Program-made: the position numbers and the translations under genes | The notes under the pieces: generated by a model | Seen by the model: the letters and a program-made list of their open reading frames with translations, nothing else | The model's database searches: none | Told to the model about the DNA's origin: nothing | Part shown: one piece after another, positions 1 to 64,000 of the stretch | Position numbering within the stretch: the first letter of the stretch is position 1 | Layout of the letters: the number at the start of each line of letters is the position of its first letter | Source of the DNA: Basidiobolus meristosporus CBS 931.73 | Lineage: Eukaryota; Basidiobolomycota; Basidiobolomycetes; Basidiobolales; Basidiobolaceae | NCBI GenBank assembly: GCA_002104905.1 | Contig: MCFE01000229.1 | Coordinates: forward strand, 57,435-121,434 | Length of the DNA: 64,000 nucleotides | Direction of reading: 5' to 3'

Positions 1-171
1 CTTATGCACTACCCTGAAAAGCTCCTTGATGGCAGATCTCAGATGTACTGCTGAAGGCAGGTGCAGTGATCAACTGCTAGTCAATAAGGGAGAAGTGTTA
101 CGGATATAAGTATATCATAATGACTATATGAGTAAACTTGTCTGTGGGAGATATGTTTACCGTACGACAGT
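1..171. other. Unassigned AT-rich DNA at the window edge
   Basis: No coding region or recognised repeat is visible. It directly precedes the left copy of an inverted LTR-like repeat, so it is probably also repeat-derived, but I found no second copy of it in the window. Confidence 0.4.
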
Positions 172-944
172 GTCTTAACAAAAGTATGTGCTGGGTTCAG
201 TGTCCTTTGAGATAACAATGTACTAAAGCTTCCAAAGTCAAAACAACTGTAAACTCCACTAGCAGGGACTTGATAAGAATGCAGCTGTGGTCAATAGTTA
301 CAAAGACAGAAAAGTATCTTTGCCTGTACAAGAACGAACCTGGGAAAGAATCAAATATAATAAAAGATACCTACTCTGAGTATTCCTCACAAGTAGTGCC
401 TTCAAGGTCAGTTGGCTGTCAGCGTGGTTTTCTGGGAGTGTCCTGCGGTCTGGGGTTGGAAGTTCAGGTAGCAGCAGGTAGCAGCGATCACACTAATCAA
501 CAAGTCAGTATATTGATAAATGGGATGATGATTTATTGTTGAGGGATAGCCTCTGTTATATACTTTTCTTACCGGCTAAGTGATTACTAATCATGGTGTT
601 CCAGAAGGTTCCAGACATCAATAGAAATCCTAATGACATCAGAATGACCTAAGAATGTTCTAAGTAGGTGCCAGAAGGTTCTAAGAGGCACAGCACATCC
701 AACCAATCAGGAATCAGTATTGTGAAACCTGTGTAACATAGGGATACTATAAGTGGTATGGAAATGGTAGGGATGGTGATATGCAATAAGGTAAGCAGGT
801 GTGATGGTCAACCGGCTTATGGGATAGTATTAATCAGGTAAGACAAATGAGATATAACTAAAATAAGTGTAGTAGAGATATAGGGAAGTAGAAAATATGG
901 GAATGAACACATCTGTCAGTGGGTGCCACTGTCACCCCACTACA
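172..944 (+). repeat. LTR-like family C, left inverted copy (internal 3' end plus LTR)
   Basis: This stretch matches the minus strand of 4221-5765 over its whole length. Both copies stop being similar exactly after CACTACA, and a TGTTGAGG motif lies at 537, so 537-944 (408 bp, TG...CA) looks like a long terminal repeat preceded by about 365 bp of internal 3' sequence. An open frame at 270-542 corresponds to a frame at 5465-5656 in the other arm and may be the degraded end of a polyprotein, but I recognise no domain in it. The LTR reading is inference; what is seen directly is an inverted, diverged repeat with a shared end. Confidence 0.6.
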
Positions 945-1314
945 GTGCATGCTTCAGAGCAAAACCACCAGAACTTGACAAACTGCTTATTTAGACACAA
1001 GTTCATTGGAGCAGGCTAAGTTGAGTCAACAAGCAGCATCACATCAAACTCAGCCAAGGGCCATGCCAGCGCATCAAGTTGCACCTGCAGAATTGCTGTT
1101 ATTTGTCATGATCCAAACAACACATTTCTTTTGCAATCCAAATTGGGCCATTGCAAACCAGTGATCACTAAATTTTTGATATAAGCAATATCAAGGTTGT
1201 CTTATATATGAGACAGAACCCAAATAAATAAACACCCGGCATATATATACATCATCTGTTGCACCTGTGCAGCCATTTGGTCTGTTTTGCACCTATTTAA
1301 TTGGTTGCATGCTA
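945..1314. other. Gene-free spacer between repeats
   Basis: AT-rich DNA without an open frame of note or a second copy that I can identify. It separates the family C LTR from a solo copia LTR. Confidence 0.4.
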
Positions 1315-1319
1315 GCTAT

Positions 1320-1668
1320 TGTTGTAAAAGTTTGTAATTCCACCAGAATATTCACCTAACTTAGTCACTTAGATCATTACCTTCAAATCCTAGAGAATAC
1401 TGACCAAATTCCTTGTTGTGATTTACTTAGAATATTTTCACTAGAATACCAGGTACCCAGAACATGAAAATTCTCAAAGTTGTTCAAACAGCCCCAAACT
1501 GTGCACACATGCTCTTGGGACCTTCCTTAATCTTTTTTACATGTTTGTAATGCCAGGACAATGTAAAAGTATAAATACTACTTTCACATTCAATAAATCA
1601 TTAAGTGAAAACCACATAATCTAATTGTTCTCCCAGTCACTTCCAATATCTCCAAGACTCTTACAACA
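1320..1668 (+). repeat. Solo copia LTR with perfect 5-bp target duplication
   Basis: The sequence starts TGTTGTAA and ends TTACAACA, the same inverted termini as the LTRs of the copia element at 6060-10741, and it aligns along its whole length. The 5-bp sequence GCTAT flanks it at 1315-1319 and again at 1669-1673. A single LTR inside one perfect target duplication is the classic product of recombination between the two LTRs of an inserted element, which removes the internal region. It carries the LTR's TATA-like (AGTATAAATA) and AATAAA motifs. Confidence 0.9.
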
Positions 1669-2174
1669 GCTATGACACCTTGTCCAATCACTAGGATCAG
1701 GAATTTACTTGCTCAATGGGCAAAATGGGATATTTGATGGCAGATCAGATAGCTTGTGAATTGGTCAAAGAGCCAATTGGGGGCTGACAGCTTCAGGAAA
1801 CTTTTGGACCAATTAACTGCTGAGATACCATTCAGTTTGAGTGATGGTAACCAAAATGGTAAGTATCAGTGTAATATATAGGGTGATACACATTTACTCC
1901 CATTTACACTAAAGAAACATATCCAAATACTGGATTTTACCTACCATAATAGTGGTATCCAATTGCACATGTGATGCAAACATTATGTGTTGGCACAATC
2001 ATTTGTGCCCACCTCATTGTGTCAGATTGTGCCATAGTGTGCAAGATTGTCCCACATGGTGCAAAATTGTCCAAGGGCAATCCTACCTACTGATAGCTAT
2101 AATATTGTGCCCAATTGTTCTTAGAGACCACTGATTGCACCGTGTGCCCTGGCATGGTAAACAGAACAAGTCTA

Positions 2175-2390
2175 ATGTTGTATCCTAACTGATTTTCCTT
2201 AACCCAAACATAAATAATCTCAATCAAGATTTATTGCATCCTGTATCTGGATCTATTTTTTGCTGTCACAACAGATCAATTTTTATGTGGTCATTACATC
2301 ATCCACTGATTTTACAAGCCTTTCCAAGTGATTAGTTGTCTGAGATCTATCCAACTATTTAGCAGTTGCCAAGCACTGACTCCATTGCTG
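2175..2390 (+). repeat. Fragment of the chromovirus (gypsy) LTR
   Basis: This aligns with the middle of the 0.7-kb LTR seen at 3441-4138, 52277-52953 and 58641-59337, sharing for instance CCTAACTGATTTTCC and TTTCCAAGTGATTAGT. Both LTR ends are missing, so it is an old truncated remnant. Confidence 0.7.
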
Positions 2391-2862
2391 AATCCATTTG
2401 GGAACTGACCAACTAGAGCAGCATTGCCTCAAAAGTCTGAGCCACTTGCTAGTAGCTGGAACTCAGATGCGTGCACTGATTAAGGTCTGCTTGCTTGATT
2501 CAGGATCTTGGTCTTGTTGGCAGCAGCTCTAGCTTGTTCAACTCTTCTAAAGGCTAGCTTCATATCTGTGAGAAGGTGTGAGAAACATTGAGTACAGGGG
2601 AGTTGGTTTCTGCTACAGGGGAGAACTATATCTGGGCATTACTGGTGACCAGATTAGAAATATAACCAACTTTGCTTGAACTGTTGAGACACAATTTGGT
2701 CAGAGTGGCAATGAAGCCTTAGAACCAATATTGGGAGCAGCTGACCTTGGTAGTGGAAGTAATCTTGCAATCATGATAACAGGGAGCTTGGATGTTTTGC
2801 TGAGCATTGTTGGTAGGAATCTTAGCAGCAGAATTTCTGAAATTATTTCTCACAGTGCATGT

Positions 2863-2963
2863 TAAGGAAGGTCCCAAGAACATGTATGCAAAGTTGAGGA
2901 CAGTGTGACAACTTTGAGGAATTCCCTGTTTTGGGTACCTGTAAGTTTAGGTGAAGTTATGAA
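2863..2963 (-). repeat. Fragment of a copia LTR
   Basis: On the minus strand this matches the central part of the 348-bp copia LTR, including the blocks read on the plus strand as TTAAGGAAGGTCCCAAGAA and TTGGGTACCTG. Both ends are missing and it is more diverged than the other LTR copies. Confidence 0.65.
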
Positions 2964-3440
2964 GTATTCAAGGGCACTGATCAGGCAGAATTATTGTTAC
3001 AAAGTTCCCTGGTATTCAAACACATGCACTGTCCTGTTCTTATTTAATCATGTCTATTGATGGACCTGTGGCTGAATATATTCCATAATCTGATGTCATT
3101 GTTCAAAAAATCTTTTGTTTTCATTGAGCAGAGCATCCCTAGGCCTGAGATACCTCTTAGCTCTGGTATTGTAGTGTCAGTATTCCTTGTTTGCATTGTA
3201 GTGCTCAAAAATATGCATTTAAACTTTTTTGGCCCACATTTTGACTGATTTCTAGGCAGTTTCTTAGCAATTCCTGAGCAACCTGATACTATTTGGTGCT
3301 CTTCCTTTGGTTAACATACATACCAGGTGTCAAGTGAGTATAACTATCATACAGCTTGCTGTAACTCTTATGTTCAAGATATGCAGCAATTCCAACTAAT
3401 TTTACCCAATATTGAAGTAATGTTTTTTATCTTGGATTAT

Positions 3441-4138
3441 TGTTGTACAACAGCATATTATACTTAGCCAACTTTACCCCATTAAATAATCCAGTACCCT
3501 AACTGACTTTCCCTAACCCAAGCATAGTTAATCCCAGTTATGGTCTACTTTATCCCATTGCAAATTCTACTTTTAGCAGTTATACCTGATCAATTTCATA
3601 TAGGCATTACATCCTTGGCTGATCTTCTAAGCTTTTCCAAGTAATTAGTCATTTGAAATATATCAAACCACTTGGTAGTTGCAAAGACATCAGCTGATTG
3701 ATCATGCAATTTTCATATATCTTATGCACCTATTAACACCAAAATTGATTTCATTTAATCCAGTCTCTTGGTGCTTACTAAGTCAACTTGATCAGGAAAG
3801 TGTAATTATGGCTTGCTGAACCTTTTGGTCTAGTATGTGTGTCTCAGCAAAATTCAGATTGTGTCTCCACAATAATAATAGTTCCACAATTGTTCTAGTT
3901 TCTACCTAAGCCTAACATATCTAGCACTCTCAAGATCACCAACTCTAGCCTTCATAGCAAACTAACTCCATTGCCCATGTAGCAAAACCCAGCTATATAT
4001 ATGGCCAATATTAGACAAGAGTCTCTGTGCTAATATTTCCACCATGCTCTGACATTTCTAAGATCCTGCACTTAATTATTCTTTTGGTTCAGTTAAACCA
4101 TTTAAGAGCTTTGTTGCATTTTTCTCTTGGATACAATA
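3441..4138 (+). repeat. Solo chromovirus (gypsy) LTR
   Basis: A full-length LTR-like copy beginning TGTTGT and ending in TACAATA (TACAACA in the younger copies). It aligns along its length with the LTRs at 52277-52953 and 58641-59337. The flanking pentamers ATTAT (3436-3440) and ATCAT (4139-4143) differ at one base, consistent with an aged 5-bp target duplication. No internal region is attached, so it is a solo LTR. Confidence 0.8.
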
Positions 4139-4220
4139 ATCATAGATCTTGTCACAACAAGTGTAGATTGCTTTACAGGCTCTGAAACCTGATTTTACTG
4201 TGGGGAGTATGTTGCAGAGG

Positions 4221-5765
4221 TGTAGTGTGGTTGCAGTGACACCCACTGACAGATGTGCTCATTTGCATATTTTATACTTCCCTATTTTTCTACTACCCTT
4301 ATTTTAGTTTCATTCCATTTGTCTTACCTGATTAGTACTATCCCATAGGCTGGCTGAATATCACATCTACTTACCGTATTGCATAAGTTATCCCACACTT
4401 TATATAAGATAACTTGATGTAAGTGCTTCTGTATTAGGCAGGCACCTGCGTCAGTATCTGTGACACATGACCAAACTGCTCTAAGAGTCTTGGAGATATT
4501 GGAAGTGATTGCAAGGGCAAGTAGATTATGTGGTTTCACGTAATGATTTAATGAATGTAAAAGTAGTGTTTATACTTTAACATGGTCTTGGCATAACAAA
4601 CATGTAGAATAGGCTAAGGAAGGTCCCAAGAATATGTGTGCAAAGTTTGGGGCTGTTTGGACAACTTTGAGAATTTTCATGTTCTGGGTATCTGGTATTT
4701 TGGTGAAAATATTCCAAGTAAATCCTAACAAGGGATTTGGTCAGTATTCTCTTGGATTTGAAGATAATGATCTGTGACTATGTTAGGGGAATATTAAGGT
4801 GGAATTACAAATTTTTACAACACAAACTGTGCCACCATCCTTACTATCTTCATACCATATGTGGTATCCCTTTGTTACAAAGGTTTCAAAATACTGATTC
4901 CTTATTGGTTGGGTGTGCTGTGCCTCTTAGAACCTTCCAGCACCTACTTAGAACATTCTGAGCTCATTCTGATGTCATTTTGATTTCTGTTTGACCTCTG
5001 GAACCTTCTGGAACACCATGATTAGTAATCACTTTGCCAGTGAGAAAAGTATATCAGGGAGGCAATCCCTTAGCAATAAATCATCATCTATTTTCCCTAT
5101 GAAAAATCCCAAACTTCAAATTCATTTGATTTTCAGCAGGTGTTCTGTTGGTATTGTAATGGTACTCTGCAGGCATTCAGCTGGTGCTTTTGGTCTGAAA
5201 TTGCAAATGCAACTTTTGATGGAAGTAATGGGCAGCTGATAACCAATTTGGCATAGATGCTAATTGGCCTAGTCTCCTTCTGGAGAGTTTGGTTGCTTGC
5301 CTGCCCATCAGCTAACAACTGAGATATTGAAAGTTTTCAATTTTGAGAAACTTGGAATTCAGCTGATATTATGATGGTTTTTTGCTGGCCTTTTCGGAAT
5401 TTTTTTTCTTAGGGTTTTATCATTATACCAACTTGTTGATTAGTATGATCACTGCTACCTGCTGCTACCTGAACTCCAACCTTTGATCAGAGTACACTCC
5501 CAGGAAACCATGCTGACAGTCAACTGACCATAGGGACACTACTTGTGAGGAATACTCAGAGTAGGTTTCTTTTATTATGTTTGACTCTTTCCCATATTTG
5601 CTCTTGTACAGGCAAAGATACTTTTCTGTCTTTGTACCTATTGACCACAGCTGCATTCATATCAAGTCCTTGCTGGTAGAGTTTATGGTTGTTTTGACTT
5701 TGGAAGCTTTAGTACATTGTCGTCTCAAAGGATGCTGAGTCCAGCACATACTTTTGTTAAGATGC
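4221..5765 (-). repeat. LTR-like family C, right inverted copy, split by a copia LTR
   Basis: The minus strand repeats 172-944: internal 3' sequence at about 5765-5077 followed by the putative LTR at 5076-4221, ending CACTACA. A solo copia LTR with its target duplication (4472-4827) interrupts it and therefore inserted later. Together with the left copy it forms a large, widely spaced inverted repeat about 3.3 kb apart. The open frame on the minus strand at 5465-5656 is the counterpart of 270-542. Confidence 0.6.
4477..4822 (-). repeat. Solo copia LTR (minus) with perfect 5-bp target duplication
   Basis: A full-length copy of the copia LTR in reverse orientation. The pentamer CAAAC occurs immediately before (4472-4476) and after (4823-4827). 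Its outer left end has drifted from TGTTG to TGCTC. It sits inside the family C repeat, dating that repeat as older. Confidence 0.9.
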
Positions 5766-5944
5766 TAACTAAGTTGGGGATTGTAGCTCTATTGTTTTCC
5801 TTTGACAAGCTTGTGGCTTTATTTCCCTTCACACCAGAGTAGAGACAGAACCCAAGTTTTCCTAGCAAGCTTTTGCCAGAGGTTATTGCACCCAGTGAAC
5901 ACCCCACACAAAGCACTTGAGAAGTGTTGGATGTATCTCTCCCT

Positions 5945-6059
5945 TGGACCTATACACCACCACAGCAGTGTCTTGCCTAACCCCATGAAGTTGTCAAAGT
6001 GATGAAGTGTTCTGAGGTATTAACTCCAACATTGTCAAAGTATGCTTTCTTGACTTCTT
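5945..6059 (-). pseudogene. Old copia copy, integrase fragment left of the nested insertion
   Basis: Read on the minus strand, this continues the copia integrase region (matching about 8047-8150 of the young element, around the FDNGGEY motif). It joins directly, in homology terms, to the fragment that resumes at 10742. The full-length copia element therefore inserted into the middle of this older, opposite-strand relative. Confidence 0.75.
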
Positions 6060-6407
6060 TGTTGTAAAAGTTTGTATTTCCACCTAAATATTCACCTAAC
6101 TTAGTCACTTAGATCATCACCTTCAAATCCAAGAGAATACTGACCAAATTCCTTGTCAGGATTTACTTAGAATATTTTCACCAAAATGCCAGATACCCAG
6201 AACATGAAAATTCTCAAAGTTGTCCAAACAGCCCCAAACTTTGCACACATGTTCTTGGGACCTTCCTTAACCTATTCTACATGTTTGTAATGCCAAGACC
6301 AGGTAAAGTATAAATATTACTTTTACACTCAATAAATCATTAAGTGAAAACCACATAATCTACTTGTTCTCCAAATCACTTCCAATATCTCCAAGACTCT
6401 TACAACA
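6060..6407 (+). repeat. 5' LTR of the copia element
   Basis: Starts TGTTGTAA and ends TTACAACA, an 8-bp inverted terminal repeat. It contains a TATA-like AGTATAAATA near 6307 and AATAAA near 6331, the expected promoter and polyadenylation signals. It differs from the 3' LTR at five positions by my count. Confidence 0.92.
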
Positions 6408-6420
6408 GGTTATGAGCCCC
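6408..6420 (+). promoter_or_regulatory. Primer-binding site matching the anticodon arm of initiator tRNA-Met
   Basis: The 13 bases GGTTATGAGCCCC directly follow the 5' LTR. They are complementary to the anticodon stem-loop of eukaryotic initiator tRNA-Met (GGGCUCAUAACC core) rather than to the 3' CCA end that most LTR elements use. This is the Drosophila copia arrangement, where a tRNA fragment cut in the anticodon loop primes reverse transcription. The gag ATG (6412) lies inside the site. The old copy at 12122-12134 keeps the same 13 bases. Confidence 0.82.
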
Positions 6421-9400
6421 AAGCTGTCACTCTCTGCAATGTCTACTACTGCTATTACTGGAATTTTTCCCTCTGCTGAAAAGTTGGATAGATCTAACTA
6501 CCAAGTGTGGAAGGTGAAGATGAAGATGCCGCTACAAGAAAGAGGCCTTTGGGATATTGTCATGGGAGAAGAATGCCCTCCTAAAAACGTGGGAGAGGAA
6601 GCCTTAAAGTACCAGAAGAAAGAACAAAGTGCCTTTAACTGCATTTGCCTTAATGTCAAGGACAAATTGCTAATTCAATGCTCAAGAGCAAAAACGGCAA
6701 AGAATGCCTGGAAAGCATTGGAAGACACCTACCAGTCATGTTCAGCTGCCAAGAAGATGTATCTGAGACAAAAATTCTTTACTACAAAGATGCTGCCAGG
6801 AGAAGAAATGAAAAATCTAATTAACAGAATTACCCTGCTGGTAGATGAGATGGAATCTGTGGGCGTACCAACTACTGATGAGGATGTGATAGTTACCATC
6901 CTGAATAGCCTTACAGACAAGCTTCAGGGCCTTGTATCAGCCCTAGAGTCCAGAACTGAAGATTTGACCTTAAATTACGTATATGGAAGGCTCCTGGATG
7001 AAGAATTAAGAAAATTAAGCGCCAATAAGAAAGAGGAAGAAAATGCTTTAATAAGCAATGATAACCAACAAAGGAGGTACCCAAGACCCTACAAAGGCAA
7101 CAGCAACCTATTTTGCAACTACTGCAAAAGGAAAGGACACACATCAGACCGGTGTCTCAAAAAGAAAGATAATCAGCAAAAGAAGCCTGAATATGGAAAT
7201 GCTGCAACAACTGAAGATAGACTATTCATATCTGCACTAAATATGACCACAAACAAGGATTCTCAGACATGGTATATTGACTCTGGAGCTTCTCAACACT
7301 TTACACACCAAAAAGAACTTCTTACCCAATATCAAGAAATTCCAATTAAGAAGGTTTTCATGGGTGACAATAGAACACTTGATGCGGTGGGAGAAGGAGC
7401 TATCCAAGTAAACCTTAGAAGCAGTGAAGGAAGCCATACACTGACCTTTAAAGAAGTACTCTATGTACCAGAAATAGCCAAGAACCTACTCTCTGTAAGC
7501 AAGGCCACAGCAGAAGGACTCAGTTTCAGTTTTGACAATTCTGGATGCAGGATCACTGATCAAAATGGTGCCCATATTGCTTTGGGCATCATAGATCAGA
7601 ATCTATACAAGTTGACTTATATTCCATCATATCTGGAAGCCAATATAAGTAACTTAAATGAAGAAACACCAATGCTTTGGCACAGGAGATTTGGACACAT
7701 CAATTTTGATTATTTGCGCAAAATGATCAAAGATCAGCTAATTTCTGGAGTAAAAATTGATCCCCCAGCCAATTTGGAGCACTGTGAAGCCTGCATATAT
7801 GGGAAACAAGCCAGACAACCGTTCAAGAGCTCTGGGTTAATCAAAACTAAGAAAAAATTAGATCTAATTAACTCAGATCTGTGTGGACCTATGCAAAATT
7901 TATCCTTAGGCGGGATGAAGTATTTAATCACTTTTATTGATGATTATACAAGATACACATGGGTCTACTTCATGGAGAGAAAGGAAGAAGCTCTGTCTAA
8001 GTTCAGGGAGTTTAAAGCCATAGTGGAGAGAGAGACTGGTGAAAAAATCAAGAAAATACGCTTTGACAATGGTGGAGAATATACCTCAAAGCTCTTCATC
8101 CACTTCTGCAAAATTCATGGGATAAAGCAAGAGACTACTGTACCATACTCCCCACAGCAAAATGGAGTAGCAGAACAAGCTAACAGATCAATAATTGATA
8201 TGGCAAGATCTATGATCCATGATCAAAAATTATCCTATGATTTTTTGGTGGAATCAGTTGCCACTGCTGTATACCTTAAAAATAGGAGTTATAACAGAAT
8301 AATTTGTGATTCTACTCCATTTGAAGCATGGTATGGATACAGACCAAGTGCAGAACATCTAAGAATACTTGGGTGTACAGCATATGCCAAAAAACTGGCC
8401 GGAAATCAGTCACAATTTGAGCCAAAAAGTGTAAAATGCATATTTTTGGGCTACTGCAATGAGAGTAAGGCATACAGACTCTACAATTCCAAAGCAAAGA
8501 AGTTGATCAAGTCCAGGGATGTGTTGTTTGATGAAAATTCAAAATTTTCACAACAAATGACATCAGATGATGATGAAAATTTGATCTCAAGTCCACCAAT
8601 TGTCAGGATTGAATCAGAGCAAAACAATGAGAAATTTTTCACTCAAGAGAGCTCTACAACCGTGGTTCAGCCAGAATCAGTGCCCAGGAATATCCCAGAA
8701 GTGATCATTCCAGTATCAAATGCCCGGAGATCCAATCAGACAAGAAATAGCCCAAATTACTATATCAATGAGGGTACAAACTTAGCCTATGCCTATTCAG
8801 TCCATGTTGATGAACCCCAGACTGTAAAAGAGGCCCTAAATAGCCCTCAGACAAAGTTTTGGAGATCTGCAATGATTGAGGAATATCAGGCACTGATGGA
8901 AAATCAAACTTGGGACTTGGTCAAATTACCAATCAACCGAAATCAATTGGATGCAGATGGGTCTTTAAGACAAAATACAAGGCTGATGGTACAATTGAAA
9001 GATACAATGCAAGACTTGTAGCCAAAGGATACTCTCAAACAAAAGGACTTGACTATACTGAGACCTTTGCACCGGTAGCCAAGTTTAATTCCATCAGATT
9101 AATTTTGGCTATTGCAGCAAAATATAAGTTTTTTATTCATCAAATGGATGTAAAAACTGCATTTTTGAATGGAGAACTTGATGAGGATGTGTATATGGAC
9201 CAGCCTGATGGGCTTGCTGACCAAAATAACCCCCATTTGGTCTGCAAGCTTAAAAAGTCACTATATGGTCTCAAACAATCACCAAGAGCCTGGAATTGCA
9301 AGATAGATTCTTATTTGGAATCTTTGAGTTTCAAAAGAAGTAATGCTGACTATAGTATATACTATAAGCCAGATAGAGCAAATCCAGTTCTATTAGCTCT

Positions 9401-10382
9401 ATATGTGGATGATCTTATTATAGCCGCCAATAATGTAGAAACATTGGAAGAGACTAAATCCAGCCTATCTAAGGAGTTCAAGATGTCCGATCTAGGAGAA
9501 CTTAGTTACTACTTAGGGATTAAGTTCTCCATAGACAGAAGTACCCAGACTATTACCCTAAGCCAATCCAAGTATATTCAAGATATACTAAAGAAGTACA
9601 AAATGGAAGACTGTAAACCGGCAGCCACCCCAATGGAGACAAACCTTAACTTGGTCAAAACTCAACCAAATCTAGAGAGCTTGGTGCTATCTGAAAGCCC
9701 TGACTTTCCTTATCAATCTATGGTCGGCAGTCTGATGTATATCATGCTTGGAACATGTCCAGATATCTCATATTCAGTGGGAGTTGTCAGCCAACATAAT
9801 CAGAATTATGGATCTGATCATATTGCAGCAGTTAAGCGGATTTTTAGATACCTAAAAGGAACTGCTGATATCTGCTTAAGATACACTCATAAGGATTCAG
9901 AACAGGATCTTGTGGGATACTCTGATGCTGATTGGGGACAAAATTTGGAAGACAGAAGATCCACCACAGGATACATCTTTCTTTACTGTAAAGGAGCAAT
10001 TTCATGGAATTCAAGAAAGCAACAAACCATAGCACTTTCTACTACAGAAGCAGAGTATATGGCAGCCTGTGAAGCTACAAAAGAAGCAGTGTGGTTAAGA
10101 AAGCTCCTTACAGATTTAGGCCTATGTCAAAAAACGCCTATTACTTTATTTCAATATAATTAAGGATGTATACAATTAGGTAGAAATCCAACTTTTCATG
10201 CTAGAACCAAGCACATAGATATTAGACATCATTTCATACGTGAAGCTATACAGAATAGCTTAGTTAGCTTAGTTTACTGTCCTACAGATGAAATGATTGC
10301 AGACATATTTACCAAACCATTAGCTAGAGACAAGTTTGAATATCTTAGGTCAAAATTAGGACTAGTCAGTATGAACATTTAG
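6412..10382 (+). pseudogene. copia Gag-Pol polyprotein, one frameshift and one nonsense change
   Basis: Domains in order: Gag (UBN2-like, from the Met at 6412) with a CCHC zinc knuckle near 7111-7152 (CNYCKRKGHTSDRC), aspartic protease (DSGAS near 7279), integrase HHCC region near 7677 and catalytic core (FDNGGEY, then SPQQNGVAEQ), reverse transcriptase (YVDD near 9402) and RNase H (DADW near 9925, STTEAEY). A one-base loss in a short A-run near 8940 shifts the frame between integrase and RT. A TAA at 10161-10163 stands where the family has Gln, and the homologous C-terminus (IADIFTKPLAR) continues to the TAG at 10382. The apparent start at 6364 lies in the LTR and is not credible. This copy cannot make a full polyprotein unless the frameshift is a sequencing error. 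Confidence 0.9.
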
Positions 10383-10393
10383 CTGAGTGGGAG
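10383..10393 (+). other. Polypurine tract of the copia element
   Basis: CTGAGTGGGAG lies immediately upstream of the 3' LTR, the position where plus-strand DNA synthesis is primed. The same sequence, reversed, marks the truncated copia piece at 55302 in the subtelomere. Confidence 0.7.
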
Positions 10394-10741
10394 TGTTGTA
10401 AAAATTTGTATTTCCACCTAAATATTCACCTAACTTAGTCACTTAGATCATCACCTTCAAATCCTAGAGAATACTGACCAAATTCCTTGTCGGGATTTAC
10501 TTAGAATATTTTCACCAAAATGCCAGATACCCAGAACATGAAAATTCTCAAAGTTGTCCAAACAGCCCCAAACTTTGCACACATGTTCTTGGGACCTTCC
10601 TTAACCTATTCTACATGTTTGTAATGCCAAGACCAGGTAAAGTATAAATACTACTTTTACATTCAATAAATCATTAAGTGAAAACCACATAATCTACTTG
10701 TTCTCCAAATCACTTCCAATATCTCCAAGACTCTTACAACA
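10394..10741 (+). repeat. 3' LTR of the copia element
   Basis: Same length (348 bp), termini and motifs as the 5' LTR, with five differences. It ends TTACAACA and is followed at once by homology to the old copia copy on the minus strand. Confidence 0.92.
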
Positions 10742-12481
10742 TTTTTCACCAGTTTCCTGCTCCACCATAGATTTGAGTTCCCTGCACTTACACAGTGCTC
10801 TTTCCTTTCTTTCCAGGAGGTGGGACTATATGTGCTCTGTATTAGACTCTATAAATATGATCAAATACTTCATTCTACTGCTGAAAATTTTGCATATATC
10901 TCCAAGACTCTTACAACATATATTGCTAGTTGAGTCATTTATATTGGCATTGAGATGTGATGGAAAATTGAAGAGCTTGTATAAATATCAATCACTGATA
11001 TCCAAGGCTATATGAGTGCCATTTTGAAGAGTGATCCTGCATTCAGAATTGTCAAAACTTAACCTGAGTACCTGTGCTTGGCATTGCTTACAGATAATAG
11101 ATTCTAGTCCATTTCTTGTACATCAAGTACTTCCCTATAGGTAGGTCAGTTCCCTGTGCCACTGCTTTGAGTGTTTGGTTGTCACACATAAAAGCCTTCT
11201 TTACATGAATTTTTTTATATTGAGTAAGAGTTCTTATTGCTATGAAAAGTGTTGAGATGCTTCACAGTCAATCAATCACAACTGAAAGTCCTTCTTTGTG
11301 GTCCTATTTAGTGGAGCTCTGAACAGTTTATCTTTGACAGTTGCAGCATTTCCATTTCCAGGCTGTTTCAGCTGATTGTATCACTTTTTAAAGCATTTGC
11401 TTGATAGGTATGCTTTCCTTTACACTAGCTGTAAGAAAAGTTACTCTTTCCTTCAAAGGGTTCTTAGTACCTCCTATGGTGGCTATGATTGCATATCAAG
11501 GCTTTATTCTTCCTTTGTATTTGCATTGGATATTCTTGATACCTCCTCCAGGAGACTTATATACATAACTTAAGTCAAACCTTCAGTTCTGGACTCTAGG
11601 GTGGATACAAGGCCCTGAAGCCTGTCTGACAGGCTATTCTGTAGGGTAACTCTCACATCTTCATCAGAAGTTTGTATGCCCATGGATTTCATCTCATCAT
11701 CTAGCAGGGTAATTCTGCTTATTAAATATTTCATTTCTACTGTCAGAAGCACCTTTGTAGTCAATAATTCTAGCCTATGATACATTTTCTCAGCAGCTGA
11801 ACATGACTGGTAGGTGTCCTCTGATGCCTTCCAGACATCCTTGCCCATTTTTTCTCTTGAGGGCTGAATTAGCAATTTGTCATCAACATTATGGCAAATG
11901 CAATTAAAGACACTTTGTTCTTTCTTCTGATACTTTGGGGCTTCTTCCCTTACACCTTTAGGAGCGCATTCTTCTCCTGTGACAATTCCCCAAACTCCTC
12001 TTTCCTGAAGCAGCATTTTCAACTTCACCTTCAAGACATGGTAGTTAGATCCATGCAACTGTTTGGCTGAGGGGAAAATTCTAGTAATGGCAGTAATAAG
12101 CATTCCAGAGAGTGATGGCTTGGGGCTCATAACCTGTGATAAGAGTCTTGGGGATATTGAAGTTGATTAGGACAGCAATTGGATTATGTGGATTTCCGTT
12201 AATGATTTATTGAATGTAAAAGTGGCATTTAAACTGTTAGATGACCTTGACAGAGCCAGCACGTAGAATATGTTCAGGAAGGTCTCAAGAGCATGTGTGC
12301 AAAGTTTGGGTCAGTTTGGACAACTTTGAGAAATCTCATGTTCTGCGCACTCGATGTTTGGTGAAAATATTCCAAGCAAATCCCAACAAGGAATTTTGTC
12401 AGAATTCCATAGGATTTGTAGACTATCATCTAGGTGACTAAGTTAGGTGGATATTTAGTTGTAATTATGAAATTTACCACA
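10742..12481 (-). pseudogene. Old decayed copia element carrying the nested insertion
   Basis: Read on the minus strand: 5' LTR (12481-12135), primer-binding site (12134-12122), gag with a surviving 186-residue frame (12130-11570), then protease and integrase sequence full of changes down to 10742. It continues at 6059-5945 beyond the young element. At 10896-10918 a 23-bp LTR tip replaces about 230 bp of integrase sequence, the scar of another insertion and deletion. No intact enzyme remains. The surviving gag frame starts MSPKPSLSGM like the young element and stops being open before the zinc knuckle. Confidence 0.85.
12135..12481 (-). repeat. 5' LTR of the old minus-strand copia copy
   Basis: Aligns along its whole length to the 348-bp LTR with many substitutions. 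The termini read TGTGATAA (drifted from TGTTGTAA) and TTACCACA on the plus strand. The partner LTR was not found. Confidence 0.85.
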
Positions 12482-15400
12482 GATAATGCTGTAAGGGAGT
12501 GCTATGCAATTCTTCCAGTTCTCCGAATTACTTCTAATCTTCCCTAGTTTCTTGTAGCAATTATTGGTAGAGTATATCAGTGCAATCAGCTAGTGTTCAC
12601 ACTCACTTGTAAACGCCCCAAATCACATCCAGGTTCCTACTGGCCCCCAAAGAGTCCAGGTGAAATCAATATTTACTTTCGAATGGTCCCCATGCAAGGG
12701 ACTGGTTAGTGGCTACTGGTAGCTAGAGAGCATATAACAGATATTGTGGATTGCCGGTTTCATATTGCATCATCCCTAGATCGTATATCCAGCTCTGGAT
12801 ACTGCAACATATGACCAACTGGTGAGCAATAGGGTATACACCAATGATTGGCAGGGAGCTGAAGGCCAATTCCATGGCTCCCAACTCTGTTGTGGCAGCC
12901 AATCCACTTTGCCCTACGAACGGCAATGCATCCTTGAGTACTTGCTTCCACCACTCCAGCAGAACGGCATGGATTCCCTCAAATTTACACTCTTCGCAAG
13001 AAAGCAATGCTGTGCCCATGAAATTCCCTCCAACAGTCAAGAATCCAGGTATGAACTGGCAACGAAGGCCTCATCATAATGTTCAGGCTTGGCTCAGGCT
13101 GGCCCCAAATTCCCCGGCATCCAAGAAGAAACTGTATCAGGGGACACAACGTGACGTACTTCGGCAACCGGCACCTCACGCCCACCCCAAAGCGTAACCT
13201 CAGGGAGAGAACCTGAGCCACCAAGCATCGCTTAAAGTTGGCTGATCAGCAAAACCAGACCACTTCGCGCATTCACTACGAGTGGCAGGTGCCTCCCACA
13301 TCTCCGAGAATCTTGGCCCACCTAATTTCGAATGACCGCATCTCCTATGCTGGATGCTGATCAAGGTACAATTGATCGTGGGCTCACCTAGTCCTCCAAT
13401 CTCCATCACACCCACCAGCCCCTTTGAACCATAACAAGCCGTCCTGCGGTGGTGATTCACACCGACACACGATCACTTGGTTGAGGAAGCTTCTTCAACA
13501 GTGGAGGCACAATGCAGTCCAGGTGGTTCACACTCGATTTCGGTGAATCAGCACCATCTGTCGTCTGGATCCGGGAAATGATTGCTTTCAACAACCTTGT
13601 AAATCCACGGGATCCACCGATCCACTACAGGTGACCTGATCACGGCGGTCAAGATGCCATATTTCGGGGTTTCCGGTGTCCCCAGAGACGATTGGTGAGA
13701 TAGAGAAGTACCGTGTCACCTATGTAAGATATAGTCTGATTCCCCAAATCCGCTCCCTCTACCGAGCAGGCTGAGTGGATGATGAAAGCAGGAAATCGAT
13801 GATCATACTCTGGGCGGGACCTGCGCACATGTATGTTTCAACCTCCGCAGTATCCTCGTCGGCGGTTCATATGTGGGTTGTGGGTATTGCTCGCTAGGTC
13901 ATGCTTCGAATCGAACGGAAAAGACATGCTGGCGGCGATAATCTGGTGATGAGCTGAGGAACGCTGCGGCACCAGGGTTTGCCCCGAAGGTCAATGCGGT
14001 GGTTCACGCTTGGTGGGCAGGCACTCATGCAGCGCATCTTTCAACAAGCAAGAATCACGCACATCCCTTTGGCCCTGAAGCCGTCCAAGCAACAATATCC
14101 CGGCTAAGATACTGGCTTTTGGGACATTTGGGATGAGCGGGTTGTGTTAGGTCTATTTGGAATAGAATCCTCGTATCCGAGCACGCGAATCGGATGGTTT
14201 TCCCAAGGATTGTGACTCTAATGGAGGATGGGTTTCAGAAATGATCCACAATCCTTGGGCCCTCATTGTGCGGCCTGCAGCCTGTGACCAAGAATTTCCG
14301 CACTGCCATGATGTAAAGTCCATACGGCTAACTGGAACATTCGTAGTATTATGCGAGGGTACCTTTTAATAGGGGAGTAGTACCCTGTGTTCTAGGCAGC
14401 CGTTACAAAAAAATCTAACGGTGCCAAAAGGCTACAAGGGATGATCCTGTCCTTTCAATACGTCAATTCAATGAAGACTTCATGATTTGGGATGGGGAGG
14501 GGGGAATCCGGCGGGAAGAACTGATGTGAAATACGACGGTAGGTCAGAGATTTTCATGTACATCATGGTGGGTTGGGCCGCTATTGAATTGGTGAATGGC
14601 GCTAGTGGTACTACCTGTACCTTCGATGAAACCCAGACAGCTGCAACGCCCATGTTGCAGCCTGGCCATATCCAGCTCCCATTGCAGTATGGGCCAAGTA
14701 TAGTGGTTGGGCAATCCATATCGGGAGTATCCCGATTCTTCCTCGATGGCCACGGACTCTGCCTAGAGGGATCCCATAGCAAATAGAGACCCCCTACCGC
14801 ATTGAAATCACTTCAGAGCAAACGATCCTTGTGCATCTGGAACAGGCGCCCTTTACTGGGTTTGTCGGGGTATTGAGGACCACGCATGTGACAACAAACT
14901 TCGTATCCATCCATTCTCCCTTACACCAACAATCACTCTTAGGCTGGAAATGGGCACTGCAGATTTGGCAACCAATAAATCCACTTTTGCCACTGCATTT
15001 ACCATGGGACATCTCTGCAGAGTACATGTGCAATGAACGCGAGAGCCAGTGTTTTCCCAAGCCGTCCCTCAAGATAAATACATCTCCAGCTTCGCAGTCT
15101 TGGCGGCGGCAAATATAGAAAATCGGGTGGCGCCCGTAGGTGCAACATTTCCCGGGCGATTCCCATTTCCCCTCGGGCTCTCACTGTGCTCTTGAGTGCG
15201 CGTGAGCACCCCATCTTTATGGTAGACAGGCTTGGTTGGCCTAAACAATGGAGGGAAGGGGGCGAGTGCGTAATAAATGATGACTAACAACCACCCGAAA
15301 ATAGCATCCAAACCACCCAAACCAAGAATAGACACCCATCCCAAATCGGCCCCTCCCACCCTCCCCCATTTTGCTGAGATTTTTCTGAACCAAATGGACA

Positions 15401-17190
15401 CCAATCTAGCCAGCTGGGCATCAGGGCATCAGGCGAGATTCCCACAGGACGACTCCTCTGGGGAATGACTTTCTCACCCATGAAGACACGGGTGACTCAT
15501 CTGGAATGGTGACCAAAACGGATGGCCCGTATCTCTTGAAGCCACGATTACTCGCCATCACCTAGGTGCCAACCAGGGACGGTGGGCTGATTGGCATTCT
15601 GTAAAGGGATTTATTGGCGGTATGCCAATTGTAGCTAATGGACTGAGACCCGTCTGAGGGTTGTCTGCTTGGGAGCGATCCTAACGATATATCTTTGTCG
15701 ACATCCATGCCCATTCGCCTTCCACAAATAGTAGCGAAGCAGGGCACCCTTAGCTCGATGGCAGACCACAACCCAATTGGGCGTGGCATATGGCGATTTC
15801 ATATTCCATGAAAGGTTGCATGGCGCTGATTAAAGCCTACCAAACCTACCTTGAACGAGCCAACGTCGGTCCACCAGGTCTGTGGTCCACTTCAGTCGAG
15901 GTAGAGGTTTCTCCGCGGATCGGGTGGCCTGGTCCGTACCACCATGTACGCTCTCTTGGTGAAGGTTGCACTCAAGCCCTGGTGGAGTCCGATCTCACTA
16001 AGGTTGCACTCAGGTCCTCTAGACTGAACGCACTCTGTCTCCTAGCTACCACATCATCCACCATCCACATGTTAATTGCTCAGATGGGATCTCGGTATGG
16101 ATAAGACGATGCCGTATTTGGCATTTCCTGAAGTGGCCACGACCAATGCGAGCTTGCGGTCAGCCATGTGTTATCGCCCATGACTTCACGAACAGGCCTG
16201 CTCAGATCCAACATGGTAGCAGGCCAGGCCAATCACAGCGCTGATCGTATCGGATCTCCGGGGCGGAAAATGGGGGAGACCACCATTCACCTCTTTGAGA
16301 GCCATGCTGCGATCCAGCCATTTTGGATGGGAGGCCACCAGAGGGGAAGTGGCCCGAAACGAATCCACCCACACAATAAAGTTTGTCCCGAATTGGGCAT
16401 CGTGGGGGAGGGGAGATTAAGGAAAGTCAGCGACGGCCCGCCCGCCTGGCTGATTGGACGGCCGTACGCAAGGGATTCATCTCCCCTCCTAATTTGGCCC
16501 GCCATGGTCGGTTGGTGTGGCTTGTTCTGCGACGGAGATGGGATTGGTAATCGGTGCGCACACAACCCACAGGGCTCCCTCATTCGTGGTTGTCATTCCT
16601 GAACCCATAATGCGTTCAAGAGAAACCATGATTGCTCATGTGTACACTCCATACTGACCTTGTGATCGTTGATGCGGTCCCATTTTCGTAATCGGATCCC
16701 CAATTTGGTAGGCCAAAAATAGCCCAGGATGCAGTTGGGCGATGAGGGGTAGGGAGTTTGTATTGATTACTAAACGAAGTGTGTTGATGATTGCACACAT
16801 GTGGTGTAACCCTGTTTCTAGGCTACCCTAGGGGCCCGTGAAATGGCGAATTAGCCAACGGATTGGCGCTGGCGTCGTGTCGGCGATGCCACTTTGCACT
16901 CATCTCACCACCATGTGGGCACCCGCTTCGCTACGCCTGGGGAAGTTCGAAATGGTTCAGAGCTGGATGGGATTCCGTAGAGGAAACGGGTTTATTCCTT
17001 GGCTATGCAGCGTATACATATATATTTCAAGTGGCGGTGATCAGAAAAATAAACAGGTCGAAATAATAAACAGTAACAAAAAGGGGAAATGGTGCGATTG
17101 CTCTAGTGGATATACATCCTCTCAAGGGTGCAGAAAGCCGACAGCAGTATGAGAAGGTGAGGTGATATATGGTAGATGGAATGGCGGGAG
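12482..17190. other. 4.7 kb of unique DNA without a recognised gene
   Basis: The sequence changes here from AT-rich transposon debris to more GC-balanced, apparently single-copy DNA. The open frames present are short (the longest is 144 codons, 16168-16602), overlap frames on the opposite strand, have no recognisable motif and no splice partners that would join them. I see no RNA gene. It may hold regulatory DNA for the 7TM-RGS gene or lineage-specific transcripts that sequence alone does not reveal. Confidence 0.5.
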
Positions 17191-18564
17191 TTACGCCATG
17201 CATGAGTCGGTGACCCAGTGGGATTTGTTATGCCTCATATGCTCCAAGAATCTTGGGAATGTGTTGCGGAACATGAGGTCCTTGATTTCAGCCTGGGCCT
17301 CATCGTACATGCCAAGATAGAATTTCTCCAAGCTCACGTCGGACTTGATCTTCGAGACAGTGATGGAATCCAAATTGACCAACAGCTCGGCGTTAGGTTC
17401 GATGAATGTGCTGTACGTCTCACGAAGCTCTTGTTCCATCTTGGAAGGCTCCATTTCGCCTCGAGATATCGCTTGGCATCGCTGATAGAAGAGAATATTC
17501 TCAATCGTAAAATCCTTCGCGGCGAAGGTTTTGAATTGCTCCAGTAGGAAGGGATCATGCAGAATCCTCTCGAAGCACTCGGGGGAGAAGCGTAACACCT
17601 TGCTGATGGGGTTCCGGCGAATTCTGAATCGAGTGAAGTGGAGGCCGTACGATTCGCAGAGAGGCCGTATGATCAGGAAGCAGTGAATAAGCGAGATCGG
17701 GACGACCACAAAGAGCAGCCCATAGAAGTCTGGGTCGATTCCACCGAATGCGTTGAGCGCGAACAGGATCAGAAAAACCAGGTCGAAAACACTGTTGGTT
17801 ACGGTCAATACCATCAACTCCTCCCGTATGCCATAGGCATCATGGATTCCCCGCAATTTGAAAAAGACAAAGGGGTTTACAGCGATCGCATATATAACTA
17901 TATATAGTCGATGAGGGAGCCATTCCCAGCCGACAGAGCAGTTGCTTCTGGCCATGACCGGGTGGATGGCGAAGTTCTGGGTAAAGCATTGGATAACAAT
18001 TAAAACTACAATGTGAATAAATACAATGGCGCAGCAGATTTGGGCAAAGAAGCCGACGGAGAACAAGCGACGATTCCGATAGTACCAGTTGTTAGCCAGA
18101 GTTTCGTTGTAAAGCGGCACGGGAGAGTCGGAGGTTAGGTTGATGTCGCTCAACTCGATGACTGAGATCTGGCTGGACGGTTTTTTCGAGGTGTGCGTTA
18201 AAGTTGAGGTAGGGGAATGGGTGGCGGGGTGTAGGCATTGGGTCGCAAGCTTTGCCTCACTTATACGATAGAAACACAAGAGTCGAAGGGCGCGTGCAGT
18301 GGCTGACAGATACAAGACCGGATAGGCTAAGCTCGTGATCCACAGTCGAACGAAACAAGGCATCAAATCGTCGTCAGCCCACGGGAGCACACTGACGCAC
18401 ACCAGGATACACGCAGTCAAGGCTGCGATGACAGTGAATCCTGGAGACCGGTACCTTATGCAGTCTTTGTCTCGCCGACGCCAGTATATAGCCGAGGTAA
18501 CTAGCGACTGTAAGGTCCAGAGTGCCACCACAACATAAACGATCGAGGATTTTACATCCCCCAT
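17191..18564 (-). CDS. Seven-transmembrane protein with C-terminal RGS domain
   Basis: A single exon of 457 residues. Seven hydrophobic segments lie at about residues 7-28, 43-62, 73-96, 169-193, 218-236, 251-273 and 280-302. A Ser/Thr-rich loop separates TM3 and TM4, and an RGS domain follows at about 327-445 (SPECFERIL, FAAKDFTIENILFY, then FPRFLEHM). RGS domains speed GTP hydrolysis by G-alpha subunits. The 7TM-RGS arrangement is known from plant RGS1 and from fungal GprK and MoRgs7, which act at the plasma membrane in nutrient or stress signalling. The exact orthologue and ligand cannot be read from sequence. The ATG at 18564 is the first in frame and starts just before TM1; a TATA-like ATAAATA lies about 70 bp upstream. 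It is isolated from other genes. Confidence 0.9.
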   Translation of the reverse strand: MGDVKSSIVYVVVALWTLQSLVTSAIYWRRRDKDCIRYRSPGFTVIAALTACILVCVSVLPWADDDLMPCFVRLWITSLAYPVLYLSATARALRLLCFYRISEAKLATQCLHPATHSPTSTLTHTSKKPSSQISVIELSDINLTSDSPVPLYNETLANNWYYRNRRLFSVGFFAQICCAIVFIHIVVLIVIQCFTQNFAIHPVMARSNCSVGWEWLPHRLYIVIYAIAVNPFVFFKLRGIHDAYGIREELMVLTVTNSVFDLVFLILFALNAFGGIDPDFYGLLFVVVPISLIHCFLIIRPLCESYGLHFTRFRIRRNPISKVLRFSPECFERILHDPFLLEQFKTFAAKDFTIENILFYQRCQAISRGEMEPSKMEQELRETYSTFIEPNAELLVNLDSITVSKIKSDVSLEKFYLGMYDEAQAEIKDLMFRNTFPRFLEHMRHNKSHWVTDSCMA

Positions 18565-18659
18565 ATACTCCGAGTCGACGAGAAAAGTAAAGGGTATTGA
18601 AAACCTTTTTCATTGGAGTGGGCCAGCGGTATTTATTGTGAGCGGCCTCCATGTTGCGG

Positions 18660-21600
18660 CCTCACCATTGGCTAGCCGCATCGATGGAGCGCTCCAATCA
18701 GGTTGGCGGTTGGAAGTCAAACTTGTATGTACCTAAAACCAGTATTCTTAGGGCAAGGGATAGAAGAAACAAATCGTCGAGAAATCACGTAATGTGCTCT
18801 GGAGGGCCGTATTAGGAAGCTGCGTTCGAGCACTTGTATCAATCCATAGAGTGTGCAACATTTGTGACTTCGAGGAGGACCTGCTCAAGTATCCACCATG
18901 CCAGCCCTCTCGTGGCACCACAGCGGCTCCTAGCTGAGGTCCGAACAAATACGGTGATGTGCCAAATGAGGAAAATGAGGGACTGAGGGGCTGGGAACAA
19001 CATCAGCAGATGGCTAAACAAAGTTGGCGGTGAAGTAAGCACGACGTTATGGCCGAATAAAACCCCTGGCATGGGCCAATCAGACGCAGCCGTCCGGCTG
19101 GGTGATGGCAATACCATAATTGAATCCCATCCGTACCGATGATTTCATCGCCATCAAGCCGTTTTGTTGGAGTGCACCAAATGCCACATGCCAAGAATCG
19201 CCACTGAAACCAGTTGTGACTTACGAGTCATTTCCAATCTCACCGGCCATCATGGAATATTGGCAAGGCGCTACTCTTTATTGTGATGGCTCTACATCAC
19301 AATGGATCAGGAGCGGTTTGTTGCCACATATGCTCCTCCATTGCAAGGTGTGAGTAATCGTTCGACAGCAATACTGGTTGAGTTGGTTAGGTGGTTGCCC
19401 ACAGCAGGTTGGTGGGCCGAAAAGCATCTTCGAAATAGAACCATCAACAAAGCCACGTGAATCCTGTGGATCTAGTTGATCCTGCTTTCCTTAGCAATGA
19501 TGTCACTGGCTCTGGTCATGATCGATTGGAGCAGCGAGAGTGGGTCCACCAAGCGATCCACTAAACAGTCCAGAGAATCTTGTATAGCATTTGTGCACAT
19601 TAATTCTAGATTGTGCGGCCCATTTGACGCAACTTACTCTATTCAGACAATATTCTTGTTGCGATACAGGCGACAATGGACACGAAGTACGTGACTGTTG
19701 TATTGGTTTCACTGCTTGATTGATTGCAGTTGTTAATATTGCCACCATTAGTGCACATTAATTGATGTACATGACAGGGAAACGTTGTCGCGACATGAAG
19801 CCTGATTTTAGGTTGATCCAAACATGATGACTCCTCAGTTACATATTTCGCTACGAATATTCTTGGAACGATGTGCACTCAGTGGAGGTGCCTCATCGTT
19901 AATGGCAATTAACCTACCCTTATTAGGTGCATGTTCAGCTTAGCAGATACACACGTTGTAAGACATGGGGCGAGATCTCTGCAGCCCTGACGGTGATACT
20001 TCGCCACACTTGTACACGCAATGTTGATACTCACTAAGGGACTAAATCTCTGAAGGAGCATTTGATTGTAGCAATATAATCAAAAGCTTAGTGAATGGTG
20101 AAGATTGGATTGGATATAGTGTTGGGTGGCTGGGAACGGGCTGGTTAATTTTTGCTGTCCCATTATTCTTCACAACATCTAGGAATCTCTGGACATTACT
20201 AACTTGCCTTTGAGTGCCTACTTTGTCCTCAAATGCTGACTAAGATATCTCAAAGTGAGTCCCTTGCCATAGTTTGGGGAGCCACCCTATCCCAAATAAG
20301 ACTTACCTTTTAAAACACTGGCATTATGTGATATGCTCACAGCACAAATACTTTTCAGCCAAGGTGTATGAATCAAGTAGTCAAGGGATCTTGTGGACAC
20401 TTTGGAGCATAGGCACTGCATTAGCTTCTACCAAACATTCCCCTCCTTTTTGCTTAACCCATAACCAGCAAGTGTACAAATCTATTACGGAGAGATGTCC
20501 CACGTTTGGAACTACGCCTGGTTTTTAGATGGATATGCCATTCCACACCAGCTTCTAACCAACTAGCAAGCTGCATGACGAAGATATGTCCAATTTGGCG
20601 TACTAATTATCTGGGTCAGGCCACCACCCTGTCACGAAGCCAGAAAGTTCCTCATTGCTTGAGCATCAGTCAATTCCTTCCTGATGAGCTGCCAAACATG
20701 AATGCTGATAAATGTTGACCAACTGAGGTGTCATCCATGCATCTAGCTTTCTGCATCAAAATCTGCAGGAAACAAACCTGATCAACAAGTTGGTGAGCTT
20801 GTGATGAACCTTGATCAGCAAGCATCAAAGGGCACAGTGATTCTACTGTAAGGAACGGGATGGTGTTTGTAATATAATTCAGGTATATGCATGCTGGCCT
20901 TATTGGATACCCTGATGATTGAAAAGATCACAGTGGAGCTAGTTGATTTCCTAGCAGCTTGTTACTCAATGAAGCAGGGCTGATCCATTCATCAATCTCG
21001 TGTCTACCACTCCACACACGGGTATGGTTGGCTGAGTACTTGCCAGTAGTGGTAGCCACCGTGCCTGGATGCCTTAAACACAATCATATCAAGCATGGAA
21101 CGGGAAATGGACAAAAGATCCCTGGTTTTGGCGAGCGACCACGGGGTTGGCGATGGGTGTCAGCTGGTTGCATTGGTTTGTTCAAAACCGGGTGAACAAC
21201 AATCGGATGTTTTTTGCGGTGAATCTAAGATATGCATGTATGCGCATATGTGGAAACGGCTATTGCGCTATTTTATTGGTGTCACCCCAACAAACCTCAC
21301 TGGATTGGCTCTGTGCCTCAACCGGGTTGAAAGAGGTTTGATCAGGTTTCTCTCAACAACGCAGTCGGTTACAGGTTTCAGTGCGAGCACCGGGGCTTGT
21401 GGCACCTGGTGATGGCACTAAGCTGATTGACTCATCAGCGTCGGGATGGATTATTGAGCGACCAGGGATTCTGGCATCGGCAATGTGCGAATGCGCGTCC
21501 AGCGGCTCGCTCTCAACGCCCATATTTCAGCAAGCTCCGTATATCACTAGGGAAGATGGGCCCCACCCCGTCGTCTCGTAGCATGGACTCCCCTATCAGG

Positions 21601-24600
21601 CGGTTCATCGGAAGTCTGATGGCCAGGTTAGTTGAGATTTGCCGACGACTGACAGCACCTCGGGGCTTGGGCTGATCTGAAACAGTCGGGTCGCTGGTTG
21701 GAGCTGGTTTGGTGCCCATGACAACCAAGCGTCACTGGGCATACGCATCGGGAGGAGTCATGCTGTATGCTTGGGTAAACCCGCGCACCGTCCCAATTCT
21801 CTGCCTGATAATATTCCCATCCAAATCTCTGATTTCTCCGCTCGAGAAGTGGCTAGGGCCATTGGTGGTCCGTCTCAATCCACTGCAACCCAACCAACAT
21901 TTGATCCTGACCCGAAGCCTGGCTGTGGTGGAGAGCTTGAGCTACTCCCTCATCAGTTGATCAAATTAAGATGGAAATGGCAATTGCGTACGTAATATGG
22001 ATGCAAAGCAAGATTCATATCATTTATTGATTGTGGATGGAATACCGGATACAATGGATCCAGTCAATTAAGGTAATCATGAGGAAGGATTGGTCTGATT
22101 ATATTGAAAGGACGAATTATTTAGACATTATCATTGTACACGTTCTAGGCAAGTCGGATCTATATTCAATGAAGTGCGCATCAAGAGTCATCCCAGCAGA
22201 TGATTCTGATGATCAAAGGCGTGCTAATCTTCGGATCTGCGTGAACGGACATCATTTCGTATTGGGATCTTTAGGCCCTGTTTGGCGAACGCTTTCGATA
22301 GCTCCGTGGATTCTAACGCAAATGTGAGTGCGATGAGTGGGCTGCATCAGTTGGCATCAGAACGAGGTTGACTATGTACCGGTCATCCCAGGGAACTTCT
22401 TCGCCGAGAACACTGTGAACGCCTCCGAGAAGGCGCATGCCAACACTTTGGAATTGGCATCCATGGGGGAAGTCTCTCTAAAAATGTCACTGAGTTAACT
22501 TCGATGGCTCACCCTTGACTGAAAGACATGGAACCTGGCTCGTTACCCTCCAAGTCTGATCAGATTAAACTTGAGGCAATACCTCCCTTCAATGCGAATG
22601 CTAAGGTCCGGGAAGCAGAAATAGCAGCCTTGCTCGCCCTCTGGGTTCTTCAGAAGGTTGGCTGATGCTACCAAGGATCCCATCAGTACTCTAGTGCATT
22701 TCGAATTGCTTGTGATGATGTTTCGCTCCTCTTGCCTATCTTCAGACCAGAGTGTAACGTGTAGTACGTAGAAGGGATCTTGGATTGCCCTGAAGCAGAT
22801 GATTAATTCTAGAGCCACGAACGAGCGATGGCATCAACTTACGCAGTATCGATTCTTCCTCGTTGGTCCCTAACTAATAGCTGTATTATCGGCGGTGGAT
22901 CAATAGGTCTTCTATCTTTTTCTCCAAACCCGCACATGCGCGCGTGCAATGGATGTTGCCTTACATGCAGCTCATACGACCTCCTTGATAAGCTTAACGG
23001 TTAAGCCCCTCCTCGCGAAATCAAATGGTCAACACTTACTTTAGGCTCTCAGGTTCCTGTTGCATATATGAGTATTTCCGTGCATTCCCTGCGTTGAAGC
23101 TCGGAGAATGCCGGTTCGTTGGTGAGTTGCCATACGAAAAGCCACTGGACATGATTTGCCTTGAGGTGTAGAGTGGAGTACTCGTTGATGGGCCTAGAAT
23201 TACAGGCGCTATCTGAGAGGTGTATTGTGGGTTGTCGTATTCACGCTTGTGTGTGCTTCCCTCTCCTTGCTCCCATTTGTTGGAGTACTGCAACTCTTGG
23301 GCCTCTAGATAGGGATGAACCATATGGTTTAGGAGGCGGTGACATGCACGGTAACAACACGAAGCATACTCTGGTGAATATTTTCAGAATTGTGAAAAGC
23401 AGGTCTCATGCTACCAAGTGATGGTGGATAATAATAGACGTGGTTCTTTGAGATAGAATTGGTAAGTGACCTAACAATTAAACAACACTCTCTTTTTGTG
23501 AAGTCTGGATCCTGGAATTTTGGTTGATCACGGTGCAGGAAGCGCGGCTTTTATAGAAAATCCAATGCTTAGTGCGTAGAGCAGAGCCATCAACCCAGTG
23601 TTGGCAATCATATGGCGGATTTTTTGGTAGATGGTTTCATAAGCGATGTGACAGTTGTTGGATGAAAAGAAAGCTAATCTGTGGATCCCATGTTACATTG
23701 GATTGATTTCTCTAGATATGTCTATTGAATTGAAGTTTCGCTTCATTAGACGATGAATACAAATTTGATTGATCTGGAAATATTCATTTTAATATTATGC
23801 TGGCGAGTATCATCAGCAAACTTTCACATCCATTCGAGTTTTGGTGTTACTTGACTCACCATTTCCCTAGTAGTGTTTCCTCGTGGGCGACCAGTTTTTT
23901 ATGCCAGAGATCTGTTGTACCACTCAAATGCAGCTGGCGGTAACCTATGTTTGTTGGTGGTGCTTCTGTAGTGGCTTTGGGACTTGCCCCAAGTCACTTT
24001 CGACTTCTCAAACGGGAATGATAGGTCATCAGATAAGATGAATCCCCTTGATTCAGTAGGGATTGGTTTTGCCCAGCAGCGTACCAGGTTACTTATCCCT
24101 GCGGCTAGTTAACCTTTCCACTTACTAAATCTGCCAGCTACGCCCATGAAACTAAGGCAACCAGGCCACTCGATCCATTGAAGTCTCCGAGCGATAGCCT
24201 GTTTTCTTCATTGGACCGTCCATAGAATCTTCGTGTCTGCTGCAATCGAAAGTCATAATTGCCCTTTCCTGTTGAAGACCCAGGCTTATTTGGAAGCGAT
24301 CCACGGGCTTGCGAAACACATCGCGATGAGTCTATGGATATGTGGCGACTGGATATTTTGCGAATGAGGGGTGCCATTTGAAGGGACCAAAATACAGACG
24401 TTGTTCAACGATTCCAGTCATGGTAAGACCTTTCCGGGCTTCGTAGCCATGGTGTTGCGCGACTCTATCAAATCGTTACCGGAGGTCATCCCGCATTCCA
24501 AATGAGTCATTGGGAAAGGGGATCTGTGGCTGGAACAGCTGAACTCATTGGGATTAATTGGAATTCTTCCTGCTTTGCTTCATTCATATGCAATATCATG

Positions 24601-27600
24601 CCATTTCATTAGAGCAAGGATATAATCGGAGTGGTAAACCCTCAGTCGTCCGCCATGAATAGCGCTGGTTCTTGAAAAGGCGAATTGCGTTCCAAAAGAG
24701 TCTTGTTCAACAGAACATTCACAGATCGCGAATCACGAGAACCGAGGGATCCCGTCAGCTATGACATGATTAGACGGCACTCGACTGAGTTGGTTATTTT
24801 GGGAGCAATGCGTCCAGCTTGAGCAGGCAGTCAACCACATACCAGCCAACACCCAACCATCACGCGCAACGGAAGCGTCGGTCCAACAACCTCCGTTTGA
24901 GGATGAATCACCATCCTAAAGGGTTGAGTGTTCATTGTTGAAGCCTATTTCTGCAATTGCCATTTGCAGCGGAATTCGGATCTGAGATCAACGAAGGTAT
25001 TTCTCGCCCAAGGGTAATACGTGCACTGATCCTGGATCGCCCACTCCGTGGATCGATCCGGAAGGCCACCTGTGACCATGATCAGGGCGAATTTACCCGA
25101 GACCACCACCCCTTATGTTCAATCCTAACTACATTGATGAACAATATTAAGGGCGGTCGATGACATGTACAGTTTAGCAATTTCCCATCACACCAAGTCT
25201 ACTCCTGCCCTATAGGCGGCAAGTCTCGGAGCAGGGCTACGGAGAAATCAAGATCAAGCGATGTTGGCAATACAGGTTTTCGGAAATACTGGCCAAATAG
25301 TGAATCTTGCAGTGGGCTTGCTCGGATTTCGCTGCGTAAGTATGCATGACGCATAGATGGGAATCTCGTTGATAAATTTGATCAGACCTCGATCTGATTA
25401 TTTCTCATCGGAGATATTGTGCGCTAAGCAATGATGTCCGCAGTATCCCTTGATCCCGTGAAGGGTGTTTCATTTCCTTGGTTGCCACATGCTTGCTAGG
25501 GCGCTCGTTAGTAGCTCGCATGTCGCGTAAATGAGCTGCTTTGCTAAGGATGCTACTGATCTAGGAGCATAGTTCGTATTGATTACTAAGGCTCTCCAAA
25601 ATAGTTAATATGGGATATGCTATATGCATGATGGTGAGCTGCCTTATGTTGATCCTGCCCAAATCCACCAACCTGAATATCATTATATGCACTCCGATAA
25701 TGTTGTACATCGCCCTTCGTATTAATTATAATTAGCCTAGCGCCTCCTTCTCCGGGCATAAGTCACTAGCTGCAACATATATAGTAAACATGACTTCCAG
25801 CATCCTCATACCCCAAAGGAAATGCATCGCACTCACCCTGCCCTCGCCATGTACCGAATGGTTTTCCAAGAGCACCGACAGTGAGTTCGCGTACAAAGAG
25901 TCAAGGGTCCATACCCTATTGAGTAACCCAGGTGTAATAAGCATGTGTTCGTATGAAAAAACCAATCTATCTCATCAACTCTCGTACATCATCAGCAGCA
26001 GCCTCAGAGTTCAAAAACACACGGTTGATTTGATATGCTAATACAGCTGCCCATACTGTAACACCACATACTTCTTAATTTGAATTAACTCGCCCAGTGG
26101 TTGCGTGCTATTGGCAGCTTTCTGGGCGGTTCGGTCGGTTGGCTCGTCTATTGGTTGTTACTCCCCTAGCACAGAATCTGAAGGTGAATTCAATAGGAAA
26201 GGTGGATTTGATTGACGCATCATTGCTTAACATTCTCTCTTGACATGATGGCATATTGAAGCTGTGCATATACTAGGGGTACAGCTGATTGTGCAATATT
26301 CATGAGGGAACAGGGTATTTTGTGAAGCTGAGGCAACACACAAAGGATATGGATTTATCGTTGCGGGGTGCTTTCTGTGCTCTGTAGATGTATCAGAGCA
26401 TGGTTATATATCGGGCTTCAGAAGACAATGACAGGGGCTAGTTATTTATTTGGATCTTGCTACCTATTGCTCACAATGCAGAGTGGTTGGTTGAAGATGA
26501 GCCAGGTCTTTTCCATCCAATAGACTGTGGAGCAAAATACCTGACAGTAGACCTGAAAATACAGTCAGGCATATTCTCTGACGGCTTGCTTGATGGCTTT
26601 AGTCGAATACGTTGTGGGTGTGCAGATATTGGGATATCCTAATTGGCAACCATCAATGTATAGCTGGTTACAATGGCAAGTATGTAATGGGGGCAGCACT
26701 TTTTTAAATTTCATATATACTCCCTATCTCAAATCAAGATGTTATCAATCATCTCAATGGCACTATTTATATTTGTGACTGTGCCACTCCCTCTAAAATT
26801 CTAGAAGAGCTTTCAAGCTCTAAACAAGCTTTCACCTTGGGGCAAAGGTATAGCGTTCAAAAGCCTAAGATGGATATGGAATGTGGAGGACTAACAGTCT
26901 ATATTGGTATATATATATGGTTACGATAGCCGTCAGATACTGAAACCCTGATGGTAATCTGCCGAATAGTAGGGGATGAGAACACATATAGGCCAAATTC
27001 GAGATCACACTTCATATTTGTAATTTAAAGACCCATCAACCGTCCCAGGTCATTCATGACGGAATCCACAGGGCGTAGGTTTCAAATGGTTCTTGATTAC
27101 CATGTCGCTTGATGGGTTACGGTAATTAAATGATCAACAAGTTGGGGGCTCGGGCTCATCGATAAGCGCCATCTGACACCCACTCAACACAACATCCCCT
27201 TGCAAACTGGTGGAGACCTGTCATAGCTCTGCACGATCCAAATCCAATGGCATAGAGTAGGCGTTATATCGTAGGAGTTGATCGGGCTGGCTAATGAGAC
27301 TGTATTTCCCACTTAAAATGATCATTAATGTCTCTAGATACTGGGACATCTGTTCTCTGCCTTGGAAGTCTGATAACACAACTGTGAGGACTGATGACCG
27401 TTCCCTGCACCAGATGCCGTGGTAGACGACAGTGTAGCATCATATGAATCATCAATGCAGCTTCTGCAATCTCCTCATCATCGTGTGATTGTCAGACATC
27501 ATTCCCTATGCCACTGGTGTGATCCACACTGTATTGACCGCAATTAATAAGAGGCTGGCGCATACGGCAATAGGACCGAGTTCAAACCCGTTTCCAGGAG

Positions 27601-28188
27601 AGAAACATGCATGGCAACTGTTACTAATTGACAACTGCAGATAATCCCAGGATTCTAACTTCAACATCAATTCAAATAGGATCCTGGATGAGTATTTCAT
27701 TCTTATTGTATACTTGGCCACAGCGAAGGACTCACTACACGCTCACGCAGTCTAAGCTATGCAATAAGCCTGAATACCGCCCAATGTGGCTTCATCATAG
27801 AACACCTCAACTACTACCCTATCGAGCCGCTGTATTACTTCACACAAGGTTTCATCTAAAACGAGGTCTTATTCCCTGGATTTCCTTTGCGGTGCTCTTC
27901 TTGGTTTCAGGCCTCAATTGCGACGGCTACATTAGCGGTGAAACTGGATTCTGGTGTAGGAGCAACCAGTGGCCAGGCAATTGCTGTCAGAGTTAAGGGT
28001 TTATTTTTGATAAAGGAAGTTATCTACAATGGGGAAGCTGAACGTGTTAAGAATGAGCATTGTTGGCAATTACCACGCTCTCGCTGAATACAGTGCTTTA
28101 AAGGCTCTAGATAGATAGGAGTGTACAGTGCTCAGGAAATTCCGCTCGTATACGAGTTTTTTACAGATTCGGTACATTAGTTGAGGGG
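18660..28188. other. 9.5-kb gene-poor stretch
   Basis: No frame here reaches 125 codons, none shows a recognisable domain, and I could not join neighbouring frames through credible splice sites into a conserved protein. No transposon fragment of the families seen at either end is present. No tRNA or rRNA was recognised by eye. It separates the 7TM-RGS gene from the AN1 cluster; its function, if any, is unknown. Confidence 0.5.
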
Positions 28189-28407
28189 TTAGACTTTACT
28201 GGCAACGCATTTCTCGCTCATCAGTCGGTCGGCGTATCGAGCAAATGAATGCTGCTTGCAAACTGTCAGGTTTGGGCAGGCATGGGTTTCTGGTAAACGA
28301 TGTAAACCGCAGTATTTATGCTCGCAATATCTACAAACGCCTATGATTCGAATGGCGCGACTAGAGCAGCTTGAGATGTCACACTTCTGAATCTTCTTGT
28401 GGTGCAT
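28189..28407 (-). CDS. Small AN1-type zinc-finger protein, copy 1
   Basis: 72 residues consisting of one AN1 finger and a conserved tail. The Cys/His series runs [24 protein letters not shown] and is followed by [27 protein letters not shown]-like sequence shared with three neighbours. AN1 fingers of this type occur in stress-linked ubiquitin-proteasome factors such as yeast Tmc1. The frame is open to an ATG at 28497, but a TATA box lies only 19 bp before that ATG; with a start site about 30 bp downstream of the TATA, the ATG at 28407 is the first usable one. It also gives exactly the length of the 31385 copy and of the AN1 part of the ubiquitin fusion. The function of the standalone form is not established. 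Confidence 0.82.
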   Translation of the reverse strand: MHHKKIQKCDISSCSSRAIRIIGVCRYCEHKYCGLHRLPETHACPNLTVCKQHSFARYADRLMSEKCVASKV

Positions 28408-28515
28408 GAGTTGATTAAAGAACCGTTGTGAAGAGGAATTAAACAAATATTGACTTTTAGGTAAAATTCGAATAGATTGATCCGAAATTTCGTCCATGCC
28501 AGGGATCTAAACCCC

Positions 28516-28525
28516 CTTTATATAG
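28516..28525 (-). promoter_or_regulatory. TATA box of AN1 copy 1
   Basis: CTATATAAAG on the minus strand, about 110 bp upstream of the preferred ATG at 28407. Its position argues against the more upstream ATG at 28497. Confidence 0.55.
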
Positions 28526-29148
28526 CATCTGGACAGAGTAATTCCCTTTAATACCCGAATTGGAAAGCACAGTCCTGACACAATCTTAAACTCTCCGAAA
28601 CACTTCTCCCTAAAAGAAATCTTGGCTATATTCCGCCCACTAACCCACTTCCTCTCGTCATTCAATGTCGTTTAGAATCACAAATGAAATGAGTTGATCC
28701 GAATTGCACCCATGTGACGTTCAATAAGCAAGGTCACCGGTGAAATAATCAACAGCCCAGATAGTTACGGAGGGTTCAAACAATGGGCATTCTATTAGAT
28801 TGTGCGGTATCTGCCTAGTCAGTCTCTATAAGCTGCAACTTTGCACGATCACGATTCTCCGCACTACTAGCTACCTTTTGCTACTGAATCTCGCCTTGAG
28901 CGGGGCTCGTAATTCAGGTTCCACTCGCCAGAACGGCCCGAAGGGTGAGGAATCAGGGCTTCAGCATGAACCAGCTTACACTTGTGAAGATGCAAGGATA
29001 TTCCCGTTGAATTTGTTGTACACAATTTATTAAACCTACGAAAATTACAATTAATGGTACATTATTAACTAGAGTACAGGTGAAGTGTAGTCAGCTAATG
29101 GCGCAATATATGCAGCGAATGTGAAAATTGGTAAATTACAAGCCAAGG

Positions 29149-31271
<2,123 letters not shown>

Positions 31272-31280
31272 CTATATATA
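31272..31280 (+). promoter_or_regulatory. TATA box of AN1 copy 3
   Basis: CTATATATA lies about 105-110 bp upstream of the ATG at 31385, a spacing similar to that of the other AN1 genes (TATA to ATG about 100-110 bp). Confidence 0.5.
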
Positions 31281-31384
31281 CGTCTATCTGGCCGGTCAAT
31301 CTCTCTAAAAATAATCATCTAATATTTTCCTTCTTGGATCTCATATCGCATACATCTTCTTGACACATACCAATACCACACGCC

Positions 31385-31603
31385 ATGTCCGGAAAGCACT
31401 CTACTAGATGTACTGTCCCTAATTGTTCCAGCCGCGCTATCCGTATTGTCGGTGAATGCCGCTACTGCGAAAACAAATTCTGCGGGCAACACAGAATCCC
31501 CGAAACCCACGCTTGCCCAAACCTGATAACATGTAAACAGAACTCATTCAGAATTTACGCTGACCGCCTGCTTAGTGAAAAGTGCGTAGCCAGTAAGGTG
31601 TAA
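31385..31603 (+). CDS. Small AN1-type zinc-finger protein, copy 3
   Basis: 72 residues, on the opposite strand to the other three copies. It starts MSGKHSTRC where the fusion has TPSKKIPKC after ubiquitin, then has the full AN1 series (C-VPNC, CRYC, FCGQHRIPETHAC) and ends [12 protein letters not shown]. It thus encodes what the fusion yields after removal of ubiquitin. The start is clear: the first ATG after a TATA box, with a leader of about 80 nt and no upstream in-frame extension needed. The inverted position shows that the cluster did not arise by simple tandem copying alone. Specific role unknown; a proteotoxic-stress role is suggested only by the family. Confidence 0.9.
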   Translation: MSGKHSTRCTVPNCSSRAIRIVGECRYCENKFCGQHRIPETHACPNLITCKQNSFRIYADRLLSEKCVASKV

Positions 31604-34600
31604 TTTTGACCGTAATCGCCATTGCAAGCCGTCGGTTTCCCTGCAGAATAATTCCATCCGACCTGAGATGTATTCAATTATAGAAACTCTATTCCCCTCT
31701 GGAACTTCCGTCGAAGACCAAGGAACTGTATTTTATTGGTATTATTGGCGGTATTACCTGTTTGCTCTTGAAAGATGTACCATGTTAGTCATTGTAATAA
31801 ATCTCTGTAATTAGCTTAAACACCGCAATGCACATTATTCTGAGTCCGTGAGACGGGGTCGAGACTGCTGTATTATATGCAATAAACCCAAGTCCAGGGC
31901 AGTATTGACCCGAAACCCACTCATTCCCAAATGTGGTATAGTACAGTAACTTCCGGATAGCCATGAATCATATCCGCACGAAGTATCCATTTTTCAACCC
32001 AAAAGTCTGACGTTTCTGAAAAATCTATTGACTGCCTCACCGCTAATGTCGGGAAAACCTGAATCGGTCTAGTGAATCGGGAATGCAAGTCACTCCGCCA
32101 CTGGATATTGAGCAAGGTGGCTCCATCTCCTATTTGTCCTGTGTACAGAGCAGATACAAATTGGTCACTTGACATGACGTCGCGGTGATACAACTCGAGA
32201 CAGTCGGATGAATTCGAACCATATCGAGGTGATGGAAGGTGTACGTCATTTTCCTAAATAGGATCCCATTAATACTGCCGATCCAGAAAATTGTTAACGT
32301 AATAGTACGTATATATACATCGGCAACCGTTTTGATGAAGCAGGCGTATGAGTGAATCAATGTTGCAAACATTTATTTCGGCTGATGCTTTCCTTACCGA
32401 ATCGTAGCTATCTGAACAGTCGATCCTTTCATAGTATGGAGTGCTTCCTAAATCACAGAGATATTGATGGAAGGCGCATGCATGGCGCCCATTCCTTGGC
32501 ATGCGATTGGATGGGACTCCTTGACACACATCTGAGTAGGCAAGAGTGATAATTGCAGGCCAGCCATAATCTGCTTCCTTCATTATGAGAGATAGCCCCC
32601 AATTATGGCCTACCGATATGTAATCTTGATTCCTTAATAACTGGGCAATACGCAGCATGTGCCAAGCGATATGGCCCGCACTTGGGCAATCAATTGACTT
32701 GCTGGCTGGGAAGATTATAGATGATAATCAGTCATAAGGTATCATTCACCATCTAGCTCAGCATGGCAGTCGAATCATTCCTTGTATTAGATCATTCCAT
32801 CTGGATCGCGGTCATGTAGAGGCGACTCGTAGATTGGAATTTTATACTTAATGGAATCATGCTCTCGCAGCCTTGAGCGACGTACAAATGAATGCTTGCC
32901 ACTGTAACTTGATACCAGATCACTCATTTGGATGACGATTGCATTTGGGAATATGGTTTGGAGATCGTGCTGGAGTCATCGTAGTGTTCGATAAATCGAA
33001 TTTCTTGATAATGGCGTAATGCTGCAGCCATTCGTCTACAACTAAGGTATGAAGGAGCAGTTATTTTTACTGATCGAGTTTTCCTGCTTTGGCCCAAACA
33101 ATCAGGTTCTGTCGAGTCTTTGGTACATATTAGGCACCAGCAAAATGAGTGGGGGTTTGATCACAGGAGCAGACGGAATTAATGGAGTTGCCTGTCTCTG
33201 AGTCGGATACATGTTGCCCCGCATTAGTCACGGTTGGCTTTGATTAAGGAAAACACGTGTGCTCATTTTATCCACCACAAGTCAGAAGAGGCCATAGTAA
33301 CATGATGTTCAGCCAATCATGTCTCAGTCCACAAGCTTCACGCGATAGCTTTGAAGCTGCTCTTGACCGGCAGTGACTCCAAACGCATAGAAAACTGTTG
33401 GTTGTCTCCAGCTCAAGCTCTACCCAGTGATTGGCGAGATCTAGTAGGCCACGCTTCGATACGTGGGAGGGAAGTACCTCTCGGATGAGGCTTTAGGTTC
33501 CTTCGTTACTGGGTGTAAGAGCAAAAGGTATGCGGGGCAGTGGTTAGACCAATCAGGGAGACCCTGAAACCTGGTTGCAACTCCAGTCAGCCATTGGAAG
33601 GGAAGATTCCTTATAAACTGGCTTCAGTTGCCTCAACCTGCTCCTTGGTCTATAGGTACAACCTGGCCCGAATTGTGAAACAGTGACCTTGCCAGAAAAT
33701 GGGACGGTATCACGTGGCTCCATTGATGGCAAGGCTGATTGGAGATGAGTAAGTAGCGCCTGGTGGGGCTCATCAATCCCTCCGGAGTAAATGAGCAGAA
33801 GTTTCAGGGTGAAAATGACTCTGGATGTTCTGGCCATATCCCTAATGCAGCTACGAAACAGCGGGCTCCGCCGACACGAGTGTTCAACGGGGACAACGAT
33901 GCACCAAAGAGTCTCTCTGGCGATCGGTAGACCTGGCCAATGCATCAGTCCACGGCTTGATGAAGCATTTTCTTACCAAAGCGAATCAAACGAACGAGTC
34001 ACGACGACACACAGAGACTCATCTGCGCAAACTTACTCCCTCTGGGTGACACAGCCAATGCAGCTGGGAATATACCTCTGGGTGGCACCATCGATTCATC
34101 TCATAGATGGAAAATAGATTTCCGGATAATTTCCCAACCCTTGATGGATTGGTTGGCAAGGATAAATGTAGAATAAGGGATGTCCAACTAGAGAATGTGC
34201 CTTCCCATTCCTATCGAGTGGTTTTGGCACTGACAAATGTAATACTCTAATTTGAATATAGGTGCCATGCCTTTATTTGTCGAATCACCCACTTCGACAT
34301 GGTGTCATAGACCACGATTGTCCAAATTAGTGCCCAATGATGCCAGGAGACTCACCATTTGGGTTGTGGACTGTAATCGCCGGATTTGGTAGCCGTTTCT
34401 GACGCTGGAAAGTATCACCGTCGATTCCAAGACATCATACGGTGAGAACGTATGGTACGCTGCGGATTCCTGATGCCATGGAAGCAAGCACATTGGGGAA
34501 GAGAAGTATGCTCGGAACACTGAAATTCCACGGCTCGTAAACTTTTCTTTATTCTACGATTTTATTATCGGCCACAATGAAGTACAGGGGCAATGAGGGA

Positions 34601-34837
34601 AATCACAGAAATACCAGAACCTGAGTGTGAGCTGAATGAGGTCTATTCAAGCCTTTAATAGTAGTATTAATATACAATATTATATATAGTACAGAGGTTC
34701 GCGAGATTATACTGAATCTAATGCCATAGTTCTATTCGTAATAGCAATATACTGCTATTTAAGAGGCTTTGAATTGCGGGTTGGCACAAAGAGGGGGGAG
34801 GGTTGAAGCAAGCGTCGGTGTTGGGCGTGCGTAGACT
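31604..34837. other. 3.2-kb region without a recognised gene
   Basis: Contains scattered frames of up to 130 codons (33553-33945 and 32269-32658, both minus) without recognisable domains, consistent with chance. No repeat family of the window is present. It lies between two AN1 genes whose 3' ends face each other across it. Confidence 0.5.
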
Positions 34838-35065
34838 TCACACTTTACTAGCAACACATTTTTCGCTGAGCAGGCGGTCCGCGTACGTCTTAAAGGAGTT
34901 TTGCTTACAGGTAGTGAGGTTAGGACAGGCATGGGTTTCAGGGAGTCGATGTTGGCCACAAAACTTGTGCTGACAATAGCGACAATCACCAACGATTCGA
35001 ACTGCGCGATTACAACATCCACTAGCGGTGCATTTGGCTACTTTCTTTCCTTGAATCTTTGCCAT
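34838..35065 (-). CDS. Small AN1-type zinc-finger protein, copy 4
   Basis: 75 residues: a basic start (MAKIQGKKVAKC), the AN1 series ([23 protein letters not shown]), and the conserved CKQNSF and [15 protein letters not shown] tail. The last 15 codons differ from those of the ubiquitin fusion at ten codons, all synonymous, which shows strong selection on the protein over a long time. The leader (35066-35145) is very pyrimidine-rich on the coding strand, and a TATA box lies at 35167-35174. A minus-strand overlapping frame at 34759-35022 is a shadow. Function as for the other copies. Confidence 0.92.
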   Translation of the reverse strand: MAKIQGKKVAKCTASGCCNRAVRIVGDCRYCQHKFCGQHRLPETHACPNLTTCKQNSFKTYADRLLSEKCVASKV

Positions 35066-35166
35066 GGTCGATAGAAAGGAAGATGAGGAAGGTGTTGCTA
35101 GTGAGGGATGGAGGAGAAAGGGGGGAAGAGAAGTGTTTAAACGGCGTGCGGAGGAAGAGGAGATGC

Positions 35167-35174
35167 TATTTATA
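35167..35174 (-). promoter_or_regulatory. TATA box of AN1 copy 4
   Basis: TATAAATA on the minus strand about 100 bp before the ATG at 35065, followed by a pyrimidine-rich leader. Confidence 0.6.
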
Positions 35175-35179
35175 GTTTA

Positions 35180-36460
35180 GAGAGGTGTTCGGGAGAATAC
35201 GAAATACGTTTCTTTCTGGAAAATCTATATTTCTGAATCACGATTATTAGTCCAATTGGTATTCGCCCGATAATTAAACTAGCTTTACACAGTGAAATAA
35301 GTCCTGGCCTTGTGATACCAAAATTAAGAATCAGAATCAGGCAAATGTATGATCATTTAATGTGTACTAAAGAAGACAATGGTATATTAAATACGTAGTG
35401 AAGTCACTATTTCCTACGATTTTGACTTGACACTGGCAGAAATGTATTGGAGGCTTTACTATCATATCATATATATCTACATTGCTGATATTTCACAAGA
35501 TTGTTCTGATTTAGAGTCCTCTTAAACCGTAAGCTAGCTTATTGGCCAACACATATATATATCTATATAGCTTGATTTGAGAAGCCACGATCAGGCTTTA
35601 TCTAGTAATAATTACCAGAACTTCGAGAAACCCCCTTCCTTGGCTCTTTATAGCTGATATCTACTCAGTTGATGTACTCCTGTGCTTGCATTTTGATTAT
35701 TGCGGAGGCTATTCATCAGGCATGCAGCCCAACCTCTACTGTGGCGGAGCAGAGAGGATGTTGAAGGATTGGCCGAGTTCCGGAGGCAGGGAATGGCAAT
35801 GAGAACGAGAGCAACGACAGGGATGGAAGCGGTGGTGGAAGTGGGAATGTGGGTGGGGATGGGGATGGGGATGGGAATGGATTGCATGATATTGAGTGAA
35901 GGTACTCGGGAGAGAGCTCAGTTGTGGGTACCTCTGGTTGGGCACATTCCCGTTTCAAATGTCTACATCAATTTAATCATGTTCGTAGCCAAGAATCGAG
36001 TATGCATCTCATTGGCCATATCGCCCATTGTTCAACCAAAGACTTCTGATTACTTCCTTCAATATATTGATGCATGCTTCTCATACATTGGGAATTCATG
36101 TTGATTCCTGATTTGCATCGCCAGTTTGCAGGGGCATTCGTATCATGAATTCTAGTGCTGCTGATAGTTCATGGGATCTGCAAGATCCGGGCCCAATTTG
36201 GAGTGCAGGGCATTCTGGTAAATATCAGAAATAGTGGCTTCATTGATATATACCATCAGGAGACCCTTAATTAAAGGAGTGGTCGAAGGGGCAAGCTGAT
36301 TTGTGCAAAAAAACCGACATGAAAAAAAAGAGAACGCGGGAGCAATGAATCGGTCTTAGCCTGGTTGAGTAGGATAGCCCGTTTAATAAGAAACACCTAA
36401 ATTGCTTGTATCCAAAGATTCCTACAAATACTTATCCTTTTATTTACTACTTCACCTTTG
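35180..36460. other. Intergenic region between AN1 copy 4 and the KH gene
   Basis: No gene recognised. Frames at 35648-36104 on both strands are low-complexity shadows of a GGGGAT-type repeat. The right end supplies the promoter and a probable 5' untranslated intron of the KH-domain gene. Confidence 0.5.
35855..35878 (+). repeat. GGGGAT simple repeat
   Basis: Three GGGGAT units and a GGGAAT unit follow one another inside a G-rich stretch starting about 35841. Four or more G-runs on one strand make a G-quadruplex possible. It creates spurious Met-Gly and Pro-His rich frames on the two strands. Confidence 0.7.
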
Positions 36461-36724
36461 AGGTAGGTTCGCTTGTTATTCGTGTTTGTGTACTTTCGCT
36501 CCCTTGCAAGGCACTAACTCTTATCTCCAGATTGCAAGACATAGTTATCCTTGTTGGTGTCCTTTACTTCGTCCGTTTCATCTGACCTCAAACCAACCAT
36601 CCTCAACACCTCACCCTCCTAACCATCAGTCTCTTTAGTGGTACAGTCATTTCCTTCCCGCACCTTCTCAGATATTCCTTTCCCCCACTCAATCCCTTCT
36701 ATTTTCGAAACCCTTGACCCACCA

Positions 36725-36790
36725 ATGTTTACTTTAGGCTCCAGTGTTCTCACCTCCTCTATCGTCTACCACGAAACAACCCATTCATAA
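36725..36790 (+). promoter_or_regulatory. Possible upstream ORF of the KH-domain gene
   Basis: An ATG at 36725 opens a 21-codon frame whose TAA ends one base before the main ATG at 36792. If the leader is transcribed and unspliced here, this would repress or tune translation by reinitiation. However, TTTACTTTAG within it could be an intron acceptor (ending 36737), which would remove the upstream ATG. Confidence 0.4.
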
Positions 36791-36791
36791 T

Positions 36792-38031
36792 ATGCCTAGC
36801 GATCCCGAACCCTCTCCCGATCGTAAACGCCATCTCTCTGAGGACGAATCGAATTCCGATTCAGGCTCACATCATACCAATAGTAAAAGAGCTGCTGTCA
36901 GTGCGGAAGATGAAAACCGCCCTAGAAAGGAATCCCGAAGGGAGAGATCCCCAGCTGAGAAAAGAAGCAGAAGAGATCGTTCCGAGGAGCGTGGTCGCTC
37001 CCCTGATAGAAGAAGCGATCGTAGCGAGGGAACTAATGAAGAAGGCACAAAAAACGGAAATCCTGGAGCCCCTCCTTCGATGTCATTGCGCTCTATTGTT
37101 CTGGTCAAAGAAGCAGGCGTCATCATTGGTAAAGGAGGCGGCTCTGTCAAAGAGATCCGAGAGCGTGCCTGTGCTCGTATAAACATCTCTGAACAGGTGC
37201 CGGGGGTACCTGATAGAGTTCTTACTGTATCTGGGCCTATTGATACTATTGCAAAGGTAACTGTTTCTGCAACCAGTCGGACTTTCCCTGTTTCCTAATA
37301 TGTGTCTCTAGGCCTATTCACTCATTGCCCAAAAGCTGATCGATGATTCGAATGATTCTTCACAATCATCTGCTCCCCATGGAGCCACAATTCGTTTGCT
37401 GGTTCCCCATACACGCATGGGCTCGGTCATCGGCAAGGGTGGCTCCAAAATCAAAGAGATCCAAGAAGCATCCGGGGCGAAGCTGAATGCTTCAGAGGAG
37501 ATACTCCCCAACTCCACGGAGCGAACCATCACTGTCAATGGAGTCCCCGACGCCGTACATATTGCGGTATACCACATCTCCCAGATCCTCCAAGAATACA
37601 TGGAACGACCACTTCCAAACCACATTCCTTATCGACCACAACCAAGATTCCCATTCATGTACGGACCAATGCCTGGCATGGGCCCTCCTCAGCCATTCTA
37701 CGGTAATCCTGGTTCTCATGGGGGGTACCCACCTATGCCCCCCATGGGCAGAGAGATGGGCAACAGTCCACATGGGCAACCCGGCCCTGGATCTCAGTCC
37801 CAGCAGATATTTATTCCCAATGATATGGTTGGCTGTATTATTGGCAAAGGGGGAAGTAAAATTAACGAAATCCGCCACATGTCTGGCTCACATATTAAGA
37901 TTGCTGAGGCTCAAGGAAATACCAACGAGAGATTGGTCACTATCACTGGCACTCCAGAATCAAACCAAATGGCCCTGTATCTATTGTACAATCGATTGGA
38001 GTCAGAAAAAGGAAGAATGAGCGGCTGGTAG
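36792..38031 (+). CDS. Three-KH-domain RNA-binding protein with RS-rich N-terminus
   Basis: 394 residues from two exons (36792-37256 and 37312-38031; intron GTAACT...CTCTAG, phase 0). Residues 1-90 are charged and rich in Arg-Ser pairs. KH1 (about 97-165), KH2 (about 180-252) and KH3 (about 318-390) each have the GKGG loop that grips single-stranded nucleic acid (near residues 113, 196 and 333). A Gly/Pro/Met-rich linker separates KH2 and KH3. This is the poly(C)-binding-protein layout, as in S. pombe Rnc1 and yeast Pbp2, which bind pyrimidine-rich mRNA and affect stability or translation. The intron cuts KH1. Start: the ATG at 36792 is the first in frame; the upstream open frame begins without an ATG. 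A likely 5'-UTR intron begins at GTAGGT near 36463. Confidence 0.92.
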
Positions 38032-39880
38032 ATGCAAGTGCATACAAGGAATGCATCGCCTCCATCGCAACCACTGTGGTTGTGTGTATGCACTCTCCTC
38101 GTCCAATCATAGCTGAAAACAAAATTCCAAAAATCCATCCACATCGCCCATTCCAGTCGATCTTCTGTAGAGTCATTGATTCACTGAGCGTACTCCATTC
38201 AGGCATTTTGCAAGCTCCTCTTGCTGCTCGTCAATTCGTGCCAAGCCATCACGACTGGTAGATCATATGAAAGTCTTATCAATTAACTCTGTAGCAGTTG
38301 CTCTCGGTTTCCTTAGTTCGAAATAAATCACGCTATCTGAAATAAGACCAGCGACCACTTGACTGGTCAACTGAGGCTCTTCAAAGCTACTGAGACCTCC
38401 TTATGTATTGGACAAAGCATCTGGATCATGGGATTGAGATCATTGTGAAGGCGCATACGCACATTGTAGAACATTCAATTTAGGCACTGCTCTATCACCA
38501 CCCCCGCGTACAGTGTCATGCAATCAGGAAAGTGGTACGCTCCAATTCTCATCAATCTACTCTGGGCAGAGCTGAGCCCACCCTGGCCTCATCGGCCTGG
38601 TGGAATGGCATGAAAGTGTCTTGACTCCCTAGTACACCAGGTGCATCTTTAATATTGTCAAATCTGGCTGAGAAACAAGTAGAGAGCCGGGAAGGGAACC
38701 TGACGAATTCAATATATAGCGACATTGACCCATGTCAACCGGTTGGGGTTGCATGACTCTAGCCAGCCTGTATTCCGCATGTGAGGCTGGAGATGGTGGG
38801 AGCTTTCCACTGTTCGCAGCGAAATGACGATCCACTACCGGATTGAATCTCGTTCACTATACAAGGATCTTTAAAGGCCTATTGATTGACGTGTTCACCA
38901 CGTTTAACCTCCGGCTTGGCCAATTGGATCCATCAACATCAAATGCGGCACCCGCCGTAGCCATATAGATGCTGACTGGGGAGTATTGGATTGGGTACAT
39001 ATGCGTAATTGGGTATTTTGCGAACTTGCAGTAATTCACTAATTTGAGTTTGTCCCATAGCAGGTTCTCCCAGCCAGAATTGTAGGCATTAGTCCCATGT
39101 CACATGTGTTGTATCTGGGAGAGCCTTTCTACGTCCAGTGCACTTCTAGTTAGACCTGCTTCCATTAATCAATCACACGAGCCTGCTTAGGAGATGCTGG
39201 CACGCTAATTGTATTAACCGAGCTGGCAGAAAATGATTTTTTGTGCCGGCGTCCAAAGTTGGTATCAATCCACGAGTTTCAAACTTGGGCAACCACCACG
39301 TAGATCAACCTAGTTAAATTGCCTTTCTCTTACTGATTACTCATGATCCAATTGAGTTGCCAAATTGCGAAGGAATCCACTATCACTGGGTCGGTTGACC
39401 TGAAAGTGGATTCGTTGTAAATTAGCGACATCGAAGCTTGTTTAATAGGTGGCTAATATCATTGCAAATTGTAATGAAATCAACTTATTCGGTAGTCAGC
39501 AAGTTGACTGCCTTAAAGTAGCCAACTTTGGATTGCCAAATAGTATTTCTCATGGAGGCTCGGACCACTAAGATTCAGTAATCAGTGTTCGAACCGTCAC
39601 ATTCGGACCTTTTCGCTACTCAATTTGCTTTCTCATCACCCACAGGTTTGAATACCTTATATACTACCTCTTCTACCTGGACTTTTCATTGATTTTACAG
39701 ATATATTGACCAACCTTTGAGTCGCTATACCTTCTCCACTCTATTAGTAAACTTCTTGCAATCCGTTTTGATCATATCAAGTGCATAGTCCACCCCAACA
39801 GAATCTAAATTAGGGATCAGCGACTTCTTCGCACCACAGGCTTCAATCACAAGCAACTATTAATTCAACCTTTGCTTTCT
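38032..39880. other. Intergenic region upstream of the medA homologue
   Basis: About 1.8 kb without a recognisable gene. Long upstream regions are common for developmental regulators. A TATA-like TTATATACT lies at 39657-39665, about 220 bp before the medA ATG, followed by a pyrimidine-rich leader. Confidence 0.5.
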
Positions 39881-42503
39881 ATGGATAATCGTAGGTTTTT
39901 CTACTATATTTATCGGTTACTTCTCTCAATTCAGCTCACATCGCTGCTGAGCTACACTCCTTTTTGTGAATGATACGTTATCTGCTTCAGGGCAAAAGTT
40001 AACTCACCTAAATTTAGCTTTTTCCAACCAAGCCAAACCTTCGGATCTTCAAGGCGCACGGGACATTTCACGCCCACGCGTCTTGCAGTATTATCCCAAG
40101 AACGGCTCGGAGGGAATGCCCTTCACGGTTGTGTTACAATTCTGCCCCAACGAACTTCTCAAACTAGGCTTCGGCACTCACATAGTCCAGGATACAAAGC
40201 AATGGAACGCACATGGCTACACAACGCTTAGCTGTATGATACCTGGCTTTTCTGCCACCAAGTGGTTTGAGAACAAAGTGCCAGTATGCATCCTAGCAGT
40301 GGATGGAGATACGGTGCTGGATAGCTGGTACTTCGGAGAGTATGTGTTCGCGCAGAGTAAGTGCAACCCAGTTCACATGAAGCAATCCCTGCCCAGCACT
40401 AATCCATAATGTACATGGCGAACTTTGCAGGTCTATTTTCCAACGAGAGTGACGGCCAACTGACTGGTATCATGAATGATCTGCAAGCTAAAGGTACCGT
40501 AGAGTGACGGTATAATTCTTCATCGTCACATGCTGACATTGCTATAAAATCAGGGGCACGTATCACCGGCTTGAAGAACGATGGGGAGGATCAATACAAC
40601 TTCTTAAACGGACAACCGGAGAGCATAGGCTTCGGTGCAAACCCGATCAGCCCTGACAGCTTCATCAAGATCCAGAATGGTACTATCTGGTTACGGAATC
40701 CACACAAGTCAGCGTTGGTGACTAATCATTATCGTGACAGATCACTTCAACATGGGCAACGCCCCCACAATGATGCATGTATATCATGACATGAATATCC
40801 CCACCAATATATCGAACACTGAGGATGCTCATTACACCCAGAACAATTTCCCTCAGTCAACTTTCTTCAACTCTAGCTTCAGGCGAGGCTCCGGAGTAGG
40901 TGTCGGAAGTGAGTTCGATATAAAAAGCGATGAGCATCCAAATCACGACGAGAATGAGCCTAACTTAAATAGCGAGGGATTAGGAAGCAGCTCTCCATCA
41001 GCACCCTCACTGCTGAACTACAACGGCTACTCGCCCGTATTGAAGAAAGCATCGTTGACATTCAAAGGGCACCTCGAGGAGATGACCAGGAACTGGTTGG
41101 TTCATGTTGTTGCCCAAATAGGTTGTGCGCGGAAAGTACTAATATGGTAATCTTTTGGATTGCAGGACCCCCGAAGAAAGCATGAGCAAACGCAGATTGG
41201 TTCAGTTCGGTCGTTCCCATCAGGATAATACTATTGAGTGTTCCTTTGAGGCGGTGGCGCCTGCAGACCTCCTACCTAACAGTATTGTCGTCTCGTGTAT
41301 ATATTGGGAACAGAAGAACGACTTCTATATTACTAGCGTGGATTGTATATATTTACTCGAGTCTTTGATTGCTGTCCGCTTCACAGTGGAGGAGAAAAAT
41401 CGCATACGTCGCAATCTAGAAGGATTCCGGCCATTGACCATCTCGAAATGCAAACAGGAATGCGCAGACTTCTTCAAATTAATAATGTCGTTTCCTAATC
41501 CCAAGCCGCGAAATATCGAAAAAGATGTGAAAGTTTTCCCCTGGAAAGTGCTGCCCGACGCGCTGAGAAAGATTGTTGGCAAATATGTAAGCCTCTTCAT
41601 TCCCATTCTCACGCTACCTTCCGTTTACTCAGCGTTTTCTGCAGACGGCTAGCTACAGTAGTACAGCTAGTGTAGACATCGACGCGTTCCACAACACCTT
41701 CCCTCCAACATCTACTCCAAAGAATCCCAATTCTAGGGCAAGTCTAGCCAACTACTCGTTCATCAGCCCGTCGATACAAGAGGCTCAGCGTATGTGTCGG
41801 GCATGGTTGCTTGTTTTACCACCATACTAGCAACTAATGATTACAATACAAATCTAGCTAACCTCGTGTCAAGCACCTCGTCCGCGAAGGTGGACCCAGT
41901 GTACTCATCTAGCACCGCATACCGTAAGCCCTGTTCTGTTTCCAAGACTACTCTCATCGTCTAATGGCAAATTCATACCAGCCCAACCACAGCTAGCCCA
42001 GCAAAGTGGAGCCCAAAGACGCCATCTTTATCTTAGGCGGCATTCTTTGGTGGACCCATATGCATTGCCATATAATCAGCCTCGCCGTCACTCCGTCACT
42101 GATGTTGAATCAATAAACCAACATGATTCAACCTCATTGATGAATTCCAGGGCCTCTATGAAAATACCGAGATATTCCTCCCAGTTTGCAGTTGCAGGTT
42201 CTGACCCGAACTCGCAGTTCATCAAACCCGATGCCGTGTTGGAGCTCTCAAGGTCATCTCTGCAGGATTCTCAAGATATCAGCCCATTGGCACTAACGCA
42301 GGTAAGCTCTCCAGTCACACCCTTTATGCCACATTGGCAAGCTTATGTAATGTATGATGATTCCTTCTCAGGAGTTTACCTATGGTGGCGGTTTACCGCA
42401 CTCCACAGTCCCCAACGTTAACCCAAGTTCGGATGGGTCTCAGCTTCATCGCCTAGGCATGAGCTTTACAAATTTCAATCATGACCGTTCAACCCGCTCC
42501 TAA
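39881..42503 (+). CDS. medA: Medusa-type developmental regulator (MedA/Ust1/Ren1/Acr1 family)
   Basis: 667 residues from ten exons: 39881-39890, 39991-40356, 40431-40493, 40554-40679, 40741-41095, 41166-41586, 41645-41789, 41858-41923, 41982-42301, 42372-42503. All introns are GT-AG and the total is divisible by three. The N-terminal half has the family's beta-rich block (PRVLQYYPKNGSEGMPF, DSWYFGEYVFAQ). The signature is the C-terminal block at about 390-455: RRNLEGFRPLTISK, FPNPKPRNIEKDVKVFPWK, IVGKYTASYSSTAS. Medusa proteins control conidiophore development, adhesion and virulence in filamentous fungi, probably in the nucleus. Exon 1 codes only ten bases (M-D-N-R split), so the start is the least certain part; the alternative Met at 39966 lies inside the first intron. 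Gene symbol is by homology. Confidence 0.88.
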
Positions 42504-43206
42504 TTGTGCTTGGGGGATTATCATCCCTGTTAAGCCCCAGCCTAGGCGCGAGTGCTTTTCGTGTAGGGCCTAACCATTCTTGAGGATATTTTTTATTCCA
42601 TTACAACCATTTTGGATCCTTTCGATATATTTGCACTTGAATTTTCTTTAATCTTTTATTTTCCTGACTTGGTATATTTTTGTACGTTCGTAAAGTGAGA
42701 TTTTCTTGTTTGTAAACCATGGCTTTGAATCTGTTGGTTGCTCGGAGGCTGTGTTTTGTTATATCAAGGATGTGCCATTGCAAGATTGTATTCTTGTCGG
42801 TTCTGGTTCATATAGGCCTCTTGAGGTTTGCATGATGCAGGTGCTCTTGGGTACTGGAGAGATTCTCAACAATACAAATTTATGATCTTTAGCATGCTAT
42901 ATGTCATCTCACTTTTGGACGTACTGCCACGACAATGGGGGAGAGGTTGCTACATATACCGGATTTCTTCAACAGACTTTATTCATTTAAAGTAAGCCCA
43001 ATTGTCTAAATCTATAGATAAATCAACAGCGCATTGGATATCAGGCAAAGGCCACCCACGGTGTCCACGAGTCAAGTCGGATGCACAAATCGCCGACTTG
43101 TAAGCTTAAAAATTAATTTAACGTATCTTTTCTGAATCTACAATATGACTACCAAGCAGTATGCTAGCCACAAGTTGTGAGCTGACAACCAAGTCTGAAG
43201 AAAGGA
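42504..43206. other. Space between two converging genes
   Basis: Contains the 3' ends of the medA homologue (plus) and the membrane-protein gene (minus). T-rich and AT-rich; the only frame over 60 codons is a shadow. No other feature seen. Confidence 0.5.
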
Positions 43207-45194
43207 TTACTCCGTGTTTGGAGTATATAAATCGATGATGTCTTGGACGTTGCTGGACAATAGGAAACCAAGTGGTAGCGTATCCTCGTTCTCCGAATTG
43301 GAGCTTCTGTCCTTGGTATCGTTCTTCCATTTCAGCTGACCAGTGCTTGCTACCGTCCGGAGCCTTTTCGTGTTACGAGCGCCGAAATTACGGGGCAACG
43401 TACGGCTTCGCATGGTTAGAGCCGCCAGTGGCAAGTCGTCTTCTTTGGAGGGATTGATGATTCCAAGCGGCAAATTTTCCTCAAGGTCATCGGTTTCGTC
43501 CAGAACCACTTGGAGCCCTGATAGTGACTGGTCATTATTCCCGGGAATGATCTCGGTGAGCATGTCGCGTAGCTCATAAATCTTGCTACCCTGGCTTGAG
43601 CTGCTAGAGGAATAGCCGCCCAAGCGAGTTTGCGTAGGTGTTGGCCTCTGTTGCGTGCGCTTGCGAGTAAGCTTCTCTGAGGTAAGCGTATGCGAGGTGG
43701 GCTGTTTTATGTATCGACGGAACTCGTGAAAACTTTCGAACGACCTGGATCGACGCAGGACAAGTCGTTTCGTCAGTTCCATCTTGCCTTTCGCTTTTCC
43801 ACTATCATTTGGTTTTGGCTCTTGGTTCATCCTCTTCGACACCGATCTTCTGTAGCCTATGTTAGGCGTGGTCTTGGACCGTTGCAGATTCGTGCGTGGA
43901 GTTAGTGCTCTGCCCACGCTACTCGCTGAATCGTTGGGTCCCAGGGTAGAGCAGCCATCTTCGCTTCCTAGACTCTGAGAGTATTCAGACTCCGACTCAC
44001 TTGGCATCTGTAGATGTCTTGGCCGAGAGAAGCCTCGTGGTTGGAAGAAATCGGACTTGCTACGTCTCAAAGGCTTGGGACTGCCAAGAGCCGGCTCTAT
44101 TCTACTGGTATCCCTTCCGCTCTCCAACCATTTCTCAACCTTGGCGATCGAGGCGGGGTTTTCCGGAATCTCTAGGAACTTTGGGGGCGAGTTTGATGTG
44201 GCCCATCCCATCTCTAATATCACCGAGGTCCTCAACTCACTCCTGTTACGAGACTCGGAGCCGTTTTCGAACAACTCCTCCTCCTTCAGTTCAGCATCAT
44301 GCGGCCTGTAGAATGGTAGGGAACGTTCCAAACTTGCTCCCAGGTTTTCTTTACCCAACTTGGGAATCCCCGTGAATTTCTCACCAACCAGGTCGGGATT
44401 CAGCTTCTCGCCGATGACTGGATCATGCTTGTTAAAGTGAGACTGATTTTTACGCCGCCACCAAGAGGAGGTAGCCTTTGTGTCCGGGGATAGCATGGCT
44501 TCTTCAGTGTCATCAAAACAATCGCCGTTCTCCTTTCTTCTGTCACGCTTCCGCGGATGGTTGAACTTGTAAATAAAGAAGCCCACCAATAACAGCAATA
44601 TCACCAGACCTATGACCGCAGTGATAACGATGGGCCGGGAGAAGCTGCCGATCGAGCCAAGATTCCAAAGGTTGGCGCTCGCCTCAGCGTCGTTCGAGGG
44701 AAAGCACATTGATTGCCTCTCGCACCTTTCGCCACGAATGGAGGCGCCGATTATCGGGTCATAGGGAGTCCTGTCGCTGGGAACAAAAGCGGTGAACTTG
44801 GTGGAGAAGAGTTCTTGCCCAAGCTGCACGCATACGTAGTGGTTCCCAGATTGTCTCAAAACACAACTGGAGGGAATCTCCCGAAGAATGCTTCCACCCT
44901 GGAAATCGATGCTTGTTTGGTATTCTCTATTGTAATGGGCAATGTCAGATTGGTATGCTTGAATGGATATGTGATATGTGGATGGCTCATTTGTGGCCTT
45001 GGTGATCACGTTGTAACAGCAGACTACATTGCGTAGTAGAAATCGGAAAAATGTTAGCATGCCTGCCTACCTACCTACCTGTAACACGGTAAAGAGAACT
45101 TACATGACTCCGCCACTGCCGAGAGGCTTAGGATGATCAATGGCGAACACAAGTGTTGTGTGAACCGACGAAAATTCGAATGCCAAGAAAACAT
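43207..45194 (-). CDS. Type I single-pass membrane protein with long Ser-rich cytoplasmic tail
   Basis: 635 residues from two exons (45194-45104 and 45023-43207; 80-nt intron GTAAGT...ATGTAG). Residues 1-30 form a signal peptide (LCSPLIILSLSAVAES). A Cys-containing extracellular part of about 130 residues follows, then one transmembrane helix at about 161-183 (AVIGLVILLLLVGFFIYKF) and a stop-transfer run of Arg/Lys (PRKRDRRK). The last 440 residues are hydrophilic, rich in Ser and Arg with many basic-Ser motifs, probably disordered and phosphorylated. I recognise no catalytic or adhesion domain. The layout resembles fungal wall sensors or Axl2-type landmarks, but sequence similarity is not evident. 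The single-exon frame that begins at 45060 would lack the signal peptide; the spliced start is preferred. Confidence 0.8.
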
Positions 45195-46055
45195 GCCGGT
45201 TGGTTGCAATGAAAGTGATGCGAACAGCAGTGCTCTACAGGGACCTTTGTTCTAACGCCAGTGAGAATAAATACAGTGGGGTCTCTGGAGATAAAAGAAT
45301 GGGACCCTTGGACAAAGTTCCTGCAACCGGATCCAGATGTTCAAGGTAAGGAAGCCTTTGGGGTGTCTGATGGATAGGAATGAGCAGGTAGTTGCGCGTG
45401 CTGATGGCAGTTGTTAAGAAACCCGGGTATTAGGGATACTTGGATGAATATATAGCATGCGATGGGAATGATGATGTAGAAGCAGGCAAAAATGTGGACA
45501 TGTATGCCGGTACCATACCAGGGTTCGGCAAATTCCAGGAATGCTGGGCAAGTGGAGAACACTACCTTGAATACCGATGTGCAGTGGAGGAGATTTCCAG
45601 TAATCCCAATTTAATTAGATCCTTCCTAGGTCACACCATTGTTCCCTCTCCTTATTGACTATGGCAATTAAGCATTATGGGGCACCCGTATCCCGCAAGA
45701 CCTATAACATCATTAGCATATATGCAGAACCAATCCTCCGGACGATTTCAGATCTATTCGGAATGTTTAGTGTTGGGCGTGTGGTGCCACGCTATCATTG
45801 GCACACACATGCTGTATGTATGTAAATCACAGCTCATGTTGGTCATACTCAATAGAAAATCTCCCGTTTCGGAAAAGGCGCTGAAATGTATATTCAGGAC
45901 ATGAGTACAATACTCAAAGGAAGTTTATTTCGGCCTAAACCGGGACCATTCCTTTTGCTGCTTCAAGCACACAACAATCATGGGGATCTGGCTTTCTCCA
46001 GTTGCCCACACATGTGCAAGAGATGCCAGTAGTGCCTTTCCATCTGCAGCCATGC
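45195..46055. other. Intergenic region
   Basis: 860 bp holding the promoter of the membrane-protein gene and the 3' flank of the amidohydrolase gene, both on the minus strand. Short frames only. No repeat recognised. Confidence 0.5.
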
Positions 46056-48383
46056 TTAGAGACCTCCGTATACTATTTTCCCACCGACCACAGTTGCAGT
46101 GATCTTGGTGCCAGGTATTTTGTTGGGCTGAATCTTCATAATGTCTTTTTCAAAGACTACGAAGTCTGCCCGCTTCATGGGTGTAATGCTGCCCAGCTCA
46201 GACTCGGAAAACGAAGCGTAGGCTGCGTCGATAGTGAATCCTTTTAATGCTTGCTCTCTTGTAAGTTTCTGTTTAGGAAACCAGCCATTTGGTCCTTGTG
46301 GCTACTCGGAGGGCAAAAGGGTTACCAAAGAAATGGTGTGTCACTAATGGCCAGGCACTTACCGATGTTCCATCCAAATTATCACGCGTAATGGCTGCGT
46401 AGAAGTCTTGCAGAAAACTAGGCCATTCGACGGGAAAATCTGAGCCGAGTGGTAGAACTGGCACACTACTACAAATTTAGCAGGATGCTATGCAGAAAGG
46501 GCATTAGAAATGTACCTGGCATTGAGAAGCGATTGCCAGGCATAGGCCCCAAGAATTCTTTCTGGGCCTAATCGTTTTTCTGCAAACGCCATATCACTAG
46601 TAGCTGAGGAAATAGGAAGCATCAGTATCACCAAGAGTAGGGCCATAAACTGGTTTGGCCATACCATGTCGTGGCTGCACTGAAGGAATGATCCCTAGCT
46701 CCCCAACGCGTCGAATATCTTGCTCCGTCTACACAGCAAAAGCCATTAGAGCTGACCGAACAACCCAAGGGGATGCGCTTGTTTACCAGAATCTGGGCAT
46801 GCTCAATGCGGAGCCGGAATTTATCATTCCACCGGGAACCAATTGTCTCGTTTAAATTCCATCGTTTGCCCAAAGCTAGTTCATAAGCGTCGAGAACTAG
46901 CTTGTTTCCCAAATCACCAATTGCGTGTGTAGCGACCTGGAATCCTTTTTCAATCCACTTATCTACCGTCTGTGCTAGAAGGGTGACATCCGATCGTAGG
47001 ATCCCACGTGTGTTCTGGTTGTCTGTCAACATACTCGCTTAGGTACATGTGATTTAGAGGCATAGCAGTGGATGAAGCGCGAACCTGAATACGGCCTGAT
47101 TAACGCTGCACCCCAGCTCCCTAGCGCACCATCGATGAGCATTTTTACGCTGCGAACCTTGAGTTTTCCCTCTATTTCAAAAGCCTCGATATCGTCCCCA
47201 CAGAAGCTGTTCTCATGACAAAACACCATGACGTTACTACGAAGTGGCCAGTCACCAGTTTCGGCAATTCTGCAACACGGTGGATACGTTAGTTCGAATG
47301 CCGCTTGACCGTTGGCATCTGGAAGAATACAATGACATACCGTCTAAAGAATTTAATGGTACTAGGGCTAACCCCAGCATCATGTACTCCTGTGAATCCA
47401 ACCGAATGTAGAAATGAAGTGGCGTTTCTCACGGCGCTCAGGTTTTGTTCTTCAGTGTACGGTGGTTTCCTATCCACTGGAAGGGCCATGAGCCACACGT
47501 AAATAAACCATTGGCCGAACAAAAGACTTACGAACTAACTGTTGCGCATTATCAACAAAGACTCCTAGACCTGGTGACCTGATAACCTCTCCACCAGCCA
47601 CAGGGGCACTTTCATCAAAACCATTCTTCTTCATGATATCCAACACTGCGCCATTAACCCAGATCGCATGGCTGTCTACCCTGGTGAGAGAAATGGGTAT
47701 TTTAGCCAACTCTGGATCCTGATCTAAATCCTTCGCTGTTGGAAACTGGCCACCAGGCCAGTTGTTTTGGTTCCAGCTATGTCCAAGCAACCACGGCCCC
47801 TCCGGCTTGTATTCTACTGCGGATTTGGAAATGTGCTCTTTGAGTAGCTTACGAACATCTAGTAGATAGGTAAGATGGCATTCGAAACATATCTGAGAGT
47901 GGGGTGTGTTGTACCGTCAATGCTTTTTGCTGTAAGCAAGTTCACCTCGTTGAGAGTGTGGCCGAATTGCAAGAAGTGCTGGAGAAAACACAATAAGCAT
48001 GGTAATTGAGGTGAGATAGATCGTCTCTGCTGAAACCACCGACCCCATGAGCGTCCACAAGACCTGGAACGACCGTTCTCTTTCTCAGATTGACATACTG
48101 ATTTCCATGTTTCTTCCACTTCTTCAGAATATCATGGTTTCTTCCAACATCCACGAACCACCCATTCTTGACCACAAATGCTTGAGCGCTCGGAAGCTCA
48201 GTGTCAACCGTGTAGACGTTCCCATGATGATACACAGTAGCTCTTTCCCGAGTGCTGCGAAAGCAAAGGAGTCAATCAAGTGTCTACGGGATGGTTAGCA
48301 AGCACTTACATGATATGTTGCTCAGCACGGGCGTGAATCGCTAGTAGGAAGATTAACGATGAGCGCAGGTCTATCCATTTCAT
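46056..48383 (-). CDS. Secreted YtcJ-type amidohydrolase (amidohydrolase family 3)
   Basis: 566 residues from eleven exons: 48383-48310, 48254-48044, 47978-47915, 47858-47532, 47476-47341, 47269-47085, 47022-46787, 46728-46665, 46603-46516, 46465-46363, 46268-46056. All introns GT-AG; frames close exactly. An N-terminal signal peptide (about residues 1-20, SSLIFLLAIHARA) suggests secretion or entry into the secretory route. Metal-site motifs of the TIM-barrel amidohydrolases are complete: VDAHGH (His94, His96), THAIGD (His365), IEHAQ (His407) and GSDFP (Asp471). Known relatives hydrolyse N-acyl or formamide bonds; the substrate cannot be told. The last exon returns to the beta-sandwich that carries the family's C-terminus (KRADFVVFEKD). 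Exon 10 has a tandem TAGTAG acceptor (46466-46471) that could add one Ser. Confidence 0.9.
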
Positions 48384-51253
48384 TTTGTTGTAGGCATTAG
48401 CATCGACCTTGCAAGCCTATATATACAGAGAGTGGAGTAACCATGATCCACTGATTCGTCATATCCGACTGCTAAATTAGCGAGCTATATTGCATGGAGG
48501 TAGAATGGCATAAATAATTGTCTGATTTCTGATTTCCAAGTCACGCCTTGCGTGACTGGGAAGCTCAGCAAATAGAACCTAGGGAACTTCTTGATCCCAA
48601 CCAATCCATATTACTTCCTATGATAACGTGATGTGCTAAATTCCCCAAACGTAAGCAGAGGACACGGTGAATGGCACTGATTCTCAACCATAGACTATAC
48701 AGGTTACACAGCCACCGTATTGTTAGCGATTCTTCACGACTGGGTAATAAGTAGAGTGGTGAAAGTTTAGAGCATCCAGGAGATGTGGGCTCGAAGGGTG
48801 AGAAAGTTCAGGATCTGCTTCCCCATGCTTTATGTACAAATCCAATCCTTGGAATTCACCAGGAATAGGGAGTAAAACCACACGGCCATGGCTCCATTTA
48901 AATAGCAGATATTGCCCAGTATATGGATCTTCTGGAGGGTATTCACACTAAGGATTTAATAGCCCCATGCTTGACTACTTTATTACATCGACCGATCATG
49001 TTGGTATTGGCTCCCATGAGTTCACCTGGATTGTAAGCATTCACTTATAGGAGTTATGGTGATTCAATAAAGCAAGCAATAACAGTAGGGCATGGATACA
49101 CCATTGGCAGTTTTAGTAAGTTCCCAAACAAGTAAATTTAGGCGTTTTCATAGACTGAATTGTCCACAAAGGATCTACCATTCAATTAGCAATAGGGCAG
49201 TTATGGCTGTAAAATCCAGCCATCGAGTTAATGGTGACTTGAAGGCACATATCGATATTTGAATCTGGGCCGAATCCACCAACTATCCTATATGAGCATT
49301 GATAACTACTTTCCTCGACACGCTTCAATACTAATACACAAGCGGGAGGGTTGATTAAAGAGCAGAGCGCACTATTGTGATATCCAGATTAAGCCAGATT
49401 TATAACCCTAGCATCATATCCATACATGCACTGAGCTAACCCTCTAATCATTGAGCTTAATCAACCCAAGAACCTGGGCTTTTTAGTCCTCAAGAATAAT
49501 ACGACTTTTGTTATACTTGGAAAGGTTGGCTTTCCATAATCAGGTACCAACAGCTACCATGTACAGGAAAATTCCTGGCATTACCAGGTTTGAGACATAA
49601 GAAACTATGCCTGGCGCTTCTAACCCTATCTATTCTTCATTGCTCGGCACACAGTATGATGCCTTAATCTTTGGTAATTGCCAAGGTTCTTGGCTAGGTA
49701 TATTGGCGGTGATTGAGAAGTATTTTTGGTATCTTTGAGCTGCCAGCTGGACATGCAGAAATGCTGCCTCCATGCGGCGAAAGTTGTACATCAGCTGGAA
49801 ACTTCAACGCAGGCCTAATATTATACAGTATTTCGTAGTGGTCTAAGACTCCTTTTGATGATCACTCATTAATCTACACAAATATTCCGTTGACTGTTGT
49901 AGATTGCTGTCTCAGTCATCTAAGCTATTCTATCTTGGCTAAAATTGCACATCGGTTAAAATCGGCTGTATCACTTCGGATAATCCCCCGATTTCCAAAC
50001 GGATCTAGTTGTATGATTCATCATAATTCGGGATGAAAGTACCCACGGTTCAATAAATACATACTTTCCCACGGACTGAATATATCATTGGATCCTCATC
50101 AAGAGTAGATCAAGAATGCCCGACCGTACATCTACATTTTTTCCTCATTTGCTCGGAACTGAAATTTCTATTTTCGAGCTCTCAGCTACTAGTTTGTCAC
50201 CACTCACACGCCTGTATACTGTTGAATCGAATAAGAATATAGGAAAGACTTGAATTGGAAGTTAACCAAGATATCGATTTTAAGAGACCACATGGGGTTC
50301 AGCCTTGAACCAATTCGTACACATCCCGTTTTCACATTGAACCCAATCTGATCAAATGTGGGAACCCAAGAAAATCCGGGTCAAGCTGTATATCTGAGGG
50401 CGCGGTTGTTGTTATCAAGGTCGGAAGTGGTTAGAAATTATTTGTAAAAATAGTACTTTGTGAATATGTGCTCTAGAGGAAGAACTGAGTATTACTGTTT
50501 GCCCAACAGCGCCTGGTGGTGTTGGCAGCTCATCTCACATCCTAAAAAGATAACCAAGTTTGCAGTGTGCTTAAGGCTAAAATATGCAATACTAACCCTA
50601 AAATTAATATATCAGCGAAACTGGCAGTCTCAGAAGCATAAGAGCTAGCCTAGGACACTGATGGTGTCTTATAAGTAATAGATAGGTGGTTAGCCTCAGA
50701 GATGGAAAATAACTTGAGTGCACCTACTTTGAAAATCAAATTTGACAAACAAACCATCTCAAGAAAGAAGAAGCTAGGCTGTGACACCAGTTACTTCTTT
50801 TAAGTAGCAAAGTGCAACTTATTGTTACAAATGAAAAATTCTAGCACCACCAAAATGACTGTGTGCTCAAATGGATACTCCTGAATCCAACATTAAAATC
50901 AGCAAAAAATGCTTTCTGAGCAGAGTGTAAGCCAGGCTGAAGCACCAATTGTATATTGGACCTGGCTATTAGTGGCTTGTTCAAAAGGATGAAAAATAAT
51001 CCAACTAAACCCCATTGAAGAGTAATAGTTAAAAATATACAGCCACTACCCCAAATATTAAAGTCAAGGACAGTACTACTTAGACAGAACTGTAGATGAT
51101 CTAAGACATTGGTTGAATTCTTTATGTCATATATTGCTTCTTGCCTGCTAGAGCAAAGCCCCACTTAATTCTAACTAAAAGATGGTCAAGTGTTAAAAGG
51201 TATAATTGTTGAAATGTGAGTGTTGTTTTCAAAGTTTGGTCAAGGATCAAGAC
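48384..51253. other. 2.9-kb transition into the subtelomere, no recognised gene
   Basis: 48.4-50.4 kb looks like ordinary intergenic DNA with no frame above 60 codons. From about 50.45 kb the sequence becomes more AT-rich and repeat-like. A 107-codon minus frame at 50841-51164 has no recognisable domain. The first copy of the telomere-linked LINE 3' end begins at 51254. Confidence 0.5.
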
Positions 51254-51322
51254 TTAGGGGGGGGGGAAGACAGTCACCCACAGGTGAGATATTTATCTCA
51301 GTTAAAACAAAGAGACCAGTGC
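51254..51322 (-). mobile_element. LINE 3'-end copy 1
   Basis: Plus strand starts TTAGGGGGG and continues GAAGACAGTCACC...GGTGAGAT, a diverged form of the LINE 3' box; the LINE sense strand is minus. Only about 69 bp remain before the next copy begins in the same orientation. Confidence 0.7.
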
Positions 51323-51575
51323 TTAGGGGGAGGAAAGTTGCCAAGTGGTAAAATCTTTATTCCCTTATGACAAGTATCTAAAGAAGCCAAGTTAATCTGA
51401 AGTTATTCCCAGAAAGTTAGGTCTGAGAGTTGAGAAGCTGAGTGGTAATGTATTTCCTAATTAGCTAGGTCTGAGAGAGGTTTCCTGTAAAGCTAGGCCT
51501 GAGAAGTGAGAATCTGAGTATATCTGAGGTAGGTTGTACTGGTTTGTGGTAGCTGAATTGTGGCCAGAATAACCA
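51323..51575 (-). mobile_element. LINE 3'-end copy 2, long version
   Basis: Starts TTAGGGGGAGGAAAGTTGCC and then matches the telomere-embedded copy at 63523-63765 over its whole length, up to GAATTGTGGCCAGAAT. Sense strand is minus. It holds the same three CCTAG-type imperfect hairpins, more decayed than in the telomeric copy. Confidence 0.8.
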
Positions 51576-51782
51576 GTATACAGGGGGAGCTAAGGAGAAT
51601 TTCTGGGCAATTACTGGCCAAATCTACTAGGCAAATCTGACCAATTAGCATTTCAAGGATTTCAGTCAATCAGAGCCATTACTTGGCCCAATGGATGATC
51701 AAGCCATCTCGCAATCAGCACACATTAATATATTGATTGAATTTTGCTGGATCCAGGACTGGAACCCATAACCATAGGCATG

Positions 51783-51870
51783 GAGAGGGGAAGACAGTCA
51801 CTAAGAGGTGAAATCTTCATTTCAGTTGAAACAAAGAAGCCAGCACTACTGTTGTAGCTTTGATATCAGA
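51783..51870 (-). mobile_element. LINE 3'-end copy 3
   Basis: GGAGAGGGGAAGACAGTCAC and following bases match copy 1 (shared GAAGACAGTCAC and AAACAAAGAAGCCAG-like blocks). The right limit is approximate. Same orientation as all other copies. Confidence 0.65.
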
Positions 51871-52093
51871 GTGTGTAGCGGAGCAAACTTGTAGGTAAGT
51901 CAATAAGGAGAGATGATAGTAATTCAGTGCTCATGAAACTGTTGAATGGGAAGGGGGGTAGTAAGAGGAGTAAAAATGCTTTGTCAGCAACATTGATTAG
52001 GGATAAATGATAAGGATTGATATTCATCATAAGGGGAGTGTACTGCTTCAGATGTTGCTGCCAAAAAATCTGTCAAGTAATTCAGGTAGGAGG

Positions 52094-52224
52094 GTTAGGA
52101 GAGGGAAAGTTACCAAGCTGGTGAAATCTTTATTTGAGTCAAGAACTAATCTAAGTACAAATAAAGAAGCCAATTAAGAAGTCTAGAACTTCTCTAATAA
52201 GTAATCTAATTTATATTTTGTTTC
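52094..52224 (-). mobile_element. LINE 3'-end copy 4, same subfamily as the coding LINE
   Basis: Matches 55323-55445 closely, from TTAGGAGAGGGAAAGTTACC to TCTAATTTATATTTTGTTTC, so it is the 3' end of the same LINE subfamily, truncated after about 130 bp. The junction on its left is AGGGTTAGGAGAGGG. It carries the hairpin at 52177-52193. Confidence 0.82.
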
Positions 52225-52276
52225 TTAGGGGGAGGAAAGTCACCAAGTGGTGAAATCTTTATTTACTTATGACAAG
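52225..52276 (-). mobile_element. LINE 3'-end copy 5, split by a chromovirus
   Basis: TTAGGGGGAGGAAAGTCACC through CTTATGACAAG is nearly identical to the telomeric copy at 63520. It is interrupted at 52277 by the chromovirus LTR, which inserted into it. Confidence 0.82.
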
Positions 52277-52953
52277 TGTTGTGCATCAACATTTAAAACT
52301 TGGCCAATTTCACTCTGTTAGAAAATCTAGTACCCTAACTGATTTTCCCTACCCCAAACATAACTAATCCCTTTTATGGTATATTTTATCACTTCTCAGA
52401 ATTTATTTTTAGCTTTCACACCTGATCAATTTTCATCTGGTCATTACATCCTCAACTGATCTGCTAAGCCTTTCCAAGTGATTAATCATCTGAGATTTAT
52501 CTAACCACTTAGCAATTGCTAAGACATCAGCTGATTAATGATGCAATTTTTCATTTACCTTATGCACCTATCAACACCCCAACAGATTTCAATTAGTCCA
52601 GTCTCTTGGCACTTACTAATGCAACTCAATCAGAAAAGTATAAATAAAGTTTACTGAACCTTTTGGTTTAGTGTGTGTCTCAACAAAATTAAGAATTCAA
52701 CAAATCCATTCTAGCTTCTACCCAAGCTTAGCATATCTAGCACTCTCAAGAACACCAAGCCTAGCCTGCATAGCAAACCTACTCTGTTGCCTTTATAGCC
52801 CAACTCAGCTATATATAAGACCAACATTAGACCAGAACCTCTCTGCTAATAATTTTGTCACTCTTGACAATTCTGAGATTTTGCACTTAGTTGTCACTTA
52901 GGTTCAGTTAACTCATTCAAGAGTTTTATTACACTTTTCTCTTGGATACAACA
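52277..52953 (+). repeat. 5' LTR of chromovirus copy 1
   Basis: 677 bp, starting TGTTGTGCATCAACA and ending GGATACAACA. It matches the LTR at 58641-59337 (reverse) and the solo LTR at 3441-4138. It contains AGTATAAATAAAG near 52637, a TATA-like or polyadenylation motif. The tail TTTTTTTGTC after the LTR is the position of a primer-binding site; I could not match it to a tRNA. Confidence 0.88.
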
Positions 52954-52993
52954 TTTTTTTGTCAAATTCCATTACATTCAACCGCATTACAAT

Positions 52994-54955
52994 ATGTCCT
53001 CAGTAGCAAGCAATCCAAATCTTTCCATGTTGGAAGAAGCCTGCAGAAATCAGGAAGAACTAACTGAACAGCTTGAAGACATCATGCATGAAAGAAACAC
53101 TTTGATGCTTGAACACTCAAAGCTTGCCAAGACAAGATCTGACAATCATTGTAGAGATGAACTTCTTGAAGTTATTTCTGGTTACCAAGATGAAATTGGA
53201 ATTACCAAAGAAGCCCTGGAGAATATTGCCATTGTATTTGACAGCATTGAAAATCCACCAAGCCTTGCTCTGCATCAGCCACCAAGAAGTCATGTCTTTG
53301 GATCCTCCAGATCTACATCGCCCTCTAGACCTACCCCGGTGGTTGTCCCAAGATCCTTGCCTCTTTATGCTGAAGGGGCCAATGCCATAGAGAATGCTAC
53401 TTAGTATCTTTACAAGTTTAGTCATATCTTGGCTGCACATCAGCTAGACCCTGGCACCAATTGGGCTAGACTTCTGCCTCTCTGTCTCACCATGCAAGAT
53501 GCTGACTGGGCTGAGGTGAACGTTCCTTCCAATAGTACATGGAAAGTTGCCCAGAACCTCTTTTGTGGACATTTTGAAGATCCCATCAAGAAAGCACATC
53601 TAAACTGCAACTTATGGAAAACTAAAATGTAAAAAGGTGAAGCTGTACAACATTTCTGTGATAGATTCCAGAGGCAAATGAGACAAGCTGGAGTTAGTGA
53701 TGACAATTGATTGCTTACTTCTCATTTTCTTTCAAAATTCTCAGTCCAGCTACAGAGCAACATTGCTATTGTCAAAGCAAGCAACCCTGCATGTACCTAT
53801 GACAGAATCTCAGAGATATATATACTTGCAATGACCATGACTGCAGCTGTTAGCCAGGCTTCAGGCAACTCCATTCCAGATGCAGCAACAATCAAAAAAG
53901 AGAGCAGTTATATGACTAAGAAGAAGTCAACTGCTAGCAAGCATTGTGAGTTTCATAGAAGATGTTATCATTCTACCAGTGAGGGCAAAGGCATCACCAA
54001 GCAGTCAAACAAGTCCGGATACATGTCAGAGAAGCAGCAAAACACCAAAACTGATAATCCATATGCTGATGACAAATGCTTTAAATGTGGAAAGATGGGA
54101 CATAGATCACCTGCCTGTCCTGAGTAGAACTCTACACCATTGGCAAAAATTACTCTGATTCTGGATGATCATTCAACCAATGATATGACAGGGAATGAGG
54201 AAGCATATGAAGAACTTATAGCTCAAGATTATTACAACCTCTTTGAAATTCCGGCTAAAATTGCAACTGTTCAAGAAAAGAAGAAAGCAATTGTGCAGCT
54301 AAAAGCTATAGAGGTGCCACTCAAACTCAATGGCCAATCATATGCAGCACTATTGGATACTGGATCATCCAACTCTATTGTATCACCTAATGTGGTCAAA
54401 GAACTCAAATTGGCAACAGAAAAGCAACCAGGAACAATCATACTTGTGGCTAAGGACCTCTCAGCCCCAAGAATTGGTATCACCAGCCCAATCAGCATAC
54501 ATTGTGGTTCAATAACTATAATCCATCAGATGGAAGTAATTGACATTCCAGATGGACCTCAAGTACTCATTGGTCTAGACACCTTCACCAAACTTGGCTT
54601 TCATATAGGTGGACTACCAGTCTCATATCCTGCAATCACCAAGTCTCAGCCACCCAAAATGGATCAGATTCCAGAGATTATCTCTCCCCATTTGGAAGCA
54701 GAGGAGTCAACTCCAACTTTTCAAGCATAATCAATCAATCAAATTGGAAATGCAGCTGGTCATAGAAAGAAGCCAAGCCATTCCCAGGAACAGTTTCTGC
54801 ACTATTTTAGAATCCATTGTTACACTAGAAACCCCACCTGGTGAGTCAACATGGAGGAGGCAATACCCAATTCTGCATTCTTGTCAAGACTTGGTTGATG
54901 AAATAGTCCAAAAGTGGGCTGACAATGGAATCATCACTCAAGCCCCTGTCAGTAC
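52994..54955 (+). pseudogene. Chromovirus copy 1 gag-pol, dead and truncated
   Basis: Begins with a Gag ATG at 52994 (coiled-coil-like N-terminus), then Gag matrix/capsid sequence, a CCHC knuckle near 54079 (CFKCGKMGHRSPAC), the protease (LLDTGSSNS near 54345) and the start of RT-proximal sequence. In-frame stops at 53402, 53631, 53707 and 54127 and a frameshift after 54727 inactivate it. It is the only copy in the window that shows the Gag N-terminus missing from copy 2. It ends at 54955 where a copia LTR begins. Confidence 0.88.
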
Positions 54956-55322
54956 TGTTGTAAGAGTCTTGGAGATATTGGAAGTGACTGGGAGGACAAG
55001 TAGATTATGTGGTTTTCACTTAATGATTTATTGAATGTAAAAGTAGTATTTATACTTTTACATGGTCTTGGCATAAAAAAAAAGAGTAGATTAAGGAAGG
55101 TCCCAAGAGTATGTGTGCAAAGTTTGGGGCTGTTTGGTCAACTTTGAGAATTTTCATGTTCTGGGTACCTGGTATTTTGGTGAAAATATTCTAAGTAAAT
55201 CCCAACAAGGAATTTGGTCAGTATTCTCTAGGATATGAAGGTAATGATCTAAGTGACTAAGTTAGGTCAATATTTATGTGGAAATGCAAACTTTTACAAC
55301 ACTCCCACTCAGCTAAATGCTC
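54956..55322 (-). mobile_element. Broken copia element: 3' LTR plus about 20 bp of internal sequence
   Basis: A full copia LTR in reverse (54956-55301) is followed by CTCCCACTCAGCTAAATGCTC, the reversed polypurine tract and the end of pol. Homology to copia then stops and TTAGGGGAGGG of the LINE 3' end begins. So a complete copia element once sat in chromovirus copy 1, and all of it beyond this point was lost. Confidence 0.85.
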
Positions 55323-55410
55323 TTAGGGGAGGGAAAGTCACCAAGTTGGTGAAATCTTTATTTGAGTTAAGAACTAATCTAAGTACAAATAAAGAAGCCA
55401 ATTAAGAGGT

Positions 55411-58260
55411 CTAGAACCTCTCTAATAAGTAATCTAATCTATGTTTTGTTTCATCTCTAATGTGTGTTTCAATAAAGTAAAGCTCATCAGGGGTAAATAT
55501 AAAATTCAGGGGTTTTGGGGGAAGTACAAATTGTAGATGTTTCTGATCAATATAATCCAAGACTGGAACCCAGCCTGGGATTAGGTGTAGTAGGAAAGGT
55601 GTGTGGACTTGTAAGTAGCTCTGCCACATAGATCTTAGAAGGTCCTGAGCCAGTAGTCTTGGTTTCTCAGCTTTTTGAAGTTTTGAAGCAAGCTCTGTTA
55701 CTACAGCAGAGCCAACCAGGGTGTGCCAGCAAGAAGATTTCAGGGAGGAGTTAGATTGAAACCATTGTTTGATGGAGGGGTTATGTGATTTCTGAAGTTT
55801 GACTAGGAAGGAAGCCCGGAGATAGATCATTCGGATTTGGTATGGGTAGAACCCAAAGGCTCCATTAGTTGCATGGATATAGGGAGATACTGGAAGATAA
55901 GGTACCAAGGATCTGATACACTGATGGAGAAATTTATCCAGGCGGTGAAGTTCTCTGGAGGTAAGGGGTATAATGTGGAGACCAAATTCAAGTACCAGCA
56001 GTACATACTGCTTCAGAAGTATAGGGATCTTTTGAATTGGAGTGTCTGGAGTGACTACTACCAGAAGCTTTTTGAGAGCCTGTTGGGCAAGACAGATCCT
56101 ATTATTCAGGTGGAGCTTTGTGTCAATCCCATGTTGACAAAACGGCAGACCTAGATATATTGCAGTTTGTTGTGGCAGAATGCTAGTGTTCTGTATAGTT
56201 GTAGTGCATCCAATTGGGACTGTCTTGGAAATTGAGAGTGAGAGGTTGTTGGCAGCCAAGTACTTCTCAATGATGGCAGTGTCTGCTATGGGATTTGGAG
56301 TAGCAATCTTGATATCATCTGCATAGAGAGTTAGTAGTGGATAGGGAGAGTCTGGTGAGGGGCCTTTCGGAAATAAAGGAAAGTCATGTAGGAATATCAC
56401 AAATAATAAGGGACCTAGTACAGATCCTTGGACTACTCCATTTGGAACCTCATAAGTCTCTGATGTACAACTTGGATGCAAAATTTTGGCTGAGTTCTCA
56501 CAAAATAGAGAACGTACAAGAAGGGTCATTGGTAGTGTGGTAACAGCTAATAGCTTTCTCCAAAGCAGAGCTCTGTCCACAGAGTCAAAGGCTTTAGTAA
56601 TGTCAAACAGAATGGTTGGCAATGAGAATTGAAGTGAATGATCATGGCTTAGCACTACAGCCATATCCAAGGAGAGTTTGGGCAAGAAGCCAAACTGAGA
56701 AGGATGGAATGGATATAGTTGAGATTGCAAGGATCTTGCTATTATAAGCTCAAAGATTTTCCGGCAGGTTGGTAGGAGTGAAACTGGCCGGTAAGAACCT
56801 GGGAGTGAGTGTTTCCCCTTCCCTTTGTATAAGGGTATTACATTTGCCTGTGACCAGGCCTTTGGGGTAGTCAATTGTTGGGCACAGATAGAGTAGAATA
56901 GGAGAAGTAAGTGACTCATTTTGGAGTAGCACACCCGGAGTAGATTGTAGGTAATCAAGTCATGTCCAGGTGCAGTATTTGCAGGAAGCTTCTTTAAAAT
57001 TTTCTCCAGAAGCTTTGCTGAAACCACAATTGGAGATGTTGTACTGCTAGATATGTCACCAGTATGGTAGAAAGGAGGAGTGGGATGCACGGTTGAATCA
57101 AAGAATATAGGGGCCAGTTTGTCTGGTGATGGTATACTTCTTGCTTGGGGTCTCATGGCTTTGTATACTCTTGATATGGACCTTGTGGTGGCATTCATAT
57201 TTACTAAGGGCAAGGTATCCATGATATGAGCCCATAATCTAGTATGCTCAGTGATCTGTAGTGACTTGGAGTAGGAGATTGCGCTTTCCAGGAGGTTCTG
57301 TGTTTTTGGGTTAGGGAAACATAGGTAGCTGGAATTTAAGGCAGAAATGATGGATTTCCATTTAAGTTGGTTTGCAGATGGCTTTTGGTAGGACTTGGTG
57401 GGCAGGGCCAGACAGCCAGTGATTATGATGAAATGCTGGTAAAATAGCCATAATGCATTTACATCATCACAAATCCATGCAGGTAAGCTGGGAAATGCAT
57501 ATTCTGTAAGCAAGGATAGGTAGTTGGCAAAGTCCTGTGTCTGTGATACTGAAGCTTTGGCTGGCACGATTGTAAATGGCTGAAGAAGGGTGCCAATTGG
57601 TAGGGTTTTTCTGGCAGAAATGATAATATGTATTGGCTTGTGATCAGATTTCTCTAGTGAACCACAGCTGATATCCTCTGGAATGCTTGTAACCTGGTGG
57701 ATGTACTGTAAGGCAGCTGGAGTGGCTGTTACCCAGTCAACACAACGTTGAGCTTGCTGAGTGTTTACAGTGACCAGATGGTTTTGTTGTAGGAACTTTG
57801 TAAAGTGCTCCTCTTGGGTTCTAAGTCTGGATGAAATAGTGGTGATATTTTCAGGGTGGGGAATATTTATATCTCCCACTACCATACAAGGGATTGATGA
57901 GCTGTTAATGAATTCTGATGTGGCCAAGAAAATTGCCAGTGTTATGGAGTTAGACAGAGATGGAGGGAGATAGATAATAATGGCTACTATAGTTGTAAGT
58001 GTTAGAGCATAGCAGTAATATTCATATATGATGGATACATTTGCTGAGGGTGCAAGCTTAGAAGATGAAAGAGCAACAAGTGCCATTGAGTGAGCTGGAA
58101 ATTTTGGGTGAGCAGATGAATATGCATTCAGTCTAGAGGGAAGTTTTGGCAACTTAACATCAATTAGTAGTAGCAAGGAATATTCCTTTTTCAGTAAGTT
58201 TTCTAATTCAGCTACAGTTGGAGTGATGGAGTTGCAATTGAGTAAGAGTATGTTCTGTAG
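55411..58260 (-). CDS. LINE ORF2: APE-type endonuclease and reverse transcriptase
   Basis: An uninterrupted frame of 949 codons from the codon after a TGA (58261-58263) to TAG at 55411. Endonuclease signatures: ILLLNCNSI right after the TGA, GDINIPHPE near 57880 and SDHKPIH near 57650. Reverse transcriptase: GSYRPVSLL, FDITKAFDSVD, VVQGSVLGPLLF and YADD near 56320, then a thumb-like C-terminus ending LLERF. No RNase H and no C-terminal zinc knuckle are seen. There is no ATG before the endonuclease; the first in-frame Met lies about 59 codons in, so translation probably enters from ORF1. In the position of the catalytic QET-type Glu the protein reads LIDVK, so an Asp may replace it; that alignment is uncertain. 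The frame has no inactivating stop, suggesting recent activity. Confidence 0.9.
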   Translation of the reverse strand, partial: LQNILLLNCNSITPTVAELENLLKKEYSLLLLIDVKLPKLPSRLNAYSSAHPKFPAHSMALVALSSSKLAPSANVSIIYEYYCYALTLTTIVAIIIYLPPSLSNSITLAIFLATSEFINSSSIPCMVVGDINIPHPENITTISSRLRTQEEHFTKFLQQNHLVTVNTQQAQRCVDWVTATPAALQYIHQVTSIPEDISCGSLEKSDHKPIHIIISARKTLPIGTLLQPFTIVPAKASVSQTQDFANYLSLLTEYAFPSLPAWICDDVNALWLFYQHFIIITGCLALPTKSYQKPSANQLKWKSIISALNSSYLCFPNPKTQNLLESAISYSKSLQITEHTRLWAHIMDTLPLVNMNATTRSISRVYKAMRPQARSIPSPDKLAPIFFDSTVHPTPPFYHTGDISSSTTSPIVVSAKLLEKILKKLPANTAPGHDLITYNLLRVCYSKMSHLLLLFYSICAQQLTTPKAWSQANVIPLYKGKGKHSLPGSYRPVSLLPTCRKIFELIIARSLQSQLYPFHPSQFGFLPKLSLDMAVVLSHDHSLQFSLPTILFDITKAFDSVDRALLWRKLLAVTTLPMTLLVRSLFCENSAKILHPSCTSETYEVPNGVVQGSVLGPLLFVIFLHDFPLFPKGPSPDSPYPLLTLYADDIKIATPNPIADTAIIEKYLAANNLSLSISKTVPIGCTTTIQNTSILPQQTAIYLGLPFCQHGIDTKLHLNNRICLAQQALKKLLVVVTPDTPIQKIPILLKQYVLLVLEFGLHIIPLTSRELHRLDKFLHQCIRSLVPYLPVSPYIHATNGAFGFYPYQIRMIYLRASFLVKLQKSHNPSIKQWFQSNSSLKSSCWHTLVGSAVVTELASKLQKAEKPRLLAQDLLRSMWQSYLQVHTPFLLHLIPGWVPVLDYIDQKHLQFVLPPKPLNFIFTPDELYFIETHIRDETKHRLDYLLERF

Positions 58261-58640
58261 TCAGGCAAACTCTGAGGTTGCCTGTTCCTGCTGAAACTCT
58301 TGCACTGCCCTTTGTAAATTTCCAGAATTATTCCACAACTCTTCAAATGGAGCTTGCGTAATGTCTTTCAGGATTCTAATTGCTTTCTCTTTCAAGAAGT
58401 AGGCCACATCATAGGTTGGAGCTTGTTTCTTAATGGCAGCAAAGAAAGCCATAACTGCCATGTGAGCTGGGGGCTTGTTGAATATTCCTGGCTCAGTGTC
58501 CATTGACTCTGGTGGAATGATTGTGAATTTGGTAGGCACCCAGTTTAGATTTTTTGCCAGATACTTAGTCAATGCAGTGGAGAAGTCTCTGTCTACAATC
58601 ATTTCTAGGATCTTTCCTCTTCTCCAAGCTAGGTTAACAA
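58261..58640 (-). CDS. LINE ORF1, C-terminal part
   Basis: The frame is open from the LTR junction (58640) to TGA at 58261, about 126 codons; the first Met is at 58602. It lies in the same frame as ORF2, separated from it by that one TGA, which is followed by CTA. The protein fragment (NIVNLAWRRGKILEM ... QEQATSEFA) has no zinc knuckle or RNA-recognition motif that I can see. The N-terminus was lost when the chromovirus inserted or the flank was deleted. Partial. Confidence 0.65.
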
Positions 58641-59337
58641 TGTTGTATCCAAGAGAAAGTGTAATAAAACTCTTGAATGGTTTAACTGAACCAAAGGGAC
58701 AATTAAGTGCAGAATCTTAGAATTGTCAGAGAGTGGCGGAAATATTAGCAGAAAGATTCTGATCTAATATTGGTCTTGGATATAGCTGGGTTGGCTATAA
58801 AGGCAATGATATTTATTTGCTAGGCAGGCTAGGCTTGGTGTTCTTTGGAGTGCTAGATATACTAGGCTTGGATAGAAACTAGAACGGAATTGTTGGATTC
58901 TTATTTTTGCTGAGACAGAATCTTAATTTCGTTGAGACACACACTAAACCAAAAGGTTCAGTAAACTTTATTTATACTTTTCTGATCAAGTTGAATTAGT
59001 CAGCGCCAAGGGACTGGATTGATTGAAATCAATTTGGGTGTTCATAGGTGCATAAGATAAATGAAAATTACATCATCAATCAACTGATGTCTTGGCAACT
59101 GCACAGTGGTTGGATAGATCTCAGATGACTAATCACCTGGGAAGGCTTGGCAGATAGGTTGATAACGTAATGACCATTTGAAAATAGATCAGGTGTGATA
59201 GCTAAAAATAGATTCTGAGGTGGGATAAAATAAACTGTAACTGGGATTTGTTATGTTTGGGTTAGGGAAAATCAGTTAGGGTACTAGATTTTCAAACGGA
59301 GTAAAATTGGCTAAGTTTTAAATGTTGATGCACAACA
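58641..59337 (-). repeat. 3' LTR of chromovirus copy 2
   Basis: 697 bp, matching the other chromovirus LTRs. On the minus strand it starts TGTTGTGCATCAACA immediately after the pol stop codon and ends GGATACAACA. Purine-rich GGAAGGAAGTGA at its upstream edge would be the polypurine tract, overlapping the last codons of pol. Confidence 0.9.
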
Positions 59338-62300
59338 TCACTTCCTTCCGGAAGAGGAGTTTTTTGATACCTTCTGGGTTCCTCTGCGGCTCCAATACTG
59401 ATTAATAATGGCAACATCATCAAAGTTGGTGTAAGGTTCCCAGGTGTTGTGTTTGGCATCATAGCCTTTCCACTTGACTAAATAAAGGCAATTTGGTTCT
59501 TCTCCATCATGGTCCACAATAGCTTCAACTTCATAGGATTCCAAAGTTACTGGGTCTTGAGAAATAAGTTTGAGTGAAGAAGGTGGAAAGTTTTTGGGTA
59601 GCAGTGCTCCAGTGTTATCCTGAAGTACATAAGATCCTCCAGTAGTGCGTCTGACAACCTTGAATGGTCCTTCATACTTGGGGTCAAGCTTAGATTGCCG
59701 GATTGGATCTAGTGTCATGACATATGACCCATCTGGGAAGCTGCTGTTCCTGTGTCTTGAGGCATACGTTGAAGTCATCTTTTGCTGAGAGGCCTTACTT
59801 CTGGCACTGATAGCAGGGTAGACAATGTTGGTAAGGTACTCAAGCCGGTTCTTTAGCTTATCTGTATTCAAACTTGCTAACTCTGTATTCTGGTAGTCTC
59901 CAAAGTGGTTGTATCTTCTTCCAAACATCAAGGAAAATGGTGTTGATCCATGTAGAGTGGCAATTTTGGTGTTGATAGCATACTGTACAGTTGGAACGTA
60001 CTTGTCCCAATTCTTCTTGATACCTTTGATAGATTTCCTGATGATGTTCACTGAGGTCTGAACATGTCTTTCAGCCAGTCCATTAGCTTTGGGATGATAT
60101 GGAGTGATCAGACGGTGATCAATGGCGCTATTCTGGCAAAGGGCTTTGATCACGTGATTCACAAATTCTGTTCCATTATCCGATTGAATGACCTTAGGGA
60201 ATCCAAAAAGGCAGAAGAGCTTGAATAGTTCTTGTGCAATAGTGGCAGCATACTTGTCTGGGATAGCTTTGAGGAAGACAAAACGTGTGCAGACATCCAC
60301 AATTACAAAGAGGTAGTGATTACCATCATTACTAGTGGTGAAAGGTCCAGCTAGATCAATTGCAATATGATCCATAGGAAGGCTTGCATGGATGGGGCTC
60401 AAAGGGTGAAATCCATGGCGGCTGATATTGTAAAGTTGACATTCTCTGCACAACTTGACAAATTCTAAGCAGTCAACTTTGATATTTGGCCAGTGATATC
60501 CATCAGAGTGTAGCTTCTTCATAAGTGTGTCAGCTCCAAAGTGGCCAAGTAAATGACTCCTCTGTATCAATGTTTTCCTTTGTTCTTCAGGTGGGATTTT
60601 CCAAGTTGCTGAATCCAGCTGAGGAATTATTTTGGAAGTTGTAGAGAGTTTACTGATTACATCAGTAATCACATGTCCCTCCCAAGGTGAAGTTGGAAAA
60701 AGTCTTGACAGGTGGTCAGGAAGGATGTTGAGAATTCCTGGGCAATGAATAACTGTATATTCATAATCAAGTAGAGTATCAAGCCAGTTGGTAAGCATTG
60801 GAGTCAGAGTCTTCTGAGTGTGGATATAGACAAGGGCTCGGTGGTCAGTGTACAAGGTAAAAGGATTACCCCATAGATACTGATGAAACTTCTTCAACGC
60901 AAAGACTATGGCAAGTAGCTCCTTCTTGGTAGCAGAGTAGTTTCTCTCAGCAGGTTGTAGGGACCTGGCTTGGAAAGAGATCCAGTGAGGCGGATTTTGG
61001 TCTTCATCTTGATAGAGGACTGCCCCTAACCCAACATTAGATGCATCCGTAGCAACAATAAAGGGCTTAGTAAAGTCTGGGTAGGATAAGGTGGGTGCTT
61101 GTGGAAGCAGTTGGCAGAGTGACTCAAAGGCTTGGTCATGAGTCTTGTTCCAGGCTGAGGTGAGATCCGGGCTATGGCGTAATGCATCTAAAGGGGCACT
61201 CAATGAGGACATGAGTGGTATGTGTTCCCTGAAATAGTTGAATACTCCAAGATAATGTTGAAGTTGCTTGGCGCTAGTGGGTTTTGGCCATTCTGGGATA
61301 TTGACCAGTTTGAAAGGATCTAATTGGTGGCCAGCTGGTGTGACTATAAATCCAAGTAGATTGATTTTGAGGCGGGCAAAACTGCACTTTTCAGCATTGA
61401 GAATCAGTCCAGCAGTTGTCAGTCTGTTGATTACATCAGTGACATGGGTTGCATGATCATCACGGTTAGTGGAGAATATGATGACATCATCAACAAATAC
61501 CAATGCGTATGGTGCATTCTTGAGTATTATAGTCATGACTCTCTGAAACTTGCTGGTAAGTGTCTTTAGGCCAAAGGGAGCTCCCTGAAACATCCATTGC
61601 ATATTATTCCAAGTAAAGGCAGTCTTATGCTGATGATTAGGGTGGATCTGGAATCGGTGATATGCATCCTTCAAGTCCAACTTGGAGAATACTTTTGCTC
61701 CTGATAGTGCGGAAAAGATATCTTGGATTCTTGGAATTGGAAACTTGTCATCTTGGAGAAGCTTGTTCAGAGGTCTGGGGTCCAAACAGGGTCTCTTCAG
61801 GGTTAGATTTCCATCAGCATCTTTCTTTGGTGCAAGCGTCAAAGGGCTGTTGAATGTTGTGTTGACAGGGGCTTGAGTGATAATCCCATTGTCAGCCCAT
61901 TTTTGGACTATCTCATCAACTAAGTGTTGACATGAATGCGGAATTGGGTATTGCCTCCTCCATGTTGACTCACCAGGTGGGGTCTCTAGTGTAACAATGG
62001 ACTCTGGGATGGTGCAGAAGCTGTTCCTTGGAATGGCCTGATTTCTCTCTATGGCCGGCTGAATATCTAATTTGACTGATTGAGAATATTCTTGAAAAGT
62101 TGGGGTTAACTCTTCTTCTTCCGGTTGGGATGAGATAATCTCTGGGATTTGATCCATTATGAGCGGCTGAGATTTAGTGATTCCTGGATAGGAAACCGGT
62201 AGTCCGCCTATGTGAAAGCCAAGTTTGGTGAAGGTGTCCAGACCAATGACTACCTGAGGTCCATCTGGTATGTCAATCACTTCCATCTGATGGATTATGG

Positions 62301-63138
62301 TTACTGAGCCACAATGTATGTTGATTGGGTTGGTAATGCCAATTCTTGGGGCTGAGAGATCCTTAGCTGCAAGAATGATTTTTCCTGGTCGTTTTTCTAT
62401 CTCCAAATTGAGTTCTCTGACTACATTGGGTGATACAATAGAGTTGGATGATCCAGTATCCAGTAGTGCTACGTATGATTGGCCATTGAGGGTGAGTGGC
62501 ACTTCTATGGCTTTGAGCTGTGTGATTGGTTGCTTCTTTTCTTGGACAGTTGCAATTTTAGCCGGAAACTCAAAGAGGTTGTGATAATCTTGAACTGTAA
62601 GTTCTTCATATGCTTCTTCATACCCCATTGTATCATTAGCTGAATGATCAACAAGGATCTGGGTAATTTTGGCTGACGGTGTGGAGTTCTTCTCAGGACA
62701 GGCAGGTGATCTATGTCCCCTATTTCCACATTTAAAGCACTTGTCATCAGCATATGGATTATCAGTTTTGGTGTTTTGCTGCTTTTCTGCGGTGTTTCCT
62801 GACTTGTTTGACTGCTTGGTGATGCCTTTGCATTCACTGGTAGAATGATAGCATTTTCCATGAAGCTCACAGTGCTTAGTAGCGGTTGACTGCTTCTTGG
62901 TCACATGACTGGTCTCTTTTCCGGCTGTTGTGGGGTATTGGGTTGAGCTGCCTGAAGTCTGGCTAACAGCTGCAGTCAAGGTGATTGCCAGTGTACATAT
63001 CTCTGAGATCTGGTCATAGGTACGTGCAGGGTTGCATGCTTTGACAATAGCAATATTGCTCTGTAGCTGGTGTGAAAAGTTTGAAAGAAAATGAGCAGTA
63101 AGCGATGGATTATCATCACTAACTCCAGCTAATCTCAT
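59338..63138 (-). CDS. Chromovirus (Ty3/gypsy) polyprotein with C-terminal chromodomain, 5'-truncated
   Basis: An intact frame of 1266 codons. Order: end of Gag with a degenerate CHHC motif (near residue 90) and a CCHC knuckle (134-147, CFKCGNRGHRSPAC), aspartic protease (ALLDTGSSNSIVS, about 220-240), RT (FVDDVIIFS, about 550), RNase H (VATDASNVGLGAVLY), integrase zinc region (GHFGADTL ... CRECQLY), DDE core (AIDLAGPF, QSDNGTEFV, LAERHVQ) and a chromodomain at about 1205-1255 (EVEAIVDHDG, YLVKWKGYDAKHNTWEP). Chromodomains of Tf1/sushi-type elements steer integration to modified histones. The start shown (63138) is internal: compared with copy 1, about 230 codons of Gag and the 5' LTR are missing, so it cannot transpose alone. 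The stop codon abuts the 3' LTR. Confidence 0.93.
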   Translation of the reverse strand: MRLAGVSDDNPSLTAHFLSNFSHQLQSNIAIVKACNPARTYDQISEICTLAITLTAAVSQTSGSSTQYPTTAGKETSHVTKKQSTATKHCELHGKCYHSTSECKGITKQSNKSGNTAEKQQNTKTDNPYADDKCFKCGNRGHRSPACPEKNSTPSAKITQILVDHSANDTMGYEEAYEELTVQDYHNLFEFPAKIATVQEKKQPITQLKAIEVPLTLNGQSYVALLDTGSSNSIVSPNVVRELNLEIEKRPGKIILAAKDLSAPRIGITNPINIHCGSVTIIHQMEVIDIPDGPQVVIGLDTFTKLGFHIGGLPVSYPGITKSQPLIMDQIPEIISSQPEEEELTPTFQEYSQSVKLDIQPAIERNQAIPRNSFCTIPESIVTLETPPGESTWRRQYPIPHSCQHLVDEIVQKWADNGIITQAPVNTTFNSPLTLAPKKDADGNLTLKRPCLDPRPLNKLLQDDKFPIPRIQDIFSALSGAKVFSKLDLKDAYHRFQIHPNHQHKTAFTWNNMQWMFQGAPFGLKTLTSKFQRVMTIILKNAPYALVFVDDVIIFSTNRDDHATHVTDVINRLTTAGLILNAEKCSFARLKINLLGFIVTPAGHQLDPFKLVNIPEWPKPTSAKQLQHYLGVFNYFREHIPLMSSLSAPLDALRHSPDLTSAWNKTHDQAFESLCQLLPQAPTLSYPDFTKPFIVATDASNVGLGAVLYQDEDQNPPHWISFQARSLQPAERNYSATKKELLAIVFALKKFHQYLWGNPFTLYTDHRALVYIHTQKTLTPMLTNWLDTLLDYEYTVIHCPGILNILPDHLSRLFPTSPWEGHVITDVISKLSTTSKIIPQLDSATWKIPPEEQRKTLIQRSHLLGHFGADTLMKKLHSDGYHWPNIKVDCLEFVKLCRECQLYNISRHGFHPLSPIHASLPMDHIAIDLAGPFTTSNDGNHYLFVIVDVCTRFVFLKAIPDKYAATIAQELFKLFCLFGFPKVIQSDNGTEFVNHVIKALCQNSAIDHRLITPYHPKANGLAERHVQTSVNIIRKSIKGIKKNWDKYVPTVQYAINTKIATLHGSTPFSLMFGRRYNHFGDYQNTELASLNTDKLKNRLEYLTNIVYPAISARSKASQQKMTSTYASRHRNSSFPDGSYVMTLDPIRQSKLDPKYEGPFKVVRRTTGGSYVLQDNTGALLPKNFPPSSLKLISQDPVTLESYEVEAIVDHDGEEPNCLYLVKWKGYDAKHNTWEPYTNFDDVAIINQYWSRRGTQKVSKNSSSGRK

Positions 63139-63190
63139 TTGTCTTTGGGTTTGGGTTAGGGTGTAGGTGTTATAGTAAGGGCTAGGAAAA
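63139..63190 (+). repeat. Telomere-like tract at the broken end of chromovirus copy 2
   Basis: Homology to copy 1 ends around 63148. It is followed by TTTGGGTTTGGGTTAGGG, then degenerate GTGTAGG and GGGCTAGG. Such impure TTAGGG-type sequence at the broken edge of an element suggests an old healed chromosome break. Confidence 0.65.
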
Positions 63191-63199
63191 GGTTAGAAG

Positions 63200-63270
63200 A
63201 GCAGGGGGTCTGGGGGACGCAGTCCCCTAGAGAATAAAAAAGCAGGGGGTTTGGGGGATGCAATCCCCCA
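63200..63270 (+). repeat. Two direct copies of a hairpin-forming unit
   Basis: AGCAGGGGGT-C/T-TGGGGGA unit at 63200-63227 and 63241-63268. Each contains a perfect hairpin with loop GCA: GGGGAC/GTCCCC (63213-63227) and GGGGAT/ATCCCC (63254-63268). The two stems differ by a paired change (C-G to T-A), so base pairing is preserved. Confidence 0.75.
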
Positions 63271-63504
63271 TACTGCTCTTATACTCTTTAAATTCCTGTT
63301 GGATTACTTTTCTCTCATTCTTGGTTCTGGTCCCTTAGGGTTAGAATTCCTCCTCCTAACCCTTATCACCCTAACCATAAATATTTTTACCCTACAATTG
63401 GCACATTGTCTGCTCATATGGTGGGCATGTCTGGGCCAATATTTGTCTCCCTATACTGTCCATACGCTCTGTATAAGTCTTGATGACTATTTAATTAATA
63501 AATT
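63271..63504. other. Subtelomeric spacer with scattered telomere-like motifs
   Basis: No gene. Contains isolated CTTAGGGTTAG, CCTAACCC and CACCCTAACC motifs on both strands, i.e. degenerate telomere sequence mixed into T-rich DNA. A 104-codon frame across 63251-63565 is not credible: it crosses several repeats. Confidence 0.5.
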
Positions 63505-63522
63505 GTTAGGGTTAGGGCTAGG
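63505..63522 (+). repeat. Short interstitial telomere repeat
   Basis: TTAGGG TTAGGG CTAGGG directly precedes the LINE 3' end. It shows that the LINE piece that follows was added to a telomere end. Confidence 0.85.
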
Positions 63523-63765
63523 GGGAGGAAAGTCACCAAGTGGTGAAATCTTTATTTACTTATGACAAGTATCTAAAGAAGCCAAGTTAATCTGAAGTTA
63601 TTCCTAGAAAGCTAGGTCTGAGAGTTGAGAAGCTGAGTGGTACTATATTTCCTAGTTAGCTAGGTCTGAGAGAGGTTTCCTGGAAAGCCAGGCCTGAGAA
63701 GTGAGAATCTGAATATATCTGAGCTAAGTTATACTGGTTTGCGGTAGCTGAATTGTGGCCGGAAT
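63523..63765 (-). mobile_element. Truncated LINE-family copy 7, embedded in the telomere
   Basis: About 243 bp between telomere repeats on both sides. The plus strand begins GGAGGAAAGTCACC and matches copy 2 (51323-51575) to its end GAATTGTGGCC. Its left 45 bp are shared with the coding LINE; the rest is a related but distinct sequence, so it is either a different LINE subfamily or a short non-autonomous (SINE-like) unit using the LINE's 3' end. It holds three tandem hairpins at 63603-63616, 63651-63664 and 63679-63692. Confidence 0.82.
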
Positions 63766-64000
63766 GGGTTAGGGTTAGGGTTAGGGTTAGGGTTAGGGTT
63801 AGGGTTAGGGTTAGGGTTAGGGTTAGGGTTAGGGTTAGGGTTAGGGTTAGGGTTAGGGTTAGGGTTAGGGTTAGGGTTAGGGTTAGGGTTAGGGTTAGGT
63901 TAGGGTTAGGGTTAGGGTTAGGGTTAGGGTTAGGGTTAGGGTTAGGGTTAGGGTTAGGGTTAGGGTTAGGGTTAGGGTTAGGGTTAGGGTTAGGGTTAGG
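63766..64000 (+). repeat. Terminal telomere array (TTAGGG)n
   Basis: About 39 tandem TTAGGG units run to the end of the window, with one short TTAGG unit near 63895. The G-rich strand points outward, as at a right chromosome end. This is the vertebrate and filamentous-fungus type of telomere repeat. Confidence 0.98.

Follow-up and report, generated by a model that had tools for sequence, protein, structure and literature searches.

Several systems of telomeric retroelements have been described. MoTeR of Magnaporthe and FoTeR of Fusarium (PMC12857005) are fungal telomeric non-LTR elements. MoTeRs lie with their 5' ends nearest the chromosome end, in head-to-tail arrays with short TTAGGG tracts between copies; MoTeR2 has 3' sequence in common with MoTeR1, and truncated MoTeRs are capped by telomere repeats (PMC7367193). 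In Bombyx, TRAS and SART are telomeric LINEs with an APE-type endonuclease, and the genome retains a telomerase gene (PMC5537684). HeT-A, TART and TAHRE of Drosophila form stacks with the 3' end toward the centromere and include a non-autonomous partner, and TART and TAHRE keep the APE domain (PMC5537684, PMC4700185). For endonuclease-deficient Penelope-like elements such as Athena, of which fungal members exist, priming at exposed chromosome ends has been proposed (PMC3846280, PMC5537684).

Here, we describe telomeric elements of Basidiobolus meristosporus CBS 931.73, starting from a 64,000-nucleotide stretch of contig MCFE01000229.1 (the window). One protein encoded in the window shows 86% identity to a protein of Basidiobolus ranarum and 73% identity to one of B. 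meristosporus CBS 931.73. Like MoTeR and FoTeR, they are fungal telomeric non-LTR elements whose 5' ends are nearest the chromosome end in head-to-tail arrays. However, MoTeR and FoTeR belong to the CRE group and have a restriction-like endonuclease, whereas Basidiobolus has two LINE families, with an APE-type domain assigned by modeling, and a SINE-like partner. The predicted APE-type domain likens the LINEs to TRAS and SART (R1 clade), which insert into the repeats under guidance of the endonuclease and whose telomeric copies, according to a review (PMC4700185), are only full-length; the Basidiobolus copies, in contrast, mostly have one telomeric unit on the inner side and are frequently 5' truncated. 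As in Athena, telomeric repeats are present at the 3' junction and telomeres are added where a 5' end is truncated (PMC3846280, PMC5537684), although Athena has no endonuclease and a Penelope-type reverse transcriptase, and the ORF2 of Basidiobolus is of LINE type and includes an APE-type domain. The inward 3' end, the stacking and the non-autonomous partner recall HeT-A, TART and TAHRE, but those elements have poly(A) tails and occur without telomerase, whereas Basidiobolus has a telomerase domain, TTAGGG arrays and the 3' end CCCC(C)TAA.

Three element types in the window

The original prediction, made from the window, was that seven copies of one 3' box, all in one orientation, belong to one LINE family. 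All 7 of the 7 sites were present, each with the LINE sense strand on minus, but they comprise three element types (A, B and D) from at least two LINE families and a SINE-like element. A single LINE family was therefore rejected: two LINE bodies and the SINE-like element have a common 3' tail. Type A, the SINE-like element (518 bp in the reference copy), lies at 51323, 52225 and 63518; type B, the 3' end of the ORF-bearing LINE-1, at 52094 and 55323; and type D, a degenerate 3' end of the second family, LINE-2, at 51254 and 51783. The exact 14-mer of the box is kept in 3 of the 7 sites; three others have one, two and three mismatches, respectively, and the copy at 51254 exceeds three. At up to three mismatches, the window contained 16 matches versus 6.6 expected, a count reached in 0 of 100 shuffles, so that single matches at this threshold are partly noise. 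The window repeats of 247 bp (93%) and 130 bp (94%) are not noise.

From the inner side outward, the stack consists of a short, degenerate D-type (LINE-2-like) 3' end preceded by TTAGGGGG (51254 to 51322, minus strand), a near-full-length SINE-like element A, 84% identical to the reference copy (51323 to 51782, minus strand), a second degenerate D-type (LINE-2-like) 3' end with an approximate far boundary (51783 to 52093, minus strand), and a LINE-1 3' end 5' truncated to about 130 bp (52094 to 52224, minus strand). The last is followed directly by TTAGGGGGA and the next element, and a fragment of SINE-like element A cut by an LTR occupies 52225 to 52277 (minus strand). A longer 5'-truncated LINE-1 (55323 to 58644, minus strand) has TTAGGGGAGGGAAAGTCACC at its 3' junction and contains ORF2 and part of ORF1. 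ORF2 (55411 to 58260, minus strand) comprises a putative APE-type endonuclease domain, assigned by model and alignment and not by Pfam, and a reverse transcriptase (Pfam RVT_1); the C-terminal part of ORF1 (58261 to 58644, minus strand) is in frame with it, with a single TGA between (TGA-CTA). Adjoining this LINE-1 is a Ty3/gypsy element (58645 to 63157, minus strand; outer boundary approximate), the broken 5' side of which is joined to TTTGGGTTAGGG.

Three telomere-like units (63506 to 63526, plus strand) form the 3' junction of the outermost SINE-like element A, which is 5' truncated (63518 to 63767, minus strand), and the window ends in a terminal (TTAGGG)n array of 232 bp at the contig end (63769 to 64000, plus strand). 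The outermost copy thus lies between TTAGGG units, as had been noted. This structure suggests that an element stack came first, that the Ty3/gypsy element then came to abut LINE-1 and was broken and joined to TTTGGGTTAGGG, and that more sequence, the outermost SINE-like copy and the TTAGGG array followed in turn.

A common 3' tail in two LINE families and a SINE-like element

On the sense strand, the tail common to types A, B and D reads TCACC-loop-GGTGA, a short C-rich stretch and the end CCCC(C)TAA. Further types, C and E, outside the window have the same tail. When five type-like tails of 40 to 42 nt were folded as RNA, each gave a predicted stem of at least 5 pairs (z-scores of -1.7 to -4.1), which is suggestive, though not proof, of a real stem. 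An RNA 3' end lacking poly(A) had also been predicted; no poly(A) was found at the junctions, and CCCC(C)TAA may represent the true RNA 3' end.

As in LINE-dependent SINEs, the SINE-like element has its 3' tail in common with a partner LINE. Its sense 5' part contains GGTTCAAATCC, which would fit the B box of a tRNA-like Pol III promoter. ARAGORN, applied to six loci, identified no tRNA within their SINE copies, the two tRNAs of locus L022 lying elsewhere, and Rfam gave no matches in loci L077 and L078. No wrong-strand SINE-like matches were present in the loci searched.

At least two LINE families with an APE-type endonuclease and a reverse transcriptase, LINE-1 and LINE-2, were identified, each encoding ORF1 and ORF2; the D-type 3' end is that of LINE-2, as seen in locus L031. 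RVT_1 is present in both, and the solved reverse transcriptase nearest by sequence is human L1 ORF2p (E 7e-12). RVT_1 is also the sole Pfam match in LINE-1, Pfam detecting no domain in the N-terminal part of ORF2, and the LINE-2 match to Exo_endo_phos_2 (E 3e-4) does not reach the curated cutoff. The N-terminal domain of LINE-1 ORF2 is modeled as an APE fold (pLDDT 85, from a 4-sequence alignment), with a TM score of about 0.65 both to APE1 and to the TRAS1 endonuclease 1wdu, the latter at rank 30. The APE-type endonuclease motif is usually ET(K/H); this position reads IDVK or IDVQ in LINE-1, LINE-2 and the relatives P0002 and P0003. Five relatives (P0001 to P0005) match LINE-1 at 43 to 64% and LINE-2 at 48 to 80%, other matches being at about 21 to 38%, and the APE-type domain is kept in LINE-1, LINE-2 and relatives.

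Location and orientation across the genome

Genome-wide, there are 852 exact copies of the 3' box, 778 forward and 74 in reverse. The D-type box (614 forward, 41 reverse) and the SINE-like 5' end (204 forward, 10 reverse) are likewise skewed, while a Ty3/gypsy LTR word used as a control is not (115 versus 100). Counts of (TTAGGG)4 are one-sided in a way similar to those of the box (7428 versus 81), indicating that most telomeric contigs are written with the telomere at the right. For the LINE-1 reverse transcriptase region, the best 40 of 106 candidates all lie on one strand and are 99 to 100% identical, a value that describes the best copies, since older ones exist (such as the 84% SINE-like copy at 51332 of the window). 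Among the best 40 of 491 LINE-2 candidates, 34 share a strand and 6 lie on the opposite one. Of these six, three lie 0.5 to 6.7 kb from left ends (C490, C595 and C419), two are on short contigs where the other listed boxes are reversed too (C193 and C217), and one is interior (C558).

Placement was determined for 109 of the 380 listed matches, namely, all those on contigs of at least 56 kb with known length, lengths being taken only from contigs with matches; the remaining 271 are on short contigs or contigs without known length. Within 25 kb of a contig end were 108 of the 109 (37.5 expected if uniform), and all 109 had the 3' end inward relative to the nearer contig end, which is not always a telomere (a terminal array was seen in 17 loci). 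The only interior cluster among them is on C558. On the telomere-to-telomere contig C424 (312,558 bp), the elements are mirrored at both ends, and C424 and C419 have left-end CCCTAA arrays with mirrored elements. By position, the gypsy control fell near ends in 9 of 12 places and in one orientation to the end in 10 of 12; this control is not clean, since its places number just 12 and all are on contigs that had been selected by their telomeric matches, and the genome-wide 115:100 is fairer.

The proposed telomere association is thus supported by 108 of the 109 placed matches, a number that also rejects a dispersed LINE. The assembly-wide search proposed at the outset returned the 852 exact boxes, and the placeable matches proved end located and 3' inward save for the C558 location. 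Scattered copies away from the ends, facing either way and with junctions unrelated to TTAGGG, were absent from these 109 matches apart from that one cluster. Chance as the source of the pattern was rejected by the 852 boxes, the window repeats and the end placement.

Junctions, truncation and microhomology

TTAGGG was present within 8 bases upstream of at most 707 of the 852 exact boxes (at most 83%), and two units were present at no more than 182 (at most 21%); these are upper bounds, a few places having been counted twice. The first unit therefore looks element borne. Parsed junctions contained TTA and a G-run in 112 of 138 cases, with exactly one unit in 80 of those 112, and neither TTA nor TA before the G-run in 10 of the 138; left out of the parse were 5 of 143 candidates (two false, two at locus edges and one real box without a recognizable G-run). 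Many junctions join arbitrary sequence via one unit, and one box (L035:4718) has no recognizable telomeric junction. Sixteen loci have a terminal array as well as a box. The inner side of their outermost element bears about 1 to 5 units, whereas the arrays measure at least 140 to 243 bp in 14 of these loci; the remaining two arrays are 49 and 74 bp long, the 74-bp array being cut by the end of the stretch examined.

On the outward side, the neighbors of 23 full-length SINE-like copies were the next element (17 copies), a telomere array (5 copies) and a telomeric motif with other sequence (1 copy). Within the stretches examined, no SINE-like copy resumed beyond a telomeric element; one interrupted by an LTR-like insert resumed beyond the insert. 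The truncated SINE-like class also includes LINE tails, which match the first 31 to 46 nt only; of two copies flagged as resuming, one was such a tail, from LINE-1. In loci L059, L083, L086 and L087, the LINE-1 bodies end at four separate positions, and at each of these the 3' end of another element follows.

Fifty-eight breakpoints run into a telomeric motif. Distinct reference positions account for 56 of these breakpoints, although some of the positions are 1 to 4 nt apart. Outside these 58, 14 more alignment ends lack a telomeric motif; about 6 resemble LTR ends, 3 are alignment breaks inside the SINE-like element, and the rest are unexplained. The mean overlap at breakpoints was 1.89 nt (45 scored) versus 0.75 nt simulated, and 0 of 20000 simulations were as high, related breakpoints not being independent. 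With 11 joins with extra bases counted as zero, the mean was 1.52 nt, above all 5000 simulations. After two overlaps of 10 and 12 nt had been set aside as artifacts, 56 breakpoints remained, and 38 of them overlapped by 1 to 5 nt.

Telomerase_RBD was detected above the cutoff on contig C880 as a pair of neighboring pieces, one of which has an in-frame TAG, perhaps reflecting an intron. This encoded telomerase RNA-binding domain rejects telomerase loss, and the outermost arrays are ordinary TTAGGG. In Magnaporthe, 19 of 24 telomeres newly formed at truncated rDNA used seeds of 1 to 4 nt (PMC7367193), so the microhomology here also fits telomerase acting first; it is equally expected if telomerase heals the end and the element follows.

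Discussion

We think it probable that these elements form a telomere-specific consortium that is end primed at eroded or broken 3' ends without nicking and is then capped. The two LINE families, the SINE-like partner and possibly further types would produce RNAs with a common 3' hairpin followed by CCCC(C)UAA. Through a few bases, this tail would pair with the 3' end of the G strand where a chromosome is eroded or broken, and the LINE-encoded reverse transcriptase, presumably acting in trans on the SINE-like RNA, would prime at that 3' end and copy the element outward, which would leave the 3' end always toward the centromere. The outer, often 5'-truncated end would then be capped by the next element or, as we suppose, by telomerase. 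End-priming accounts for the presence of one unit, for the shortness of the inner tracts and for the joins to arbitrary sequence, although short inner tracts could also come from later contraction or recombination.

The kept APE-type domain suggests nicking and counts against nick-free priming; TART, which is thought to transpose onto ends, also keeps an APE-type endonuclease (PMC5537684). Endonuclease-dependent target-primed reverse transcription inside TTAGGG, as in TRAS and SART, is possible but rather unlikely. The APE enzyme would nick the G strand and the element would insert, truncation and short inner tracts arising later. The resemblance of the predicted LINE-1 domain to the TRAS1 endonuclease and the TTAGGG at most junctions are consistent with this, as is the single orientation: the predicted orientation held in 109 of 109 placed matches, but orientation by itself does not prove end-priming, since G-strand nicking predicts the same and MoTeRs also show it (PMC7367193). 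Nicking fits less well with two or more inward units at no more than about 21% of boxes, with inner tracts short relative to outer arrays and with arbitrary sequence joined through one unit, and the common 5' truncation contrasts with TRAS and SART, for which a review lists only full-length copies at telomeres (PMC4700185). Sequence alone does not separate nicking from end-priming, the reading we favor.

Improbable is passive accumulation, whereby a few retrotranspositions were followed by break-induced replication and unequal exchange among ends that spread and stacked the copies. Such exchange has been described for MoTeR arrays (PMC7367193), and near-identical LINE-1 copies (in the best 40 of 106 matches) and repeated blocks, such as the LINE-2 fragments truncated at nearly the same point in locus L019, argue for it; however, 56 of 58 truncation points are distinct, the joins show microhomology, and families with different bodies have only the 3' tail and junction in common. 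That misoriented or misjoined telomeric contigs created the bias is very improbable. The nearly unidirectional telomere words are odd and argue for it, but orientation is consistent whenever it is read from the nearer end, which holds for left ends (C419, C424, C291 and C80) and for both ends of C424, and the gypsy word is two stranded.

Building on end-priming, we tentatively raise the idea of a second telomere repair system beside telomerase, in which the LINE reverse transcriptase and LINE or SINE-like RNAs with a CCCCUAA template may recap ends, the short RNA serving in trans like a telomerase RNA. A title- and abstract-level search of the open-license literature found neither telomere-specific SINEs nor such elements in Basidiobolus, which is no proof of absence.

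If end-priming is true, APE-endonuclease LINEs and a SINE-like partner would be added to the known fungal telomeric elements, at high copy, with many copies near identical, beside a telomerase domain. This would make testable both the healing of chromosome ends by retroelements in a telomerase-bearing cell and a short RNA carrying the telomere template. The same-direction stacks, with an RNA that would end in telomere sequence, suggest elements that add new copies of themselves to chromosome ends that are worn or broken, in parallel with telomerase.

Coding regions of the LINE families

In both LINE families, ORF1 and ORF2 lie in the same frame and are separated by a single TGA, which is followed by CTA. 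This arrangement was present in all copies found in the fetched loci, five of five for LINE-1 and two of two for LINE-2 (window positions 58258-58263, on the minus strand, and loci L026, L031, L033, L057, L059, and L082 of the same assembly). TGA-CTA is a stop-codon read-through motif, and it is possible that it serves as a read-through signal in LINE-1 and LINE-2. The LINE-2 ORF1 (L026:5762-7333) had no Pfam match above the cut-off. Its N-terminal part carries a cysteine motif, CPNC...CKC, that might bind nucleic acid.

Telomere arrays and associated sequences

Across the whole assembly, (TTAGGG)4 words occurred 7428 times in the forward orientation versus 81 times in reverse; therefore, telomere arrays seem to be located almost solely at the right ends of contigs. 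The same telomere-associated LINE and SINE-like elements form a cluster, all in one orientation, inside a 218-kb contig (G000 C558:94000-97600; locus L097). This interior cluster may be what is left of an earlier chromosome end, or a misjoin may have placed it there.

Within the window, a second, broken gypsy copy (52277-55302, plus strand) is interrupted by an insert with the ends TGTTGTAA...TTACAACA, which looks like a solo LTR. Other sequences were found repeatedly directly after telomeric motifs, TGTAGGTGTTATAGTAAGGG and TTCTAGTGCTTTATTGGG being examples. Such recurrent sequences, located at window positions 63157-63517, in L036, and in L027 and L030, are perhaps additional end-associated families.
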